Position numbers and translations under genes: made by a program
In this document: piece after piece, positions 1-64,000 of the stretch
Layout: the number at the start of each line of letters is the position of its first letter
Numbering within the stretch: position 1 is the stretch's first letter
Assembly (NCBI RefSeq): GCF_000328685.1
Contig: NC_019974.1
Location: 2,099,001 to 2,163,000 of the forward strand
Reading direction: 5' to 3'
From: Natronococcus occultus SP4
Lineage (GTDB): Archaea > Halobacteriota > Halobacteria > Halobacteriales > Natrialbaceae
DNA length: 64,000 bases
Notes under the pieces: model-generated
The model's database searches: none
The model's input: the letters and a program-made list of their open reading frames with translations, nothing else
Told to the model about the DNA's origin: nothing

Positions 1-700
1 CGCCGACCGGGAGGGCGAGCAGCGCGTCCTCGAGGCCAACCATCTCTACTGCTTTACCGGTCGGCGGCCGAGCCTCGACGGCCTCGCCCTCGAGAACACC
101 CGTCTCGAGCCCGTCGAGGGGTGGGTCGAGCCGACGATGCAGGCAAGCGCCGACGATCGGGTCTTCGTCGTCGGCGACGCGAACGGTCGCGAGCCGATCC
201 TCCACGTCGCCAAGGAGCAGGGCTTTGCAGCCGCCCAGAACGTGGTCAACCACGTTCGCAACGTGGAGTGCGAGCCGTACGCGAACGTTCCCCACCACGT
301 GATCTTCTCGGGACTGGGAACGTACCCGTTCGCCCGCATCGGCCACACGCCCGAGACGGCAGCCGAGACGGAGATGGAGACGATCGTCGTCACCCGCGAG
401 GCCAGCGACGACGGCGTGTTCAAGACGAAGGGCCACCCCGAAGGGCGAGCGACGCTGATCGTCGACGCCGACGGCGGGACGGTGTTGGGGTTCCAGGGAC
501 TGCATCTCCACGCCGACGTGATGGCCAAGACGATGCAGGTACTCGTCGAGATGAAAGTCGACGTCCGCGAGGTACCCAAACGGGCCTACCACCCAACGAC
601 GCCCGAGATTCTGGACGGACTGCTCCGGGAGGCCTGCGAGGAACTCGGCGAGGAGCAAGACTGCGTCGACGACACCGACGCCCGCGATCTGGCGCTGTAG
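1..700 (+). CDS. FAD-dependent pyridine nucleotide-disulfide oxidoreductase, C-terminal part (partial at window edge)
   Basis: The reading frame is open from the first bases, so the N-terminal FAD-binding half and any redox CxxxxC lie outside the window. What is visible is typical of the lipoamide dehydrogenase / mercuric reductase superfamily. The end of the NAD domain carries TGRRPSLDGLALE, the FAD-contacting strand reads VFVVGDANG, and a dimerisation domain ends with YHPTTPEIL, whose His-Pro is the usual interface base. The protein would be a cytosolic flavoenzyme using NAD(P)H. Without the active-site disulfide I cannot separate dihydrolipoyl dehydrogenase from other reductases of this fold. 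No lipoyl or 2-oxoacid dehydrogenase gene is visible next to it. Confidence 0.85.
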   Translation, partial: ADREGEQRVLEANHLYCFTGRRPSLDGLALENTRLEPVEGWVEPTMQASADDRVFVVGDANGREPILHVAKEQGFAAAQNVVNHVRNVECEPYANVPHHVIFSGLGTYPFARIGHTPETAAETEMETIVVTREASDDGVFKTKGHPEGRATLIVDADGGTVLGFQGLHLHADVMAKTMQVLVEMKVDVREVPKRAYHPTTPEILDGLLREACEELGEEQDCVDDTDARDLAL

Positions 701-764
701 CGGCGTATTACTCCCGTTCTCGAAGCCATCGTTACTAAGCGTTCCTTAGATATCTCGATCAGTT

Positions 765-960
765 ATGAGATCATTTGAGGAGATGAACCACACGTTTCGC
801 GAGACGGACCGCATGTTCGACCAGTTTCCGCTCGAACTGGGACGGGGAGTTCCCGGTCGACGACCGCGGGTTCGGTCGACCGGCGCTCGAGGACGCCGAC
901 GCGACCCGGGCGCGTCGCTCTCGTCGAAGCGCCGTCCAACGGAAAAGGGAGTCGTGGAGC
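765..960 (+). pseudogene. Remnant of a small Hsp20-like gene (N-terminus only, frameshifted)
   Basis: An ATG at 765 opens with MRSFEEMNHTFRETDRMFDQ, the style of haloarchaeal small heat-shock proteins, which begin with Met- and Phe-rich amphipathic helices. After about 20 residues the frame becomes arginine- and proline-rich. Shifting to the +1 frame near 824 restores a plausible continuation (FRSNWDGEFPVDDRGFGRPA), which then also degenerates and stops near 960. No alpha-crystallin domain follows, so the gene is frameshifted and truncated. An AT-rich TATA-like stretch (742-752) precedes it. The Hsp20 assignment is inference from the N-terminal pattern only. Confidence 0.45.
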
Positions 961-987
961 GTGTGACAGGGATCCCGACTCCAGGCG

Positions 988-1001
988 TACTTATATACTA
1001 T
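988..1001. promoter_or_regulatory. Orphan TATA-like element without an obvious gene
   Basis: The stretch around ACTTATATACTA is a strong archaeal TATA-like sequence in GC-rich surroundings. No coding frame follows on the plus strand before the convergent RNase R stop at 1144, and leftward transcription would run only into the Hsp20 remnant. It may be a relic, or it may drive a short non-coding RNA across 1015-1143. Confidence 0.3.
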
Positions 1002-1143
1002 CTAATAAGACAGCTTGTCATGTTCTCGGCGCCTGAATCTCGGCGATACAGATAAGACGAACCGCTGACAGCGTCCGGCACGTTGGTCGCGCAACGCGGC
1101 GCCGTCACGGCGTTCGTCGAATCGAACAGGACAGGAGTGGCGA

Positions 1144-2424
1144 CTACGCGTCGTCGACGACCTCGATACCGCGGTTGTTGACGGCCGCGGGGTCGAGACC
1201 GACCTCCTGGAGGAACTGCTTGTACTCCCGTTCGCACTGCTCGGCGTCCTTCTGTTTGTCGCTGGCCCGATCGCAGAGCTCGATCAGGTTCTCCGGGACG
1301 TCGTTCTGGTAGACGATCCAGTGGTTGATCAGGTCGCTGAGTCGACGAATCGGACTGGTAAAGTGGCCGTAGATCTCGAAATTCAGCGCGTGATGGCCGC
1401 CGAAGGGATCGTTCATGTACTTCGCGCGGGGCATCACCTTCATCACGGCCCACTGGATCTTGTCGAGCTGGCGGCCAGGGGCGTCCTCGAGGGTGGCGTT
1501 GACCGCCTTCCGGGGGTCGTCCCACTTGTCGCCGGGGATCGAGACGCCCTCGAGGTCCTGGATCTCTCGCAGCGCCTCGGACCACTCGTCGGGGCTCGGC
1601 TGGGGATGAACCCGGTACATCGCCTCAACGCCACGAGACCACATGAGTTCGTGCGTGACGGCCTTGTTGGCCTTCAGCATACACTCCTCGATGATCGTGT
1701 GAGCGCGATCCCGCGCAGGATTGAGCACGAGCGAGCCGTCCTCCTTGCGCTGTTCGTGCATCCGATCGGCCAGTTCGTGGACGAGGACGTTCTCCTCGTG
1801 TAACGGCGCGTCGGGATCCTCGAGGCGGTTCTCGGCCTGGGTGTAGGTGAGCCGTTCGTCGGACTGGATGACCGACTTGTAGATCTCGATGTTCTCGTAG
1901 CCCAGGTTCTCCTTATCGAGGTGCATCTCGACGGTGTGGGCCAGCCGATCCTCGTTGGGGACGAGCGAACAGACCGTCTCGGCCAGCACCGGCGGAAGCA
2001 TATGGATCGTGTAGCCGGGCAGGTAGACCGTGTTGGCGCGCTCGACGGCTTCCTCCCACATCGCCGACTCGGGGTGGACGTAGTGGGTGACGTCGGCGAT
2101 GTGAACCCAGAGGACGTACTCGTCGTCGCGTTCCGCGACCGAGATGGCGTCGTCGAAGTCCTGGGCGTCGATGGGGTCGGTCGTCCAGGTCGTCAGCTCC
2201 CGGAGGTCCTCGCGGTCGTCGACCTCCTCGGAGATTTCGGCCTGGACCCCCTCCGTGCGTTCGCGGGCTTCCTCAAGGACGTCCTCGGGGAACTCGTCGC
2301 GGATCTCGAACTTCTCGAACAGCTCCTCGCGCTTGTTCTCGAGGTGGCGCGCGACCTCCTCGGAGATTTCGACCGGGCCCTGACCCTCGGCCGTGCCGGC
2401 CTGGGCCTGTGCGTCGTCGCTCAT
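1144..2424 (-). CDS. rnr: RNase R-like 3'-5' exoribonuclease (RNB domain)
   Basis: This 426-residue cytosolic exoribonuclease consists mainly of the RNB catalytic domain. The metal-binding aspartate cluster reads TDPIDAQDFDDAIS (about residues 81-94), and the C-terminal RNB signature HFTSPIRRLSDLINH is present. There is no obvious cold-shock or S1 domain, in line with the short archaeal RNase R type. The start is set at the ATG encoding MSDDAQAQ; the frame is open further upstream, but there it overlaps the neighbouring zinc-protein gene and has unlike composition. The enzyme degrades RNA processively; involvement in rRNA maturation is known for haloarchaeal RNase R and inferred here. The zinc-protein gene lies 50 bp upstream on the same strand. 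Confidence 0.9.
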   Translation of the reverse strand: MSDDAQAQAGTAEGQGPVEISEEVARHLENKREELFEKFEIRDEFPEDVLEEARERTEGVQAEISEEVDDREDLRELTTWTTDPIDAQDFDDAISVAERDDEYVLWVHIADVTHYVHPESAMWEEAVERANTVYLPGYTIHMLPPVLAETVCSLVPNEDRLAHTVEMHLDKENLGYENIEIYKSVIQSDERLTYTQAENRLEDPDAPLHEENVLVHELADRMHEQRKEDGSLVLNPARDRAHTIIEECMLKANKAVTHELMWSRGVEAMYRVHPQPSPDEWSEALREIQDLEGVSIPGDKWDDPRKAVNATLEDAPGRQLDKIQWAVMKVMPRAKYMNDPFGGHHALNFEIYGHFTSPIRRLSDLINHWIVYQNDVPENLIELCDRASDKQKDAEQCEREYKQFLQEVGLDPAAVNNRGIEVVDDA

Positions 2425-2473
2425 GAAGAGGGCTACGAACGTCGGAGTGAAAGTCGTGTCGGGACGGGAACGG

Positions 2474-2767
2474 TCAGGACTCCTCCTCGATCGGCTCGTC
2501 GCGCTCCGCGACGGTCCGCAGATATCGGGCGACGACTGACTCCCAGGGGTAAGGCTCGGCCTCGAGTTCGACGAGGACGTCCTCGAGCCCGTCCCGCGGA
2601 TAGTGACAGAGCTCGCCGTAGCAGGGTTTGCAGAGGTACTCGAAGCGCTTGTCCGCCCGATTCCAGCGATCGCCGTACTTGTCGTACTCGCGGGCCCGCG
2701 ACCGCGAGATCTCGGAGCCACAGGCGGGACAGACGACCGAGCGGTCGCGGTTCCGGGAGAACCACAT
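2474..2767 (-). CDS. Small zinc-binding haloarchaeal protein of unknown function
   Basis: The gene encodes 97 residues starting MWFSRNRDRS. Two CxxC pairs (CPACG near residue 13 and CKPC near residue 45) can form a single zinc site, followed by ELCHYPRDGLEDVL and an acidic tail. Arginine-rich stretches beside the cysteines suggest nucleic-acid or ribosome contact, but this is inference. It sits just upstream of the RNase R gene on the same strand, so the two may be co-transcribed. I recognise the pattern as a conserved haloarchaeal protein but know no function. The start was chosen at the ATG before the first CxxC; 13 codons of possible upstream extension are unlike it. Confidence 0.7.
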   Translation of the reverse strand: MWFSRNRDRSVVCPACGSEISRSRAREYDKYGDRWNRADKRFEYLCKPCYGELCHYPRDGLEDVLVELEAEPYPWESVVARYLRTVAERDEPIEEES

Positions 2768-2855
2768 AGGTCCGACGACCGCACGGATCCACTTAGCGGT
2801 TACCACGGCTCGCGTTCGACCGGGATCCGCGATCGGCCAGCCACGGGAACGGTCG

Positions 2856-2863
2856 TTTTATAC
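2856..2863 (+). promoter_or_regulatory. TATA box of the PUA-domain gene
   Basis: TTTTATAC is centred about 27 nt before the ATG at 2887, so the transcript would begin at or just before the start codon (leaderless). Confidence 0.6.
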
Positions 2864-2886
2864 TCCGACCAACCCTTCCTGCGGGT

Positions 2887-3366
2887 ATGCAGGTCAAATC
2901 GCGACACCACCTCCGCAGCGACGCCATCTCCGAAATCGAGGAGATGCTGTCCGAGCAACTCGGCGTCTCGCCCGAGGGCGACACCTACGAGCGCGTCGAG
3001 TTCGAGGCAACCGACTGGGAGGTCGTCCTGATCGACGGCGAACCGCAGGTCGCCTTTTTCGACGAGGAACCGTTTCTGACGGTCCGGGGTGCGAACGCGT
3101 ACGATCCCGAGAAGCACGTGGTCACCGTCGACAGCGGCGCGATCTCGTTCGTCAGCGACGGTGCCGACGTGATGCGACCCGGGATCACCGAGGCGACCGA
3201 CGACATCTCGCCCGACGACCTCGTGTTGATCGCCGAGGAGTCCCACGGGAAGGTGCTGGCGGTCGGGCGGGCCCGCGTCGAGGGGTCGGAGATGGTCGGC
3301 GACGAGGGGAAGGTCGTCGACTCGCTGCACCACGTCGGTGACGAGCTCTACGAGTTCGCCGGCTAA
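2887..3366 (+). CDS. PUA-domain RNA-binding protein (Tma20/MCT-1-like)
   Basis: A 159-residue protein with an N-terminal region (about 1-75) containing the acidic strand VVLIDGEPQVAFF, then a C-terminal PUA domain (about 80-155) recognisable by HVVTVDSGAISFVSDGADVMRPG and the later VLAVGRARVEG. This two-domain arrangement matches archaeal relatives of Tma20/MCT-1, which bind RNA and are linked to translation initiation or recycling. The substrate is not evident from sequence. The start fits the leaderless promoter at 2856. Its TAA overlaps the TAG of the convergent PPOX-like gene at 3363, so the pair share only a few bases of terminator space. Confidence 0.85.
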   Translation: MQVKSRHHLRSDAISEIEEMLSEQLGVSPEGDTYERVEFEATDWEVVLIDGEPQVAFFDEEPFLTVRGANAYDPEKHVVTVDSGAISFVSDGADVMRPGITEATDDISPDDLVLIAEESHGKVLAVGRARVEGSEMVGDEGKVVDSLHHVGDELYEFAG

Positions 3367-3829
3367 CCGTCGTCATCCTCCGGAGTCGGCGGTTCCGGGT
3401 ACGACTGATCCCGCGTGACGACCGTCTCGGGCGTGAACTCGAGGATCCGGTACGCGTCGGGATCGAGGTCGACGAACGCCGCGGGCCAGTCCTCGCGCCG
3501 CGCACCCAGATATTTTGTCAGCAGCCGTCCAGCCAGCCCCTCGTCGTACGGCTCGAGCAACGCCGTTCCCCGCATGCCGACGTGTTCGACCCGACCGGTG
3601 GCGGGGTCGAAGTCGACGATCGCGAGTGCGGTCTCGGGGCTCCGTCGCGCCCGATCCGGATACGAGCGCCTCTCGAGCTGGGCGATGAACCACACCCGTT
3701 GGCCCGCCCACAGGAACCACAGCGGCGAGACACGGGCCCCTCGTCGGACCGCCGGGCCACAAAACAGAACAGCGGTCGAGCGAGAAACGCCCCGAGGTCG
3801 ACCTCGAGGGAGTCCTCGAGTCGCTCCAC
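3363..3829 (-). pseudogene. Pyridoxamine 5'-phosphate oxidase-fold protein, broken by a frameshift
   Basis: Two overlapping minus-strand frames together make one PPOX-like flavin-binding protein. The N-terminal frame starts at the ATG at 3829 (MERLEDSLEVDLGAFLARPL) and runs through VARRSDEGPVS. The C-terminal frame then supplies PLWFLWAGQRVWFIAQ and continues to the stop at 3363. The switch falls near 3725-3735, where one inserted base or a two-base deletion would restore the family pattern of a Ser-Pro-Leu-Trp strand. The intact protein would be about 155 residues, probably an FMN- or F420-binding split-barrel protein. It may be a true pseudogene or a sequencing error. The IS-end hairpin at 3854 lies just upstream of its start. 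Confidence 0.75.
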
Positions 3830-3850
3830 GGATTACAGGGGTTCGAGGAG

Positions 3851-3886
3851 AAAGCCCACGACTTCAGTCGTGGGCGGAAGTCAGTC
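3851..3886 (+). mobile_element. Solo end hairpin of an IS200/IS605-family (IS1341/TnpB) element
   Basis: A perfect 9-bp stem with a TTCA loop (3854-3875; core CCCACGACTTCAGTCGTGGG) is followed by CGGAAGTCAG. This is the motif I know from the 3' ends of haloarchaeal tnpB-bearing elements, where it forms the element end and the guide-RNA scaffold. No tnpA or tnpB coding sequence remains on either side, so this is a relic. It overlaps the last codon of the DUF1028 gene and may now serve as its terminator. The identification is from memory of the motif. Confidence 0.6.
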
Positions 3887-4630
3887 CGTAGCTTCCTCGA
3901 GGGAGTCTTCCTCGAAGGCGTCCGCGTACCGGCCCAGGGTGTCCTCGTAGCCCTCGAGAGCTAGCTCGTACGTCTCCCGCAAGTCCACGATCGGCGACTC
4001 CGAGGCGTCGATCCGCAGATCGTTGTACGGCGGGGTGAACTCGTAGTCCTCGGTCGTCTCGACGACGACGGCCGCGCTCTGGACCGGGAGCTCCTCGCGT
4101 TTGTCCCCACCCTCGCCGTGGCCTGCCTCGAGGACGTCGATCAGCCGCTTCGCGAGCGGGTCGGCGCCGACCCCTGCGCCTGCGGTCTCGTCTGTCGTCT
4201 CGTGGACCGCGCTCTCGGCGTAGGCGTCGGCCGCCGCCTCGAGAACCGACTCGCCGACCAGCATGTTGCCGGCGACCGTGTAGTGGTCGCCCTCCAGGTC
4301 GCCGAACCAGCCCTCGCAGTCCTCGCCGGAGAAGGTAACCGTCGAGTCGGCGTCGACGCCGTGGAGCTGGCGCTGGGACGCGCCGTCGTCGGCGTTGAGC
4401 AAGGCTTCGAGGGCGTCGTCGACGGCCAGCCCGTCATTGACGTAGCGGATCCCGTCCCGACCGAGGTCGACGTTGACCAGACTCTGGGTCGCGACGGCAC
4501 CGTTCTCGCTGACGAACGGACAGAGCGTGCCGACCCCCGGCAGGCGAGTCGTAACGGCGACCCCGAACCGTTCGTGGACCTCTCCGTCGGGCGTCTCGTA
4601 GGTTTCGTGGACGCAGATGCTGAACGTCAT
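3881..4630 (-). CDS. DUF1028 family protein (Ntn-hydrolase-like)
   Basis: A 249-residue protein starting MTFSICVHET. The family pattern is clear: an N-terminal strand followed by FGVAVTTRLPGVGTLCPFV, then GAVATQSLVN near residue 45 and YTVAGNMLVGESVLEA in the middle. DUF1028 proteins have an Ntn-hydrolase-like fold and occur in catabolic clusters; no substrate is established. The start is placed at MTFS because the nine preceding in-frame residues look like non-coding sequence. It stands alone between the protease gene and the IS-end relic, and its stop codon lies against the relic hairpin. Confidence 0.85.
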   Translation of the reverse strand: MTFSICVHETYETPDGEVHERFGVAVTTRLPGVGTLCPFVSENGAVATQSLVNVDLGRDGIRYVNDGLAVDDALEALLNADDGASQRQLHGVDADSTVTFSGEDCEGWFGDLEGDHYTVAGNMLVGESVLEAAADAYAESAVHETTDETAGAGVGADPLAKRLIDVLEAGHGEGGDKREELPVQSAAVVVETTEDYEFTPPYNDLRIDASESPIVDLRETYELALEGYEDTLGRYADAFEEDSLEEATD

Positions 4631-4735
4631 ATCGGGGAGCAGGCGCCGAGCCGGCAAAAAAGTCGGTATCGCGGACGATCGCGACGCGGGGCCGAGCTGC
4701 GGCTCGAGCGGCGGTCGCGGATCAGCGGTCGGTGG

Positions 4736-6541
4736 TCACGACGACTCGCGCTCGAGTTTCGACCGGGTGCGGGCGCCGGCGTGGCCGCCCGCGCCGACCG
4801 CAACGACAACCAGGTACAGCGTCGTGAGCACGGTCCCGAGCGCGGCGCTCGCGGCGCGCGAGTCGGTCTCGTCCTGGGTGTCCGAGAGGGTCCCACAGCG
4901 TTCGACGAGCCACCGCGTCGCTCGCGCGGTACGGCCGTCGGGGTGGTCGGCGAGCGTGTCGGCGATCGGGGGACTGATTCGGTAGTAGAACTCGACCAGG
5001 CCGCGACCAACCGGGGTTGTCGCCAGCGACTCGTCCCGGAAGCGACGCAGCGAGTTGAGGGTGTGTCCCTCGCCGGTCGTCGCCGTCGTGATGAAACAGC
5101 CGCCGGTAGTATCGGTCGTAAACGTCTGGACGAACCCGGCGTCCTCCTCGGTCGCGCTCTCGGCGACAGCGCGGAACTCGTAGTCCGTTCCCTCGGAGAG
5201 CCCAGAGACGTCGTGACTGAACGATCCCGTCGAGGTGAGCGTCCGTGCGTCCGTCTCGTTCGGGAGGACGCCACCGGCTTCGCCCCACTCGAAGCGAACG
5301 TCGGCGCTACTCGCGTCGCCGAGGTCCGAGAGCGACCCGTTCAACGTTACGGCCGTCTCGCCGACTCCAGTCGCCGAGTCCGTCGAGACCGAAAGCTCGG
5401 GTTCGGGCGGGTCGACGTCGTCCAGAATCGCCGCCTCGGCGTCGAGCAGTCCGTGACCCTGCTCGTTGCCGCTGAGCCCGACGTCCTCGGCCGTGTCGAA
5501 CAGTTGGTCGCGCGCCTCGGTGTTTTCCATCCCGTCGCCCATCAGGTGCGCTGCGGCGCCGGCGACGTGGGGACACGCCATCGACGTCCCCGAGAGAGTG
5601 TCGTAGTCGCCGCCGGTGTACGTCGAGTAGATGTCGCTGCCGGGTGCGGCGATGTCGACCTCGAGGCCGCGCGAGGAGAAACTCGAGATATCGTCGCTCT
5701 GGTTCGTCGACGAGACGGCGACGACGGAGTCGTACGCCGCAGGGTAGCCGACGCTGTCACAGCAGCCGTCGTTACCGGCCGCGGCGACGACCAGCGACCC
5801 CTGGTCGACCGCGTACTGGCAGGCGTCCTCGAGCGCCTGTACCGGTATGGAACCGCCGAGCGACAGCGAGACGACGTCGATGCCCTGGTCCGCGGCCCAC
5901 TCGACGCCGGCGGCAACGTCGCCGAAGTCGCCGCCTCCCTGGCTGTCGAGTACCTTCACGGCGTACAGCTCCGACTGGAGCGAGACGCCGACGACGCCGG
6001 TTTCGTTGTCCGGAGCGACCGCCGTTCCGGCGCAGTGAGTGCCGTGGCCGTTGTCGTCTCCGTACGGTTCCTGACAGGTAGTGCAGGTCGTTCCGAACGC
6101 TTCGCCACCCGCGACGTCTAGACTCTCGTGGTCGACCTGGACACCGGTGTCGACGATCGCGATCGACCCGCCGGAACCGGTTTCGCCCGCGTCGTGGACC
6201 AGATCGCCGCCGACGCGATCGACGCCCCACGGCGTCGTCTGGAGCGCCGTGGCCCTCTGGTCGTCCTCGACGTACCGGACGTTCGGGTTGTTCTCGAGGC
6301 CGTCGATCGCTTCCTCGGGAAAGTTGCCGACGATCGCCTTCCCGATCCGATCGAAGTCCAGCTCGTGGTGGATCTCCTCGGCACTCTGCCGGGCGAGACC
6401 CGGCGGGGCGTCGGCAGTCAGGCCAATGATCTTTCGCTCCGGCGGTCCCTGTGCGGCTGCCGTGTGTACGACACCCGTGGCCGTCGCACCCGCTGCGGTG
6501 CCACGAAGCAGACGACGGCGACTGACGTTGTGTTCTGACAT
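4736..6541 (-). CDS. Secreted subtilisin-like serine protease (halolysin type) with C-terminal CFI-box and membrane anchor
   Basis: A 601-residue protein with a Tat signal (SRRRLLRGTAAGA, residues 7-19), an inhibitor-like propeptide (about 33-95) and an S8 peptidase domain. The catalytic triad is Asp131 (IVDTGV), His166 (GHGTHCAGT) and Ser320 (GTSMACPHV); Asn257 in AAAGNDG is the likely oxyanion residue. A fibronectin III-like domain (about 383-477) follows. The C-terminus then has GCFITTAT and LRRFRDESL (the CFI-box type), ending in a hydrophobic helix (about 565-587) and a basic tail. This suggests a folded protease held on the outer face of the membrane, unlike freely secreted halolysins. 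No TATA box lies within 40 bp of the start; the AT-rich island at 6700-6770 may hold the promoter. Confidence 0.92.
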   Translation of the reverse strand: MSEHNVSRRRLLRGTAAGATATGVVHTAAAQGPPERKIIGLTADAPPGLARQSAEEIHHELDFDRIGKAIVGNFPEEAIDGLENNPNVRYVEDDQRATALQTTPWGVDRVGGDLVHDAGETGSGGSIAIVDTGVQVDHESLDVAGGEAFGTTCTTCQEPYGDDNGHGTHCAGTAVAPDNETGVVGVSLQSELYAVKVLDSQGGGDFGDVAAGVEWAADQGIDVVSLSLGGSIPVQALEDACQYAVDQGSLVVAAAGNDGCCDSVGYPAAYDSVVAVSSTNQSDDISSFSSRGLEVDIAAPGSDIYSTYTGGDYDTLSGTSMACPHVAGAAAHLMGDGMENTEARDQLFDTAEDVGLSGNEQGHGLLDAEAAILDDVDPPEPELSVSTDSATGVGETAVTLNGSLSDLGDASSADVRFEWGEAGGVLPNETDARTLTSTGSFSHDVSGLSEGTDYEFRAVAESATEEDAGFVQTFTTDTTGGCFITTATTGEGHTLNSLRRFRDESLATTPVGRGLVEFYYRISPPIADTLADHPDGRTARATRWLVERCGTLSDTQDETDSRAASAALGTVLTTLYLVVVAVGAGGHAGARTRSKLERESS

Positions 6542-6892
6542 GGTAGTGAATGCGCGGCGTCAGCGCTCGTAGACGGGACAGCGAGGACGTCCATCGTCTC
6601 ACTCATGAATCGGTGTGACGTCGGCCCTTCGCCGGGACATCGCCGTCCTCGAGCCGCGACCGAAACCCGTGTTCCAGTCTGACGTGCCGCACACTTGTAC
6701 CTACAATTAAGAGTATTATATATTAGTTTTTCGTAATTATCTATATTGCTATTTTATAAGACTATCACGGAGGGGACGTCGCACTCGGGCCGGTCACCGT
6801 TCGGAACGGTCGACTCCGTTCCCGGGGTTCGACCCCGACGGAAAACGCGTCCCACGGCCGTCGTCTCGAACGGTGGCGTCGTCTGACGTAAG
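6542..6892. other. Long intergenic region with an AT-rich island (6700-6770)
   Basis: About 350 bp without a credible gene separate the divergent protease and sepF genes. A block of roughly 70 bp from 6700 is very AT-rich, with TATA-like strings on both strands (around 6712-6725 and 6750-6760), while the rest is GC-rich. It may contain the protease promoter with a leader of more than 150 nt, plus regulator binding sites. Confidence 0.5.
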
Positions 6893-6902
6893 AACTATAC
6901 TA
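6893..6902 (+). promoter_or_regulatory. TATA box of sepF
   Basis: AACTATACTA is centred about 27 nt upstream of the ATG at 6925, consistent with leaderless transcription starting at that codon. This also argues against the alternative start 18 nt upstream. Confidence 0.55.
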
Positions 6903-6924
6903 ACGGGTGCGCAGGATACCGTCA

Positions 6925-7293
6925 ATGGGATTTATGGATAAGCTCGTCGGCGGTGGCGGACAGCCATCAACCACGACCGACGACTACGTCGAACTGGATC
7001 TCGACGACGTCTCGACCGAGTCGGCCGAGGCCAGAACGCAGGTTCGCATCGCGGAGATCAGCGGCCAGGCCGACGCAGTCGCGATCAAAGACGCCGTCTA
7101 CGACGGCGACATCGTGTTCGCGGACATCACCCGACTGCGAACCAACGACAGCACGGTCGAACACATCGTCGACGAGCTCCGGCAGGTCGCCCAGGAGGTC
7201 GACGGCGACATCGTCCGGAAGGGTGACGATCAGATCATCGTCACCCCGGCGGGTGTACGGATTAACCGAACGAAGCTTGGCCAGGACTCCTGA
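6925..7293 (+). CDS. sepF: Cell division protein SepF
   Basis: A 122-residue protein with an N-terminal membrane-targeting helix (MGFMDKLVGG), an acidic linker (YVELDLDDV) and a C-terminal SepF domain (about 40-115). Recognisable segments are VRIAEISGQADAVAIKDAVYDGDIV and the closing DDQIIVTPAGVRI. In archaea SepF anchors FtsZ to the membrane at the division site, acting as a dimer through this domain. The start at 6925 fits both the TATA box and the family N-terminus. The gene stands alone; citrate synthase follows after about 140 bp with its own promoter region. Confidence 0.93.
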   Translation: MGFMDKLVGGGGQPSTTTDDYVELDLDDVSTESAEARTQVRIAEISGQADAVAIKDAVYDGDIVFADITRLRTNDSTVEHIVDELRQVAQEVDGDIVRKGDDQIIVTPAGVRINRTKLGQDS

Positions 7294-7435
7294 TACCGCC
7301 GACCTCCCGAGCCACCGTCTGTCGACAGACGTCGATTTCCTTGTTCGACGAGTGTAATCACTGACACGGCCGAGAACCCCGTTCCCGCGGCCTGCAAACG
7401 ATAATACTTTTCCATTACTATACGAAAGCCCGAGT

Positions 7436-8584
7436 ATGGTTGACGATCTCGAGAAAGGGCTGGAGGGTGTTCTGGTCGCAGAGTCTTCGCTCAGCTCCGT
7501 CGACGGCGATGCCGGGCGATTGATCTACCGCGGCTATCCGATCGAAGACCTCGCTCGCGGCGCGAGCTACGAGGAGGTCGTCTATCTCCTCTGGCACGGC
7601 GAGCTCCCGACCGCCGAGGAGCTCGACTCGTTTACCGCGTCGCTCAACGAAGAGCGGGCGGTCGACGACGACGTCCTCGAGACGGTCGAACGGCTCGCAG
7701 ACGCGGGCGAGCAGCCGATGGCGGCGCTACGGACGGCGGTGTCGATGCTCTCGGCGTACGAGCCGGAAACCGACACCGAACCCGAGGACCTCGAGGCGAC
7801 GCTCCGGAAGGGGCGACGGATCACCGCCAAGCTGCCGACCGTCCTCGCGGCGTTCGAGCGCTACCGCCTGGGCGAGGAACCCGTCGATCCGGACCCCGAT
7901 CTCGGCCTCGCCGCGAACTTCCTCTACATGCTCACCGGCGAGGAGCCCGACGAGCTGGCCGCCGAGACGTTCGATCAGGCGCTGACGCTACACGCCGATC
8001 ACGGGTTGAACGCCTCGACGTTCACCTCGATGGTTATCGGCTCGACGATGGCCGACATCTACAGCGCGGTCACCGGCGGCATCGGCGCCCTCTCCGGACC
8101 GCTTCACGGCGGCGCGAACCAGGACGTCATGGAGGTGCTGATGGAGATCGACGAGAGCGACCTCGACCACCGCGAGTGGATCGAACAGGCCATCGAAGAG
8201 GGACGTCGCATCCCCGGCTACGGCCACCGCGTCTACAACGTCAAGGACCCCCGCGCGAAGATCCTCGAGGAACGCAGCGAGGAACTCGCCGAGCAGGGCG
8301 AGAGCAAGTGGTACGACTACACCACGACCATCGAGCAGTACCTCGTGGAGGAACAGGGCCTCGCCGAGAAGGGGATCGCGCCGAACGTCGACTTCTACTC
8401 CGGCTCGGTCTACTACCAGCTGGGGATCCCGATCGATCTGTACACACCCATCTTCGCGATGAGCCGCGTTAGCGGCTGGATCGCCCACGTCATCGAGTAC
8501 CAGGAGGACAACCGTCTCATCCGCCCACGCGCCCGGTACACTGGCCCCGAGGACGAGGAGTTCGTCCCCCTCGAAGAGCGGTAG
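7436..8584 (+). CDS. gltA: Citrate synthase
   Basis: A 382-residue type I citrate synthase of the archaeal length. It catalyses condensation of acetyl-CoA and oxaloacetate in the TCA cycle. Signature segments include LHADHGLNASTF and GPLHGGANQDVMEVL (catalytic His of the large domain), GYGHRVYNVKDPRA, and near the end PNVDFYSGSVYYQLGIP, which carries the catalytic Asp, followed by FAMSRVSGWIAHVIEY. The closely related 2-methylcitrate synthases share these motifs, but no prp genes are nearby, so citrate synthase is the simpler reading. AT-rich sequence (7400-7413) at the right distance suggests a near-leaderless mRNA. Confidence 0.93.
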   Translation: MVDDLEKGLEGVLVAESSLSSVDGDAGRLIYRGYPIEDLARGASYEEVVYLLWHGELPTAEELDSFTASLNEERAVDDDVLETVERLADAGEQPMAALRTAVSMLSAYEPETDTEPEDLEATLRKGRRITAKLPTVLAAFERYRLGEEPVDPDPDLGLAANFLYMLTGEEPDELAAETFDQALTLHADHGLNASTFTSMVIGSTMADIYSAVTGGIGALSGPLHGGANQDVMEVLMEIDESDLDHREWIEQAIEEGRRIPGYGHRVYNVKDPRAKILEERSEELAEQGESKWYDYTTTIEQYLVEEQGLAEKGIAPNVDFYSGSVYYQLGIPIDLYTPIFAMSRVSGWIAHVIEYQEDNRLIRPRARYTGPEDEEFVPLEER

Positions 8585-8653
8585 AACGGGCCAGCGAGCG
8601 GAACCGACCCGGAAACCGGCGCTACTTTTGGAGACGCGCGAGAGAGCGAGCGT

Positions 8654-9085
8654 ATGGTGTCGACGCGTCCGACCGAAACGGTGTTCGTCTACGGAACGCT
8701 GACCGACCCCGACCGGGTCGAGGACGTCCTCCGGAGCGTCCCGAACGCGACCTTCGAGCTCGGTTCGACGGTCGTCCTGGAGGGACTGACCCGCGTCGAA
8801 GGGGAGTATCCGACGCTGGCGCCCGGCGACCGGACCGAGGGGCGACTCCTCTCGGTCGACGACCGCGGGCTCGAAGCGCTCGACCGATACGAGGGCGTCG
8901 ACCGGGGGCTGTACGAGCGGATCGCGGTGCCTCGCGAGGACGGCGACGACTGCTGGCTCTACGTCGGCGACCCCGATCGGCTCGGCGTCGCCGAACCGGT
9001 CGAGTGGCCCGGGACGTCCTCGCTCGAAGAGCGGGTTCGATCCTACGTCTCCGATCGAGGTGTCGTCGTTTCGACACCCGAATGA
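8654..9085 (+). CDS. Gamma-glutamylcyclotransferase-like (AIG2/GGCT fold) protein
   Basis: A 143-residue protein with the GGCT-fold opening VFVYGTLTDP, the segment YPTLAPGD, and an acidic helix in LEALDRYEGVDRGLYER that carries the candidate catalytic glutamate. Family members release 5-oxoproline from gamma-glutamyl amines or act on related small amides. Haloarchaea use gamma-glutamylcysteine as their thiol, so a role in its turnover is possible but not shown. It lies 70 bp downstream of citrate synthase on the same strand. The start at 8654 leaves the usual short N-terminus. Confidence 0.85.
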   Translation: MVSTRPTETVFVYGTLTDPDRVEDVLRSVPNATFELGSTVVLEGLTRVEGEYPTLAPGDRTEGRLLSVDDRGLEALDRYEGVDRGLYERIAVPREDGDDCWLYVGDPDRLGVAEPVEWPGTSSLEERVRSYVSDRGVVVSTPE

Positions 9086-9230
9086 CGGGCGTCTGTCCCG
9101 CGTCTGACGGCCCCATAATCCCGTCGCCGTCTTGCGGTTTCACTTTCGCTACGGGTGCATGGGTTTTATGGTCGTTCCACCCCCGACTACAGTCGCAGGT
9201 CACGCGCCGTGCGATCCTGTATTCCCTGTC

Positions 9231-9252
9231 GTGTTGCCGTCGTCGGCAACAC
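9231..9252 (+). other. Strong stem-loop upstream of threonine ammonia-lyase
   Basis: GTGTTGCCG (9231-9239) and CGGCAACAC (9244-9252) form a perfect 9-bp stem with a TCGT tetraloop. There is no T-run after it, so it is not a classical terminator. It lies 85 nt before the ilvA start and directly before the repeated GATAG boxes. It could end the upstream transcript or act in a leader RNA. Confidence 0.5.
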
Positions 9253-9253
9253 A

Positions 9254-9330
9254 GACTATCGGGTTGAGGGGGCAACGACACACCACACCGATTCCCGATA
9301 GTAAATCCTTACAGTACTCGCCCGATAGTC
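9254..9330 (+). promoter_or_regulatory. Operator-like boxes of ilvA (ACTATCGGG / CCCGATAGT)
   Basis: Three copies of one 9-bp word occur before the start codon: ACTATCGGG at 9255-9263 and, inverted, CCCGATAGT at 9294-9302 and 9321-9329. The last two are direct repeats 27 bp apart. The middle copy abuts the likely TATA position (TAAATCC, about 9302-9308) and the third overlaps the expected transcription start. This placement fits a repressor that blocks TBP/TFB or polymerase. Confidence 0.5.
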
Positions 9331-9336
9331 GAACGT

Positions 9337-10548
9337 ATGCTTCAGTTATCGGATATTCTCGAGGCGAAAGAGCGGGTTCGCGACACCTCCAGGTGGACAC
9401 CGTTGCAGTACTCTCATACCTACTCGTCGATGACCGGGGCCGAGGTACACCTGAAACTGGAGAACAGCCAGCGAACGGGGGCGTTCAAGATCCGCGGCGC
9501 GACGAACCGGATCGCGACGCTGTCGGCGGCCGAGCGGGAGGCCGGCGTCGTCACCGCAAGCGCGGGCAACCACGCCCAGGGGGTCGCCCTCGCCGCGAGC
9601 CGAGCTGGCGTCGAGGCGACGATCGTCATGCCCGAGCACGCCCCGATCTCGAAAGTGAAAGCGACCCGCAACTACGGCGCGGAGGTCGTCCTCGAGGGTA
9701 CCGACTACAACGAGGCCGCCGAGCGTGCCCACGAGATCGAACGCGAGGAGGATCGGACCTACCTCCACGCTTTCGACGACGAGGACGTGATGGCCGGCCA
9801 GGGAACGATCGGTCTCGAGATCCTCGAGGACTGTCCCGAGCTCGACACCGTCGTCGTTCCTATCGGCGGCGGCGGACTCATCAGCGGGATCGCGACGGCG
9901 GTCAAAGAACGCAACCCCGACGCGCGCGTGATCGGCGTCCAGGCCGAGGGTGCCTCGAGCGCTGCACCCTCCCTCGAGAAGGGCGAGCGGGTCACTCTCG
10001 AGGGCGTCGAGACCATCGCCGACGGGATCGCGACTCGCAGCCTCGGCGAGCGAACCTTTCCGATCGTCCGGGAGTACGTCGACGAAATCGTCACCGTCAC
10101 CGATCCCGAGATCGCGGTCGCGACGGTGAACCTGCTCGAGCGCTCGAAGACCGTCGTCGAGGGCGCCGGCGCGGTGCCGCTCGCGGCGTTGCTGTTCGAC
10201 CGCTTCGAGTACGAGGACGGCGAGACGATCGTTCCGGTGCTCAGCGGCGGCAACATCGACCTCAACACGCTCAGCAACGTCATCGTCCGCGGGCTGGTCG
10301 AGACCGGCCGGTATCTGAAGATCCGGACGGTACTCAAGGATCGCCCGGGCTCGCTCGAAGAGCTGCTGGCGATCCTCACCGCCCACCAGGCGAACATCTA
10401 CGCGATCCACCACGACCGGACCTCGCGGGACGTCGAGATGAGCGACACCGAAGTCGAGATCGAACTCGAGATGCGAGGGACCGATCACGTCGAACGGTTC
10501 CTCGCCGCGCTGCGCGAGGAAGGATACGAGGTCGACGTTCTCGCGTAG
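9337..10548 (+). CDS. ilvA: Threonine ammonia-lyase (threonine dehydratase) with ACT domain
   Basis: A 403-residue fold-type II PLP enzyme converting threonine to 2-oxobutanoate, the first step towards isoleucine. The PLP lysine is Lys51 in TGAFKIRGATNR. The glycine loop for the phosphate is VVPIGGGGLISGIA, and SASAGNHAQGVA binds substrate. Residues from about 328 (KIRTVLKDRPGSLEELL) form one ACT domain, the architecture of the TdcB-like class found in archaea, so amino-acid allostery is likely. The start at 9337 is only 7 nt past the last CCCGATAGT box, which points to tight transcriptional control. Serine may also be a substrate. Confidence 0.92.
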   Translation: MLQLSDILEAKERVRDTSRWTPLQYSHTYSSMTGAEVHLKLENSQRTGAFKIRGATNRIATLSAAEREAGVVTASAGNHAQGVALAASRAGVEATIVMPEHAPISKVKATRNYGAEVVLEGTDYNEAAERAHEIEREEDRTYLHAFDDEDVMAGQGTIGLEILEDCPELDTVVVPIGGGGLISGIATAVKERNPDARVIGVQAEGASSAAPSLEKGERVTLEGVETIADGIATRSLGERTFPIVREYVDEIVTVTDPEIAVATVNLLERSKTVVEGAGAVPLAALLFDRFEYEDGETIVPVLSGGNIDLNTLSNVIVRGLVETGRYLKIRTVLKDRPGSLEELLAILTAHQANIYAIHHDRTSRDVEMSDTEVEIELEMRGTDHVERFLAALREEGYEVDVLA

Positions 10549-10606
10549 AGCGGTCGTACGGAACGGTGCCGTTAAGGACGAGCGAGCGGAGTCTCCAGTC
10601 AAAGCG

Positions 10607-10846
10607 ATGTCCGAAACCCCGTCCTCACTCGGCCTCTCACGGCGGGCCAAATCCGCGCTGCTGTGGGGAGTCGTCGGCGCCCTCGCCTTTCTGGTCCTCG
10701 TCCAGGGCTATGCCCTGCTGGTCGAGCCGCTGGTGACGATCACCCAGGGAGCGCTCGTCGCCGTCCTCGTCGGGCTCGGCGCAGGCCTCGGGAGCTACCT
10801 GCTGGAACACCGGATCGCCGCCTGGGCGACCCGTCGCGCAGAGTGA
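10607..10846 (+). CDS. Small two-helix membrane protein of unknown function
   Basis: A 79-residue protein with a polar N-terminus, two hydrophobic helices (about residues 19-37 and 45-65) separated by a short loop, and a basic tail (HRIAAWATRRAE). I do not recognise a family beyond small haloarchaeal membrane proteins. It begins 58 bp after ilvA on the same strand and could be co-transcribed with it. A hairpin follows its stop codon. Confidence 0.65.
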   Translation: MSETPSSLGLSRRAKSALLWGVVGALAFLVLVQGYALLVEPLVTITQGALVAVLVGLGAGLGSYLLEHRIAAWATRRAE

Positions 10847-10867
10847 TGGGATCGCTTCACATCCCCA

Positions 10868-10893
10868 AAGAGCGGGGTTTTCTCCCGGCTCTT
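10868..10893 (+). terminator. Hairpin terminator after the 79-residue membrane protein
   Basis: AAGAGC (10868-10873) pairs with GCTCTT (10888-10893), and an inner GGG/CCC pairs across a TTTTCT loop with one G-G mismatch. It lies 22 bp after the stop and before the tRNA promoter. Confidence 0.5.
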
Positions 10894-10932
10894 CGTAACA
10901 GTTAAACGACCGACGTGGCTAGGATAACCCGA

Positions 10933-11013
10933 GCCAGGATGGCCGAACGGTAAGGCGCACGCCTGGAAAGCGTGTTCCCTTTGGGATTCTGGGTTCAAAT
11001 CCCAGTCCTGGCG
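10933..11013 (+). tRNA. tRNA-Ser (anticodon GGA)
   Basis: An 81-nt class II tRNA. The acceptor GCCAGGA pairs with TCCTGGC and is followed by the discriminator G. The D arm is GCCGAACGGTAAGGC. The anticodon stem CACGC/GCGTG encloses loop CTGGAAA with anticodon GGA (reads TCC and TCT). A long variable arm (TTCCCTTTGGGATTC) is diagnostic of serine, and the T arm is CTGGG/CCCAG around TTCAAAT. CCA is not encoded and there is no intron. A TATA-like GTTAAACG lies about 30 nt upstream. Confidence 0.96.
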
Positions 11014-11110
11014 TACTCTACCGCGAGCAAACTCACGAGCGGCAGCTACCCGATACCGGATTCGAATCAGGCCGAGGTTCTGCAAGCAACGCGAGCAGGC
11101 TCTCGGACGT

Positions 11111-11132
11111 GGTTCGAATCCCAGTCCTGACG
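11111..11132 (+). repeat. Partial duplicate of the tRNA-Ser 3' end (att-like scar)
   Basis: Twenty-two bases repeat the T-arm and acceptor 3' end of the tRNA at 10992-11013 with two mismatches (GGTTCGAATCCCAGTCCTGA then CG), followed by TTTTT. A repeated tRNA 3' end is the usual mark of integrase-mediated insertion. Here only about 100 bp lie between the copies, so an element would have been lost or reduced to nothing. The intervening DNA has no gene but contains another T-loop-like GGATTCGAATC near 11058. Confidence 0.7.
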
Positions 11133-11179
11133 TTTTTGCGTTTCACACCGGTAGCGGCGCGTAGTAACGCGTAGCCGCG

Positions 11180-11305
11180 CTACTGCTCGATCTCGACCGG
11201 CGTGTCGCAGGCGATCCAGCGGTCCGGATCCGAGCGCTCCCGAACTTCGAAGAACCCGTCCTCGCTGAACCGTGCCTCGTACTCCGACTGCTGGTTCGAT
11301 TCCAT
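11180..11305 (-). CDS. Small acidic haloarchaeal protein, function unknown
   Basis: An open frame of 41 residues starting MESNQQSEYEARFSEDGFFE and ending in WIACDTPVEIEQ. Its acidic composition and a final Trp-Ile strand resemble small conserved haloarchaeal proteins that I cannot name. It is divergent from the SRAP gene, sharing the AT-richer region 11306-11450, and its stop lies just past the tRNA-end scar. Confidence 0.55.
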   Translation of the reverse strand: MESNQQSEYEARFSEDGFFEVRERSDPDRWIACDTPVEIEQ

Positions 11306-11453
11306 ACCCGACCCGATCACGGGGGCCACTATGAGTACGTGTGGCGTACCACGGATCGACGGAGGAGAAATCGGCCCTTGGGTGACCGTTTCGTCGACGA
11401 AACGGTCGGCGACGAGTGGAGCATATTTGCTCGTGGAGCGCCTACTCGACTAC

Positions 11454-12209
11454 ATGTGCGGTCGCTACACGCTGTTCGTCGACCAGGAGGAACTCGAGGA
11501 CCGGTTCGACGCTCGCGTCGCCGACTCGGCGGCCCCGCTCGAGCCGCGGTACAACGCAGCACCGGGCCAGAAGCTCCCGGTGATCACGGACGAGGACGCC
11601 GACGAGATCCGACGCCTCGAGTGGGGACTGGTCCCGTCCTGGGCCGACGACGACAGCGGCGGGCTCATCAACGCGCGTGCAGAGACGATCGACGAGAAGC
11701 CGAGCTTCCGGGCGGCCTACGAGTCGCGGCGCTGTCTCGTCCCGGCCGACGGCTTCTACGAGTGGGTCGAGACCGACGGGGGTGAGCGAATCGGCGAGTC
11801 GCGCTCCTCCTCGGATCGGAGATCTGACGGTGGGAACCAGCCCTACCGGGTCGCCTTCGAGGACGACCGTCCGTTCGCGATGGCGGGACTGTGGGAGCGC
11901 TGGGAGCCCGAGACGACCCAGACGGGACTGGACGCGTTCGGCGGTGGGCTGGAGGACGGGTCCGACGACGGCCCGCTCGAGACGTTTACGATCGTCACGA
12001 CCGAACCCAACGAGCTGGTCGCGGAGCTCCACCACCGGATGGCCGTCGTCCTCGAACCGGGTCGGGAGCGAGAGTGGCTGACGGCCGACGATCCCCGGGG
12101 GTGTCTGGAGCCCTACCCTGCCGACGAGCTGCGGGCGTATCCGGTTTCGACGGCGGTCAACGACCCCGGAACCGACGAGCCGTCGCTGGTCGAACCGCTC
12201 GGGGCGTAG
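11454..12209 (+). CDS. SRAP-domain protein (YedK/HMCES family)
   Basis: A 251-residue protein beginning MCGRYTLF. After Met removal Cys2 becomes the N-terminal nucleophile that forms a thiazolidine crosslink with abasic sites in single-stranded DNA. The other family residues are present: NARAET (Asn73, Glu77), FYEW (Glu103) and HHRM (about His194-195). The protein shields abasic sites from strand breakage during replication. An insertion of about 20 polar residues near 106-128 is likely a surface loop. The frame is open upstream to 11202, but the catalytic cysteine fixes the start at 11454. Confidence 0.93.
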   Translation: MCGRYTLFVDQEELEDRFDARVADSAAPLEPRYNAAPGQKLPVITDEDADEIRRLEWGLVPSWADDDSGGLINARAETIDEKPSFRAAYESRRCLVPADGFYEWVETDGGERIGESRSSSDRRSDGGNQPYRVAFEDDRPFAMAGLWERWEPETTQTGLDAFGGGLEDGSDDGPLETFTIVTTEPNELVAELHHRMAVVLEPGREREWLTADDPRGCLEPYPADELRAYPVSTAVNDPGTDEPSLVEPLGA

Positions 12210-12404
12210 CGAGCGCTCGGATCGGCGCCGCGAACGATCGGGCCGTTCCTACCAACACTTAAATATGACCGATGTCGCGATCCGTACTCGTATCGACTGC
12301 CATGACAGATGTTCGCATAATGGGCGGCTATCAGCTTTCAGTACTGCGGTTTTCGGAACGGTTCGGGAATACGGCTGCGAGCAGTACCGGACCGATAGCA
12401 ATAG

Positions 12405-12413
12405 TTTTATATA
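12405..12413 (+). promoter_or_regulatory. TATA box of the thermosome gene
   Basis: TTTTATATA is centred near 12409, predicting transcription from about 12435. That falls after the in-frame ATG at 12426 and before the ATG at 12441, so a leaderless start at 12441 is favoured. GC-rich upstream sequence may hold heat-shock elements. Confidence 0.7.
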
Positions 12414-12440
12414 GAAGGACAATCAATGAATGAGCTGACT

Positions 12441-14108
12441 ATGAGCCAGCGAATGCAGCAGGGACAGCCGATGATCGTGATGAGCGAGGACTCCCAGCGC
12501 GTCAAGGACCAGGACGCGCAGGATTACAACATCCGCGCCGCACGGGCGGTCGCGGAGGCCGTTCGCTCCACGCTCGGTCCGAAGGGGATGGACAAGATGC
12601 TCGTCGACTCGATGGGATCGGTAACCATCACGAACGACGGCGTCACCATCCTCGAGGAGATGGATATCGACAACCCGACGGCCGAGATGATCATCGAGGT
12701 CGCCGAGACCCAGGAGGACGAGGCCGGGGACGGCACCACGACAGCCGTCGCGATCGCCGGCGAGCTGCTGAAGAACGCCGAGGACCTCCTCGAGCAGGAC
12801 ATCCACCCGACGGCGATCATCAAAGGGTTCCACCTCGCCAGCGAGCAGGCTCGCGAGGAGATCGACGACATCGCTACTGAGGTCGACACCAACGACGAGG
12901 AGCTCCTGCGCTCGGTCGCCGAGACGTCGATGACCGGCAAGGGAACCGAGGTCAACAAGGAACACCTCGCCGATCTGATCATCGAGGCGATCAGCCAGGT
13001 TACCGTTGAGAACGAGGACGGCGAGAACGTCGTCGACCTCGAGTTCCTCAACATCGAGACCCAGACCGGCCGCAGCGCCGGCGAGTCCGACCTGCTGGAG
13101 GGCGGCATCGTGGACAAAGACCCCGTCCACGACAACATGCCCACCGAGGCCGAAGACGCCGACATCCTGCTGTTGAACACGCCGATCGAGGTCGAGGAGA
13201 CCGACATCGACACCGAGGTTTCGGTCACCGATCCCGACCAGCTCCAGCAGTTCCTCGACCGCGAGGAGAAACAGCTCAAGGAGAAGGTCGACCAGATCGC
13301 CGACCTGGGCGCCGACGTCGTCTTCTGCCAGAAGGGCATCGACGACCTCGCCCAGCACTACCTCGCCAAGGAGGGCATCCTCGCGATCCGTCGCGCCAAG
13401 AAGTCCGACCTAGAGTTCCTGAAGGAAGTCGTCGGCGCGAACATCGTCTCCGACCTGGCGAACGCGACGAGCGACGACCTCGGCCACGGCGACGTCACCC
13501 GTGACGAGGAAGACGAGCTGTTCTACGTCGAGGGCGAGGACGCCCACGGCGTCACGCTGTTGCTGCGTGGCTCGACCGACCACGTCGTCGACGAGCTCGA
13601 GCGCGGCGTCAACGACGCGCTCGACGTCGTCGCCCAGACCGTCTCCGACGGCCGCGTGCTGGCCGGCGGCGGCGCCATCGAGGTCGAACTCGCCTCGCGG
13701 CTCCGTGACTACGCCGACTCCGTCTCGGGTCGCGAGCAGCTGGCCGTCGAGGCCTTCGCCGACTCGCTGGAGCTCGTCCCCCGCGTCCTCGCCGAGAACG
13801 CCGGACTGGACTCGATCGACACGCTCGTCGACCTCCGTGCGGCCCACGACGAGGACGACGAGACCGCCGGTCTGAACGTCCTCACGGGCGACGTCGAGGA
13901 CACCTTCGACGCCGGCGTCGTCGAACCGGCCCACGCCAAGGAACAGGCCGTGACCTCCGCTGCCGAGGCCGCGAACCTCGTCCTCAAGATCGACGACATC
14001 ATCTCCGCCGGCGACCTCTCGACCGACAAGGGTGGCGACGAAGAGGGCGCCCCCGGCGCAGGCGGCATGGGCGGCGGTATGGGTGGCGGCATGGGCGGCA
14101 TGATGTAA
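12441..14108 (+). CDS. ths: Thermosome subunit (group II chaperonin)
   Basis: A 555-residue ATP-dependent chaperonin subunit that assembles into a double-ring folding chamber in the cytosol. Family signatures are ARAVAEAVRSTLGPKGMDKML, the nucleotide-site GDGTTTAVAIAGELL with catalytic Asp, and DGRVLAGGGAIEVEL in the equatorial domain. The C-terminus is a Gly-Met-rich tail (GGMGGGMGGGMGGMM) that projects into the ring cavity. The start is MSQRMQQGQ, supported by the TATA box position. Haloarchaea usually have two or three paralogs; this one is alone here, with hairpins after its stop. Confidence 0.96.
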   Translation: MSQRMQQGQPMIVMSEDSQRVKDQDAQDYNIRAARAVAEAVRSTLGPKGMDKMLVDSMGSVTITNDGVTILEEMDIDNPTAEMIIEVAETQEDEAGDGTTTAVAIAGELLKNAEDLLEQDIHPTAIIKGFHLASEQAREEIDDIATEVDTNDEELLRSVAETSMTGKGTEVNKEHLADLIIEAISQVTVENEDGENVVDLEFLNIETQTGRSAGESDLLEGGIVDKDPVHDNMPTEAEDADILLLNTPIEVEETDIDTEVSVTDPDQLQQFLDREEKQLKEKVDQIADLGADVVFCQKGIDDLAQHYLAKEGILAIRRAKKSDLEFLKEVVGANIVSDLANATSDDLGHGDVTRDEEDELFYVEGEDAHGVTLLLRGSTDHVVDELERGVNDALDVVAQTVSDGRVLAGGGAIEVELASRLRDYADSVSGREQLAVEAFADSLELVPRVLAENAGLDSIDTLVDLRAAHDEDDETAGLNVLTGDVEDTFDAGVVEPAHAKEQAVTSAAEAANLVLKIDDIISAGDLSTDKGGDEEGAPGAGGMGGGMGGGMGGMM

Positions 14109-14109
14109 G

Positions 14110-14136
14110 CGCGGTTCGAACGAAGCCAAAACCGCG
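14110..14136 (+). terminator. Hairpin directly after the thermosome stop codon
   Basis: CGCGGTT (14110-14116) pairs with AACCGCG (14130-14136) around a 13-nt loop, starting 2 bp after the stop codon. Confidence 0.45.
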
Positions 14137-14171
14137 GCGTAGCGAACGGCGCATCGCGCCGTGGGCAACGT

Positions 14172-14201
14172 GCGGTTCGACGCTCACTGTGCTCGAACCG
14201 C
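14172..14201 (+). terminator. Second hairpin downstream of the thermosome gene
   Basis: GCGGTTCGA (14172-14180) pairs perfectly with TCGAACCGC (14193-14201) around a 12-nt loop. A T-run occurs some 60 nt later (TTTTTT near 14264). This second stem may back up termination of a highly expressed gene. Confidence 0.45.
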
Positions 14202-14332
14202 CGATTTCCGCCCACGTCCAACCCGAACGCCCGCACCGTCCGTCGACCGATCGACATCTCGCGTTTTTTGACCGTCCGTATCGTTCCGGAGCCCCTGCCA
14301 AACGCTTTGAATCGACGCGTAGAAGCGATCGT

Positions 14333-14824
14333 ATGGCACGCCCACTCGTCTTGCTGAAGACCGCCGTCTTCTCGGCGCTCGTTCCGGGAACCGTCGCCGG
14401 ACTCGTCCCGTGGGTTCTGGCCCGGCGCGATCAGCTCACGCTGCCGGTCCCGTCGAGCGTCGCTCGGGTCGCGGGCGTCGGGTCGCTCCTCGGGGGCGTC
14501 CTGCTGTATCTCCACACCACGTGTCGGTTCGCCGAACACGAGGGAACGCCGTCGCCGACCGACGAACCGCCCGAGCTGGTGACCGACGGGGTGTACGGCT
14601 ACGTTCGAAACCCGATGTACGTCGCGGTCCTGCTGTGTCTTCTCGGCCAGGCCTTGCTGTATCGGTCGGTGCTCGTCGCCTGGTGGGTCGCGGGCTGCTG
14701 GCTGGGCTTTCACAATCGGGTCCTCGAGTACGAGGAGCCCCACCTGGCGGCGAAACACGGCACCGAGTACGAGCGGTACCGGGAGCTGGTTCCGCGGTGG
14801 CTCCCTCGAGGACGTCGTCGGTGA
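14333..14824 (+). CDS. Membrane methyltransferase-like protein (ICMT/PEMT family)
   Basis: A 163-residue integral membrane protein with about four hydrophobic segments. The C-terminal half has the isoprenylcysteine carboxyl methyltransferase-like signature: VTDGVYGYVRNPMYVAVLL, then EEPHLAAKHGTEYERY. These residues bind S-adenosylmethionine in the family. The acceptor is unknown; lipids or quinones are possible. The start at 14333 follows a plausible upstream region, while the frame before it looks non-coding. Confidence 0.85.
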   Translation: MARPLVLLKTAVFSALVPGTVAGLVPWVLARRDQLTLPVPSSVARVAGVGSLLGGVLLYLHTTCRFAEHEGTPSPTDEPPELVTDGVYGYVRNPMYVAVLLCLLGQALLYRSVLVAWWVAGCWLGFHNRVLEYEEPHLAAKHGTEYERYRELVPRWLPRGRRR

Positions 14825-14869
14825 GTCGGCAGGCCCGCAAATTATTGTGCTCGACGGCGTCGCTCGAGT

Positions 14870-15010
14870 ATGGCGTATCAAACGACTCTCGGCTGGTCGC
14901 TGTTCTCCTCGGGTATCGTCACGCTCATCCTCAAGGTCATGCCGGGTGACTCGCTCTGGTGGGGGCTGTTGTTGCTCGCGCTCGGCGCTGCCATTCTCTA
15001 CATCCGATAG
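14870..15010 (+). CDS. Small hydrophobic membrane protein (46 residues)
   Basis: ATG at 14870 opens a 46-residue frame (MAYQTTLGWSLFSSGIVTLI) with two hydrophobic segments separated by the short polar turn KVMPGDSLWW, ending in LYIR. Such tiny two-helix proteins are common and often conserved in haloarchaea; no function is known to me. It lies between the ICMT-like gene (45 bp upstream) and the ABC exporter. Confidence 0.6.
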   Translation: MAYQTTLGWSLFSSGIVTLILKVMPGDSLWWGLLLLALGAAILYIR

Positions 15011-15093
15011 CGAGCGGTAGAGTGCCGTAGTACCCGTCTCAGGTCGCTTCGAACCGGTGAACGTTTACGATTCGAAACGGTACCGCACCGTCA

Positions 15094-17016
15094 GTGAGTA
15101 CCCACGACGATGAGACGCCGTTCGACGCCTACCGCGAGGACGTCGACCGTCCGCTCGCGCGACTCTTCCGTGAGTACGCGCCGGGCCGGCTCGGCTGGTT
15201 CGGAGCGGGGATGGTCGCCAACTTCGTCGCGCGGATGGCAACGCTCGTCCCGCCGCTGGTCCTCGGGGTCGCCATCGACGCGATCTTCCTCGACGCGGGG
15301 CCGTTCGAACTGCCGATCGTCCCCGACGCCTGGCTCCCCGCGGGCGAGACCGAGCAGTTCCAGTTCACGGTCGTCGCCATCGCCGTCTCGTTTCTCGTCG
15401 TCGCCGTCTTCACCTGGATCTACGGCGTCACCGCCAACCTGTTCGCCCACGACGTGATGCACGCCATCCGGGTCGAAAGCTTCGAGAAGCTACAACGGCT
15501 CGACACGGCCTTCTTCGACGAGAAACAGACCGGGGAGGTTATGGCCGTCCTGAACAACGACACGCAGAACCTAGAGCGGTTCCTCGACGACGCCCTGATG
15601 AACTCGGCGCGGCTGCTGGTGATGGTCGGCGGGATCGCCGCCGTCCTCGTCTACTTGAACTGGCAGCTGGCGGTCGTCACGCTGTTTGCGGTGCCGGCGA
15701 TGGTCGCCTTTACGATCTGGTTCATGCGGGCTGCCGAACCGCGCTACGTCCGCCAGCGCTCGGCCGTCGGCCGACTGAACACCCGCCTCGAGAACGCCAT
15801 CTCCGGGATGGGGCTGACGAAGGCCACCTCGAGCGAGACCCACGAGGTCGACCGCGTCCGGGCGTCCTCGCGGCACTTCTTCGATCGCACGATGGACGTG
15901 TTGAAGCTGAGTTACGTCTATCGGCCCGGAATGGAGCTGCTCGCCGGAGTCGCGTTCGCTGCGACCTTTCTCGTCGGCGGGCTCTGGCTCACTACGGGGA
16001 CTGCGCCAGGACCGCTGACTGGAACCCTCTCGGTCGGGGACTTCGTCGTCTTCCTAATGTTGACCCAGCGGATCGTCGACCCGCTGGCCGAGGTGTCGAA
16101 CATCGTCGACCAGTACGAGAACGCCAAAGCCTCGAGCGAGCGCGTCTTCGGGCTGATGGACATCCCGGTTTCCGTCGACGACCCCGACGACCCCGTCGAT
16201 ATCGAGCCCGTCGCGGGCCGGGTCACCTACGAGGACGTCTCCTTTAGCTACGACGAGACCGCACACGCCGACGGGGACACCCAAACGACGTTCGAGGAAC
16301 CCGTCCTCGAGGACGTCTCCTTCGAGGCCGACCCGGGCGAGACGGTGGCGTTCGTCGGTCCGACCGGTGCCGGGAAGTCGACGCTGCTGAAGCTGTTGTT
16401 GCGCCTCTATGACGTCCAGTCGGGGGCGGTCCGGATCGACGGCCACGACGTCCGGGACGTCGCCCTCGCCGACCTGCGCTCGGCCGTTGGCTACGTCAGC
16501 CAGGACACGTTCCTCTTCGACGGGACGATCGCCGAGAATATCCGATACGGTCGCTTCGAGGCGTCCGACGAGGCAGTTCGGGACGCCGCGCGGGCGGCCC
16601 AGGCCCACGAGTTCATCACCGAGCTTCCCGAGGGGTACGACACCCGTGTCGGCGAGCGGGGTATCAAGCTCTCCGGCGGGCAGCGCCAGCGGATCGCGCT
16701 CGCCCGGGCGGTCCTGGCCGACCCCGAGATCATGATCCTGGACGAGGCGACCAGCGCGGTCGACACCAAGACCGAACTGCGGATCCAGCGCTCGATCGAC
16801 CGGGTGACCGAGGATCGAACGACGCTCGCGATCGCCCACCGGCTGTCGACGATCAAGGACGCCGATCGGATCCTCGTCCTCGAGGACGGCCGGGTCGTCG
16901 AGCGAGGGTGCCACGAGGAGCTGCTCGCGGAAGACGGAACGTACGCCCGACTGTGGGCGGCACAGGCGGGCGACCGCGAGCGGGCGAGCGAGGCGTTGCT
17001 CGGAAACGACGACTGA
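15094..17016 (+). CDS. ABC transporter, fused permease and ATPase (exporter type)
   Basis: A 640-residue half-transporter in the MsbA/multidrug exporter class. Six membrane helices (about residues 40-320) are followed by the nucleotide-binding domain, with Walker A GPTGAGKST, Q-loop SQDTFLF, signature LSGGQRQR, Walker B IMILDEATS and H-loop AHRLS. It should act as a homodimer at the cytoplasmic membrane, exporting lipid or drug-like substrates; the true substrate is unknown. The start is a GTG at 15094; the polar N-terminus STHDDETPFDAYREDVDRPL is typical of haloarchaeal members. No partner half-transporter is adjacent. Confidence 0.92.
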   Translation: MSTHDDETPFDAYREDVDRPLARLFREYAPGRLGWFGAGMVANFVARMATLVPPLVLGVAIDAIFLDAGPFELPIVPDAWLPAGETEQFQFTVVAIAVSFLVVAVFTWIYGVTANLFAHDVMHAIRVESFEKLQRLDTAFFDEKQTGEVMAVLNNDTQNLERFLDDALMNSARLLVMVGGIAAVLVYLNWQLAVVTLFAVPAMVAFTIWFMRAAEPRYVRQRSAVGRLNTRLENAISGMGLTKATSSETHEVDRVRASSRHFFDRTMDVLKLSYVYRPGMELLAGVAFAATFLVGGLWLTTGTAPGPLTGTLSVGDFVVFLMLTQRIVDPLAEVSNIVDQYENAKASSERVFGLMDIPVSVDDPDDPVDIEPVAGRVTYEDVSFSYDETAHADGDTQTTFEEPVLEDVSFEADPGETVAFVGPTGAGKSTLLKLLLRLYDVQSGAVRIDGHDVRDVALADLRSAVGYVSQDTFLFDGTIAENIRYGRFEASDEAVRDAARAAQAHEFITELPEGYDTRVGERGIKLSGGQRQRIALARAVLADPEIMILDEATSAVDTKTELRIQRSIDRVTEDRTTLAIAHRLSTIKDADRILVLEDGRVVERGCHEELLAEDGTYARLWAAQAGDRERASEALLGNDD

Positions 17017-17055
17017 CAGCTCCGGCGAGACGGGCAACGAGGACGGCGGGCCGTC

Positions 17056-17517
17056 TCAGGCGTCGTCGACGTCGAGTTCGAACTGCTCGTTCTCCGAGAC
17101 GGAGTTCAGGACGACGCTCGTGTTCGAGGCCTTGATGTCGGGATCGGTCAGCAGCTGTTTGATCTGGTCGTTCATCCCATCGGTATCTTTGAACTTCCCG
17201 ATCGCGATCACGTCGTAGTCGCCGGTGACCTCGTAGACGCTCGTCATCTGGCTGTGATCTCGAAGCGTCTCCGTAATGTCGGGGAGGGCGTGTCCCTCGA
17301 CCTGGAGCTGAATCACGGCGGTCACGTCGTAGCCGATCGCGTCGTAGTTCACCCGCGGGGTGTACCCCTCGATCACGCCCTCGGCCTCGAGATCGGAGAG
17401 GTGGTTCGAGACCGTCGTCACCGAGACGTCGAGCTCCTCGGCGAGGCTCCGCAGGCTGGCCCGCCCGTTGCCCAGCAGGGCGTTTACTAGCTTTGCGTCG
17501 AGATTTTCGTACGTCAT
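17056..17517 (-). CDS. Lrp/AsnC-family transcriptional regulator
   Basis: A 153-residue regulator with an N-terminal winged helix-turn-helix (about 5-55; [20 protein letters not shown]) and a C-terminal RAM/ACT-like effector domain (about 65-145; [16 protein letters not shown]). It closely resembles the haloarchaeal LrpA1 type, which controls amino-acid metabolism genes. Family members form octamers and bind amino acids. The start is the ATG giving [10 protein letters not shown], preferred over one five codons upstream because the family N-terminus begins there. It converges with the ABC exporter and its own upstream region is AT-richer (17518-17660). Confidence 0.93.
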
Positions 17518-17671
17518 CACGTCGTTCCACACACGCTGCCCTTTAGAAGTTTACGAACATCCAATTGCGTGTTCGAGAGCGGAGGTTTGATCGGGAGAGT
17601 AGAAGTTAGTGACGAGAATACTCGAGACAGCGACGGGAAAGCTAACAAGCGAACATATTCGAGACTCGTTG

Positions 17672-18586
17672 CTAACTCGCGCTCCGTCGCAACGTCCTCG
17701 TCGGCGAGTTCGCCGCGGTAAGCGCGGGGAGTCCAACGACGACGCCCCCGCCGACGAACCCGACGAGAAGCCACACGGGGAGCGCGTCGACGACGAGCAG
17801 GGCCAGCGCCACGACCCCGAGCAGTCCCAGTCCGAGGACGGCCGGCACCGCGCCACGAAGCGTGCGGTCCCAGGGATCACGGGGTGGCGTCGCATACTGC
17901 CAGACGAGCAGACCGCCGACCGAGCCGCCCAACAGCGCCGCGGTCTCGGGTCTGCCGTCGGTCGCCAGTGCCAGTGCCGACAGAACGACGCTGACCCCGA
18001 GGACGGCCGTCGTGGCGCCGCGGGTGGATCGCATCCGGCTGCGGACTCGGTCGCGAAGGGCCACCATTCCGGCCACGTAGCCGAGGCCGACTAGGGCGCC
18101 GACGACGACGTCGATCGGGAAGTGGACGCCGACGGCGATCCGGGAGAGCGAGACGAGCCCAACCATCGCCGCGCCGGTCGCGATCCGCCCCGAACGCGTG
18201 CCGACGTCGAGTTCGAGCGCGAGCATCGTCCAGATCACCACCGCGGCCATCGCGTGCCCGCTCGGAAAGCTCGAGGTACTGATCTCGACGGCCGGAGCGT
18301 AGACGACCGCGACGAGCAGGGGTAGTGACTCGACCGCGATCGCCGGATCGACGCCGGGACGCGGCGTCTCGAAGAACCCCTTGAGCCCGATCATGAGGGC
18401 GTAACACCCCATTACGATCCCCAGCCAGGAGGCGAACCGGTGGCGGTCGAGATACCAGAACGCGAGGACGACCGTCGGCGCGACGAACCAGACGCTGCCG
18501 AGGTGTGAGAGCAGTCCGACGAACACCGCCAGCCACTCCGGAACGGCGTCTCTGACGACCTCGACCCGTGCCGACTCGAACCACAT
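17672..18586 (-). CDS. PAP2-superfamily membrane phosphatase
   Basis: A 304-residue multi-pass membrane protein with the three PAP2 motifs: KGFFETPRP, SSFPSGHAM, and SRIAVGVHFPIDV with the catalytic His. It would dephosphorylate lipid phosphates or isoprenyl diphosphates at the membrane surface. The C-terminal third (about 200-304) is a further set of hydrophobic helices with low-complexity Val/Leu/Gly sequence. The start MWFESARV is preferred to one nine codons upstream. The next gene upstream (BrkB-like) is on the same strand, 48 bp away, so co-transcription is possible. Confidence 0.88.
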   Translation of the reverse strand: MWFESARVEVVRDAVPEWLAVFVGLLSHLGSVWFVAPTVVLAFWYLDRHRFASWLGIVMGCYALMIGLKGFFETPRPGVDPAIAVESLPLLVAVVYAPAVEISTSSFPSGHAMAAVVIWTMLALELDVGTRSGRIATGAAMVGLVSLSRIAVGVHFPIDVVVGALVGLGYVAGMVALRDRVRSRMRSTRGATTAVLGVSVVLSALALATDGRPETAALLGGSVGGLLVWQYATPPRDPWDRTLRGAVPAVLGLGLLGVVALALLVVDALPVWLLVGFVGGGVVVGLPALTAANSPTRTLRRSAS

Positions 18587-18634
18587 CGGTCGTCGGTACG
18601 GCCGGAGCACCAATAAGTCAACGGGCTGTCCGCT

Positions 18635-19948
18635 CTAGGACCGCCACTCGCCGATCCGGTTCCGGAGGCGACCGGGAACGCCGAGGACGGTGAGTCCGGC
18701 GCCGAGCAACACCATCAGAACGTACAGTCCGAGCGTCGAGGTCCAGACGACCAGCATCGCCAGGATCGCCCACCCGCCTTCGAGGAAGTAAAACGCCGCG
18801 ATCGACATCGCGGTCCCGTACAGCAAGACGAGATACGGGCCCCAGCCGTGGGCGTGGCCGCGTCGCACGCGGCGGCGAACGTATCGCTTGAGCTCCGACT
18901 GGAGCGACTCCTTCTCGACCGTTCGGCGCTCGACCGACGACTCGAACTCGTCGACGCGGTCGCGAAGCCGCTCGATCTCTTCGCGAAGCGCGTCGGCGTC
19001 GTCTGCTCGGTCCCGAGTCCGGGCACTCGGACTCGAGTCCGTCCTCGTGCGATCCGCATCGCCCGGCGTCGGGCGATCTCGCGCGGTCCCCTCGTCGGCA
19101 CCCGTGGCGTCATCAGTCATCGCTTCTGTCGAAAGCTGTCGAGCGCGGGGACTTTGTAGCTGCCGGTCCGTTTCCCGGTCGGCCAGGACCGCGTTCACCG
19201 ACGCGCCGAAGACGAGGATGATCGCGCCGGCGTACAGCCAGACCAAAACGAGAAAGACCGCCCCGAGCGCGCCGTAGATAGCGTACTGTCCGGCGACGGC
19301 GGCGTACAGAGAGAACGCGCGACTGAGCACGAACCAGCCCACCGCGGCGAGGACGGTTCCGGGAAGCGCCTCCCGAAGGTCGACGTTCGCGTCGGGAAAG
19401 ATCAGGTACAGCGGCAGGAACGCGGCGACCAACCCCAGCAGGACGAACAGCGGGCCGATCACGAACTGGCCGGTAAACGGGACGAATCGGACCGCCACCT
19501 CGATTCCGGTGACGATCGAGAGTCCGATCACGATCGCGACGGCGGCGATCGTCGCGTCCCAGAAGGTATCGATCAGCGACTTCGAGGCGACGGTGCCGTA
19601 CACCGACGAGAACGCGCGATCGAGCCCGCGGAAGACCCGACTCGACCCCCAGAGCAAGCCCAGGGCGCCGGCGACGGTCGCCCCCTGCTGGCCCGCCTCG
19701 TCGACGATCATCTCCATGAGCAGCGTCTGTGCCGAGGGCGTGAGGACGTCCTCGGTCGTCGCCGTCACCTCCGCGGCGAGTGGCTCCCCGCCGATCGAGG
19801 CCGCAAGCGCCAGCGAGAGCAACGCCAGCGGTGCCAGCGAGAGAAAGGCGTAAAACGCGACCCCGGCCGCGAGAAGCGTCAGCTGCTCACGCCGTGCCAG
19901 TCGAACGAGCTGTGTCGCGAGCTCGCGAGCGTGGCTGTAGTCGAGCAC
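18635..19948 (-). CDS. YihY/BrkB-family membrane protein with coiled-coil C-terminal extension
   Basis: A 437-residue protein. The first 270 residues are the YihY/BrkB domain of about six helices, with the family opening LTLLAAGVAFYAFLSLAPL and the later LYAAVAGQYAIYGALGAV. A hydrophilic acidic linker rich in Asp, Thr and Arg follows (about 270-325), then a predicted coiled coil (LREEIERLRDRVDEF to about 360) and two more membrane helices (about 375-425). BrkB itself was once called ribonuclease BN, but that activity belongs to another protein. Function is unknown. The C-terminal extension is the unusual part. Confidence 0.85.
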   Translation of the reverse strand: MLDYSHARELATQLVRLARREQLTLLAAGVAFYAFLSLAPLALLSLALAASIGGEPLAAEVTATTEDVLTPSAQTLLMEMIVDEAGQQGATVAGALGLLWGSSRVFRGLDRAFSSVYGTVASKSLIDTFWDATIAAVAIVIGLSIVTGIEVAVRFVPFTGQFVIGPLFVLLGLVAAFLPLYLIFPDANVDLREALPGTVLAAVGWFVLSRAFSLYAAVAGQYAIYGALGAVFLVLVWLYAGAIILVFGASVNAVLADRETDRQLQSPRARQLSTEAMTDDATGADEGTARDRPTPGDADRTRTDSSPSARTRDRADDADALREEIERLRDRVDEFESSVERRTVEKESLQSELKRYVRRRVRRGHAHGWGPYLVLLYGTAMSIAAFYFLEGGWAILAMLVVWTSTLGLYVLMVLLGAGLTVLGVPGRLRNRIGEWRS

Positions 19949-20041
19949 GGTTCGATGTTCGCGCCCCGGACAAATATGGGATCGTGTGGCACCGGCCTGC
20001 AGGTGGGCGCGGCGACGGCCGCGACGCGTTCGACTCGTCGG

Positions 20042-21157
20042 CTACGTCAGCGAATCCGCGGTCGCCTCGCGGATCTCACCGACCGAGGCCGTCGTCTTGA
20101 ACGTCGTCCCGCCGTAGTGGGCCCGCGAGGCCTCGTGGCCGGCTCCGCGGAGGTCCGCCAGGAACTCGTCCATCGCGTTGGCGGGTAGCCCCCACTCGCG
20201 ACAGAGCTTGTGCTGGTCGTAGTGGGTCGGCGCGTCGAGTTCCGCCTCGAGTGTGGTACAGAGCTCCCGGGCCGTCTCGGCGGTGCCGAACCCGTCGGGA
20301 ACCCGCTCGCGGACGTCGGCGACGAACTCGCGGTCCCGAACTGGGCCGAGCCAGACCGGGCCGGCCACGAGGACGCGATCCCCGCCGCAGTGGGGACACG
20401 TCTCGAGCGGGTCGGCGATCAGACCCGGGCTCGCCTCCCGGTAGAGACAGTCCTCGCAATGAGAGAGATACCCCAGCTCCTCGAGGGCAGCGTCGGCCGC
20501 GGTCGGCTTGTGCTCGAGCTCGAGGTAGGTCCGGACGTAGTGGCTCGTCGCGTGGGTCAGGATCGGTTCCACGCCGACGTCGAACCGGGCTCCGCTTCGG
20601 GCCAGCGCCGACAGCAGGATCCGGACGCCCATCTCGGCGTGGTAGTCGGTGTTTCGCGGCACCGCAGAGTAGGAACGAACGCCGCTGTTGAAGTGGGCGC
20701 CACACAGCGGCGCCGTGTCCGTCGCGGTCACACAGACCAGATCCCGACAGTTCGCGAACGCGGCGTCGGTAAAGGGCATCGGCGTCCCGTAGGGGTCGAG
20801 ATCGATCACGTCGAAGACCTCGTCGTGCATGAGGGCGTTGACGTCGCGGCGGACGACCCTGCCCTCCCGGTCGTTTCGCTCGAGGTTGCTGCGGGCGAGC
20901 GAGACGGCGTCCTCGTCGACGTCACAGCAGGTAACGTCCCAGCCGTCCGCTGCCGCCCGGACGCCGCGCACGCCGCTTGCGGTCATCGCGTCGAGGTACG
21001 ACTCCGCCCGCGACTCGCGCTCGCGGTAGGCCCGCAACGTTGCGATCGTCAGATCCCGGTTCAGCTCCTGGCGGGGGTTGTAGAACACCGACTCCTCGAT
21101 CCCCTCGGTCTGTTCGCCGGGGATCTCGAGTTCGATCCCGCCCTCGGTGACGCGCAT
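20042..21157 (-). CDS. trm1: tRNA (guanine26-N2)-dimethyltransferase Trm1
   Basis: A 371-residue SAM-dependent enzyme that dimethylates G26 of tRNAs. The N-terminus (EGGIELEIP, then [15 protein letters not shown]) is characteristic of Trm1. The Rossmann domain contains [15 protein letters not shown] and the catalytic motif [12 protein letters not shown] zinc ribbon (CEDC ... CPHCGG, about residues 237-260) is in the C-terminal domain, as in archaeal Trm1. It is convergent with nothing close and divergent from the lipoprotein gene across a 129-bp promoter region. Confidence 0.95.
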
Positions 21158-21286
21158 ACGTCCTCTCGTCGATCGGCCTCGAAAAGCGGCGTGGTCTCGT
21201 TCCGACTCGATCCGTGACTCCCGTTACCGTCCACCAAAACATAGGGAAAATGAACCCTTATAGGTTCGTGAGAGTTCCGGGTTTGT

Positions 21287-21748
21287 ATGGAACGAACTCC
21301 GCTTACCCGACGACGGTTCGGGGCGGCCACCGTCGCTCTGGCGACGATCGGAACTGCAGGCTGTATCGACGGTGACGACGGCGACAGAGACGACGGAGAC
21401 GACGAGACGTTCGATCTCGAGGATCCCGGGACGCTGACGATCCTGCTCGAGACCGAGGACGGAGAGCCCGTCTCGACCGATGTCGAGGTAACCCTCCGAA
21501 AGGAGGAGGAGGAGTTCACGGGCAACTACGACGACGTCGAGGACGGCCGTATCGTCGCCGACACGCTGCTCTACGAGGGTGAGTACGCGGTCGTCGCCGA
21601 GAGCACCGACGGCGAGTTCGACGAGGTGGAAGAGACGGTCACCGTCGAGGAAGACGAGGACGCGGAGGTCACGCTGGTACTGGAGGGGGCGACGCCGGAC
21701 ACCGAGGTCGACGACGAGGAGCTGGCGGCGGACGACGAAGCGGCGTAG
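21287..21748 (+). CDS. Tat-exported lipoprotein with a Cna-B/transthyretin-like domain
   Basis: A 153-residue acidic protein with the Tat signal TRRRFGAATVALA and a lipobox ending GTAGC (Cys25), so it should be lipid-anchored on the outer face of the membrane. After a very acidic linker, residues 45-135 have the pattern of a carboxypeptidase-regulatory-like beta-sandwich: GTLTILLETEDGEPVSTDVE, YEGEYAVVAES and AEVTLVLEG. Such domains are adhesive or structural; no enzyme motif is present. The sequence CCCTTATAGG at 21255 may be its TATA box. Confidence 0.8.
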   Translation: MERTPLTRRRFGAATVALATIGTAGCIDGDDGDRDDGDDETFDLEDPGTLTILLETEDGEPVSTDVEVTLRKEEEEFTGNYDDVEDGRIVADTLLYEGEYAVVAESTDGEFDEVEETVTVEEDEDAEVTLVLEGATPDTEVDDEELAADDEAA

Positions 21749-21857
21749 CTGACTCGGGATCGAGAGCCCGCCGCTGGCCGGTCGACGGCCTTCGTCCATC
21801 GGATCACCGCGTCTCGATCGTCGCGCGGTGGAATCCGTCTGCGTCGGAAAACGGGGG

Positions 21858-22691
21858 TTAGCGGTTGGCTGCGACCTGTTCGTCGGTCACCGACTCCTCG
21901 TCGGGCTCGTCGTCGTAGTCGACCGCGGTGTGTCCCTTCACGAACTCCTGGGTGCGCTCGTGCTGGGGGTTCTCGAAGAACGACCGCGTGTCGTTGGCCT
22001 CGACGAGCTCGCCCAGATAGAGGAAGATAACGTCGTCGGCGAGCCGTTTCGCCTGGTCCATGCTGTGGGTGACCATGACGATCGTGTACTCCTCTTTGAG
22101 GTCCTCGAGGGTCTCCTCGACCTGCTCGGCCGAGATCGGGTCCAGCGCGGAGGTGACCTCGTCACAGAGCAGGACCTCGGGCTCGACGGCCAGCGAGCGG
22201 GCGAGACAGAGCCGCTGGATCTGCCCGGTCGAAAGCTCGGCACCCGGATCGTCGAGTCGATCCTTCACCTCGTCCCAGAGGTTGACCTTCCGCAGGTAGC
22301 TCTCGACGAGCTCGTCCAGCTCCGCCGACGAGTAGTCGCCGTGGATCTTCGCCCCGTAGGCAACGTTGTTGTAGATCGACAGCGGCAGCGCCGTCGGTGT
22401 CTGCGGGACGTAGCCGACTCGACGACGGATCTCCGGCAGCGGCTCGTCGGTGTCGTAGATCCCCTCATCACCCAGATACACCTCGCCGGTGATCTCGGCG
22501 TTGGGCTGGATCTCGTGGAGGCGGTTCAGCGCCTTCAGCATCGTCGACTTCCCGCAGCCCGACGGACCGATGATCGCCGTCAGCTTGTTCTCTGCGAACT
22601 CTGCGCTGACGCCGTCGAGGGCGGTCACTTCCCTGTTTCCGGTGTACGTTACTTCGAGGTCGTCGGTGCGGAGTGCGATGTCGTCTGTCAT
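21858..22691 (-). CDS. pstB: Phosphate ABC transporter ATP-binding protein PstB
   Basis: A 277-residue ATPase with Walker A GPSGCGKST, signature LSTGQIQRLCLAR, Walker B VLLCDEVTSALDP and H-loop VTHSM. LNRLHEIQPNAEITGEVY and the VGYVPQTPTALPLSIYNNVAYG region are typical of PstB. It powers phosphate import with PstC and PstA. Its ATG overlaps the pstA stop by 4 nt (ATGA), so translation is coupled. It is the last gene of the operon; no phoU follows, the next gene being on the opposite strand. The frame is open upstream through pstA, but this is only an overlapping frame. Confidence 0.95.
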   Translation of the reverse strand: MTDDIALRTDDLEVTYTGNREVTALDGVSAEFAENKLTAIIGPSGCGKSTMLKALNRLHEIQPNAEITGEVYLGDEGIYDTDEPLPEIRRRVGYVPQTPTALPLSIYNNVAYGAKIHGDYSSAELDELVESYLRKVNLWDEVKDRLDDPGAELSTGQIQRLCLARSLAVEPEVLLCDEVTSALDPISAEQVEETLEDLKEEYTIVMVTHSMDQAKRLADDVIFLYLGELVEANDTRSFFENPQHERTQEFVKGHTAVDYDDEPDEESVTDEQVAANR

Positions 22692-23548
22692 GAGTGTCTC
22701 CCTCCTGGTGCGAAGCGGGCGAACCGTCCCGCGAGGAGTTTCGAGGTCAGTATCAGCGCGAGGACGGCGACGATCAGGACGAACGACGCCGCGTAGGCGT
22801 GCGAGCGGACTTCGGCGTTGAACGACGCTGCCTGCTCGAAGATGAGGATCGGCAGTGTCGTCGCGGGATCGAACGGTCCGCCGGGCATCTGCGTGCTGCG
22901 GCCGGCCGTAAAGAGAACAGTGGCGGCGTCGCCGATCCCGCGGGCGAAGCCCATGATGATCCCGGCGATGACGCCCGGTAGCGCCGCCCGGACGGTCATC
23001 CGGGCGGTCTCGAACCGCGTCGCGCCGAGGCCGTAGGAAGCTTCCTTGACCGTGTCGGGAGCCGAGCGAAGCGCCTCGTCGGCGTACCGGGTCATGATCG
23101 GGTACTGGAAGATCGCGATCGCGATCGTCCCGAAGATCAGGCTCGTCTGGGCGCCGACGGCGATGATGATCGTCAGCACGAACACCCCGTAGACGATCGG
23201 GGGCGTCCCCCAGAGCACGTTCAGGAACATGTTGATCACGTCCGACGTGCGTTCGCTCGAGTAGTCGCTCTGGAGGAAGATCGCCGTCGAGATCGCCAGG
23301 ATCGAGGCGACCACGGTGGCGGGGACGACGATGAAGATACTGCCAAGCACGGCGTGGAGGAACCCGCCGCCCCCGTCGAGCATGTACCGCGAGCCCGGCG
23401 GCGTCACCATGACGGCCGGGTCGGTGATGAAGACCTGTCCGCCCCGGTAGAGGGTGACGCCGACGACCATCGCCAGCACCGCAAGGATGAGCGCGGCGCT
23501 GGCGCGGGCCAGCAGGCCGAAGAGCCGCTGTTCGGTGTAGCGGTCCAT
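22688..23548 (-). CDS. pstA: Phosphate ABC transporter permease PstA
   Basis: A 286-residue membrane protein with six predicted helices and the binding-protein-dependent permease loop EALRSAPDTVKEASYGLGAT (EAA motif) that contacts PstB. The N-terminal MDRYTEQRLFGLLARASA precedes helix 1. It pairs with PstC to form the channel. Its start codon overlaps the pstC stop by 1 nt (TGATG) and its stop overlaps pstB by 4 nt. Confidence 0.94.
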   Translation of the reverse strand: MDRYTEQRLFGLLARASAALILAVLAMVVGVTLYRGGQVFITDPAVMVTPPGSRYMLDGGGGFLHAVLGSIFIVVPATVVASILAISTAIFLQSDYSSERTSDVINMFLNVLWGTPPIVYGVFVLTIIIAVGAQTSLIFGTIAIAIFQYPIMTRYADEALRSAPDTVKEASYGLGATRFETARMTVRAALPGVIAGIIMGFARGIGDAATVLFTAGRSTQMPGGPFDPATTLPILIFEQAASFNAEVRSHAYAASFVLIVAVLALILTSKLLAGRFARFAPGGRHS

Positions 23549-24480
23549 CAGTACTGCCACCTCCGTTGCAGGCGGCGACGGATGAGCATCGCCCCGAAGT
23601 TGAAAATCCAAACAACGACGAGCAACGTCAGCCCAACGAGAATCAGCGCCGACTGGGTCAGCGGGATCGACATCAGTTCGCCGAAGTCGTTGACGATCAG
23701 CGTCGGCAGCGTCTCCCCCGCGTCGAACGGTCCTTCGGGGATCGCCGTCTGGCCGCCGATCAACATTGCTGGAACGATCGTCGCACCGAAGACCCGACCG
23801 AAGCCGAGCAGGATCGCAGAGAAGATTCCCGGCCCCGCGGCCCGCAGTAGAACCGTGCGTATCGTCTCCCACTTCGTCGCGCCGACGCCCAGCGAGGACT
23901 CGCGGAGTTCGTCGGGCAGCGCCTCGAGGGACTCGACGGACAGCGAGATCATGAAGGGAGTGACGATGATCGCCATCACCAGACTCACCGTCACGATGCC
24001 GAGCCCGATGCTGTGGGCGCCAAGCGCCGGCGCGAGGTAGTCGCCGACGAAGGGAACGACGACGATCAGGCCGACGAGCCCGAAGATCACGCTCGGGATC
24101 GCCGCGAGGACGTCGATGAACGACGAGACCAGCACCTTCGTCCGTCCCTCGGCGTACTCGGCGATGTAGATCGCCGCGAGGATCGCCAGCGGCGTCCCCA
24201 TCGCCATCGAGAGGACGGTGACGTAGATCGTACCGACGATTGCCGGCAGGAACCCGAACTCGTTCTGGGCGGGGTCCCAGTTCGCCGAGGTCATCATCTG
24301 GAACAGCGAGTACTCGGAGACGATCGGGATCGACTGCTGGACGAGCGTCAGGACGATCAGCCCGAACAGCGCGATCGCGAACAGTCCCGCGCCGCCGATC
24401 CAGTAGGAGCTCAGTCGCTCGAGCAGGAGCCGTCGGTCGAGCCGACTCGAGTCATCCGGGCTGGTTTCGGTCGCCCCCAT
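23548..24480 (-). CDS. pstC: Phosphate ABC transporter permease PstC
   Basis: A 310-residue membrane protein with about six helices, a polar N-terminus (TSPDDSSRLDRRLLLERLSS), and the permease motif EALPDELRESSLGVGATKWET. The segment SIPSVIFGL-like AAIPSVIFGLVGL is typical of PstC. It starts immediately after the pstS stop and overlaps pstA by 1 nt, so the four genes are one transcription unit. Confidence 0.94.
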   Translation of the reverse strand: MGATETSPDDSSRLDRRLLLERLSSYWIGGAGLFAIALFGLIVLTLVQQSIPIVSEYSLFQMMTSANWDPAQNEFGFLPAIVGTIYVTVLSMAMGTPLAILAAIYIAEYAEGRTKVLVSSFIDVLAAIPSVIFGLVGLIVVVPFVGDYLAPALGAHSIGLGIVTVSLVMAIIVTPFMISLSVESLEALPDELRESSLGVGATKWETIRTVLLRAAGPGIFSAILLGFGRVFGATIVPAMLIGGQTAIPEGPFDAGETLPTLIVNDFGELMSIPLTQSALILVGLTLLVVVWIFNFGAMLIRRRLQRRWQY

Positions 24481-25461
24481 CTACGAGGCCTCCGCGAGGA
24501 TCTCGCGTTGTTCTTCGAGCTTCTCGTCGTCGATCGGTGCGTAGCCGTTCTCGCGGACGTACTGCTGGCCCTCGGTGAGGACCCACTCGACGAAGTCGGC
24601 GGCCTCGGCGTCGAACTCCCCGTTTGCGGCCAGGTACATATCCCGGGCCGGCGGAGAGGGGTACCGTTCTTCCTCGACGGCGGTGAGGAACTCGTCGCGA
24701 GTGTCGTAGAAGTCCTCCCCGTCCGAGAGGGTGCCGCTCTCCGAGCGGTCCAGTGGAACGGGGCGGATGTTCATCTCGAGATCGCCCGTGTTGAAGTCGT
24801 AGACGTAGTTGATGTTGTTCAGCGAGATGCCGTGGGAGTCGTTGTTGATCGCCTGGGCGACCTGCTGGTCGCCGTCGAAGTTGCCGTCGGCCATGTCCTC
24901 GAGTTCGTTCTCGGTGTAGCCGCCGAGGAACTCGCCCCACTCCTGGTAGGCCGCCGAGGAGTCAGAACGCCCGTAGACGAAGATCGGCTCGTCGACGTCG
25001 CTCTCGACGACCTCCCCCCAGTTCGTGATCTCCTTGCTGAAGATCGCTGCGAGTTCGTCCTGGGTGAGTCCGTGCTCACGGATTTCGTCGTACACGGGGT
25101 TGTTGACGTTGATCGTCCCGACCACGGTGTCGATGAGCATCGCGGTGGCGACCAGTCCCCGCTCGAGTTCGGCCTCGTCGGGATCGCGCCCCATCATCGC
25201 GACGTCGACCTGATCGTTCATAACGTCGGAGACGCCGACGCCGGTTCCGCCACCCGAAACGTCGATGCTGACGTCGCGGTCGTCGGTGTAAATATCGGCC
25301 CAGACCTGTACCATCGGCAGCGGACCGACACCGCCGGAAATGCGTATCGTCGTCTCCGAGCCGGAGTCGGAGTCCGACCCGGCAAGACACCCCGAGAGCG
25401 CGACCGCAGAGCTAGCTCCGAGCGCGGTCAGCGCACGACGGCGTGAGTAACCCCGATCCAT
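24481..25461 (-). CDS. pstS: Phosphate-binding lipoprotein PstS
   Basis: A 326-residue periplasmic-type binding protein anchored by lipid. The signal is twin-arginine (YSRRRALTALGASS) with lipobox ALSGC (Cys24). The phosphate-binding family pattern is present: IRISGGVGPLPMVQVWADIY, DVSGGGTGVGVSDVMN, VDVAMMGRDP, YGRSDSSAAYQEW (ligand Arg and Ser) and the closing AADFVEWVL. It leads the pstSCAB operon. Phosphate-starvation control is expected from the family, and the 25462-25740 region upstream would hold the site. Confidence 0.94.
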   Translation of the reverse strand: MDRGYSRRRALTALGASSAVALSGCLAGSDSDSGSETTIRISGGVGPLPMVQVWADIYTDDRDVSIDVSGGGTGVGVSDVMNDQVDVAMMGRDPDEAELERGLVATAMLIDTVVGTINVNNPVYDEIREHGLTQDELAAIFSKEITNWGEVVESDVDEPIFVYGRSDSSAAYQEWGEFLGGYTENELEDMADGNFDGDQQVAQAINNDSHGISLNNINYVYDFNTGDLEMNIRPVPLDRSESGTLSDGEDFYDTRDEFLTAVEEERYPSPPARDMYLAANGEFDAEAADFVEWVLTEGQQYVRENGYAPIDDEKLEEQREILAEAS

Positions 25462-25809
25462 ACGTACTCCGCCCTATCAACTAGACGCTTGTATCCCCTC
25501 GTTAGCCTGCAATTCTTTGGTTTTCAACCCGAAACCAGCAAAGCTCTCGATGGAACGCGAACGCGACCCACGGTTTGAGGGGACGTTCTCGCTCACGCCT
25601 GTTACCGACGTTTTCGAGGGAATCGGCAAATGACGGCCCGTCAGCGACAGCGGACGACGGACGGCCGAGTTCACTCTTCGAACTCGTTTCCGGCCGTTCG
25701 TAGCTGAAACACCCCGAGACGGTAGAAGAACAACCATGCGAATCCACTTGCAAGTATTGCCGTATCCTTCGACGGCCTCGTCACAACGATCGATGAAGCT
25801 TCGGGATCG
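25462..25809 (-). other. Intergenic region upstream of pstS
   Basis: About 350 bp with no convincing gene on either strand. It should contain the pstS promoter (leftward; GGGATACAAG near 25487-25496 read on the minus strand is TATA-like) and the end of the YeiH transcript. GGGATCGCTACGTCCC (25802-25817) is an imperfect inverted repeat at the yeiH stop codon and may terminate it. Confidence 0.4.
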
Positions 25810-26799
25810 CTACGTCCCGAACAACATCGTAAGGACGACGAGCGAGACCGTACTGGCGACGAGTAGCGCCAGCAGGACGACCACCGCCGGGGTCACGCCG
25901 GTGCTCCGGAGCTCGGCGAGCCGGATCTCCGTCCCCAGACCGACGAACGCGAGCACGAACAGCCAGTTGTAGGCGTTCTCGATAGAGGCCTGCTGGGCCG
26001 ACGAGAAGACGCCGGCGCTCGCGAGGACGACCAGGGCGAGAAAGCCGAGCACGAACTTCGGGAACTCGTTCCAGAGGGTCCGCAGGGAGGGGCGGCCCGC
26101 GGAGCCCGAGCGGGCGTAGTAGCTCGCGTAGGCGATGACGACGGCGCCGATCAGGGCGTTCCGGGCGAGTTTCGTCATCGTCGCCCACTGGCCGGCAATC
26201 TCGGAGTAGGCGAACCCGACCGCGACGACCGGGCCCGTCGAGAACATGCTGACGCCGGCCCAGACGCCGAAGACGACATCCGAGAGACCGAGCAGGTCGC
26301 CGACGATCGGGTAGACGACGATCGTGACCGCATCGAACAGCAACACCGTCGCCGCGGCGTAGGCGATCTGTTCCTCCCGGGCACGGATCGCGCCGGCGAC
26401 CGCGACGACCGCAGAGACACCACAGATCCCGGAGCCGGCCGCAAGCAGCGAGCCGAGCCGATCGGCGAGCCCGAAGACGTTGCGCGCGAGCAGTTCGACG
26501 ACGAGGATCGTCAGCGCCGTCACGGCGACGACGACCAGCAGGACGACGCCACCGACCTCGAGGACGGTCTCGAGGGTCAGCGACGCGCCCATGAGAACGA
26601 TTCCGGCGCCGAGCCAGAGCTTGTGGGTTCCGACCCCCGGCGCGAGCCGGTCGGGGACGCCGACGGCGTTTGCCAGCACGAACCCGAGCGCGATGGCGAC
26701 GAGCAGGTGGTTGAATCCGACGGTCAGCTCGATCGCCCGCGCGAGGATGGCGCCGAGACCCAGCGCGGCCAGCCCCGGAAGAAACCGCGTGGCCGACAT
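25810..26799 (-). CDS. YeiH/UPF0324-family putative anion exporter
   Basis: A 329-residue membrane protein with about ten hydrophobic helices. The family marks are an early HLLVAIALGFVLAN, GTHKLWLGAGIVLMGASLTL, the glycine-rich SLLAAGSGICGVSAVVAVAGA, and STGPVVAVGFAYSE. This family (Cons_hypoth698) includes proteins proposed to export sulfate or sulfite-derived anions. No sulfur-metabolism genes are nearby. The gene follows a 46-residue ORF with a 4-bp gap and may form a two-gene unit with it. Confidence 0.88.
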   Translation of the reverse strand: MSATRFLPGLAALGLGAILARAIELTVGFNHLLVAIALGFVLANAVGVPDRLAPGVGTHKLWLGAGIVLMGASLTLETVLEVGGVVLLVVVAVTALTILVVELLARNVFGLADRLGSLLAAGSGICGVSAVVAVAGAIRAREEQIAYAAATVLLFDAVTIVVYPIVGDLLGLSDVVFGVWAGVSMFSTGPVVAVGFAYSEIAGQWATMTKLARNALIGAVVIAYASYYARSGSAGRPSLRTLWNEFPKFVLGFLALVVLASAGVFSSAQQASIENAYNWLFVLAFVGLGTEIRLAELRSTGVTPAVVVLLALLVASTVSLVVLTMLFGT

Positions 26800-26803
26800 C
26801 TCG

Positions 26804-26944
26804 CTACCAGGGGATCTGCAGCTCGAGAGCGGCGATCGCCGTCACCGTCATCGCGCCGACAGCGACGCTCTGCCAGTCGCGCTCGAGGTCCGTCCAGCGG
26901 GATCGAACGGCCGCAGCATCCCGACGCAGTCGATCACTAACCAT
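26804..26944 (-). CDS. Small single-helix protein upstream of the YeiH-type transporter
   Basis: A 46-residue frame starting MVSDRLRRDAAAVRSRWTDL. It has a basic amphipathic N-terminus, then one hydrophobic segment (SVAVGAMTVTAIAALEL, about 27-43), and ends in QIPW. The stop is 4 bp before the transporter ATG. The spacing and membrane segment suggest a co-expressed partner, but conservation cannot be tested here. Confidence 0.5.
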   Translation of the reverse strand: MVSDRLRRDAAAVRSRWTDLERDWQSVAVGAMTVTAIAALELQIPW

Positions 26945-27018
26945 TCGTGTAAGTTCTTCGGATCTGCGTACTTAACCCTTATCGGTTCGTCGGAGACCGA
27001 GGTCATAATTGCTGGTAG

Positions 27019-27038
27019 CTACGACGAAAGTGTCGTAG
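27019..27038. other. Stem-loop in the 27.0-27.2 kb gap
   Basis: CTACGAC (27019-27025) pairs with GTCGTAG (27032-27038) around GAAAGT. It lies between the stop of the glycosidase-like gene (27182, minus) and the 46-residue ORF promoter, so it may terminate the former. The rest of the roughly 240-bp gap holds nothing else I can name. Confidence 0.4.
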
Positions 27039-27181
27039 GTTGAAGCTGATATTGCGATTGTCTGTGACACGAAGCCCTTGTTGCCGCCAGCTACGTCACC
27101 ACTCGTCCGAAGCTGCCGCGTTCGCGAACATGATTCCGGGATACCGAGCACGTCCTCGAGGCCCGGCGGCAGTGTCGCGAG

Positions 27182-28252
27182 TCAGCGCGGTCGGTCGGCG
27201 AACTCCCGCCACAGCGCCGCGGCGACGGTGAACTCCTCGGCGCTCGCGTAGCCTCGCTTCACATACGGCTCGCCCTCGAGGGTGAGCACCTCGAGGAAGG
27301 TTCCGTACGGCGCCATGACGCGTTCGATCCGATCGACCTCGCGGCGGGCCCGCTCCGCGAGCCCGTATCGCGCGAGGCCGTTTGCGTACATGAGGCTGTT
27401 CCAGGGCCAGACGTGGTAGTGGTAGTCCCGATGGAGCAGGAAGAAGGGGTGAACCTCACCGTAGCCGAACGGTCGCTCGCGCATGCACAGCCCGGTCGGG
27501 GTCTCGAGGGTCGCGAGGACGTCGACGATCGATCGCGCGCGCTCGTCGTCGACGAGCCCGAGGTACAGCGGAACGACGTTCGCGTCGCAAGCGAGCGCCG
27601 CGTCGCCCCGGCGTTCGTCGAAGTAGCGACCGTTCCAGAGGGTATCGAGCCTCTCTCGTACCGTCGCCGCGTTCGCATCGCCCGTCTCCAGACCGCGGCG
27701 TTCGAGAGCCTCGAGCGCCGCCAGCCACATCGCGGTGTTGTACGCCTCCCGGGGCGCCGCGGCCGAATCCCACCAGGAACTCCCCGAGCCGGTGACGAGC
27801 CCGTCCTCGACGAACCGCTCGCGGTGGCGCGCGGCCAGCTCGGCGACGACGTCGGCGTGGTCGTCGAGCCGTCCGACCGCGTCCAGCGCGAGCACGAGTG
27901 CGGGAACGGTGTCGACGCCCTCGGCCGGCGTCGCGGCGTTGTAGCCGGGATGGAAGTCGGTGTAGAAGGCGTCGGCGTCCGAGAGCTCCGCGAGCAGTGT
28001 CGCCGCGGTGTCGGCGACGACGGCGTCGTACCCCGCCGCCGCCAGTCCTCGCGCGGCGAAACAGAGGTCCCGGGGCCAGACTCCCTGGAAGTGCCCGCCC
28101 GACTCGAGGCCCCGGTCGGCCCGCTTCGCGAGGACGCGGTCGGCGGCGTCCGCGAGCGATCCCGCTCGCCGGTAGCCGCGGCGACGCTTCTCGGCGTAGT
28201 GGGCGAGGCGTCGCCGGAGCTCTCGGGTATAGTATCGGAGGGAAGAACCCAT
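27182..28252 (-). CDS. Six-hairpin glycosidase-like protein (GH15 / amylo-1,6-glucosidase-like)
   Basis: A 356-residue protein with the pattern of (alpha/alpha)6-barrel glycosidases. GGHFQGVWPRDLCFAARGL near residues 53-71 has the substrate-site Trp-Pro-Arg-Asp of glucoamylase-like enzymes. It is followed by AYNTAMWLAALEAL, ALACDANVVPLYLGLV and HYHVWPWNSLMYANGLARYG. The likely acid/base Glu/Asp cannot be assigned with certainty. There is no signal peptide, so it is probably cytosolic and might act on oligosaccharides or a storage glucan. The start is the ATG at 28252. The acidic membrane-associated protein gene lies 23 bp upstream on the same strand. Confidence 0.75.
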   Translation of the reverse strand: MGSSLRYYTRELRRRLAHYAEKRRRGYRRAGSLADAADRVLAKRADRGLESGGHFQGVWPRDLCFAARGLAAAGYDAVVADTAATLLAELSDADAFYTDFHPGYNAATPAEGVDTVPALVLALDAVGRLDDHADVVAELAARHRERFVEDGLVTGSGSSWWDSAAAPREAYNTAMWLAALEALERRGLETGDANAATVRERLDTLWNGRYFDERRGDAALACDANVVPLYLGLVDDERARSIVDVLATLETPTGLCMRERPFGYGEVHPFFLLHRDYHYHVWPWNSLMYANGLARYGLAERARREVDRIERVMAPYGTFLEVLTLEGEPYVKRGYASAEEFTVAAALWREFADRPR

Positions 28253-28275
28253 CAAAACGAACTGCAGATCGCGCG

Positions 28276-28986
28276 TCAGTCCTCGTCGTCCTCGTCGTCG
28301 GGCTCGACCTTTTTGTCCGAGGCGTCCTCCTCGGGGGTTTCCTCGGGCTCGATCGCGTCGGTCTGGGCCGGCTGGGCCTGCTCGGGGTCAGGGCCGGTCG
28401 CCTCCGCCGTTTCCTCGGCCATCGCGGTGTCGGAGACGTCGACCTCGGTCGTCTCTCCGTCGGTGTCCCGACGAGGATCTTCGGTCCCCGTGTCGGCGTC
28501 CGGTTTCGTGCGGGGTTCCTCGTCCTCGGGGTCGTCGGTGAACTCGATCTCGCCCTCGTCGTCGTCGGCAGCCTCGCCGAGCTGTGCCTCCTCGTCGACG
28601 TCGCCGTCGGCGTCGATCTGGGACTCCTGACCGGCGTCGGGGCGTTCGGCCGCGGCCGCGGCCTGGTCGGACGTCTCCTTGCCGTCGGTTCCGTCCTCGA
28701 CCTCCTCGAGATCGGGTTCGAACGTCGTCGGCTCCGCCGCCTGCCGCTGTCGAAGGCCGATCCCGACCAGTCCAGCACCGATCGCCGCCTTCGGGATCGC
28801 CCGCAGCTGTCCGCGGGCGACCGACCGCAGCGTCGACAGCAGCATCAGTCCGCCGCTGACGACGGCGAGTCGCCCGTCGCGGGCGCTCTCACCTGCGATC
28901 TCCCGGGCCGCGTCCATCGGGTCGTCGGCCAGTTCCTCCAGCTCCTCGGCCTGCAGATCGTGATCGTGTTCGTGTTCGCTTGTCAT
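28276..28986 (-). CDS. Highly acidic protein with a short hydrophobic N-terminal region
   Basis: A 236-residue protein. The N-terminal 85 residues carry His-rich and acidic sequence (EHEHDHDLQAEELEEL), then a semi-hydrophobic segment LAVVSGGLMLLSTLRSVARG and AAIGAGLVGIGLRQRQ. The remaining 150 residues are low-complexity Asp, Glu, Thr and Pro, ending EPDDEDDED. Related haloarchaeal proteins share the N-terminal part and vary in the tail. It may be a membrane-associated disordered protein; no function is known to me. It probably shares a transcript with the glycosidase-like gene. Confidence 0.65.
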   Translation of the reverse strand: MTSEHEHDHDLQAEELEELADDPMDAAREIAGESARDGRLAVVSGGLMLLSTLRSVARGQLRAIPKAAIGAGLVGIGLRQRQAAEPTTFEPDLEEVEDGTDGKETSDQAAAAAERPDAGQESQIDADGDVDEEAQLGEAADDDEGEIEFTDDPEDEEPRTKPDADTGTEDPRRDTDGETTEVDVSDTAMAEETAEATGPDPEQAQPAQTDAIEPEETPEEDASDKKVEPDDEDDED

Positions 28987-29080
28987 AGATGGTCCTCGAG
29001 CACGCTTCGCTCACACAGGAGTACTCCGGCCCGACAGTTGAAGCTTTGACCGGCAACTGCGCTCTCGCTCCAGCTTCCGG

Positions 29081-31564
29081 CTACCACTCGAAGCGATCGG
29101 GATCGCGCGCCGCGAGCGCCGTCCGGACCGCGGCGACGTTCTCGTCGACGTCGTGGACCCGAACGATATCGGCGCCGCGCTCGGTCGCGAGCGCGCTCGC
29201 CGCGACGGTGGGCTCGAGGCGCTCGCCGGCCTCGCGGCCGACGTGGGCGAACATCGACTTGTGGGAGTGACCGAACAGGATCGGACAGCCAAGCGCCCGG
29301 AACTCCCCGAGCCGGTCGAGCAGCGCGAAGCTCTCGCGGGCCGACTTCGCGAAGCCGATCCCGGGATCGACCACGATGTTCTCGCGGTCGAGACCTGCCT
29401 TCTCCGCCAGCAGGATCCGCTCCCGGAGCTGGTCGATCACGTCCTCGACGACGTCGTCGTACGCGATCTCCCGGTCGGGGACGACGGGCGCGTCGACGCT
29501 GTGCATTACCACCAGGGTCGCGTCGTGGTCGGCGACGACGAATCGCATCTCGGGGTCTTCGAGTCCGGAGACGTCGTTGATGATGTCGGCGCCCGCCTCG
29601 AGGGCTGCGTCGGCAACCGCGGCCTTTCGGGTGTCGATCGAGAGCATCGCGTCGAGGTCCGCGAGCGCCTCGACGACGGGGACGACGCGGTCGATCTCCG
29701 CCTCGACCGGAACGGGATCGGCGCCCGGACGGGTCGACTCGCCGCCGATATCGATCACGTCGGCGCCGGCCTCGACCATCGCCTCCGCGCGGGCGACGGC
29801 GTCCTCGAGGACGTCGTACTCCCCGCCGTCGTGGAAGCTGTCGGGGGTGACGTTGAGGATGCCCATGACGGCGGTTCGGTCGTTCCAGGGCGGTGACGAT
29901 CCGTCATCCGGCTGCGGGGCCGATTCGCCGTTCCCGTCGCGAGCGCCGTCCTCGAGTTCGAGGGTCGACGACAGCTCCCGACCGATCGCGGCTAGCCCGT
30001 CCGAGCGAGCCGCGAGGCGATCGACGAGCCGCGAGAACTGCTCGAGAGTGCCCGTCAGGACGGCGTTGATCCGCTCATCGCTGCGACGAAGCCCCGAGAG
30101 GGTACACTCCCCGCCGATCCGGGACAGCTCCGTTTGCAGCGCCGTCGCCTGCTCGTCCCGGAGCGCGGTCTTGACGACCCGGTGGACGGCCGCGTCGGTC
30201 GCCTCGGCGACGTCGGCCTCGGTCGCGTGGGCTCCCGCGAGGACGTCCCGGGCGTCCTCGCGATCCCGGATCCGTTTGGGGATCTGCAGGCCGGTCCACC
30301 GCGAGCGGGCCTCGGCGACGGCGAACAGCGACCCGGTCACGAGGACGCAGTCGTCGGCGTCGCTGCTCGCGATCGCCGCCTCGAGGGCGTCTCGCACGTC
30401 GGGGACGACCCGCACGTCGGGGACGCCGGCTCGCTCGAACACCGTCGCGAGGACGTCGCCGTCCTCGGCGCGGTCGAGGGACGGCTCCGTGGCGATCGTC
30501 GCGTCGGGGGTCGGTAACGCGTCGGCGATCCCCGTAACGTCCTTGTCGTGCATCACGCCGGCAACCAGGGTGAGCTCGTCGTACTCGTAGCCCGCCAGTG
30601 TCTCGGCCAACCCCTCGCAGGCGCCCGGGTTGTGCGCGCCGTCGAGCACAACCAGCGGTTCGGTCTCGAGGACTTCGAACCGTCCCGGCCAGTGGGCGCC
30701 CCGCAGTCCGCGCCGAAGCTCCTCGTCCGAGACGGCCGCGACCTGTCGGGCGAGCGTCGCCGCGATCCCCGCGTTCGCCGCCTGGTGGCGCCCGAGAAGC
30801 GGGATCCGTGCCTCGATCGGATCGCCGTCGTCGATCGAGACCGCGGCCTCGGTGTGGTTCACCCGTCCCTCGTAGGTGACGCTGACGTCGGGCTCCGCTC
30901 CCTCCCGATTGCCGAACCCGACGGTGACGACCTCGTCGGCGATTTCGCGAACCCCTTCCAGGGCCTCGCCGGAGGCACCGGTGACGAGGGGTTCGTCCGC
31001 GGGGGCGACGTGGGCCTTGTCGCGGGCGATCTCGGCCTCGGTGTCGCCGAGGATCCCCGTGTGCTCCAGGGTGACGCTCGTGACCGCGCTGGCGACGGGG
31101 TCGACGACGCTGGTCGCGTCGTAGCGCCCGCCGATGCCGACCTCGAGGACGGCGACGTCGACGTCGGCGCGGTCGAACTCCCGGATCGCCATCGCGGTCA
31201 GCACCTCGAAGAACGTCGGCGACTCCCCGTCGGCGGCCCGCTCGGTGACGTGCTCGCGGATCTCCGCGACGAAGGCTGACACCGACGACTTCGGGATCTT
31301 TCGCCCGTCGACCCGGATGCGTTCGCGCAGATCCTCGAGGTGGGGGGAGGTGTAGAGCCCGACCGAGAGCCCCGCTTCCCGAAGCGTTCGCTCGACCATT
31401 CGCGCCGTGCTCCCCTTCCCGTTCGACCCCGCGATCTGGACGAAATCGACGCCCTCCTGAGGGTCCTCGAGGTGGGCAAGCAGCCGGGCGGTCGACTCCG
31501 TCCCCGGTTTCGGACGGAACCGCCGTAACCCGAACAGAAACTCCGCCGCCTCGTCATACTCCAT
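29081..31564 (-). CDS. folCP: Bifunctional folylpolyglutamate/dihydrofolate synthase - dihydropteroate synthase
   Basis: An 827-residue fusion. The N-terminal FolC half (about 1-420) has the P-loop GSNGKGSTARMV, the segment TSPHLEDLRERI, and DGAHNPGACEGLAE. A linker of roughly 140 residues (about 425-560) includes a small basic/acidic domain. The C-terminal DHPS half (about 563-827) has MGILNVTPDSFHDGG, DIGGESTRPGA, INDVSGLED, DPGIGFAKS and GHSHKSMFA. It joins pterin and p-aminobenzoate, then adds glutamate. This fusion is known from haloarchaea (folCP in Haloferax). The order is the reverse of the pathway. No other folate genes are beside it. Confidence 0.95.
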   Translation of the reverse strand: MEYDEAAEFLFGLRRFRPKPGTESTARLLAHLEDPQEGVDFVQIAGSNGKGSTARMVERTLREAGLSVGLYTSPHLEDLRERIRVDGRKIPKSSVSAFVAEIREHVTERAADGESPTFFEVLTAMAIREFDRADVDVAVLEVGIGGRYDATSVVDPVASAVTSVTLEHTGILGDTEAEIARDKAHVAPADEPLVTGASGEALEGVREIADEVVTVGFGNREGAEPDVSVTYEGRVNHTEAAVSIDDGDPIEARIPLLGRHQAANAGIAATLARQVAAVSDEELRRGLRGAHWPGRFEVLETEPLVVLDGAHNPGACEGLAETLAGYEYDELTLVAGVMHDKDVTGIADALPTPDATIATEPSLDRAEDGDVLATVFERAGVPDVRVVPDVRDALEAAIASSDADDCVLVTGSLFAVAEARSRWTGLQIPKRIRDREDARDVLAGAHATEADVAEATDAAVHRVVKTALRDEQATALQTELSRIGGECTLSGLRRSDERINAVLTGTLEQFSRLVDRLAARSDGLAAIGRELSSTLELEDGARDGNGESAPQPDDGSSPPWNDRTAVMGILNVTPDSFHDGGEYDVLEDAVARAEAMVEAGADVIDIGGESTRPGADPVPVEAEIDRVVPVVEALADLDAMLSIDTRKAAVADAALEAGADIINDVSGLEDPEMRFVVADHDATLVVMHSVDAPVVPDREIAYDDVVEDVIDQLRERILLAEKAGLDRENIVVDPGIGFAKSARESFALLDRLGEFRALGCPILFGHSHKSMFAHVGREAGERLEPTVAASALATERGADIVRVHDVDENVAAVRTALAARDPDRFEW

Positions 31565-31781
31565 ACCCCCACCACGGCGGTCGTCGCGCTTAGGAATGTC
31601 GGAGTCGGGACTCGCGGTTGCAACCGACCTACTGCGGTCGTGTGTCGGTGAACCGTCCGCCCTCCCACCCGGAAGCCGAGATCAGAACGCCGCCTCGAGC
31701 GCGGCGGCGACTGCGAGGACGAATCGTGTCCGAAGCGTCGTTCTCACGGATGATATACCCACTCCAACACGTAGCGAACGG

Positions 31782-32648
31782 TCACGACAGCGTTCCGGCG
31801 TGGCGATACCTGTTCGCGAGGTAGCCGACTGCCGTCAGCCAGAGGACGGCCACGAAGGCAGCCATGGCCGGAGCCGAGGGACGCGGCGATCCCAGGAGGG
31901 ACGCGGCGACGTAGCCGAGGGCGAACCCACAGACGGGGAGACTGACGTACGCCCACACGTTCGGGAACCACGCCGACTCGTGTCGAGGGACGGTCGCGTC
32001 GACGAACACGCCCAGGAGAGCGGGAACCGAGAGGAGGGCGGTGCCGACGAGCAGGGACACGACCACGACAACCCCAGCGCCGTCGGGACCGAGGACGCCT
32101 TCCGCGAGCGCGACCGTCGGCACCAGCAGGACGTACGCGAGGACGGGCAGCCACCACCGCGACTCGAAGGCACCTCGCCGTCGGTCGTCCTCGTGCTTTG
32201 TGACACGGCGGTCGGGGTCGGCCCGTCGACGGAGCCAGCCGACGAGTACGGCCGTCCCCGCGGTTACCAGAACGGTAAGCGCAACACCGACCGCGACGAC
32301 GACTGGCGCCAGGGCGATCCCGACCGCCGTCATGGTCGTCGACGCAGCGCCGACCGTCGAAACCGCATTAGCGGCGTACAGCAACACCGTCGCGATCGAG
32401 GCAGCGAGACCGGCCCGAACGCCGGCGCGGCGAACCCGGGACGGGGAGTCACCGTAGCGGTAGCCGACGAGCGCGCCGGCGATCAGGAGCGGCAGCCCCG
32501 AGACGCTGCCGCCGACCCTGGTCGTCGCCTCCGGCGGGGGCTGCCAGGAGAGCGCGACCGTAAACGGCACCGTCGCGAGCCCGACGAGAAGCGCGAACCG
32601 CAGCGGATCGTCGCCGGAATCCTCACGGCGACTTCGAAGGAGGGCCAT
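31782..32648 (-). CDS. Polytopic membrane protein of unknown function
   Basis: A 288-residue protein with about eight hydrophobic helices. The first three (about 17-95) include SGLPLLIAGALVGYRYGD, which resembles small DUF5518-like haloarchaeal membrane proteins. A basic loop (WLRRRADPDRRVTKHEDDRR, about 140-160) separates them from the second half (WWLPVLAYVLLVPTVALAEG onward). No catalytic motif is visible. It stands alone between folCP and the ABC ATPase gene; the AT-rich TATATTCAACC upstream (about 32668-32680, minus) may be its TATA box. Confidence 0.6.
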   Translation of the reverse strand: MALLRSRREDSGDDPLRFALLVGLATVPFTVALSWQPPPEATTRVGGSVSGLPLLIAGALVGYRYGDSPSRVRRAGVRAGLAASIATVLLYAANAVSTVGAASTTMTAVGIALAPVVVAVGVALTVLVTAGTAVLVGWLRRRADPDRRVTKHEDDRRRGAFESRWWLPVLAYVLLVPTVALAEGVLGPDGAGVVVVVSLLVGTALLSVPALLGVFVDATVPRHESAWFPNVWAYVSLPVCGFALGYVAASLLGSPRPSAPAMAAFVAVLWLTAVGYLANRYRHAGTLS

Positions 32649-32714
32649 ACCCCTACCGATCGTGTCCCTCGGTTGAATATATTTTGTTGGTAACTGGTCG
32701 TGAGCTGCAGCCGA

Positions 32715-33497
32715 CTACTCCGGTCGGGGCTCGGTCGAGCGTTCGGCCTCGGGGGTCTCCCGGGTGACCTCGAGGAAGGCGTCCTCGAGGCTGCGGGTTT
32801 CACCGGTCTCGGCGCGTGATTTGAGCGTCTCGGGGTCGCCCTGGGCGACCAGTTCGCCGTCGTGGATCACGCCGATCTCGTCGGCCAGTTCGTCGACGAC
32901 CGGGAGGATGTGCGTCGAGAGGACGATCGTCATCTCCCGGTCGGCGAGGTCGGCGATCGTCTCCCGCATCGTCCGGGCCGCGCGGGGATCGAGCCCGCTT
33001 GTCGGCTCATCGAGGAAGGCGACGACGGGCTCGTGGAGCACCGCCTGGATGACCCCGACCTTCTGGCGCATCCCCTTCGAGTAGCCCTCGATGCGTCTGT
33101 CGGCGTCCTCGCGGAGATCGAAGCGCTCGAGCAGCGACTCGATCCGCTCGACGGCCTCGCGCTCGGGAAGGTCCCGAAGGCCGGCAGCGTACTCGAGCTG
33201 CTCGCGACCGGTGAGCTCGTCGTAGATCGGCGGCTCCTCGGGCAGGTAGCCGATGTGGGGCGTGACGGCCTCGCGGTCGGCGATGGACTGGCCCGCGACC
33301 CTCGCGGTGCCCGACGTCGGCCGGGTGAGCGTCGTTAGCATCCGCATCGTCGTCGTCTTCCCCGCCCCGTTGGGGCCGAGAAAGCCATACACCGTGCCGC
33401 GCTCGACGGTCATCGTTAGCCCGGCGACGGCCGTCGTCTCCCCGTACCGTTTCGTCAGCTCGTCGGTCTCGATCGCGGGGCCGTCGGCACCGTTCAT
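32715..33497 (-). CDS. ABC transporter ATP-binding protein (ABC-2 type)
   Basis: A 260-residue ATPase with Walker A GPNGAGKTT, signature YSKGMRQKV, Walker B VVAFLDEPTSGLDP and H-loop STHIL. The pattern YSKGM and the following DP-R are typical of ABC-2 exporters such as NatA. It starts at MNGADGPAIET; the 26 in-frame codons before that are arginine- and cysteine-rich and unlikely to be coding. The divergent gene at 33778 encodes a membrane protein that is the probable permease partner, separated by a shared 280-bp regulatory region. Confidence 0.92.
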   Translation of the reverse strand: MNGADGPAIETDELTKRYGETTAVAGLTMTVERGTVYGFLGPNGAGKTTTMRMLTTLTRPTSGTARVAGQSIADREAVTPHIGYLPEEPPIYDELTGREQLEYAAGLRDLPEREAVERIESLLERFDLREDADRRIEGYSKGMRQKVGVIQAVLHEPVVAFLDEPTSGLDPRAARTMRETIADLADREMTIVLSTHILPVVDELADEIGVIHDGELVAQGDPETLKSRAETGETRSLEDAFLEVTRETPEAERSTEPRPE

Positions 33498-33777
33498 ACG
33501 CTTCCGTTCGACGCCGACCACGTAAAACCGACAGATCGATCGGGGACGACAGCCGCCGTTTCGGGACGGACCCACGTCCTCGGACCGGTCGTTGCGCCGT
33601 CATACGGTTTGCTGTCCGTCAGTTCCGGCGCAACCGCCGCCCGGGTCGCGGCTGCGTCGGTATCTCGGTACAGCGATCCGTATCAGAACCCAAACCGTTT
33701 ACGTAGTGGCGGAACACGGTATCAGGCATGTTCCTCCAGACGGCACGCCGTCGCCCGGTTTCCGGCGGTGGTCGGCG

Positions 33778-35433
33778 GTGACGCGCGTCGCCGCGCTGGT
33801 CGCCCGGACGGAGTTCCGGCGGACGGTCCGTGCGATGACGACCGATCGGACGAAGCTGCTGATGCTGGCCCTGCTCGCGGCGCTGGTCTTCGGTTCGGTG
33901 ACCGTGGCCGGCGGCTACCTGTTACCGGCGCTTGGCGAGCGCTTCGCCGACGGCGCGGGAGCCGAGAGCGTCGCCCTCGCGACGGGGGCGGCGACGGGCG
34001 GCGTCGCGATCGGCTGGCTGTTCCTGGTCGGCATGAGCGCCATCCGGGCGTTTACCGCCGCGGCCGACCCCGACGAAGCGGCGTTCCTGCTCGTCTCGAC
34101 GTCGACCCGCAACGCCACGCTCGGCGTTATCGGCGCCGAGATCCTGCTGTTTGGCGTCTGGGTGCTCCCCCCGGCGATCGTGCTCTCGAGTGCGTTCGCT
34201 GTCGGCGCCGGGACGGCACTGCCCGTCGTCGGCACCGTTCTCGTCGGCGTTCTCGCCCTTCTGACCGCGGTTCCGGTCGGGTTCGTGGTCGGCACCTGGT
34301 TTCGCCACCTCGTGACCGTTTACGAACCGATCGCCCGCTACCGGTGGTTCCTGTTCGTCGGCTTCTGGGTGGCGTACTTCGGCGCGATCGCGACCGGGCG
34401 GTTCGACCTAGTCGTCAGCGAACTCTTCGTCGCCCTGCAGGACGGGCCGCTGGGCTGGCCCGGCCATCTCCTGCTTGCAACCGTGCCGAACGTTCCGGCC
34501 TCGGGAACGACGATCCTCGGCGCGCTCGTCGGGACGGCGCTCGTCGCTCCGATCGCCCTCGCGATCGGCGTTTCCTCCGCGCGGGTCCACTGGTTCGCCG
34601 ACCCGGCGCGGTTCGACGACCGAGAGCGCTCCGGGGCGTCCTCGAGCCGGCTGGCGGAAGCGCTCTCCCGCGTCGTCGATCGTCCGACCCGGACCGTGAC
34701 GCTCACCGCGATCCGCCGAACCAGGCGAGCCCCGATCCGCCTGGCGTACGTCGGCTACCCGCTGTTCGGCGCCGTCGGATTCGTCCAGGCGATCGTCGAG
34801 GCCGGTACGATCCCCGCCTACGTCGCCGTCGTCCTCTCGGGGTATCTGGTCTGGGCCGCCGGAGCCCTGTTCACCCTCAATCCGCTCGGCGACCTCGGAC
34901 GAGCGCTGCCCGCCGTCGTCACCTCGACGCTCTCGGGTCGGCAGGCGATCGCCGGGCTGGTGCTCGCCGGCGTCCTCGTCGCGGCGCCCGTCGGGCTCGT
35001 CGTCTCGCTGGCGCTCGGGCTCGTCAGCCCGCTCTCGATCGAGCGGACCCTGGCGCTCGTCGTCGCGACGACCGTCGGCACCGTCGCGACGCCGGCGCTG
35101 GCCACCGGGGTCGGAACGGCGCTGCCGCGGTTCGGCAGCGTCAACGTCACGAACAGCCGCGAGGCAGTGATGCCGAGCAAGGCGGCGTTCGTCGCCTACT
35201 CGCTGGCGGTCGTTCTGCCGACGGCCGCAGGGGCCGTGCTCTACGCCGACGCGGCAGCCCCGATCGCCGGCCTCCTCACGGCAACGGCGGCCTGGGCGCC
35301 GACTCCCGAGATCGCGGTCACCGGAGCCCAGATCAGCGTCGCCGCCTGGACCGTCCTCGTCGTCGGCGTTCTTGCGCCGCCGGTGTCGGCGCTGTACGCG
35401 ATCGAGCGGTTCGATCGCTACGCGCTCGAGTAG
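33778..35433 (+). CDS. ABC-2 type transporter permease-like membrane protein
   Basis: A large permease of about 551 residues with ten or more hydrophobic helices. The opening VTRVAALVARTEFRRTVRAMTTD is the amphipathic lead-in common to haloarchaeal ABC-2 permeases. The start is taken as the GTG at 33778. The frame is open back to 33592, but a TATA-like TTTACGTAG at 33698-33706 implies a transcript start near 33728, after the upstream candidates. Divergence from a NatA-like ATPase suggests a two-part export system whose substrate is unknown. It converges on carB with 31 bp between stops. Confidence 0.82.
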   Translation: MTRVAALVARTEFRRTVRAMTTDRTKLLMLALLAALVFGSVTVAGGYLLPALGERFADGAGAESVALATGAATGGVAIGWLFLVGMSAIRAFTAAADPDEAAFLLVSTSTRNATLGVIGAEILLFGVWVLPPAIVLSSAFAVGAGTALPVVGTVLVGVLALLTAVPVGFVVGTWFRHLVTVYEPIARYRWFLFVGFWVAYFGAIATGRFDLVVSELFVALQDGPLGWPGHLLLATVPNVPASGTTILGALVGTALVAPIALAIGVSSARVHWFADPARFDDRERSGASSSRLAEALSRVVDRPTRTVTLTAIRRTRRAPIRLAYVGYPLFGAVGFVQAIVEAGTIPAYVAVVLSGYLVWAAGALFTLNPLGDLGRALPAVVTSTLSGRQAIAGLVLAGVLVAAPVGLVVSLALGLVSPLSIERTLALVVATTVGTVATPALATGVGTALPRFGSVNVTNSREAVMPSKAAFVAYSLAVVLPTAAGAVLYADAAAPIAGLLTATAAWAPTPEIAVTGAQISVAAWTVLVVGVLAPPVSALYAIERFDRYALE

Positions 35434-35464
35434 CCGTTAAAAAACAACTCCGTCGACGTCGCCG
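35434..35464. terminator. Shared terminator between the convergent permease and carB genes
   Basis: The 31-bp gap contains GTTAAAAAACAAC, an A-run on the plus strand that reads as a T-run at the end of the carB transcript. No stem is obvious. Confidence 0.4.
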
Positions 35465-38400
35465 CTACTTGCCCCACTCGGCGGTCCGCTTCGGGCGCTC
35501 GGTGATCGCCTGGACGTCGATCGGCTCGTCCTTCGCTTCCAGCGCCTCGAGGGCAGCCCGTGCGCTCGCGTGAGTCGAGAAGTACGTCACTTCCTCCTCG
35601 ACGGCGACCTCGAGCAGGTTGCGGTCCCGCGAGACGATCAGGTCGACCTCGCCGCGCTTGACAGCTTCCACGAGGTCGACTTCCTCGCAGAGATCGAAGT
35701 GGTCCGTGTACCCCTCGACGAGCGCCTCACCGTCCTCGGTGTCCGGATCGGGGAACTCGTCGGCCGAGAGGTCGACGATCGCCGTCCCGGAGTCGGGGAT
35801 CGGCTTACCCGTCGCGTCCTGGGCCTTGTCGTAGGCCTTGCCGAAGCTGTCGGCGCTGCCCATGACCTCACCCGTGGACTTCATCTCCGGCCCGAGGCGC
35901 GGATCCGAGCCCGGCAGGCGGTCGAACGGCAGCACAACCTCCTTGATCGAGGTCTGCTCGGGGATCTGTTCCTCGACCGCGAGGTCCTCGAGCGACTCGC
36001 CGGCCATCACCCTGGCCGCGAGCTTCGCGATCGGGACGCCCGTCGCCTTCGAGATGAAGGGGACGGTGCGCGAGGACCGGGGGTTCGCTTCCAGCACGTA
36101 CACCTCACCGTCGCGCACTGCGAGTTGCACGTTCAACAGCCCCTCCGTCTCGAGGGCCGCGGCGATGTCCTCGGTGACCTCGCGGACGCGGGCCATCGTC
36201 TCGTCGTCGAGCGAGCGGGGCGGGATCATACACGCCGAGTCCCCGGAGTGGACCCCGGCGGTCTCGACGTGTTCCATCACGCCGCCGATCAGGACGTCCT
36301 CGCCGTCCGCGACGGCGTCGACGTCGAGCTCGGTGGCGTCGGCAAGGAAGTCGTCGACGAGGATCGGCTTGTCCGGGCTCACGCGGACCGCCTCCTCGAT
36401 ATACTCCTCGAGCTCCGCGTCGTCGTAGACGACGTCCATCGCGCGTCCGCCCAGCACGTAGGAGGGACGGACGAGGACGGGGTAGCCGATGTCGTGGGCG
36501 AGCTCCATCGCCTCGGGCTTGCTGTGGGCGGCACCGCCCTCGGGCTGGGCGATGCCCAGCTCGTCCATCAGGGCGTTGAACCGGTCGCGGTCCTCGGCGA
36601 GATCCATCGCCTCGACGCTTGTGCCCATGACCTCGCAGTCGAGCCCGCGGCGGTCGATCTCGTCCTGCAGCGGGTCGCCGATGTTGACCGACGTCTGGCC
36701 GCCAAACTGGACCATCACGCCGTCGGCGTCGGCCGCCTCGGCGACGTCGGCGACCTCCTCGGCGGTGATGGGTTCGAAGAACAGGCCGTCGGAGGTGTCG
36801 TAGTCGGTCGAGACCGTCTCGGGGTTGTTGTTGACGACGTGGGCGTCGATCCCCTGCTCGCGCAGCGCCTGGACGGCGTGGACCGAACAGTAGTCGAACT
36901 CGACGCCCTGGCCGATCCGGATCGGGCCGCCCCCGACGACGATCACGCTCTCGACGTCGCGGTCGACCTCGAGCTCGCCGGCCGCGGCCGCGCCCTCGAG
37001 CGGTCCGGAGTCGAACTCCGACTTGCGGGCGGAGTAGTAGTACGGCGTCTGGGCCTCGAACTCGCCGGCGCAGGTGTCGACCTGCTTGTAGGTGCGGCCC
37101 GGGACCTCCTGTTCGACCGTATCGACGTCGACGTCGCCACCCGCCGTCGCGGCGATCGTCGCGTTGGTGTGGCCGGCGATGGCGGCCTCGGTGAAGTCGC
37201 CCTCCTGGGCAGCCCGGGTCGACTCCGCGATGCGCTTGAACCGCTCGGTGTACCACTCGAAGATCCCGGTCAGCTCGACGATCTCGTCGACGTCGTACCC
37301 GCGCTCGAAGGCCTCGAACATCGCGTACGGACGATCGGGCGAGGGACGCTCGAGGTACTGCTCCTCGAGTTCCGCGTCGCTCACGTCGGCCCAGTCGACG
37401 TCGGGCTCGTACTCCGAGGACCGGAGCGCCTTCAGCAGCGACTCCTCGAAGGTCCGGCCGATGGCCATCGCCTCCCCGGTCGATTTCATCGCCGTCGTCA
37501 GCTCGAAGTCGACGTCGTCGAACTTGTCCTTGGGCCACCGGGGCACCTTGGTGACGACGTAGTCGATCGCGGGTTCGAAGGCCGCGGTCGTCTCGCCGGT
37601 GATCTCGTTAGTGATCTCGTGGAGCCGTTTGCCGAGTGCGACCTTCGCGGTGACGCGGGCGATCGGATACCCCGTTGCCTTGGAGGCGAGCGCCGAGGAC
37701 CGCGAGACGCGCGGGTTGACCTCGACGACGCGGTACTCGCCGCCGGGCGTCCCGTCGTCGCGCCAGGCGAACTGGATGTTACAGCCGCCCTGAATGCCGA
37801 GTTCGCGGATGACGTCCAGCGCCGCGGTACGCATCTCCTGGTGGCCCTCGTCGGGGACGATCTGGGAAGGGGTAACGACCGTCGACTCCCCAGTGTGGAT
37901 ACCCATCGGGTCGATGTTCTCCATGTTGCAGATGATGATACAGGAGTCGTCGGCGTCGCGCATCACCTCGTACTCGTACTCGACCCAGCCCGCGATCGAC
38001 TCCGTGATGAGGACTTCGCTGTTGCGCGAGAGACGCAGTCCCTTGCGGACGCGGCGAAGCAGTTCGTCGAACTCGTGGACGACGCCCGACCCCGAACCGC
38101 CCAGCGTGTAGGTCGTCCGGGCGATCACCGGCAGGCCGCCGACCTCGTCGACGGCGTCCTGAACCCGCTCCTCGAGGTCGTCCTCGGTCAGTTCGGCGAC
38201 CGCCTCGTCCTCGTCGAGCGCGATCGTCGTCGAGGCGGGCACGGGCTGGCCAATCTTCTCCATGCGCTGGCGGAAGAGATCGCGGTCCTCCGTCGCGTAG
38301 ATCGTGTCCAGCGGCGTCCCCATGATCTCGACGTCGTGTTCCTCGAGGACGCCCTCCTCGGCCAGTTCGGCGGTAACGTTGAGCCCGGTCTGGCCCCCCA

Positions 38401-38695
38401 GGCCGGCGATGACGCCGTCGGGCTGTTCTTTGCGGATGATCTCGGCGATGGCCTCGGTCGTGATCGGCTCGATGTAGACCTCGTCTGCCATCTCCGGATC
38501 CGTCATGATCGTCGCAGGGTTCGAGTTGACTAGCACGACCCGCGCGCCCTCCTCCTGGAGCGCTCGACAGGCCTGCGCGCCCGAATAGTCGAACTCGGCG
38601 GCCTGGCCGATCTGGATCGGCCCGCTACCGATCAGCAGGATCGTGCGTCCGTCCCCTGTGGCGACGTCCTCGTCGCCCTGGTGGTCCGTACTCAT
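35465..38695 (-). CDS. carB: Carbamoyl-phosphate synthase large subunit
   Basis: A 1076-residue enzyme of standard length making carbamoyl phosphate for pyrimidine and arginine synthesis. Two homologous ATP-grasp halves are visible, opening with ILLIGSGPIQIGQAAEFDYSG and VIVVGGGPIRIGQGVEFDY. Both have the metal and ATP motifs (VVEVNPRVSRSSALASK; VLEANPRSSRTVPFISK). The allosteric MGS-like domain covers about 930-1076. It forms a complex with the CarA glutaminase, which is not in the window. It is divergent from the acyltransferase gene across 204 bp. Confidence 0.96.
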   Translation of the reverse strand: MSTDHQGDEDVATGDGRTILLIGSGPIQIGQAAEFDYSGAQACRALQEEGARVVLVNSNPATIMTDPEMADEVYIEPITTEAIAEIIRKEQPDGVIAGLGGQTGLNVTAELAEEGVLEEHDVEIMGTPLDTIYATEDRDLFRQRMEKIGQPVPASTTIALDEDEAVAELTEDDLEERVQDAVDEVGGLPVIARTTYTLGGSGSGVVHEFDELLRRVRKGLRLSRNSEVLITESIAGWVEYEYEVMRDADDSCIIICNMENIDPMGIHTGESTVVTPSQIVPDEGHQEMRTAALDVIRELGIQGGCNIQFAWRDDGTPGGEYRVVEVNPRVSRSSALASKATGYPIARVTAKVALGKRLHEITNEITGETTAAFEPAIDYVVTKVPRWPKDKFDDVDFELTTAMKSTGEAMAIGRTFEESLLKALRSSEYEPDVDWADVSDAELEEQYLERPSPDRPYAMFEAFERGYDVDEIVELTGIFEWYTERFKRIAESTRAAQEGDFTEAAIAGHTNATIAATAGGDVDVDTVEQEVPGRTYKQVDTCAGEFEAQTPYYYSARKSEFDSGPLEGAAAAGELEVDRDVESVIVVGGGPIRIGQGVEFDYCSVHAVQALREQGIDAHVVNNNPETVSTDYDTSDGLFFEPITAEEVADVAEAADADGVMVQFGGQTSVNIGDPLQDEIDRRGLDCEVMGTSVEAMDLAEDRDRFNALMDELGIAQPEGGAAHSKPEAMELAHDIGYPVLVRPSYVLGGRAMDVVYDDAELEEYIEEAVRVSPDKPILVDDFLADATELDVDAVADGEDVLIGGVMEHVETAGVHSGDSACMIPPRSLDDETMARVREVTEDIAAALETEGLLNVQLAVRDGEVYVLEANPRSSRTVPFISKATGVPIAKLAARVMAGESLEDLAVEEQIPEQTSIKEVVLPFDRLPGSDPRLGPEMKSTGEVMGSADSFGKAYDKAQDATGKPIPDSGTAIVDLSADEFPDPDTEDGEALVEGYTDHFDLCEEVDLVEAVKRGEVDLIVSRDRNLLEVAVEEEVTYFSTHASARAALEALEAKDEPIDVQAITERPKRTAEWGK

Positions 38696-38765
38696 TGGTC
38701 CTGTCCGTCCGAAGTTCGTACATCGTAATAAGCCCCACGAAACGATACGATTCTCGTAACTCGAT

Positions 38766-38778
38766 TTCGAATTTCGAA
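38766..38778. promoter_or_regulatory. Palindromic TTCGAA pair in the carB divergent region
   Basis: TTCGAATTTCGAA consists of two palindromic TTCGAA words with 1 bp between them, in the AT-richer part of the 204-bp region between carB and the acyltransferase gene. The placement suits an operator for either promoter, but no factor is known to me. Confidence 0.35.
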
Positions 38779-38899
38779 TATTGCCGAGAATCGACCGACG
38801 GGAGGTGTGGGAAGTACGCTCGGCGACGGAACAGGGCGGTCGAGAGGACGCGAGCCGACAACCGAACGCATATCACCGCCCCAGGCAAAACGGAACAGT

Positions 38900-39799
38900 A
38901 TGACAAAGCGGGACGTCTCGCTTCCCGACGAGGCGGAAGCGGGAATGCGCGAGTTCATCGACGAGGTCGATCGACGCCTTTCGAGCGAGGAGGACACCTG
39001 TTCGGTCGTCGAGGACGTACTGATCGATCTCTCGGGAGACCGCGAGGCCTACGAACGGTGGAAGGGTGGCGAGTCGATGACGCCGGCCGAGCAGGTTCGC
39101 CTGCAGAGCTACGACCCGTGTAACACGACCCTGGAGAGCGAGTACTACGCCGAGAAAGACGAAGAGCAGTTTCGCCACTCGAAACACATCCAGTGGCTCT
39201 GGCGGCAGTTCGACAGCCTGCCGATCGCAGACAACGTCGAGTTCGCGCTACGATTTCGACGGATGCTCGCCGACCACCTCTTCGAGGAGTGTGGCGAGAA
39301 CTGTCGGTTCTTCAAGGGCGTGACGTTCACGTACGGCCACAACATCACGATCGGGGACAACACCGTCGTCCACGACGACGTCCACCTCGACGACCGCGGA
39401 AAGCTGACGATCGGCGACCGCGTCTCGATCTCCGACGGCGTCCACGTCTACAGCCACGACCACGACGTCGTCGACCAGACCGAGGTCCGCAACTACCACA
39501 CGATCGTCGAGGACGACGTGCGCTTGACCTACGACTCGATGGTCCAGGCGGGCAACCGGGTCGGCGAGAACGCCATCGTCGGCGCCCGCGGCGTCGTTCA
39601 ACACGACATCCCCGCCCACCACATCGCGGTCGGGATGCCCGCCAAGAGCGTCAAGATCAAGCCCGGCTGGGAGGACGTCGCGACGCCGATCGACGAGGCC
39701 GGCGTCAACCGTCAACAACAGCGCCACCTCGAGTACGACCTGCCCGACGATCTCGAGGTCTTCGACGAGTTCCAGCGGGATCTCCGCCCGCCCCGGTGA
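38900..39799 (+). CDS. Left-handed beta-helix (hexapeptide) acyltransferase
   Basis: A 299-residue protein. The first 150 residues are acidic and helical (MTKRDVSLPDEAEAGMREF onward). The C-terminal half is a LacA/NodL-like hexapeptide-repeat domain: NITIGDNTVVHDDVHLDDRG, LTIGDRVSISDGVHVYSHDHD with candidate catalytic His, and later IVGARGVVQHDIPAHHIAVG, GMPAKSVKI. It would transfer an acetyl or other acyl group to a sugar or amino substrate. The start at 38900 is chosen because the preceding 31 codons look non-coding. No glycan-synthesis genes are adjacent. Confidence 0.87.
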   Translation: MTKRDVSLPDEAEAGMREFIDEVDRRLSSEEDTCSVVEDVLIDLSGDREAYERWKGGESMTPAEQVRLQSYDPCNTTLESEYYAEKDEEQFRHSKHIQWLWRQFDSLPIADNVEFALRFRRMLADHLFEECGENCRFFKGVTFTYGHNITIGDNTVVHDDVHLDDRGKLTIGDRVSISDGVHVYSHDHDVVDQTEVRNYHTIVEDDVRLTYDSMVQAGNRVGENAIVGARGVVQHDIPAHHIAVGMPAKSVKIKPGWEDVATPIDEAGVNRQQQRHLEYDLPDDLEVFDEFQRDLRPPR

Positions 39800-39924
39800 C
39801 GGTTCGGTACGGCACCGTCGCCGACGTCCTCGCGGTCGTAAAAAGCGTCGTTCAGCGACGGGAAACTGTCACGGAGCGATGAGGTAGGGAATACCCAAGT
39901 GCGTTGAGACCGTACCGCACGGTG

Positions 39925-40242
39925 ATGGAGCTCTGGGGCTGGCTCGCGGGCTACGTAGTGCTGTTTGCCCTCCTTCATCTGTTACTGTACTACGTCTACG
40001 TTCGCCGCGAGGACGACGGCGTGCAGTCGCCGTCGGTGGCCGACCCCGGCCGCAACCAGTCCCGATCCTCGCCGGGATCCGAGCAGTACTCCTCGGCCCC
40101 GGACGGCGTCGGCGACGACGACCCCGAGGCGAGCTCCGAGACCGACGGGGAGACGATCAGGTGTCCCCACTGCGGGGCCAGAAACGACGCCGATCAGACG
40201 TTCACGTACTGCTGGAACTGCGTCTCCTCACTCAGACAGTAG
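39925..40242 (+). CDS. Membrane-anchored zinc-ribbon protein
   Basis: A 105-residue protein with one N-terminal membrane helix (MELWGWLAGYVVLFALLHLL), a charged linker rich in Asp, Ser and Pro, and a C-terminal zinc ribbon (CPHCGARN ... CWNCVSSL). Small proteins of this layout recur in haloarchaea; the ribbon faces the cytosol or outside depending on topology. I know no function. The start is the ATG at 39925. Confidence 0.75.
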   Translation: MELWGWLAGYVVLFALLHLLLYYVYVRREDDGVQSPSVADPGRNQSRSSPGSEQYSSAPDGVGDDDPEASSETDGETIRCPHCGARNDADQTFTYCWNCVSSLRQ

Positions 40243-40342
40243 TTCGGTCCGTCCTCGATTGCGGTCAGCGTCTCGTCGCCAAACACTGCGCTCGATCCGC
40301 GACCGCGAAGTCTCGGGGCCGACGAGGAAGCGTCGCTCGACG

Positions 40343-41269
40343 TTACCGCCGACGGGTCCCGCCGGAGGAACCCGTGAGCCGATCGGAGATCGAGCCGACC
40401 CGCTCGAACAGCCGCTCCAGCCGCGATTCGGCGCGACGTTTGGCGATGAGGACGGGACAGTCCGACTCGCGGGCAACGGTGTCGGCGACCGAGCCGATCA
40501 CCGGCGGGCGGACCAGCCCGGTTCCGGTCGCCCCGAGGACGACCAGGTCGTGATCGACGGCCACCTCGAGGATCCCCGCCGCCGAGTCGGGAGCGTTGAC
40601 GACGCGTTGCTCGACGGGGACGTCCGGAAACTGCGCCGCAGTCCGGCGGACCTTCCGTCGTGCGGCGTCGGGATCGGCCATCGGGCCCTCCCCGGTCACG
40701 ACCGAGAGGACGGTCACCGTCGCGCCGTTCATTGCGGCGACGGCCGCGGCGACGTCGCTCGCGAGACCGGCGTGAGGGCCGCCGACGGTCGGCACCAGCA
40801 CGGTCTCGACGCCGTCGGCGACCGTCCCCATCCGCTCGACCAGCACGTCACACGGCGGTCGACGCAGGATCGGATCGACGGAGCTGCCAAGAATCGCGTC
40901 GGCGGTACTGGCACGCTCGCGCCACCCCATGAGCAAGACGTTGGCGTCGACCTGGTCGACGACGCCCCGGATCGCACTCGGAACGTTGCTGTCGACCCGA
41001 AGGTCGGTCGTGATCGGTACCTCCGAGACGTCCTCGGCCCGCTCGAGCAGCTGCGTGCTCTCCTCGGCGTACTCCGCGGAGATGTGCTCGTCGGAGAACA
41101 TCAGGAACGGCGAGTTGACGGGTTTGTGCTCGATCGCGATCGCGTGAATCCGACCGTCGTGGCGGGTCGCCAGGTCCGAGGCGGACCGTAACAGCTGTTC
41201 GACGGCCGCAGGATTCGAGAGCGCGACGACGATCGTGTACTGCTCCCCCGCCGTACCATCCCCTTCCAT
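40343..41269 (-). CDS. Tandem universal stress protein (two UspA domains)
   Basis: A 308-residue protein with two UspA-like domains (about 8-150 and 155-290). Only the second has the ATP-binding pattern G-x2-G-x9-G-Ser (LGATGTGLVRPPVIGSVADT). The first ends LMGWRERASTADAILGS and has lost part of it. An Arg-rich tail follows. Such proteins respond to stress, and some regulate neighbouring transporters, but none is adjacent here. The start is MEGDGTAG at 41269. Confidence 0.85.
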   Translation of the reverse strand: MEGDGTAGEQYTIVVALSNPAAVEQLLRSASDLATRHDGRIHAIAIEHKPVNSPFLMFSDEHISAEYAEESTQLLERAEDVSEVPITTDLRVDSNVPSAIRGVVDQVDANVLLMGWRERASTADAILGSSVDPILRRPPCDVLVERMGTVADGVETVLVPTVGGPHAGLASDVAAAVAAMNGATVTVLSVVTGEGPMADPDAARRKVRRTAAQFPDVPVEQRVVNAPDSAAGILEVAVDHDLVVLGATGTGLVRPPVIGSVADTVARESDCPVLIAKRRAESRLERLFERVGSISDRLTGSSGGTRRR

Positions 41270-41300
41270 ACTGTATGTTCGCACGCGACATGCAAAAGGT

Positions 41301-42608
41301 TCACCCGCCGATACCTCGAACCGCGACGGTCCGTTCGGCCGCGTCGTCGGGGCTCTCGACCCGGATCGGGAAGACGTCGGTTTCGGCGACGGGGTAGGTC
41401 TCGTAGCCGAGGACGACCGTCTCGCTGGTCCCGAACGGCACCGTAACGGTGGTCGTATCGACCCGTTCGCGATCGGTTCCGACCAGCAGCTCGATCTCCT
41501 GGGTCGTGTCGCCGACGTTCATCATCCCGCCCTCGTTGGTGACCGCGACACGGACTGCGAGCCGATCGCCCCCCTCGAGGGGCTCGTTCGTCGCGACGAT
41601 CTCGACCTCGAACGGCGGGCGGATCTCGGGGCCGTCGACGGTGACGAGCTCGCTCGTCCGGCCGTCCTCACAGACCACCCGGGCCATCGTCGGATACCCC
41701 GCGGCCACCCAGCCGGGTCCGGTGCGGGTGAACGTCGCCTCGGCGCGGTCGTCCTCGAGCTCGTCGATCCCGACCACCGTGTGGTTCTGGCCCTCGATCC
41801 AGACGACGCGGGCGAGCTCGCCCGCGTCGTCTCGCGCGACGAGGGTGGTCTCGACGGCGTCGTCGATTCCGACCGTCGCGTCCGCGCCGGGATCGCTCTC
41901 GAGCGATTCGATCGTCGGCCGTCTCTGGCCCCCGGGATCGACCGCGAGCGTCCACTCGTGGGTCGCTGACCCCGATTCGGTCGGGACGGTGACCCCGATC
42001 TCGTGAGTACCGACGTCCTCGGGCGCGGCGAGGGAGGCGCCCGTCCCGGTGAAGTACGTGTAGTCGGCCGCCAGCGCGAGATCCCCCGCGAGCTCGTCGT
42101 CGACCGACCACTCGAGGTCGCCGGGCTCGAGGCGACGTCCCGTCGCCACCTCGAAGAGCACCGCGGTGTCCGGCCGTACCTCGACGCGATCGCTCGCGGG
42201 CCTGAGCGGCGCGCTCGCTCCGTCGTCGGTTCCGAGGACGGTGACGAGGCGTTCGTCGCTCCCGTCGCCCGTCTCGAGTCGAACCGGGAACGTCTGGGTG
42301 CGCGCGACGCGGGGCGTCTCGTATCCGAGCGTGATCGACGTCCGTTCGTCGGTCTCGAGCTCGACGGGCCGTTCCTCGACGGTCTCGGGATCGCGCCCGA
42401 CGACGAGGCTGACGTCGACGGTCGTCGCCGCGGCGCTCTCGATAGAACCCGTCACCTCGATCCGAGCGCCCGCCGCGACGGGCGCGGTCGTCTCCAGAAT
42501 CCGGGGCTCGACGGCCGATTCCGAGCCGACCGCACCCGTCGTCGCGAGCGCCGTCCCGGCAGCGATCCCCGCGAGGACGCGCCGTCGTGGCTGTCTCCCC
42601 CACCACAT
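41301..42608 (-). CDS. Exported beta-rich protein with CARDB-like repeats
   Basis: A 435-residue protein with an export signal (RQPRRRVLAGIAAGTALATT) and no lipobox. The mature part is acidic with repeated beta-sandwich features: two similar strand sets, SITLGYETPRVARTQTFPVR near the N-terminus and ETVVLGYETYPVAETDVFPI near the C-terminus. These flank a middle region with TESGSATHEWTLAV. The matched ends suggest two related Ig-like or CARDB domains around a different core. No enzyme motif is visible. It is probably a surface or envelope protein. aRF1 lies 135 bp upstream on the same strand. Confidence 0.7.
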   Translation of the reverse strand: MWWGRQPRRRVLAGIAAGTALATTGAVGSESAVEPRILETTAPVAAGARIEVTGSIESAAATTVDVSLVVGRDPETVEERPVELETDERTSITLGYETPRVARTQTFPVRLETGDGSDERLVTVLGTDDGASAPLRPASDRVEVRPDTAVLFEVATGRRLEPGDLEWSVDDELAGDLALAADYTYFTGTGASLAAPEDVGTHEIGVTVPTESGSATHEWTLAVDPGGQRRPTIESLESDPGADATVGIDDAVETTLVARDDAGELARVVWIEGQNHTVVGIDELEDDRAEATFTRTGPGWVAAGYPTMARVVCEDGRTSELVTVDGPEIRPPFEVEIVATNEPLEGGDRLAVRVAVTNEGGMMNVGDTTQEIELLVGTDRERVDTTTVTVPFGTSETVVLGYETYPVAETDVFPIRVESPDDAAERTVAVRGIGG

Positions 42609-42743
42609 AGTGGTCGATACCCGTTCCGCCGGAGCGATAAGCGATCGTGACCGTTTCGCGAGCAATCACGGGTTTACTCGGGTGTAAGCTCCGCCAAAAG
42701 AGAACGTCGATCGCGGAGGGTTCCCGGACCGCCAATCGCGGCT

Positions 42744-44003
42744 CTAGACGCCGGTGCTGTACCGGAGGATGCCGGCAAACCCGCCGAAGGCGTTGTACAG
42801 CTGTTCGCCCTTCTCGAAGTCCGTCGAGATGAACTTCGTCTCGGTGCCGCGTTGCTCGGCGATCTCGATGAGGTGGTCGATGGCGTCCTCGCGATCCTCC
42901 TCGGTGGCCTCGATCTCGGTGCCACAGTCGCTGCAGCTGTGGTCTGGCGTCGCCTTGCGACGGTCGATCACCTCGCGGTCGGTGTTGCCACACTCCCCGC
43001 AGTCGTAGATGACGACGTCCTTCCGGAGGTCCTCGCTGATCAGCAGCCGGTCGACCGCGCCCATCATGAGGTTACGGCGGGTCTGTGCGAACCCGTACGT
43101 GGCGAGGTCGCCCGCGTTGAGCTCCTCGAAGAACTCCTCCATCTGCTTTTTGTCCTTCATCACCTCGGCGTCGGCCAGCGCGTCCTCGGCGTTGTCGACG
43201 AGGTCCGACAGCCCGGACTCGTCGGTGTAGGCGACGTCGAACTTGCCGATCACGCTGTCCTGAAGCTCGTGGTGGAGGTAGTCGCCGTCGAGGAACTCGT
43301 CTTTGGTCGGCGAGGGACCGCCGACGAGGATCCCGTCGAGTTCGTGGCGTCTGGGCACGAACAGGTCGTTTGCCATCCCGGCGACCTCCTGGTAGAAGTT
43401 GTCGATCGCCTCGAGGCGAAGCCGGGCGAACCGCTGTGCGGACTGCCCCCCTTTCCGCTGTTTGCCCGGCACCAGCGACGAGGCGGATTTGACGGCCTCG
43501 ATCCGTTTGCCCTTCAGCCAGCCGACGTTTGCCTCCCGGCGATCGAGGACGACCAGTCCGTAGAGACCCTTGTCGGCCAGCATCTCCTCGAGCGGCTCGG
43601 TAAGGAAATCGGAGTCGCAGTGGTAGCGGAAGGATTCGACGGGCTGGGGCGGACTCTCTAAGACCTTGGTGACCATCTCGGTCCGGCCGCCGCCGGAGTC
43701 GACCGCGCCCGAGAACAGCACCATCCCGTTTTCGGGCGGGTAGGTGTCGTAGTAGCGCAATCGATCCTTGATGCTCGTCAGCGCGTCCTGGACGGCCGTC
43801 CGGGTCTGTTTGGACTTGATGTTGGCCGCCTCGCTGTGTTCCTGCGTGACGTGCTGGACGACGTCGCTGACCTGGCGGTCGTCGGGAACGTAGATCGAGA
43901 CGAGCTGCGTGCCGGAGCCGTCGAAGTCCTTGAGATCCTCGATGACCTTCCGGAACTCGTACTTTTTCCGGTCGGATTGCTCCTGTTCGGCCTCCTGGCT
44001 CAT
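42744..44003 (-). CDS. prf1: Peptide chain release factor aRF1
   Basis: A 419-residue class I release factor that recognises all three stop codons. NIKS (residues 61-64) lies in the codon-reading N-domain, and the GGQ motif (185-187, KGGQSAQRF) triggers peptide release in the middle domain. The C-domain has a zinc finger (CGECGNTDREV ... CSDCGTE). The length and motifs are standard for archaeal aRF1. Its upstream neighbour argS is on the same strand, 113 bp away. Confidence 0.96.
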   Translation of the reverse strand: MSQEAEQEQSDRKKYEFRKVIEDLKDFDGSGTQLVSIYVPDDRQVSDVVQHVTQEHSEAANIKSKQTRTAVQDALTSIKDRLRYYDTYPPENGMVLFSGAVDSGGGRTEMVTKVLESPPQPVESFRYHCDSDFLTEPLEEMLADKGLYGLVVLDRREANVGWLKGKRIEAVKSASSLVPGKQRKGGQSAQRFARLRLEAIDNFYQEVAGMANDLFVPRRHELDGILVGGPSPTKDEFLDGDYLHHELQDSVIGKFDVAYTDESGLSDLVDNAEDALADAEVMKDKKQMEEFFEELNAGDLATYGFAQTRRNLMMGAVDRLLISEDLRKDVVIYDCGECGNTDREVIDRRKATPDHSCSDCGTEIEATEEDREDAIDHLIEIAEQRGTETKFISTDFEKGEQLYNAFGGFAGILRYSTGV

Positions 44004-44116
44004 TGGGCGTACAAAACGGTGCTGTGGCTAAGTATCCTTTGACACGCGCTACGCGCCCGTCGGTCGTTCACGCACTCCGGACTCGACGAGAGATCGCGGG
44101 AGCCCGGCGTCTCCCC

Positions 44117-45907
44117 CTACATCGAGCGCGGGGCCGCGACGCCCAGGATCGAGAGGGCGTTCGCGACCGTGTGCTTCGAGGCCGCAACGAGGGCGAGTCG
44201 GGCCTCCCGGACCTCGGCGTCGACGTCGTCCGCGAGGACGGGACACTCCCGGTAGAAGGCGTTGAACCGGTCGGCGAACTCGCGGGTGTAGGTGGCGATC
44301 TGGTGGGGCTCTAAGTCGTCTGCCGCCTCGTCGACGACCGCCGGGAACCGGGCGATCGTCTCGAGCAGCTCCCGCTCCTCGGGCGCCCCGAGCAGGTCGG
44401 CGTCGGCCGCGTCCTCGAGGTCGAGCTCCTGGTCGGCAAGCGCCGTCTCGGGGTCGAGTCCTGCTTCTTCCAGAATACCACAGCAGCGCGCGTGGACGTA
44501 CTGCACGTACGGGGCGGACTGGGCCTCGAAGTCGAGCGCCTGCTCCCACTCGAAGGTGATCGCCTTCGTGGGCTGTTTCGAGACGATGTCGTACCGGACC
44601 GCGCCGATGCCGACCTGGTGGGCGATGCGTTCGATATCGTCGTCGTCCAGGTCGTCGTCGCGGATGCGGTCGTCCAGCCGATCCTCGACCTCCTCGCGGG
44701 CGCGGTCGATCGCCTCGTCGAGCAGGTCGTCCAGATCGACGCCGGTTCCGCGTCGCGTCGACATCTTCCCCTCCGGGAGGTTGACGTAGGAGTACAGCAC
44801 CTGCTGGAGGGGGTCGGTGTCGTTGCCCAGCAACTCGAGTGTCGTCCGGAGCTGGCGGGCCTGGAGCTTGTGGTCCTCACCTAACACCGTCACCGCGTTA
44901 TCGTACTCCTCGAACTTCCACTCGTGGTGGGCCAGATCCCGCGTGGGGTACAGCGAGGTGTCGTCGGCCCGCAGGAAGACGAGGTTCTTCTCGATCCCGT
45001 GGGCGTCGAGCTCGAGCTGCCAGGCGTCGTCCTCGTAGACGGCTTCGTCGAGCTCCTTGAGCCGCGCGACGAGCTCGTCGGTGTCGCCGTTGCGCATGAA
45101 CCGCGTCTCCTTGACGAACTCGTCGAACTCCGCGGGCAGGCGAGCCAGACACTCCTTCATCCCGCCCAGCACCTGGTCGACGACCTCGCTGACCCGCTCG
45201 TAGGCCTCGTCGTCGCCGTTCTCGAGCCCCTGCATGATCGACTCGATCTCGGCTTCGGCGTCGGCGACCTCGTCCTCGGGAGCGTTCTCGAGGACGGCGT
45301 TGCCCTTCCGGTAGTAGCGCACGAGGTCGTACTCCGGGCGATCCCGTTCGGGCTCGCTCTCCAAGTCCGACTCGTCGAACGTTTCGTAGGCCCAGGTGAA
45401 GACGGCCATCTGTCGGCCCGCGTCGTTGACGTAGTAGTGGCGGTCGACGTCGTAGCCGGCGTAGTCGAGCAGGTTCGCGACCGCGTCGCCGATGATCGGG
45501 TTCCGGGCGCGACCGACGTGGACCGGTCCCGTCGGGTTCGCGCTCGTGTGTTCGACGACGACGCTCTCCTCGCGGTCCTCGAGCGCGCCGTAGTCGGCGG
45601 CCGTCGCGCTCTCGAGAGTCGTCTCGAGGTAGGCCTCGCTGGGCAGGAAGTTGAGATACGGGCCCTGGGTCTCGATCGCCGCGACGTGGGTCAGCTCGTC
45701 GGCGTCGAGCTCCGCCGCGATCTCGTCGGCGACCTGCGGCGGCGGGGCCTCGGCCTCGCCGGCCAGCCGGAAGGCGACGCTCGAGGCGAGGACGCTGTCG
45801 ACGTCGTCGGGGGGCTCTTCGAGCCCGAGGTCGTCGGTCGGATACCCAAGCGCCGAGAGCGCCGTCTCGAGGGCGCTCTCGACCTCCGCGCGTAGGGAGA
45901 GGAACAT
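44117..45907 (-). CDS. argS: Arginyl-tRNA synthetase
   Basis: A 596-residue class I synthetase charging tRNA-Arg. The N-terminal tRNA-recognition domain (about 1-110) precedes the HIGH-type motif in [20 protein letters not shown]. The KMSK-type motif is KMSTRRGT near residue 383. The C-terminal DALR anticodon domain (about 475-596) ends with [13 protein letters not shown]. The start at 45907 gives a complete N-domain ([10 protein letters not shown]). Confidence 0.96.
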
Positions 45908-46050
45908 ACCCGCCCGTATTCAGGGGGGAAGTAAAGGAATGTCGGGTTTCGTTCCGGCTCTGTTCGTCGGCCCACAGTCGGGCGATCTCCGCTCGAGCCC
46001 TGAAATCGACGGCCGCAGCGTCAACCGTGGCCGTGGCTTCCGGCGAGTGC

Positions 46051-46311
46051 ATGACGACGCTAACCGAAGGCGACGAGGCCGAAACGGACGTATCGAACGC
46101 GATCGAGGACACCCCGATGTCGTCCGGGGATCCCGTGTCGGTGATGGCCGCGCTGTCGGTTGCGTACTCGTGGTACCTGTTCTACCTCAAAGAGGACAAG
46201 GTCGCCGGTCTGTTCGTCGGCCTCTGGGCGCCGACGCTGCTGGGCGCCGCGTCGTACTTCCAGCAGAAGGAGCTGTACGCGAAGCTCGAGGACGGACTCA
46301 CCTTCGCGTAA
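46051..46311 (+). CDS. Small membrane protein of unknown function
   Basis: An 86-residue frame. The part from about residue 23 (MSSGDPVSVMAALSVAYSWY) has two hydrophobic helices joined by FYLKEDKVAGLFVGLW, a pattern I associate with a small conserved haloarchaeal membrane protein. The true start may be the second Met at 46117, because the first 22 residues are polar and variable. It is divergent from argS and convergent with the thrC remnant. Confidence 0.65.
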   Translation: MTTLTEGDEAETDVSNAIEDTPMSSGDPVSVMAALSVAYSWYLFYLKEDKVAGLFVGLWAPTLLGAASYFQQKELYAKLEDGLTFA

Positions 46312-46356
46312 CGGTCGGCTCGAGACGCGAGAACAACCCCGGCAACTACGCAGTTC

Positions 46357-47497
46357 TCACTCGATTTTCAGCCCGCTCCCGGTCAGCGGGACGACGACGT
46401 CCGCACCAGCGTCCAGCACGCCCGCCTCGCGGTACCGCTCCAGGGCCGCCGGCGCGACCGCGCAGGTCGGCTCGATGTAGAATCCGTCGCGGTGGAGCCG
46501 CCCGAGGGCGTCCTCGATCCGATCGGGCTCGAGGGCGAGGACGTCGCCGTCGGTTTGTGTGATCGCTTCGCGGATCTCCTCGAAGCGGGCGGGCTCGGCG
46601 ATCCGGATCCCGTCGGCGACGGACGTCCCGTCGTCCGGCTGGAGCGTAGACTCGTCGCCGACGGCGTCGGCGATCGGTGCACAGCCCGCCTCCTGGGCGC
46701 CAAGCAATCGCGGCGGCTCGTCGATAATGCCGGCCTCGGACAGCAGCGAGAACCCCCGGTAGGCGCCCAGAAACAGGGTGCCGTGGCCGACCGGGAGCAC
46801 GACGGCGTCTGGCGCCGTCCACCCGCGCTGGGCCGCGATCTCGAAGGCGAAGGTCATCGTCCCCGCGTAGAAGGCGGGGTTCCAGGCGTGGCTGGCGTAC
46901 CAGCCCTCGCCAGGCTGGCGGGTGGCGAGTTCCGCCTCAGCGCCCCCGTTCCCGCCCTCGACGGCCTCGATACAGGCGTCGGTGACGGCCTGCCGAGTGC
47001 CCTCGATCCGAACCGGTCGAGCCCCGGTTCGCTCGATTGCCCCCAGCTTCGCCGGCTTGACGTCCGCCGGAACGTAGATCTCTGCGTCGATCCCCGCCCG
47101 GGCTGCGTACGTTGCGATCGCGGCCCCGGCGTTGCCCGAGGAGTCCTCGAGGACGCGCTCGACGCCCAGCCTCGGCCGCCCGGGAGAGGGTCGTCGTCGC
47201 GCCCCGATCCTTGAACGATCCGGTCGGGAAGACGTACTCGAGTTTGAACGCGGCGTCCCAGCCGGGGGCCTCGACCAGCGGGGTAAAGCCCTCGCCGAGC
47301 GAGACCCGCTTCTCGAGGGGAAGCCACGGTGCGAACGTCCAGAGTCCGCGGCCGGGCTCGAGTTCCAGCGCGCCCGGATCGTCGGGGAGCGGACGGTCGG
47401 CGAACTCGAGGGGAGCGCCGCACGGACAGCGCCACGGCTCGTCGGGACCGGCAGCGTAGACGGCGCCGCAGTCGGGGCAGGCGAGATCGGCGGCCAT
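46357..47497 (-). pseudogene. thrC: Threonine synthase-like gene broken by a +1 frameshift
   Basis: The N-terminal frame (start 47497) has a zinc ribbon (CPDCG, CPCG) and the PLP lysine Lys96 in PTGSFKDRGATTTLSRA. After RAAEAG it runs into arginine-rich nonsense. Removing one G from the GGG at 47165-47167 (CCC on the plus strand) restores VERVLEDSSGNAGAAIATYA and a continuous frame to the stop at 46357, ending PLTGSGLKIE. The repaired protein is about 379 residues, standard for haloarchaeal threonine synthase, which makes threonine from phosphohomoserine. It overlaps the AstE-like stop by 1 nt. A homopolymer-type error in the assembly is an alternative to true loss. Confidence 0.85.
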
Positions 47498-48456
47498 CAG
47501 TACTCGTCGATGTCAGTCGCGACCGAGCAGACGTACTCCCCGGTCGCGACCTGCGGGAGCCGACGGCTCCGCCAGAGGATTCCGTCGCTGTCGGCGGTCA
47601 CTGTCTGCTTGGGCTCGCCGAAGGGCGTCGTCACGGTAAACAGCGTCTCGCCTGCGCTCACCCGGTCGCCGAGGTCGGGCTTGAGGTCGACGAGCCCGCC
47701 GGCGGGCGCGCCGAACTGTTCGAACCCCTTCGCGCGGGTCTGGGGATCGGGATCGCGCTGGCCCTCGAGGAAGTCGTAGTAGCGAAGCACGTTGAACACG
47801 CCCTCGACGCCCTTCCGAACGCTCGTCTCGTCCCAGCCGACGGCGCCGCCGAGTTCGGGATCGACGGTCGGAATCCCCTCGTCGGGCGCCGCGCGGGCGA
47901 GCTGGCCGTCAGGACCCTTCTGGTCGAGGATGTAGCCACAGCCGAAGACCTTCGCCAGTTCGAGACACTCGCCGTGGAGGCGGTGGCGGGTGCCACAGCG
48001 AACCCGGACCTCGTCGATCATCCGGCTGGTCGACCCCTGGTGAAGATCGAGGATGAGGTCGGCGCGGGTGGCCGCCTCGAACGTTGCGGCCGCGATCCGC
48101 TCGCTCGAGGTTCCCGCCGCGTTGCCCGGGTACGCCCGGTTCATCTTCGTGTCGTCGATCGGATTGCGGTGTTCGGCAACCTGGAAGGCGTGGTAGTTGA
48201 CGATGCCGACGATCAGGATCGTGCCGCTGAGTTCGGCCGGATCGAGCTGCGGGACGACGCGTCGAACGACGCCGACGCCGTTGAGCTCGTCGCCGTCGCT
48301 TACCGCCTGCATGTAGAGAGTTTTGCCCGACTTCGCACCGTTTACCACGGCGACGGGGAGGCCGAACGGGCTCCCGTCTCGAGTCTCGCCGACCTCGAGA
48401 CGACCCGTATCGATCTCGCCGGGGTCCGCGCTCGCCGTTCCGAGCGTCGTTGTCAT
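47497..48456 (-). CDS. Succinylglutamate desuccinylase/aspartoacylase-family protein
   Basis: A 319-residue metallo-deacylase-like protein. The zinc-site region is conserved: VGIVNYHAFQVAEHRNPID, TKMNRAYPG with the family Arg, and LILDLHQGST with the second His. The C-terminal lobe (GLVDLKPDLGDRVSAGETLF) has the biotinyl-like fold common in this family. It probably removes an acyl group from an amino acid or ectoine-type solute. Translation is coupled to the downstream threonine synthase remnant (TGATG overlap), suggesting amino-acid metabolism. Confidence 0.88.
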   Translation of the reverse strand: MTTTLGTASADPGEIDTGRLEVGETRDGSPFGLPVAVVNGAKSGKTLYMQAVSDGDELNGVGVVRRVVPQLDPAELSGTILIVGIVNYHAFQVAEHRNPIDDTKMNRAYPGNAAGTSSERIAAATFEAATRADLILDLHQGSTSRMIDEVRVRCGTRHRLHGECLELAKVFGCGYILDQKGPDGQLARAAPDEGIPTVDPELGGAVGWDETSVRKGVEGVFNVLRYYDFLEGQRDPDPQTRAKGFEQFGAPAGGLVDLKPDLGDRVSAGETLFTVTTPFGEPKQTVTADSDGILWRSRRLPQVATGEYVCSVATDIDEY

Positions 48457-48606
48457 GTGTTCTGAGGTTGAACCCGTCAGCCTTTATTGATTCGGTTAGA
48501 TCCCGCCGGGAGCGGGCCGATCGCCGGCCGAGGTGGCGACTCCGAGGACACCGAAGTCGGCAGTCGCCGTGGAAGCTTTTTCCCCGACGGCGTCGGAAAC
48601 CCTCGC

Positions 48607-49770
48607 GTGAACCGACGTACGATCCTCGCCACCGCCGGCGGCGCGCTCTCGGCGACCGTCGCCGGCTGTGCCGGCGTGCTCGACGAGTCCGGCGACGACG
48701 ACCTCGCGGTCGAGGAGGTCGCCGCCGGCTTCGAACACCCCTGGAGCCTCTCGGTCGTCCCGGACGACGGTCGGTTGCTCGTGACCGAACGGGAGGGCGC
48801 CCTCTCCGTCCTCGATCCGGACGACGGCGACGTCGAGGACGTCGACGGCGCCCCGGACGTACACGCGGAGGGACAGGGCGGACTGCTCGACGCCGCTTTC
48901 CACCCCGAGTTCCCGGACGAGCCGTGGCTCTATCTGACCTACGCGACGGCGAACGGCGACGGCGAGTCGACCACGGCGCTCGGCCGCGGCGAGCTCGATC
49001 CCGAGACCGGGAGTCTCGAGGAGTTCGAGGAGCTGTACGTCGTCGAGCCGCTCCTCGATGCGACCGACCACTACGGCTCCCGGATCGTCTTCGGCGAGGA
49101 CGGGACGGCCTACGTCACCGTCGGCGACCGGGGCTCCAAGGAGTTCGGTCCCGACCACGTCTCCCAGGACACGACCACCGCCATCGGCTCGACGCTGCGC
49201 CTCGAGCCGGACGGGTCGATCCCCGACGACAATCCCTTTCTCGACGACGAGGACGTCCTCGACGAACTCTACAGCTACGGGCATCGCAACGCTCAGGGGA
49301 TGACGGTCCACCCCGAGACGGGCGAGCTCTGGCAGTCCGAACACGGCGAGGAGGACGGCGACATGCTCCGGATCGTCGAGGAGGGCGCCGATCACGGCTG
49401 GCCGATCGCACACTACGGCTGCGAGTACGGAACCGACGAGCCGGTCGGCGACGAGTTCGACGATCGCGACGACGTCGTCGATCCGGTCTACTACTGGGAG
49501 TGCAACAGCGGCGGGTTCCCGCCCGCGGGGATGACGTTCTCCGAGGGCGACGCCGTCGAGGAGTGGGAGGGCGACCTGTTCGTCGGGAACCTCGCCGGGG
49601 AGTACCTGGGCCGGTTCAGCGTCGACGGCACCGACGTCGAGGAAGTCGACCCGCTGCTCGACGGCCGGGAATGGCGGATCCGGGACGTCGTGACCCACCC
49701 CGACTCGGGCGCACTGTACGTCGCCGTCGACGACGCGGACGCCCCGATCGTTCGGCTGACGCCCGAGTAG
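48607..49770 (+). CDS. PQQ-dependent sugar dehydrogenase-type lipoprotein (GSDH beta-propeller)
   Basis: A 387-residue exported protein with signal RRTILATAGGALSATVAGC (lipobox Cys). The beta-propeller has soluble aldose/sorbosone dehydrogenase marks: FEHPWSLSVVPDDGRLLVTE, GEGGL-like AEGQGGLLDAAFHPEF, a DHYGSRIVFGEDGTAYVTVG blade, YSYGHRNAQGMTVHP with the catalytic His region, and WQSEHGEEDGDML. It would oxidise sugars outside the cell, feeding electrons to the membrane. PQQ synthesis genes are not in the window and the cofactor is inferred. The start is the GTG at 48607, which puts the twin arginine at residues 3-4. Confidence 0.88.
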   Translation: MNRRTILATAGGALSATVAGCAGVLDESGDDDLAVEEVAAGFEHPWSLSVVPDDGRLLVTEREGALSVLDPDDGDVEDVDGAPDVHAEGQGGLLDAAFHPEFPDEPWLYLTYATANGDGESTTALGRGELDPETGSLEEFEELYVVEPLLDATDHYGSRIVFGEDGTAYVTVGDRGSKEFGPDHVSQDTTTAIGSTLRLEPDGSIPDDNPFLDDEDVLDELYSYGHRNAQGMTVHPETGELWQSEHGEEDGDMLRIVEEGADHGWPIAHYGCEYGTDEPVGDEFDDRDDVVDPVYYWECNSGGFPPAGMTFSEGDAVEEWEGDLFVGNLAGEYLGRFSVDGTDVEEVDPLLDGREWRIRDVVTHPDSGALYVAVDDADAPIVRLTPE

Positions 49771-49789
49771 GTCCCGCCGTCCTCGGATC

Positions 49790-51313
49790 TCAGAGGAAGA
49801 GTTCGTAGTAGTACGGGCTGACGAACCCCTCGATGAACGCCGCGACGGCCAGGACGATCCCCAGGCCGATGACGACCCAGAACGCCCGCTCGAGAGCCTC
49901 GACGACGTCGCGTCGGCTCGCGCGTCCCCTGAACGCCCGCCAACCGACGACGCCGAGCCAGAGCCCCAGCGCGCTGGCGACGAAGATCGCAGGCACCTCG
50001 AGGATCCCGTGGGGGATGACGAACGCCGCGAGTTCAGCGATCTCGACCTCGAGTCGAGCGACGGCTCCGAGCACGACGCCGTTGAACGCCAGCGAGAACA
50101 GCGCCGGAATCGCGAGCGCGAGCCCGCCGAAGGCGGTCGTGTACGCGACCGTCCAGTTGTTCCCGAAGAACTCGAGGGCGGCCGTCGGCGGGACGTGGCC
50201 CTCGAGGCGCTCGTCGATCGAGGTCTCGACGGTGCCGGCCAGCGGCTCGGCTAGCTCCCAGCCGGCCCAGAACGTGCCGACGGCCGCGACGACGACGAAC
50301 GCGTGCAGGAACGGCGTCGCCCGGACGAACGAGAACATCTCGGCCATGCCTCGTCGGAGCCCGTCAGCGAAGCGACTCCGGAACGGACGCTCCGGGGCCG
50401 ACGGCGGAGAGAGCTTCCCCTTCGGGCCGCCGTACAGCGCCGTTTTCAGCAGGTCGAGAAACGGAAAGACGAGCAGCGTCGTGAGCAGCGTTCCGAGCGA
50501 CGGCACCTCGAGAAACACGAACAGCCCCGTGAGAACCGACATCGCGACCGAGGCACCGATCGCGAGGACGTAGTAGAAGCCAGCCGCGACCGGGTGGCGC
50601 CGGAGGAAGCCAAGGGTCGCCGACAGCGAGCCGAACACGCCCGCGTCGTCGACGACGACGGCGACGGGCGCGAACGCGAACACGGCCCGGATCGCCGCGA
50701 ACGCGACGATCGCCAGGAGCAGGGCTGGCAGGAGGACGAAAACGGCTGCGGCCCCGGCCGCGGGCGCGAGAGCGGCGCCGAGCAACGCGGTGCCGACGAA
50801 AACGAGCACGCCGACGGCGAGCCAGGCAGCGATCTCGAGAACGTAGAGCCCGATAAAGCGGAGCCAGAACCGGCCTGCACCGACGAGACCGATGACGAGT
50901 CCGCGGTCGTCCCGGAGCCGGCCGTAGCAGGACGAGAGCTGTGCGGCCGAGACGGCCGCGTAGAGGGCGACTGCGAGCACGATCGATCCGAGGACGACCG
51001 CGATCGCGAGCACCTGGAGTTCGAACGGGAACAGCTGTTCTGCCAGCGGGGCGACGTTCTCGGCCCAGGCCTCGAACGCCTCCGGATCGGTCTCGGGGTC
51101 GGGCGGTTCGGGGACGCCGGTCTCGAACTCGGTGAGCGCGGCGTCTAAGCGTCCGGACAGTTCGAGATAGACGAACGCGACCGCGATCCCCAGAAACGGA
51201 AGGACGCGGACGATCGCCGGTATCGCGGCGCCGAGCAGGTAGAACGGCAGGATGTCTGCCGGTCGACGCCGAAGGACGGCGATAGCAGCAGCAACGGATT
51301 CGGAGAGGGCCAT
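49790..51313 (-). CDS. Polytopic membrane protein with a C-terminal SpoIIM domain
   Basis: A 507-residue protein. The N-terminal 290 residues form about six hydrophobic helices with a DUF4013/glycerophosphodiesterase-like membrane style (RPADILPFYLLGAAIPAIVR). The C-terminal 190 residues match the SpoIIM/YccS-like pattern: FLHAFVVVAAVGTFWAGWEL, FFGNNWTVAYTTAFGGLALA, AFVIPHGILEVPAIFVASAL. SpoIIM proteins are membrane scaffolds; in archaea they occur with MoxR/DUF58 systems, none of which is seen here. The fusion of both regions is the notable point. Confidence 0.78.
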   Translation of the reverse strand: MALSESVAAAIAVLRRRPADILPFYLLGAAIPAIVRVLPFLGIAVAFVYLELSGRLDAALTEFETGVPEPPDPETDPEAFEAWAENVAPLAEQLFPFELQVLAIAVVLGSIVLAVALYAAVSAAQLSSCYGRLRDDRGLVIGLVGAGRFWLRFIGLYVLEIAAWLAVGVLVFVGTALLGAALAPAAGAAAVFVLLPALLLAIVAFAAIRAVFAFAPVAVVVDDAGVFGSLSATLGFLRRHPVAAGFYYVLAIGASVAMSVLTGLFVFLEVPSLGTLLTTLLVFPFLDLLKTALYGGPKGKLSPPSAPERPFRSRFADGLRRGMAEMFSFVRATPFLHAFVVVAAVGTFWAGWELAEPLAGTVETSIDERLEGHVPPTAALEFFGNNWTVAYTTAFGGLALAIPALFSLAFNGVVLGAVARLEVEIAELAAFVIPHGILEVPAIFVASALGLWLGVVGWRAFRGRASRRDVVEALERAFWVVIGLGIVLAVAAFIEGFVSPYYYELFL

Positions 51314-51378
51314 ACCGACGGTTCGGTCTTCCCCGGGTTAAAATCGATTGAATGTTCAGCCGAGAACGAACGCGACTC

Positions 51379-53031
51379 TCACTCGTCGGTCGGTTTTCCG
51401 CCGTCCGTGGCGACGTCTTCCGCGGACTGCATCGTCTCCATCGGTTCGGGGCTGTGACACTGGCGAACGAGACGTTTGACGTCCTCGGGTGGTTCCTCGG
51501 TGAACATCGAGACGACGATGATCGTGAGCATGACAGCCGGGACGCCGACGAGCGACGACGACGTCGCGGGAACGATCACCGCAAACGTCGGAAAGATCGC
51601 CTCCCCGGAGAGCGCGGCGACGTACTGCGGGAGGATCTCGTTGAGGATCGACCCGAAGCCGAAGAAGAGGCCGACGAACATGCCGGCGATCGCGCCCTCC
51701 CGAGTGGCGTCTTCCCACCAGAGTCCGAGGAAGAACACCGGGAACAGCACGGTCCCTGCGAGCGCGAAGGACATCCCGACGACCTCGGCGATGAGTGCGG
51801 GCGGGTTGAGCGCCAGGTACGTAACGACGACACCCAGCACGAGGATCGTCGACCGACCGACGAGCAGCTGTTCGCGCGCGGTCGCGTCCTCCTTGTAGAG
51901 ATTCGTGTAGATGTCGTGTGCCGCGGCGGACGACGCGGAAATGAACAGGCCGGCGGTCGTCGCCAGTCCGGCCGCGATCGCGCCGGCAGCGACGATACCG
52001 ACGAGCCACTCCGGAAGATCAGCGAGGTACGCGGTCAGTACAACGAGCGTGTCGGACTCCGTCCCGGTCATCTCGGTGTACTCGCCGACGTTGTCCTGGT
52101 ACAGCAACGAGCCGAACGCGGCGTACGCCGTCGTTCCCAGGAACAACAGCAGGGTAAAGAGCAGCCCCCAGACGGTCGCCCAGCGGGCATTGCGCTCGTT
52201 GTCGGCGGTGTAGAACCGGACGAGCACGTGGGGCAGACCGCAGGTCCCTGCGATCAGGCTGACACAGAGCGCGATCCAGTGGTAGTACCCGGCGTCCTGG
52301 AACGGTTCGGTGTACTGGCGCTCGATCTCGGCCATCGCGGTCGCCTGTTCGCCGTACTCGACGAACGGCACGACCGTCGACCATCCCTGCGTCCAGCCGG
52401 TCGCGTACAGTCCGAGGAGGAACGCACCGATGAGGATGACGTACTGCAGTGCCATGTTCTTGGTCGCACCGAGCATCCCCGAGAGCGCGACGTACCCGAT
52501 CGTGATCGCCATCAGCAGAATCACGCCGACCTCGTAGGAGACGCCGAAGATGTACTGGGCCATCAGGCCGAGCCCGTTTCCTTGCGCGATGATGTAGACG
52601 AACGCGATCAGCAGGGTCGTCGACGCCGCGATCGCACGGCCGAGATCGGAGTAGTACCGATCGCCGACGAAGTCGGGGGCGGTGAACTTCCCGAACCGGC
52701 GAAACTGCGCGGCCAGAAAGATAAGTAGGATGAAATAACCGGCCGTCCAGCCGACGACGTACGCCAGCCCGAAGTAGCCAAGCAGCGCGACCGTCGAGGC
52801 AACTCCGAGGTAGGCGGCGACGCTCATCCAGTTCGCCGCGATCGCCATCCCGTTCTCGATCGCCCCGATCGAACGGCCGGCGACCCACATATCGTCGACC
52901 GCCGCGACGCGGAAGAACCAGCCGACGCCGAGAAACAGCGCCAGCATCACCGTGAGCGTCAGCGCCGGGACGAGCTTGAAACCGCCGTCGAAGAGACCGG
53001 TGTTGATCTCGAGAACCGCCGCTTCGATCAC
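51379..53031 (-). CDS. Sodium:solute symporter (SSS family, large subunit)
   Basis: A 550-residue transporter with 13 predicted helices. SSS marks include WVAGRSIGAIENGMAIAANW, and the region GLATTAGLFISASSAAAHD (sodium-site Ser/Ser). It belongs to the branch that pairs with a DUF4212 small subunit, known to include acetate or other monocarboxylate carriers. The gene overlaps the DUF4212 stop by 4 nt (ATGA), so both subunits are co-translated. Confidence 0.92.
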   Translation of the reverse strand: MIEAAVLEINTGLFDGGFKLVPALTLTVMLALFLGVGWFFRVAAVDDMWVAGRSIGAIENGMAIAANWMSVAAYLGVASTVALLGYFGLAYVVGWTAGYFILLIFLAAQFRRFGKFTAPDFVGDRYYSDLGRAIAASTTLLIAFVYIIAQGNGLGLMAQYIFGVSYEVGVILLMAITIGYVALSGMLGATKNMALQYVILIGAFLLGLYATGWTQGWSTVVPFVEYGEQATAMAEIERQYTEPFQDAGYYHWIALCVSLIAGTCGLPHVLVRFYTADNERNARWATVWGLLFTLLLFLGTTAYAAFGSLLYQDNVGEYTEMTGTESDTLVVLTAYLADLPEWLVGIVAAGAIAAGLATTAGLFISASSAAAHDIYTNLYKEDATAREQLLVGRSTILVLGVVVTYLALNPPALIAEVVGMSFALAGTVLFPVFFLGLWWEDATREGAIAGMFVGLFFGFGSILNEILPQYVAALSGEAIFPTFAVIVPATSSSLVGVPAVMLTIIVVSMFTEEPPEDVKRLVRQCHSPEPMETMQSAEDVATDGGKPTDE

Positions 53032-53414
53032 GCGCGTTCACCACCGTCGGCAGCGACGTGCTGGCCGGCATCGCCGTCGGCTTCGGTCGACACCTCGTGG
53101 CTCACGCCGTACTGCGCGTCCAGCCGATCGCGCTGCCACGCGTAGGCCACACACAGGACGAACACGCCGATCGGAGAGCCGAGTGCGGTCAGGAAGTAGT
53201 GAAGCTGAAAGCCAAACACCTGCGTACTGGTCATGGTGTCCGTCGCGATCCAGGTCGCCGTCACCGGCCCGAACGTGACCAGTACCCAGACGGCGAACAG
53301 TCCCCAAATCACCTTCAGGTGATCCCGCATGAACGGCGTTGCAGGCTTGAACATGTGTATCCTGCTGTCGAGGTAGTCGGCGGTCTCACCGTTCGGCGTC
53401 TCGTCGTCGGTCAT
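53028..53414 (-). CDS. DUF4212 small subunit of sodium/substrate symporter
   Basis: A 128-residue protein with two membrane helices. The DUF4212 pattern is present: MRDHLKVIWGLFAVWVLVTFG, then GFQLHYFLTALGSPIGVFVLCVAY. It accompanies the SSS large subunit encoded directly downstream (4-nt overlap) and is itself preceded by a 39-residue ORF with another ATGA overlap. Function of the subunit is unknown in detail; it probably assists assembly or coupling. Confidence 0.92.
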   Translation of the reverse strand: MTDDETPNGETADYLDSRIHMFKPATPFMRDHLKVIWGLFAVWVLVTFGPVTATWIATDTMTSTQVFGFQLHYFLTALGSPIGVFVLCVAYAWQRDRLDAQYGVSHEVSTEADGDAGQHVAADGGERA

Positions 53415-53530
53415 CGGTCTCCCCTCACGCTCGAACCGGCCATCGACGTTCCGCCCGACTGGAGCCGCTGTCGGAGCTTCCGTCTCTCGAGGTGAACGCA
53501 GTGGGGTTCGGTATCGCAGCTGTCTCGCAT
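53411..53530 (-). CDS. 39-residue ORF translationally coupled to DUF4212
   Basis: ATG at 53530 opens a frame (MRDSCDTEPHCVHLERRKLR) whose TGA overlaps the DUF4212 ATG in an ATGA arrangement. The peptide is hydrophilic with Cys5, His10, Cys11 and His13, then basic. A TATA-like TTTAA (about 53559-53563, minus) is placed for a near-leaderless start here. The coupling suggests it is truly translated, possibly as a leader that tunes symporter expression, or as a tiny zinc-binding peptide. Confidence 0.5.
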   Translation of the reverse strand: MRDSCDTEPHCVHLERRKLRQRLQSGGTSMAGSSVRGDR

Positions 53531-53831
53531 ACGGGTCGGTGTTGAATTATAGTGATCGTTAAACCGCACATTGATCACAATAATTGCACGGAGTTTCCGC
53601 AGGAAAGTTCATAGGTAACACGTACCAGGGTCGAGACCGGTAGTTCGGATGTTGGGACGATCGAACCGGGTAGCAAGCGCCCAGGAAGTGACGCCGTCGT
53701 CGCTCGAACTCGAACGTGACACGCGGTACCCGTCTCGAGTCGACGACCGGCGTGTGAGGATGTGAAACCGCCACTACCGAGATAAACGATTAGGAACGTC
53801 GACGACGGGGTTGCGGTCGAATCGTCGTCGG
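53531..53831 (-). other. Regulatory intergenic region upstream of the symporter operon
   Basis: About 300 bp with no credible gene. It contains the promoter region (AT-rich 53540-53590) and a short inverted repeat TTTCC-GCA-GGAAA (53594-53606) that could bind a regulator. The repeated TGATC words (53552-53556, 53573-53577) flank the TATA region. Beyond 53620 only GC-rich, non-coding-looking DNA is seen. Confidence 0.4.
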
Positions 53832-54003
53832 CGTTTATCTCGCCGAACTCGGCGGCCGTCGGATACCGGAGCGGCGCCGCGAGCAGCGACGCGACCGAAA
53901 CCGGTCGGAAGAGCCCGAGGACGGCGACGATCGCGATCGGGACTTTCAGCGAGCGGAAGCCGACCGCCCGCCAGGTCGAGGGAGCCTCGAGCCCCTCGAG
54001 CCG
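53832..54003 (-). pseudogene. Decayed partial duplicate of the sensor-domain membrane gene
   Basis: About 172 bp align with 54547-54721 inside the intact gene, with long identical blocks such as CGGATACCGGAGCGGCGCCG and GAAGCCGACCGCCCGCCAGG. The copy contains only the central membrane segment; it lacks both ends and has no start codon. A weaker similarity to the start region of the intact gene (GATCAGTTG-TACGT-CG at 54026-54041 versus 55046-55062) suggests a larger ancestral copy with an internal deletion. Confidence 0.8.
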
Positions 54004-54027
54004 TGAACCGCGCGGCCGTCGCGAGGA

Positions 54028-54309
54028 TCAGTTGTACGTCCGATCGTCGAACGTGGCGCCGTCGCTCGAGTCCTCGGACCCGGAGTTCGACAGCCGGGGC
54101 GTGAACCCACCCGTGAGGATGACGGCGACGACGACCAACGCCGCTGAGAGGACGACGAAGTCGGCGCTGGGTTCGTAGCCCGCCAGTCCCGCACCCGTCG
54201 AGACAACGAAGATCGCGACCGTGAACACGACCGTCGCCAGCAGGCCGACGACGACGATCCCGATCGCGCTCGCGAGCAGTCCGCGGAGAATGCTCCGTAC
54301 TGAAGACAT
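54028..54309 (-). CDS. Small two-helix membrane protein
   Basis: A 93-residue protein with two hydrophobic helices (LLASAIGIVVVGLLATVVFT and VVLSAALVVVAVILTG) and an acidic C-terminal tail (NSGSEDSSDGATFDDRTYN). The function is unknown. It lies between the intact sensor-domain gene and its decayed duplicate, and its last codons may be derived from the duplicated upstream region. Confidence 0.65.
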   Translation of the reverse strand: MSSVRSILRGLLASAIGIVVVGLLATVVFTVAIFVVSTGAGLAGYEPSADFVVLSAALVVVAVILTGGFTPRLSNSGSEDSSDGATFDDRTYN

Positions 54310-54370
54310 CGAGCGATCGTTTCGGGGCCGATGCCGTAGTGGTTGCGGCCACGGGCCCGTCGGGAGACTC

Positions 54371-55045
54371 TCACGAATCAGACGCCGACGCCGCAGCGGG
54401 CTCGCCCACAAGCGCCGCACAGATCCTTGCACAGACGTAGGCGACGCCGTTCGCGAGGTGAACGAAGACGATCAACCCCACCGCGCCGAGTACGCCCGCC
54501 AGCGCGGCTTCTGGCGCCGTCTCGATCGCCCACGTGACCGGTTCGCCGTTTATCTCGCCGAACTCGGCGGTCGTCGGATACCGGAGCGGCGCCGCGAGCA
54601 GCGACGCGATCGACGCCAGCAAGAAGAGCCCGAGAACGGCGACGATCGCGATCGGCACCTTCAGCGAGAGGAAGCCGACCGCCCGCCAGGTCGAGGGGGC
54701 GTCGAGGAACGCTCGGAGCCGCGACCGCGTGCCGTCGGTCGCCTCGAGGTCGTCGTACGCCCGGAGGTCGGTATCGAGCAAGACGTTGGCGAGCTGGCGT
54801 TCGAACCCCGCGACGACGCGGGCGGCGAGCAGCGTTCCGAAGAGGATCACCACACCGACGAGGACGACCGACAGCACGAGCCCCGCGATCAGCCCGACGC
54901 CGAACAGCATGTGGTAGAAAAACCCGAGCGGGATCGCCAGGAAGAGATAGAGGACGTTCTTGTAAGTCTGGGGATCGACGAGCGCGCCGAGACCGCCCGA
55001 GACCGCCCGTCGTCCGACGCCGGTAGAGCGCGTGGCCGAGCTCAT
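54371..55045 (-). CDS. Sensor-domain-like membrane protein
   Basis: A 224-residue protein with about four hydrophobic helices arranged as two pairs: LYLFLAIPLGFFYHMLFGV with LVLSVVLVGVVILFGTLL, then a cytosolic loop (about 75-115), VGFLSLKVPIAIVAVLGLFL, and a final pair. The WRAVGFLSLKVP and LRYPTT segments fit the putative-sensor family (PF13796-type), often attached to histidine kinases, but here without any kinase. The start is the ATG at 55045. A partial duplicate lies 370 bp downstream. Confidence 0.75.
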   Translation of the reverse strand: MSSATRSTGVGRRAVSGGLGALVDPQTYKNVLYLFLAIPLGFFYHMLFGVGLIAGLVLSVVLVGVVILFGTLLAARVVAGFERQLANVLLDTDLRAYDDLEATDGTRSRLRAFLDAPSTWRAVGFLSLKVPIAIVAVLGLFLLASIASLLAAPLRYPTTAEFGEINGEPVTWAIETAPEAALAGVLGAVGLIVFVHLANGVAYVCARICAALVGEPAAASASDS

Positions 55046-55121
55046 GATCAGTTGATACGTTCGGACCGGTGACCAAAAGTTCCACCGGTTGTTCCCGTGG
55101 GATCCCGTCCGTAACCGCCCC

Positions 55122-55457
55122 TCAGCGGCTGTACGTCTCGAGGCGGACGATCGCTCCCGCTTCGATTCGGAAGAAGTCGGCGAACTCGAACAGGACTGTG
55201 TCGTCGGCGTCGTCACAGACGCGACCCCGGGCCGCGACGGCTCCGCCGTCCGCGAGGACGCCGTCGAGCTCGTGACGCGTCTCCGCGTTCGGGCGGTCCT
55301 CGCGCATGAACCGGACGAACGACTCCCGGTCCTCGAAGCGACGATCGGGGCGTTGCTGGACGAACTCGGGGGCGAGGACGTCCTCGAGGGCCGCGTACTC
55401 GTGGGCGTCGAGCGACTCGTAGTAGCGTTCGACGAGGGCGACGGCGTCCATACCCAT
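55122..55457 (-). CDS. SnoaL/NTF2-like fold protein
   Basis: A 111-residue protein with the NTF2-like opening VALVERYYESLDAHEYAALE, then APEFVQQRPDRRFEDRESF and a strand pair ending FFRIEAGAIVRLETYSR. Such proteins bind small molecules or act as isomerases or hydrolases; none of the specific catalytic residues can be confirmed. The start may be at 55457 or two codons later. A second NTF2-like gene with similar layout is at 62345. Confidence 0.82.
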   Translation of the reverse strand: MGMDAVALVERYYESLDAHEYAALEDVLAPEFVQQRPDRRFEDRESFVRFMREDRPNAETRHELDGVLADGGAVAARGRVCDDADDTVLFEFADFFRIEAGAIVRLETYSR

Positions 55458-55590
55458 AGCTCTCGGCGGCAGGGAGAAAAGTGCCGTCCTCGGCGTGCGA
55501 GGTTTGGCTCGCTTCTCCGGAACCGAACAGACGCAGGCGCAGACGTCGTCCCCGGGAACGCTTACGGCCGTGCCCCGCAATACCATACGC

Positions 55591-57390
55591 ATGGCGACCG
55601 ACGACTTCCGGACGGCCGTCTCGCTCGAGGAACTGCGTGAGCAGGGCCGCGCGCAGGTCGGCGTCGACGGGACGCCGCTGGCGCTGTTCTACCACGAAGG
55701 CGAGGTGCGGGCCGTCGACAACCGCTGTCCGCACATGGGATTTCCCCTCTCGGAGGGGACCGTCGACGACGGCGTCCTCACCTGCCACTGGCACCACGCG
55801 CGGTTCGAACTCGCCTGCGGAGACACGTTCGATCCCTGGGCCGACGACGTCCAGACCTACCCCGTCGAGGTTCGGGACGGCGACGTCCGCGTGAATCCGA
55901 CACCCGATCGCGAGCGCCCGCCCGCCGAACGCTGGGCGAGCCGCCTCGAGGCCGGGCTCGAGGAGAACCTCGGGCTCGTCCTGGCGAAGGCGACGATCGG
56001 CCTGCTCGACGCCGGCGTCGACTACCGCGAGCCGACCGCGACCGTCCTCGACTTTGGCACCAGCTACCGCGAGGACGGCTGGGGGTCGGGGCTGACGATC
56101 CTGGGCTGTCTGGCGAATACGATCGACGTCCTCGAACCCGAGGACCGGAAGCGAGCGCTGTACACCGGGGCCCGCCGCGTCGCCGACGACTGCGTGGGGG
56201 AACCGCCGAGCTTCGACCAGCCCTCGTTCTCGACCCGCGAGGTCGCGTTCGACCGATTGAAGCGCTGGTTCCGCGACTGCGTCGAGGTCCGGGACGCCGA
56301 CGGCGCGGAGCGGTGTCTGCGAACCGCCGTCGCCGCCGACCGATCCGCGGGCGAACTCGCCGAGCTGGTCTTCGCCGCGGCGACCGACCACCCCTACCTC
56401 TCGACCGGGCACGTGCTGGACTTCGCGAACAAGGCCTTCGAGAGCCTCGAGCACGCCGGTCGCGAGCACACCGACGACGTCCTCGCGAGTCTGGTCGAGC
56501 CGCTGGTCACCGCCGGGCGAAGCGACGAGCGCTCGGCGTGGCGCCAGCCCGTCGACCTCGTCGCCCTGCTCGAGGACGTCTACGGCGGCGACGTCACCGA
56601 AACGGAGGGGCTCGAGGACCTGGTCGCCGAGGCCGCGAGCGCGGACTGGGAGCCACCGGCCGACCTCCAGGAGACGCTGCTTTCGGACGACCCCGAGGCG
56701 ATCGTTGCGGCGCTTGCGGACGCGATCCGGGAGGGTGCGGCGAGCGAGAACCTCGCGAGCGAGGTCGCACACGCGGCCGCGACGCGGGTCGCGCAGTTCG
56801 GGACGGGCAACGAGTTCGCCGACTGGAACACGGTCCATCACACGTTCACCTACGCCAACGCCGTCCACGGCGCGACCCGTCGGACCGACGCGGTCGAGCT
56901 CTACCGGGGCGTCTTCGACGCCGCGCTCAGCGTCTACCTCGATCGCTTCCTCAACACGCCGCCCGCGCCGATCCCGGAGCCGGGCGCCACCGACACCGAC
57001 AGGGAGCCCGCGGACGTCCTCGCGGACCTGCTCACGACGTTCGACGTCGAGGGCGAGGTCGATGAGGCGGGACGGCTCGTCGGGGAGTTCCTCGACTGTG
57101 GGGGCGACCCCGAGGAGCTGAAACGAGTCCTCGGACGCGGGCTCTTGCGGGAAGACGCGGGCTTCCACACGATCCAGAACGTCGAGGCCGCGATCCGGCA
57201 GTTCGATCTCGCCGAGGGACGCTCGAGCGGCGAGCGCACCGGGAGCGTCGACCGCGAGCTCCGTCGGCGCGTTCCGCTGATCGCCACGGCCCGGTACATG
57301 GCCGCGCACTTCCCGACCCGTCGGGAGGCCGAACAGACATTTACGATCGCCGCGCGGCTGAACCGCGGCGAGGCGATCCACGAGGAGTGA
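55591..57390 (+). CDS. Rieske [2Fe-2S] protein with a long helical domain
   Basis: A 599-residue cytosolic protein. Residues 9-105 are a Rieske domain with both cluster boxes: CPH (Cys46, His48) and CHWHH (Cys65, His68). The remaining 480 residues are helical, with recurring His/Asn-bearing motifs: SYREDGWGSGLTILGCLAN, YLSTGHVLDFANKAFESLEH, WNTVHHTFTYANAVHGATRR and GFHTIQNVEAAIRQF. These could form a metal site fed by the Rieske cluster, but there is no classical mononuclear-iron oxygenase domain. I have seen this layout in other prokaryotes without assigned function. The start at 55591 fits the first Rieske strand. Confidence 0.85.
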   Translation: MATDDFRTAVSLEELREQGRAQVGVDGTPLALFYHEGEVRAVDNRCPHMGFPLSEGTVDDGVLTCHWHHARFELACGDTFDPWADDVQTYPVEVRDGDVRVNPTPDRERPPAERWASRLEAGLEENLGLVLAKATIGLLDAGVDYREPTATVLDFGTSYREDGWGSGLTILGCLANTIDVLEPEDRKRALYTGARRVADDCVGEPPSFDQPSFSTREVAFDRLKRWFRDCVEVRDADGAERCLRTAVAADRSAGELAELVFAAATDHPYLSTGHVLDFANKAFESLEHAGREHTDDVLASLVEPLVTAGRSDERSAWRQPVDLVALLEDVYGGDVTETEGLEDLVAEAASADWEPPADLQETLLSDDPEAIVAALADAIREGAASENLASEVAHAAATRVAQFGTGNEFADWNTVHHTFTYANAVHGATRRTDAVELYRGVFDAALSVYLDRFLNTPPAPIPEPGATDTDREPADVLADLLTTFDVEGEVDEAGRLVGEFLDCGGDPEELKRVLGRGLLREDAGFHTIQNVEAAIRQFDLAEGRSSGERTGSVDRELRRRVPLIATARYMAAHFPTRREAEQTFTIAARLNRGEAIHEE

Positions 57391-57461
57391 CGAGGACGAC
57401 GTCCGCGATCGCGGTTCGGGCGCCGATACCGTTTTGACGGGTCCTCTCGTAGCTCCCTGAT

Positions 57462-58256
57462 ATGTCAGTTCGCGACGACGTGGTGGCTCTCTCCGCGGTC
57501 GGGCTTTCGGTCGTCATGCTCGCGTATCTCGCCGCGATGGGGTACGACCTCGCGGTCGGGACGCCGCCCTGGATCCTGTTTTTCGTCTCGGTGGGCGGGT
57601 TCGCTTTCGTCGCCGCGCTCGCGGTTCGTTCCGGAACGTGGACCGCCGTCCTCGTCTCGGTAGTCGTCCTCGCGCTCGTCCCTCATCTCGGCGACCTCGG
57701 GCTCGGGCCGTACTTTCTGACCTTCGGCGCCGTCACTCGCGCGCTCGCGTTCGCCTGCGTCGGCGGAACCGTCCTGATCGCGCTCGAGCACGCGGTCCGG
57801 AACCGGGAACGGGTGCTCGAGTCGGTCTCGAGAGGGACGATCATCGCGAGCCTCGGCGTCGGCGTCGGTCATCTGCTCACGGTCGTCCTCGTCGCCGAGG
57901 CGGCCGGCGACGGCGTCTCCGGTATCGTCAGCGAACCGTTCGCCGCACAGCCGGTCGAGTACGCCATGCTCGCACTCGTGGTGACCGGCCTCGTCGCGCT
58001 CGGCGCGGTTCCGACGCTGCTGTACGCCCGCTGGGGGCTGCGGTTGCCCGCGGTGGTCGTCGCGGTCGGTTTCGCGCTCGCCACCGTTCGCACGTGGCGC
58101 TACGTACACGACACCGTCCACCTGGGTGCCTCCCCGTCGCCGATGATCACCTACGCGGTGTTGTGGTTCGTTCCCTTCGCGCTCGCACTCGTCGTCGGCG
58201 GTCTCGAGTACCTCCGGATTCGAGGACGTTCGGGGCGGGCCGGGACGCCGAACTGA
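57462..58256 (+). CDS. Polytopic membrane protein of unknown function
   Basis: A 264-residue protein with about eight hydrophobic helices and short polar loops. The only longer loops are around residues 108-122 (EHAVRNRERVLESVSRGTI) and near the end (WRYVHDTVHLGASPSP). The family is not recognised. It lies between the Rieske gene and tsr3; a T-run (TTTTTT near 58282) follows its stop and may terminate it. Confidence 0.62.
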   Translation: MSVRDDVVALSAVGLSVVMLAYLAAMGYDLAVGTPPWILFFVSVGGFAFVAALAVRSGTWTAVLVSVVVLALVPHLGDLGLGPYFLTFGAVTRALAFACVGGTVLIALEHAVRNRERVLESVSRGTIIASLGVGVGHLLTVVLVAEAAGDGVSGIVSEPFAAQPVEYAMLALVVTGLVALGAVPTLLYARWGLRLPAVVVAVGFALATVRTWRYVHDTVHLGASPSPMITYAVLWFVPFALALVVGGLEYLRIRGRSGRAGTPN

Positions 58257-58313
58257 ATCGGTGGGGTCGCATCGACTCGCTTTTTTCGTCGCCGGACCTA
58301 CCGTCGGTTGACC

Positions 58314-58823
58314 GTGGAGTGTCACGTCTACTACGAGGGCGACGACGATCCCGAGAAGTGCACCGCGCGCCGGCTCGAGCAGTTCGACGAGGCGACGCTG
58401 TACCGGACGATGGGACAGGTGCCCTACGGCGTCGTTCTCAACCCCCACGCCGAGCGGGCGCTCTCGCCGGCCGACGCCGATGAGGCCCTGGGGACGCTGG
58501 TCGCGCTCGACTGCTCCTGGGAGTCCGCCGAGGAGGCCGCGTTCCGGATGAACGGGGTCCATCGGGCGCTGCCCTTCCTCGTGGCCGCGAACCCGGTCAA
58601 CTACGGCCGTCCGTTCCGGCTGACGACCGTCGAGGCGCTGGCGGCCGCCTGCTGTATCCTCGGCGCCCGGGAGCGGGCCGAGGAGCTGCTCGAACCGTTC
58701 CGCTGGGGGGAGACGTTCCTGACGCTCAACGAGGAACCGCTACGTCGGTACAGCGAGTGTGCGGACTCGAGCGAGGTCGTCGCGGTCCAGGAGGAGTATC
58801 TGGCCGACGAGGACGCGGCCTGA
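58314..58823 (+). CDS. tsr3: 16S rRNA aminocarboxypropyltransferase Tsr3 (DUF367)
   Basis: A 169-residue SAM-dependent enzyme that adds the aminocarboxypropyl group to a small-subunit rRNA pseudouridine. The family pattern is clear: [63 protein letters not shown] with the substrate loop, and [15 protein letters not shown]. No ATG is available. The GTG at 58314 gives the usual short N-terminus (MECHVYYEG); the TTG at 58308 is the alternative. Confidence 0.92.
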
Positions 58824-58825
58824 GC

Positions 58826-59758
58826 TCAGCGCCGATCCGCGTCGGGACGCCCGCGACCGCTCGCGCTGGCCCGCTGGCGGCGTGCGAGCCACCACTCGTA
58901 GCAGGCGTAGCCGAACGTGACACCGCCGCCCAACAGCAACACCGGGACGACGGCCAGCACTCGACCGACGTCTCCGCCCGGTTCACTGGCAGCAAAATAG
59001 CCGACTGCCAGCCCGAGACCGGCAAACTTGACGGCGACGAGTCCGAGGACGATCCGCATCGGTCGGGTCGTGCTCGGCGTCCTCGGCGCCGCGGTCGGCG
59101 CCGCTTCGGTCCCGTCCTCGAGTGCGCGTTCGAACGTCGGGCGGTGACGGTCGGGGACGGAGACGATCGTCGGGCTCGCGCCGACGCGTCGGCAGACGTA
59201 CAGGCTTACCGTTCCAAGCGAGAGCCGGTGAGCGGCCGTGACGTTCGCGAGATCGATCCGCTTCGTCCCACCGCTGTCGCGCCGGCGGTCGTTTCGCACC
59301 GTGACGCGGCGTTCTGACGGCGCGAACTCGACGGTTGCCTCCGCGGCGCTCGAGACGATCGCCAGGACCATCGTTCCGAGGAAGACCAGCAGGAACGTCG
59401 CTCTCGGCCAGAGAACGCCGACGACGCCGACCGCCGCGGCGCCGACGGCGATCGCGAGCGCCAGGCCCCGGAGGCTGAGTCGATCGGTCAGGTACAGCCT
59501 ATCGAGCCACGTCGGGAGGCTGTCGTGGCGAACAACCAGCCAGCAGGCGACGATCGAGACGGGGCCGCCGACGAGCGCGACGACGAGTGCGAGCGCGACG
59601 GGTGAACCGATCAGCGCCTGGCCGATGACGAGGACGACGGCGGCCGCGACGATCCACGCGCCGAACCCCCCGTACAGGCCGTACGGGGCGTACACCAGAA
59701 CCCGGCGGAACGGCGTCTCGGCCGGCAGCGCCGACCACTCGTGGACCGGTCCGGACAT
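58826..59758 (-). CDS. Membrane protein with a PH-like soluble loop, function unknown
   Basis: A 310-residue protein with two pairs of N-terminal helices ([20 protein letters not shown] and [12 protein letters not shown]; then two more at 110-150), a soluble beta-rich middle ([19 protein letters not shown] to [20 protein letters not shown]) and two C-terminal helices. The middle part has a bacterial PH-like strand pattern, but I cannot be sure. The start is [10 protein letters not shown]. It converges with tsr3, with 2 bp between stops. Confidence 0.68.
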
Positions 59759-59819
59759 GGGCGACGGTTCGTGTCGGAAAACGATAACTATTGGGCTCGC
59801 TCTCGGCGGACCACAGCGG

Positions 59820-59826
59820 TTATATG
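59820..59826 (+). promoter_or_regulatory. TATA box of the L40e gene
   Basis: TTATATG is centred about 26 nt before the ATG at 59849, so the mRNA should be leaderless. Confidence 0.65.
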
Positions 59827-59848
59827 CACTACGGGCCAACGGAGCGAC

Positions 59849-59998
59849 ATGCCAAGTTTCGACGCCGCCGAAAGCCGGACGCTCCAGAAGATGATCTGCA
59901 TGCGCTGTAACGCTCGCAACCCGCGCGACGCCGACAGCTGCCGCAAGTGCGGCTACAAGAACCTCCGCCCGAAGGCGACCGAGCCACGAGCGGCGTAA
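59849..59998 (+). CDS. rpl40e: Large-subunit ribosomal protein L40e
   Basis: A 49-residue protein with the archaeal L40e pattern: a short N-terminus ([16 protein letters not shown]), then a four-cysteine zinc finger CMRCNARN ... CRKCGYKN, and a basic end [11 protein letters not shown]. It is a small zinc protein of the 50S subunit. Promoter placement supports the start at 59849. Confidence 0.95.
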
Positions 59999-60085
59999 CG
60001 AGTCGTTCTCCGCGGGCCGTGTTTTGGCCCGCAGCGTTCTCTGCTCCCAGCACCGACAGTCTCGGGTCCGCGTCGAACCGGAGCG

Positions 60086-60697
60086 CTACTCGTCGGGGTA
60101 CTTCGGCTCTCGCTTCTCCGCACGCTCGAGCGCCGTCTCCACGACGTCCCGGACGTCGCCGTGGAAGGCCCCACCGTGGCCCGCGTACATGTGTTCGACT
60201 CCCTCCGGCATTCGCTCGAGCAGGTCCTCAATGCTCTCGATGAGCCGTTCCCGGGACTGGCCGGCCATGTCGGTGCGGCCGAAGCTGCCGTAGTCGAAGG
60301 CGCCGTCGTCGTGGACGACCACGTCCCCCGAAAACAGCGTCGTCTCAGAGACGAACGAGACGTGGTCGTCGGCGTGACCGGGCGTGTAGACGACTTCGAA
60401 CTCCTCGTCGCCGATCCGGACCGTGTCGCCGTCCTCGATCGAGGACGTCCGCGTCGGATGGTGGTCGTAGGCGTATACGTCGGGATCGAGGGCCTCGCAG
60501 ACGGCCTCGAGCTGCTCGACGTGGTCGCCGTGCTGGTGGGTCATCGCGACCGCGTCGAGTTCGTCGGTGTGGCTACGGACCTCGTCGACGATACCGTCCC
60601 ACGAGCCGGCGTCGACCAGCGTCGTTCGTTCGCCCGTGGCGAGGTAGGCGTTACAGGTGAACGTCTCCGCGTCCTCGGTGACGTGATGAACCTCCAT
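60086..60697 (-). CDS. MBL-fold metallo-hydrolase (glyoxalase II-like)
   Basis: A 203-residue protein with the metallo-beta-lactamase motif THQHGDHVEQL (HxHxDH) near residue 74, then YTPGHADDHVSF with the next His, FSGDVVVHDDG with the bridging Asp, and YAGHGG near the end. It is of the size and layout of small glyoxalase II-like hydrolases. The substrate is unknown. The start MEVHHVTED is chosen over an upstream frame extension that lacks the acidic character of the protein. Confidence 0.9.
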   Translation of the reverse strand: MEVHHVTEDAETFTCNAYLATGERTTLVDAGSWDGIVDEVRSHTDELDAVAMTHQHGDHVEQLEAVCEALDPDVYAYDHHPTRTSSIEDGDTVRIGDEEFEVVYTPGHADDHVSFVSETTLFSGDVVVHDDGAFDYGSFGRTDMAGQSRERLIESIEDLLERMPEGVEHMYAGHGGAFHGDVRDVVETALERAEKREPKYPDE

Positions 60698-60876
60698 ACG
60701 GGATCGGTCGTGAGCCGACGGCAAAACGGTACTGCCGGAGTCGCGGTCCCTGGATGAGTTCTCGAAGGTCGTGTCGGAACGTTCCCGGCCCGGACCGGTT
60801 CGGTAGTTGATATTTAAGGTGGTTAAATGACGACCACCACGAAACTTTTCAGTCCTACTCTCCAACTATACACTGT

Positions 60877-61053
60877 ATGGGATTCGGGAGCTACGATGAA
60901 TCCGAGCAACAGGAGGTCGAGGCCGATTTCGACGAGGACGACGCTGTCCAGTCGGAACAGAACCAACACGAGGGCTCGATCGAGTTCGAGAACGGCGCCT
61001 CGAGCGACGAGCTGCTCGATCGCCTCAAGGATATCAAAGACGACCCCGAATGA
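60877..61053 (+). CDS. DUF5786 family small acidic protein
   Basis: A 58-residue, extremely acidic protein starting MGFGSYDESEQQEVEADFDE and ending with a possible amphipathic helix (SDELLDRLKDIKDDPE). I recognise it as the haloarchaeal DUF5786 type. No cysteines or membrane segment. Its stop overlaps the DUF99 start (ATGA), so both are translated from one mRNA. The partnership suggests a helper or regulatory role for the downstream protein. Confidence 0.82.
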   Translation: MGFGSYDESEQQEVEADFDEDDAVQSEQNQHEGSIEFENGASSDELLDRLKDIKDDPE

Positions 61054-61631
61054 AGGCCGGGACGCGGGCGCTCGGCGTCGCCGAGTCGTTCCGCGGTGAG
61101 TCGTCGACCACGGAACGCAGCACGGTCGCCGGGGCCGTCGTCCGTGCCGACCGCGTCGTCGACGGGCTCGGCTACCGACGGTGTACCGTGGGTGGCACCG
61201 ACGCGACCGACGCCGTGTGCGAACTGATCGACGACCTCGGTCGACCAGACGTCAGATACGTGTTGCTCGGCGCAATCGCGCCCGCGTGGTTCAACGTTCT
61301 CGATCTTTCGGCGATCGAACGACGAGTCCAACAGCCGGTGGTGTCGGTAACGTTCGAGGACAGCGAGGGGCTCGAAGCCGGGCTCGAGGACGCCTTCTCC
61401 GGACCGGCGCTCGAAGCGCGGCTGGATCGGTATCGCCGACTGCCGGAGCGTCGACCGGTGTCGGTCGACGGCGAGACGGTCTACGTCCGCAGCGTCGGCC
61501 TCGAGCCCGAGGACGCTGCCGACGTCGTCCGCGCGTTCACGCCGGAAGGCGGTCGTCCGGAGCCGATCCGGGTCGCCCGTCAGGCCGCTCGGGCGGCCGA
61601 TTCGTACGCGAACGCGCTTCTCGGCGAGTGA
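61050..61631 (+). CDS. DUF99 family protein (endonuclease V-like fold)
   Basis: A 193-residue archaeal protein of the UPF0215/DUF99 family. The pattern KAGTRALGVAESF, then VVRADRVVDGLGYRRCTVGG with VLLGAIAPAWFNVLDL, is conserved. Family members share a fold with endonuclease V, which suggests nucleic-acid work, but no activity has been assigned that I know of. It is translationally coupled to DUF5786 and followed 68 bp later by a uracil-DNA glycosylase gene on the same strand, so a DNA-repair context is plausible. Confidence 0.88.
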   Translation: MKAGTRALGVAESFRGESSTTERSTVAGAVVRADRVVDGLGYRRCTVGGTDATDAVCELIDDLGRPDVRYVLLGAIAPAWFNVLDLSAIERRVQQPVVSVTFEDSEGLEAGLEDAFSGPALEARLDRYRRLPERRPVSVDGETVYVRSVGLEPEDAADVVRAFTPEGGRPEPIRVARQAARAADSYANALLGE

Positions 61632-61699
61632 TTCCGGTTCGGGGACGGCCGGCAGCCGCGACCCGAAAGACGTAGTAGGTCGCCGTCTGAGCCACCGCC

Positions 61700-62296
61700 A
61701 TGGGAGCGATGGAAGATCTCCGCGTGACACAGTGTACGCGCTGTCCGAAGCTCGTCGAGTCGCGGAGTCGGATCGTCAACGGCACCGGCCCCGAGGACGC
61801 GGACGTGCTGTTCGTCGGCGAAGGCCCCGGGGCGAACGAAGACGAACAGGGCGAGCCGTTCGTCGGCCGGAGCGGCTCCGTCCTCGACGACCAGCTGCGG
61901 ACGGTCGGTCTGGATCGGGAGACGGTTCGGATCACCAACTGCGTGCGCTGTCGGCCGCCGGAGAACCGGGATCCCACGACGGAGGAACTCGAGAACTGCC
62001 GGGGCTACCTCGAGACGGAGATCGATCGGCTCGATCCGGACGTGATCGTCACGCTCGGGAAGGTGCCGACCGAACACCTGCTGGATCGCTCGGTGTCGGT
62101 GACGAAAGAAGCCGGCTCCGTCGAAGAGATCCGCATCGAGGGGACGCCGCGCCGATTGCTGATCTGTGTCCACCCCGCGGCGACGCTGTACGACCGCAGT
62201 CAGGAGGAGACGTTCGCGGACGCGATCGAACGCGCCGCAGAGCTCGCGGACGTCGACGGATCGGAAGGAGGCCAGACGCGTCTCGACGGGTTCTGA
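61700..62296 (+). CDS. Uracil-DNA glycosylase, family 4 (Fe-S)
   Basis: A 198-residue enzyme removing uracil from DNA. The Fe-S cysteines are CTRC near residues 12-15 and NCVRCRPPENRDPT with two more. The active-site motif GEGPGANEDEQGEPFVGRSG and the ICVHPAATL motif with the catalytic His are both present. Deamination repair is the expected role. The start MGAMEDLRVT keeps the first cysteines close to the N-terminus as in the family; the second Met at residue 4 is an alternative. Confidence 0.93.
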   Translation: MGAMEDLRVTQCTRCPKLVESRSRIVNGTGPEDADVLFVGEGPGANEDEQGEPFVGRSGSVLDDQLRTVGLDRETVRITNCVRCRPPENRDPTTEELENCRGYLETEIDRLDPDVIVTLGKVPTEHLLDRSVSVTKEAGSVEEIRIEGTPRRLLICVHPAATLYDRSQEETFADAIERAAELADVDGSEGGQTRLDGF

Positions 62297-62344
62297 CGCT
62301 GTACACGTCGCAAGCGCCGACACCGCGGATCGGACGTCGGGTCC

Positions 62345-62701
62345 CTACACCTCGTCGCGATCCGTAAACGAGTAGCGCCGCGCGATCTTCCCGGCCTCGA
62401 ACTCGTGGAAATCGGCGAAGGCGAAGCCGACGTCCTCGCCGTCCTGTCGGCCGGAGAACGTCCCCCGCACGGCGACCGTGTCGTCCTCGACGACGAGGTC
62501 GTCGACCTCGTGGCTGCCGTTCTCGAGCGGACGCCCCTCGAGGTAGAACTCCCGAAGCTCCTCGCGGCCCTCGATCGCACCCTGGCCCGGCCGTTCGTAG
62601 CGGACGTCCTCGGCGAACAGTTCGACGAGATCGTCGTACCGCTCGTCGTCGACGGCGTCGTAGTAGTCCTGTACTACGGTCTCCGGATCGGTTTCGACCA
62701 T
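62345..62701 (-). CDS. SnoaL/NTF2-like fold protein
   Basis: A 118-residue protein, second of this fold in the window. It opens VVQDYYDAVDDERYDDLVEL, followed by AEDVRYERPGQGAIEGREEL, and closes FADFHEFEAGKIARRYSFTD. No certain catalytic residues. The start MVETDPE is preferred, because the in-frame sequence upstream is Arg/Pro-rich. It is divergent from hisH. Confidence 0.85.
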   Translation of the reverse strand: MVETDPETVVQDYYDAVDDERYDDLVELFAEDVRYERPGQGAIEGREELREFYLEGRPLENGSHEVDDLVVEDDTVAVRGTFSGRQDGEDVGFAFADFHEFEAGKIARRYSFTDRDEV

Positions 62702-62790
62702 AGGAGTAGCTACGAACGGTGCGGGTAGTAACTCCTGGGTTCGCACTCGACGCTGGAGGGGTGGGTGGGGCCAGGAAGCTGCGGCAATGG

Positions 62791-62800
62791 TAATACACTT
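62791..62800 (+). promoter_or_regulatory. TATA-like element of hisH
   Basis: TAATACACTT is centred about 30 nt before the ATG at 62826, giving a transcript with at most a few leader bases. Confidence 0.5.
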
Positions 62801-62825
62801 CCTTCCGCCCCACCGAGATCGGAGC

Positions 62826-63488
62826 ATGAACACCGTCACGTCCGACCAGCAGCAGTCGCTCGCCGATGTCGTGGTCGTCGACTACGGTCTCGGCAACCTC
62901 CGCAGCGTCACCCGCGGACTCGAACGCGCGGGCGCCGACGTCGAGATCACCGACGATCCCGAGGCGTTCGCCGACGCCGACGGGGTCGTCCTCCCCGGCG
63001 TCGGCGCGTTCCGCGAGGGCGTCGAGAACGCCGACCCGCTCCGCGAGGACTTACTCGCGGTCGCCGACGCCGGCACGCCGCTGTTCGGGATCTGTCTCGG
63101 CATGCAGATGTTGCTGACGACCAGCGAGGAGGGAGCGAACGAGGGCGAGTCCGCGGTCCAGGGACTCGATCTGATTCCGGGAACGAACGTCCGCTTCGCC
63201 GAGGGCCAGAAAGTCCCCCACATGGGCTGGAACGAGCTGTCGGTCGAGCGCGACCACCCCCTCGTGGAAGGAGTCGACGGACGGTACGCCTACTTCGTCC
63301 ACTCCTACTACGCGGTTCCCGAGGACGAGGACGCGACGGTGGCGACGACCGACTACGAGCGCGAGTTCCCCGCGATCGTCGCCAACGAGGACGGTACCGT
63401 CTTCGGCACGCAGTTCCACCCCGAGAAGAGCGGCGAGACGGGACTGCAGATCCTGCGGAACTTCGTCGAGATCTGTAGCGGAGAGTAG
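62826..63488 (+). CDS. hisH: Imidazole glycerol phosphate synthase subunit HisH
   Basis: A 220-residue glutamine amidotransferase that supplies ammonia to HisF in histidine synthesis. The nucleophile is Cys90 in GICLGMQMLL; the His and Glu of the triad lie in GTQFHPEKSG. The opening VVVDYGLGNLRSV is typical. The start at 62826 matches the promoter and family length better than the in-frame ATG 13 codons upstream. No other his gene is adjacent, which is common in haloarchaea. Confidence 0.95.
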   Translation: MNTVTSDQQQSLADVVVVDYGLGNLRSVTRGLERAGADVEITDDPEAFADADGVVLPGVGAFREGVENADPLREDLLAVADAGTPLFGICLGMQMLLTTSEEGANEGESAVQGLDLIPGTNVRFAEGQKVPHMGWNELSVERDHPLVEGVDGRYAYFVHSYYAVPEDEDATVATTDYEREFPAIVANEDGTVFGTQFHPEKSGETGLQILRNFVEICSGE

Positions 63489-63496
63489 CGGTTCGG

Positions 63497-63596
63497 CCGT
63501 CGCGAGACGAGTAACGATCGGGCGGTCGTGGGACGAGTAACGCTCGCGATCGCGAGACGGGTAACGCTCAGGCGGTCGTGGGACGAGTAACCTTTT
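63497..63596 (+). repeat. Two tandem 50-bp repeats, each with two GAGTAAC-type boxes
   Basis: 63497-63546 and 63547-63596 are related 50-bp units. Within them GGCGGTCGTGGGACGAGTAA recurs exactly (63521-63540, 63571-63590), and CGCGAGACG(A/G)GTAACG recurs at 63501 and 63551. In all, four GACGRGTAAC boxes are spaced about 25 bp. The array ends directly at CCTTTTAAGG, the probable BRE/TATA box (63591-63600) of the next gene. It is not a CRISPR: units are short, spacers are not unique and no cas gene is present. Confidence 0.75.
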
Positions 63597-63600
63597 AAGG
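63591..63600 (+). promoter_or_regulatory. TATA box of the terminal gene, adjoining the repeat array
   Basis: CCTTTTAAGG is a perfect 10-bp palindrome centred about 28 nt before the ATG at 63624. It should direct a leaderless transcript, with the repeats filling the activator position upstream. Confidence 0.55.
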
Positions 63601-63623
63601 TCGTTCGCGCGGCACTGCGAGCC

Positions 63624-64000
63624 ATGTACGCCATCCTCACCGACGACTGCGAGCTGGCGCGGTCGGGCGTCGGCGACCGCAGCTACTACTTCACCGAGTC
63701 CGTCGACGGGCGACGGCAGTCGCCGCTCCCCGAGACGGTCAGCTCCATTGCTTGCTGGGGCGATACGGAGACGGTTCGCGACGAACCGGAGCGGGCGGCC
63801 GTCGACGCCGACGGAACGCGCGCGACACCCGACGCCGAGGGCCACCACTGGGGGACCGTCTGTCCGACCGATCCCGACTACCGCGAGGGACTGCTCGAGC
63901 GGATCGGAGAGACTGCAGGCGACGTACGACTCACCACGCTTGGCTTTCCCGGCGAGGAGTTCTGCCGGTGCGAGCGCTGCGAGGGGCGGTTCGCGGCGAG
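63624..64000 (+). CDS. Unrecognised protein, N-terminal part (runs off the window)
   Basis: At least 125 residues, starting MYAILTDDCELARSGVGDRS. It has the segment YYFTESVDGRRQSPLPETV, then a less ordered acidic stretch, and near the window edge the strand VRLTTLGFPGEEFCRCERCEG with a CRCERC cysteine cluster that could bind zinc. I associate similar openings with haloarchaeal proteins of unknown function. The remaining part is needed. Its promoter carries the 50-bp repeat array, so it is likely to be specifically regulated. Confidence 0.7.
   Translation, partial: MYAILTDDCELARSGVGDRSYYFTESVDGRRQSPLPETVSSIACWGDTETVRDEPERAAVDADGTRATPDAEGHHWGTVCPTDPDYREGLLERIGETAGDVRLTTLGFPGEEFCRCERCEGRFAA

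Follow-up and report, generated by a model that had tools for sequence, protein, structure and literature searches.

The duplicated 3' end of tRNA-Ser(GGA) in Natronococcus occultus SP4 is one copy of a dispersed double-hairpin repeat and not the scar of a single lost virus. The copy lies in a stretch of 64,000 nucleotides, referred to here as the window, and the feature that contains it is a slightly decayed member of a class-wide family of tRNA-linked hairpins. On balance we think it probable that the site is one unit of a haloarchaea-wide set of noncoding hairpin cassettes that are anchored at tRNA 3' ends and recombine there. Reading duplicated tRNA ends as att scars, left by lost viruses or islands, is routine, and the preliminary description of this locus took the same course. 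Many of those in haloarchaea are parts of two-hairpin units, and haloarchaeal att and island annotation needs correcting.

The tRNA-Ser(GGA) locus

The intact tRNA-Ser(GGA) and the 22-nt copy of its 3' end with two mismatches, both noted in the preliminary description, were confirmed (Table 1), and the 98 bp given there for the gap between them was right within one base (97 bp, 11014 to 11110). The direct repeat, GGTTCAAATCCCAGTCCTGGCGT at 10992 to 11014 and GGTTCGAATCCCAGTCCTGACGT at 11111 to 11133, is 91% identical over 23 nt, with a start-to-start distance of 119 bp. There is no gene in the 97 bp between the two tRNA-Ser ends, and in a search of Rfam 15 with the window region and six loci, tRNA was the only family above threshold. 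A guide RNA of the H/ACA or C/D type directed at the T-arm was also considered, but inspection by eye showed no box motifs.

Table 1. Parts of the tRNA-Ser(GGA) locus in the window
Feature	Position	Strand	Basis and remarks
tRNA-Ser(GGA), intact	10933..11013	+	ARAGORN and Rfam; the unit repeats its sequence from the T-arm to the 3' end
Hairpin 1 (HP1), imperfect in the window	11014..11048	+	Sequence; starts directly at the tRNA-Ser 3' end
Anti-T-arm GGATTCGAATC	11058..11068	+	Inverted repeat I2 and fold; reverse complement of the T-arm copy
Core hairpin, core A (CCGAGGTTCTGC ... GCAGGCTCTCGG)	11069..11110	+	Dispersed across the genome and the genus
Copy of the tRNA-Ser 3' end (T-arm and acceptor strand), two mismatches	11111..11132	+	Repeat comparison; closes the unit
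Probable relic: hairpin 1 of a second, truncated unit	11133..11181	+	By eye; inferred from resemblance to hairpin 1 of G002

The segment between the two ends that had been described as T-loop-like is present, but its sequence is that of the T-arm copy in reverse complement. Both the inverted repeat and the fold have this anti-T-arm and the copy pairing around the core hairpin. The copy has TTCGAATCC in place of the TTCAAATCC of the tRNA itself (A57G), and the anti-T-arm carries the matching C. HP1 pairs better in the units of sister genomes than it does in the window. A small open reading frame of 49 amino acids (window 11180 to 11329, minus strand) adjoins the unit, and similar sequence was seen by eye after tRNA-Ser in sister genomes.

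Units behind other tRNA genes of the same genome

To be counted as a copy, a sequence had to match the last 19 nt of a tRNA at 15 or more positions. The tRNA set comprised 49 genes with flanks (48 from an Rfam tRNA search plus Trp), from which four tandem Asp/Thr genes were left out to give 45. A cognate copy was present 50 to 200 nt downstream of 18 of the 45 genes and upstream of none, and noncognate 3' ends reached the same score in 38 of 2046 comparisons. With a stricter criterion (at least 11 matches to the last 12 nt) the counts were 17 of 45 downstream, 0 of 45 upstream, and 8 of 2046 for noncognate ends. A chance repeat is ruled out by these cognate, downstream-only counts together with the reversed-pattern control described below.

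When the genome was searched with the region, many further places matched the sequence between the two tRNA-Ser ends, as was also the case in all nine genomes of the genus. The loci listed lie mostly just 3' of other tRNAs (Met, Ser-TGA, Glu, Gly, Leu, Phe, Val, and Trp), and each unit is terminated by a copy of the 3' end of its own tRNA. For example, the core of the second Trp unit is 95% identical to the Ser-TGA core in the window genome, each with the end of its own tRNA, and the two units behind Val-GAC in the same genome have identical hairpin 1 and core sequences. Several other tRNAs are followed by what, by eye, seem to be decayed units. No unit was seen downstream of the four Ala-TGC genes, which from their context we take to be rRNA-operon copies.

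Unit architecture and folding

The units share one layout: tRNA, hairpin 1, a linker, the anti-T-arm, the core hairpin, and the copy of the T-arm and acceptor strand, often with a second unit in tandem behind the first. Removal of duplicates from an initial 143 units left 135, and the anti-T-arm could be located in 121 of these; tRNA-to-copy spacings outside 50 to 190 nt were excluded, and the covariation and fold statistics use the 121. Median unit length is 129 nt (range, 94 to 194; 121 units), compared with about 119 bp in the window, and the cognate end copy takes up about 21 to 22 nt in the sampled units. The anti-T-arm and the end copy pair across the core to form one long second hairpin (HP2). 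The median fold z-score was -4.0, with values below -2 in 51 of 60 sampled units.

There are several core families, whose sequences are unlike one another and in which the hairpin is retained. Many have tandem G.A steps and a GCGAAGC tip; as DNA, d(GCGAAGC) folds into a mini-hairpin of unusual stability. The conserved T-loop that most tRNAs share is complementary to the generic anti-T-loop, GGATTTGAA.

In the loop of the T-arm copy a single additional base is common (e.g., TTCACAATC), as in the Arg-CCG, Lys-TTT, and Ala-CGC units of the window genome and in a Trp unit elsewhere (L293). This recurrent extra base would spoil the copy as a T-loop and leave the hairpin intact.

Covariation of the anti-T-arm with the tRNA-end copy

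The anti-T-arm covaries with the copy. Beyond the T-loop, the pairing run between the anti-T-arm and the cognate copy averaged 5.42 with one bulge allowed, versus 4.30 when the partners were permuted; without a bulge the values were 3.71 and 3.09. None of 1000 permutations of the 121 units reached the real pairing sum, a count that gives no clean probability because many of the units share history. The fit is imperfect, as the cognate run was shorter than the unit's own noncognate mean in 32 of the 121 units. At position 57 the pair was A-T in 107 units and G-C in 7, with 7 exceptions. A plain target-site duplication does not explain the part of the anti-T-arm that lies beyond the T-loop and is specific to the tRNA. 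An origin of the anti-T-arm from a snap-back capped end looked unpromising by eye, because the complementarity for the most part ends inside the T-stem.

Distribution across haloarchaea

Of 292 genomes of the class, 236, representing 70 of 77 genera, contain the HP2 pattern, GGATTTGAA-N28-58-GTTCAAATCC, which had no match in the other 56. The reversed pattern, used as a control, had no match in the 292 class genomes. In a sample of the phylum the HP2 pattern was present in 27 of the 33 genomes that belong to the class and in none of the 163 that belong to other classes. Core A is present in three taxonomic families (f1, f2, and f6).

Thirty pattern loci were fetched; 27 of them follow a tRNA whose 3' end recurs there as a cognate copy with 15 or more matches in 19. 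Two of the remaining three (L219 and L220) lie by relic tRNA ends and the third (L227) in an open coding stretch, as judged by eye. At tRNA-Ser(GGA), a copy within 300 nt downstream was found for 56 of 120 genes (119 stretches) among the matches listed, and none of the 120 genes listed had one upstream. The preliminary description had considered that the same 140 bp in all relatives would point to a stable tRNA-derived sequence, and these counts are not what such a sequence would give.

A virus was considered as a vehicle. A scan of viral contigs for core A gave a single match (L085), which lies in coding sequence without T-arm context and is a chance match.

Turnover between close relatives

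Eight of the nine Natronococcus genomes have a unit at tRNA-Ser(GGA). The ninth (G008) does not, and its empty site is too diverged for the exact junction to be placed. In another genome (G007, L036:1850-4900), about 3.1 kb separate the unit from a further imperfect tRNA-Ser end. This stretch holds a gene of the FemAB/GNAT type, as well as a sequence that resembles a tRNA but has an odd anticodon loop.

Seven pairs of Halorubrum loci at tRNA-Ser have a 40-bp leader that is 100% identical, and identity over the first 60 nt downstream is 0.92, 0.89, 0.63, 0.61, 0.59, 0.58, and 0.56 in the seven pairs. From these alignments, hairpin 1 at Halorubrum tRNA-Ser appears to be either kept or exchanged between relatives. 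A closely similar type of Halorubrum hairpin 1 was also found by eye after Asp-GTC, there with the Asp end. At tRNA-Arg(CCG) of the window genome and two sister genomes (G001 and G008), the anti-T-arm and copy are alike and the core hairpins unrelated. Units come and go, are duplicated, and are exchanged among closely related genomes. The variability of the segment between the tRNA-Ser ends that followed from the preliminary description is thus borne out by the unit-less G008, the first-unit swaps in Halorubrum, and the additional 3.1 kb in G007; its view of that segment as the leftover of a deleted element is not.

In Halorubrum distributum (L113), the sequence beyond about 320 bases of the query is a dispersed repeat that matches many places in Halorubrum genomes and is probably an insertion sequence or a MITE.

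Comparison with described systems

We could not match the hairpin family to any described kind of element. The literature search covered open-access PMC, with subscription papers and bioRxiv outside its scope, and found no description of hairpin units in tRNA tails there.

In hairpins of the IS200/IS605 type, a guide located 5' of the foot pairs with sequence 3' of the hairpin. The units have pairing of this kind, between the anti-T-arm and the T-arm copy on either side of the core hairpin. However, elements derived from IS200/IS605, such as PATEs and REP-like sequences, are recognized by the lack of a target duplication, and the sampled units have cognate end copies. A MITE-like element would make a target duplication of constant length; the sampled units have cognate ends of about 21 to 22 nt, and no clean pair of filled and empty sites was obtained.

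Integrons carry arrays of cassettes behind a fixed site, and their attC sites are paired as single-strand hairpins with bulged bases. Any likeness to the units would be one of working only; pairing and tandem arrays were seen in the units. Unlike integron cassettes, the units have no cargo gene, no IntI was found, and the attachment sequence differs from tRNA to tRNA.

The attL/attR scars left by archaeal tyrosine recombinases (Haloquadratum walsbyi examples in PMC3119063; review, PMC8371274) share with the units a direct repeat from T-arm to acceptor beside an intact tRNA. In contrast to such scars, the repeat here belongs to a fixed noncoding unit of about 130 nt, found behind many tRNAs, with an inverted T-arm and hairpins and with no integrase seen, and islands insert between the tRNA and the unit. 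The direct repeat of the tRNA end expected of an integrase element is present, but no integrase was identified between the repeats in the window or in the one open reading frame tested in G007, and the units are not limited to one or a few sites. The SMRs and PATEs of Haloquadratum are likewise short, noncoding, dispersed, palindromic, and haloarchaeal, but as described in PMC3119063 they cause no target duplication, whereas the units carry a cognate tRNA copy of about 21 nt and lie at tRNA ends. Another archaeal palindrome in tRNA trailers lies about 10 bp downstream of approximately half of the tRNA genes of Methanopyrus kandleri (PMC5217627); it differs in being a motif of about 20 nt in one species and has no tRNA-end copy, second hairpin, or tandem units.

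Recombining cassettes or structured RNA

The data fit cassettes that recombine at tRNA 3' ends better than they fit a scar, and a reading of the units as structured RNA stays alongside. Under the cassette model, units would turn over and spread through recombination events at tRNA 3' ends. Each incoming unit would enter at the border between tRNA and trailer and leave the tRNA intact, and the tRNA end would be duplicated to become the unit's own end. Because the generic anti-T-loop matches the conserved T-loop, many tRNAs could receive a unit, whose stem would then adapt to the local copy. Candidate actors are a recombinase that recognizes the folded strand and homologous exchange between units. 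Several results weigh against cassettes. No recombinase was linked to the units, no vehicle emerged from the viral-contig scan, and no clean pair of filled and empty sites was found among the strains compared. The imperfect fit of the anti-T-arm, and its tRNA-specific part that a plain target-site duplication leaves unexplained, count against them as well. Furthermore, hairpins flush with the tRNA end suit an RNA role too.

A bolder version of the cassette model, which we regard as doubtful, is a class-wide platform that is still active. Units would move as folded single strands, the anti-T-arm would find the T-arm by pairing, and a dedicated haloarchaeal recombinase would join them at the tRNA 3' end in arrays that are harmless to the tRNA. 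If this were true, haloarchaea would have an integron-like platform with the tRNA set as its landing sites.

It is possible, if somewhat unlikely, that the unit is instead transcribed, as the 3' trailer of the pre-tRNA. In that case hairpin 1 would sit flush at the RNase Z cut, the anti-T-arm would lock the extra T-arm copy and keep it from competing with the real one, and the structure would serve in processing or termination or as a stable small RNA. This possibility is consistent with the position of the units, which start at the tRNA end on the tRNA strand, with the first paired base at +1 in 49 of 121 units and at +1 to +4 in 96. The fold was more stable on the tRNA strand in 99 of the 121 units. 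Single mismatches in HP2 were G.T in 49 cases versus A.C in 27 and so lean to the tRNA strand, but those in HP1 (8 G.T and 9 A.C) have no strand bias, and the recurrent mismatch positions are not independent. In Halorubrum Asp-Asp tRNA pairs, only the second tRNA has a unit behind it, which also speaks for this reading. A hairpin upstream of a termination site functioned as a terminator in Haloferax volcanii (PMC7237163). However, more than half of the tRNA genes of the window genome have no unit, and the tRNA-Ser unit is missing in a sister species. Nor would structure alone require a near-perfect cognate acceptor copy, and from one close relative to the next whole cores and whole hairpin-1 sequences are replaced.

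The questions that the units raise concern the enzyme that moves or exchanges them, their possible cotranscription with the pre-tRNA, and the reason for their presence behind so many tRNAs in a single archaeal class.

We think it improbable that the units are neutral palindromes, neither element nor function, produced at tRNA ends by tandem duplication and by template switches during replication and mutationally corrected into hairpins. Tandem units, imperfect stems, mosaic hairpin-1 sequences, and replacement of the core with the hairpin kept are all in keeping with such an origin. However, the same core families turn up behind different tRNAs and in more than one taxonomic family, which local slippage cannot produce, and the restriction to one class would be left unexplained.

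An integrase island at tRNA-Arg(CCG)

The preliminary description had treated the tRNA-Ser copy as what remains of an integrated element that was deleted, or of nested integrations, and we consider such a scar the least probable of the origins, although tRNA 3'-end direct repeats are typical of attL/attR and the gene-bearing 3.1 kb of G007 lies between tRNA-Ser ends. This reading is disfavored because the units are dispersed with cognate ends: the unit of about 119 bp in the window itself recurs throughout the class behind tRNAs of many kinds, and the same architecture of about 130 nt is found in most genera. No integrase was seen at the tRNA-Ser locus of G007, where the one open reading frame tested matched FemAB/GNAT.

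A true integrated element in the window genome looks different. tRNA-Arg(CCG), at 2220399 to 2220471, has a 31-bp identical copy of its end about 35 kb away (2185410 to 2185430). At the far end of this interval (G000:C1:2185410-2220471; L040 and L060), a tyrosine-recombinase open reading frame adjoins attR. It matched the phage integrase models PF00589 with 27.6 bits (cutoff, 27.1) and PF02899 with 30 bits. An ordinary unit with the Arg end lies just outside the far copy, so that the element separates the tRNA from its unit, which also argues against an integrase element as the origin of units. In G001 and G008 the Arg unit is directly behind the intact tRNA-Arg. Because the unit lies outside the far copy in the window genome and flush with the tRNA in those two genomes, islands are taken to use the same tRNA end and to push the unit outward. 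In G005 a copy without a tRNA body precedes the Arg unit.

A relic of a tRNA-Val 3' end lies directly 5' of the unit at L220, and the adjoining sequence, judged by eye, resembles the beginning of an integrase gene of haloarchaeal type. This is probably another island that displaced a unit.
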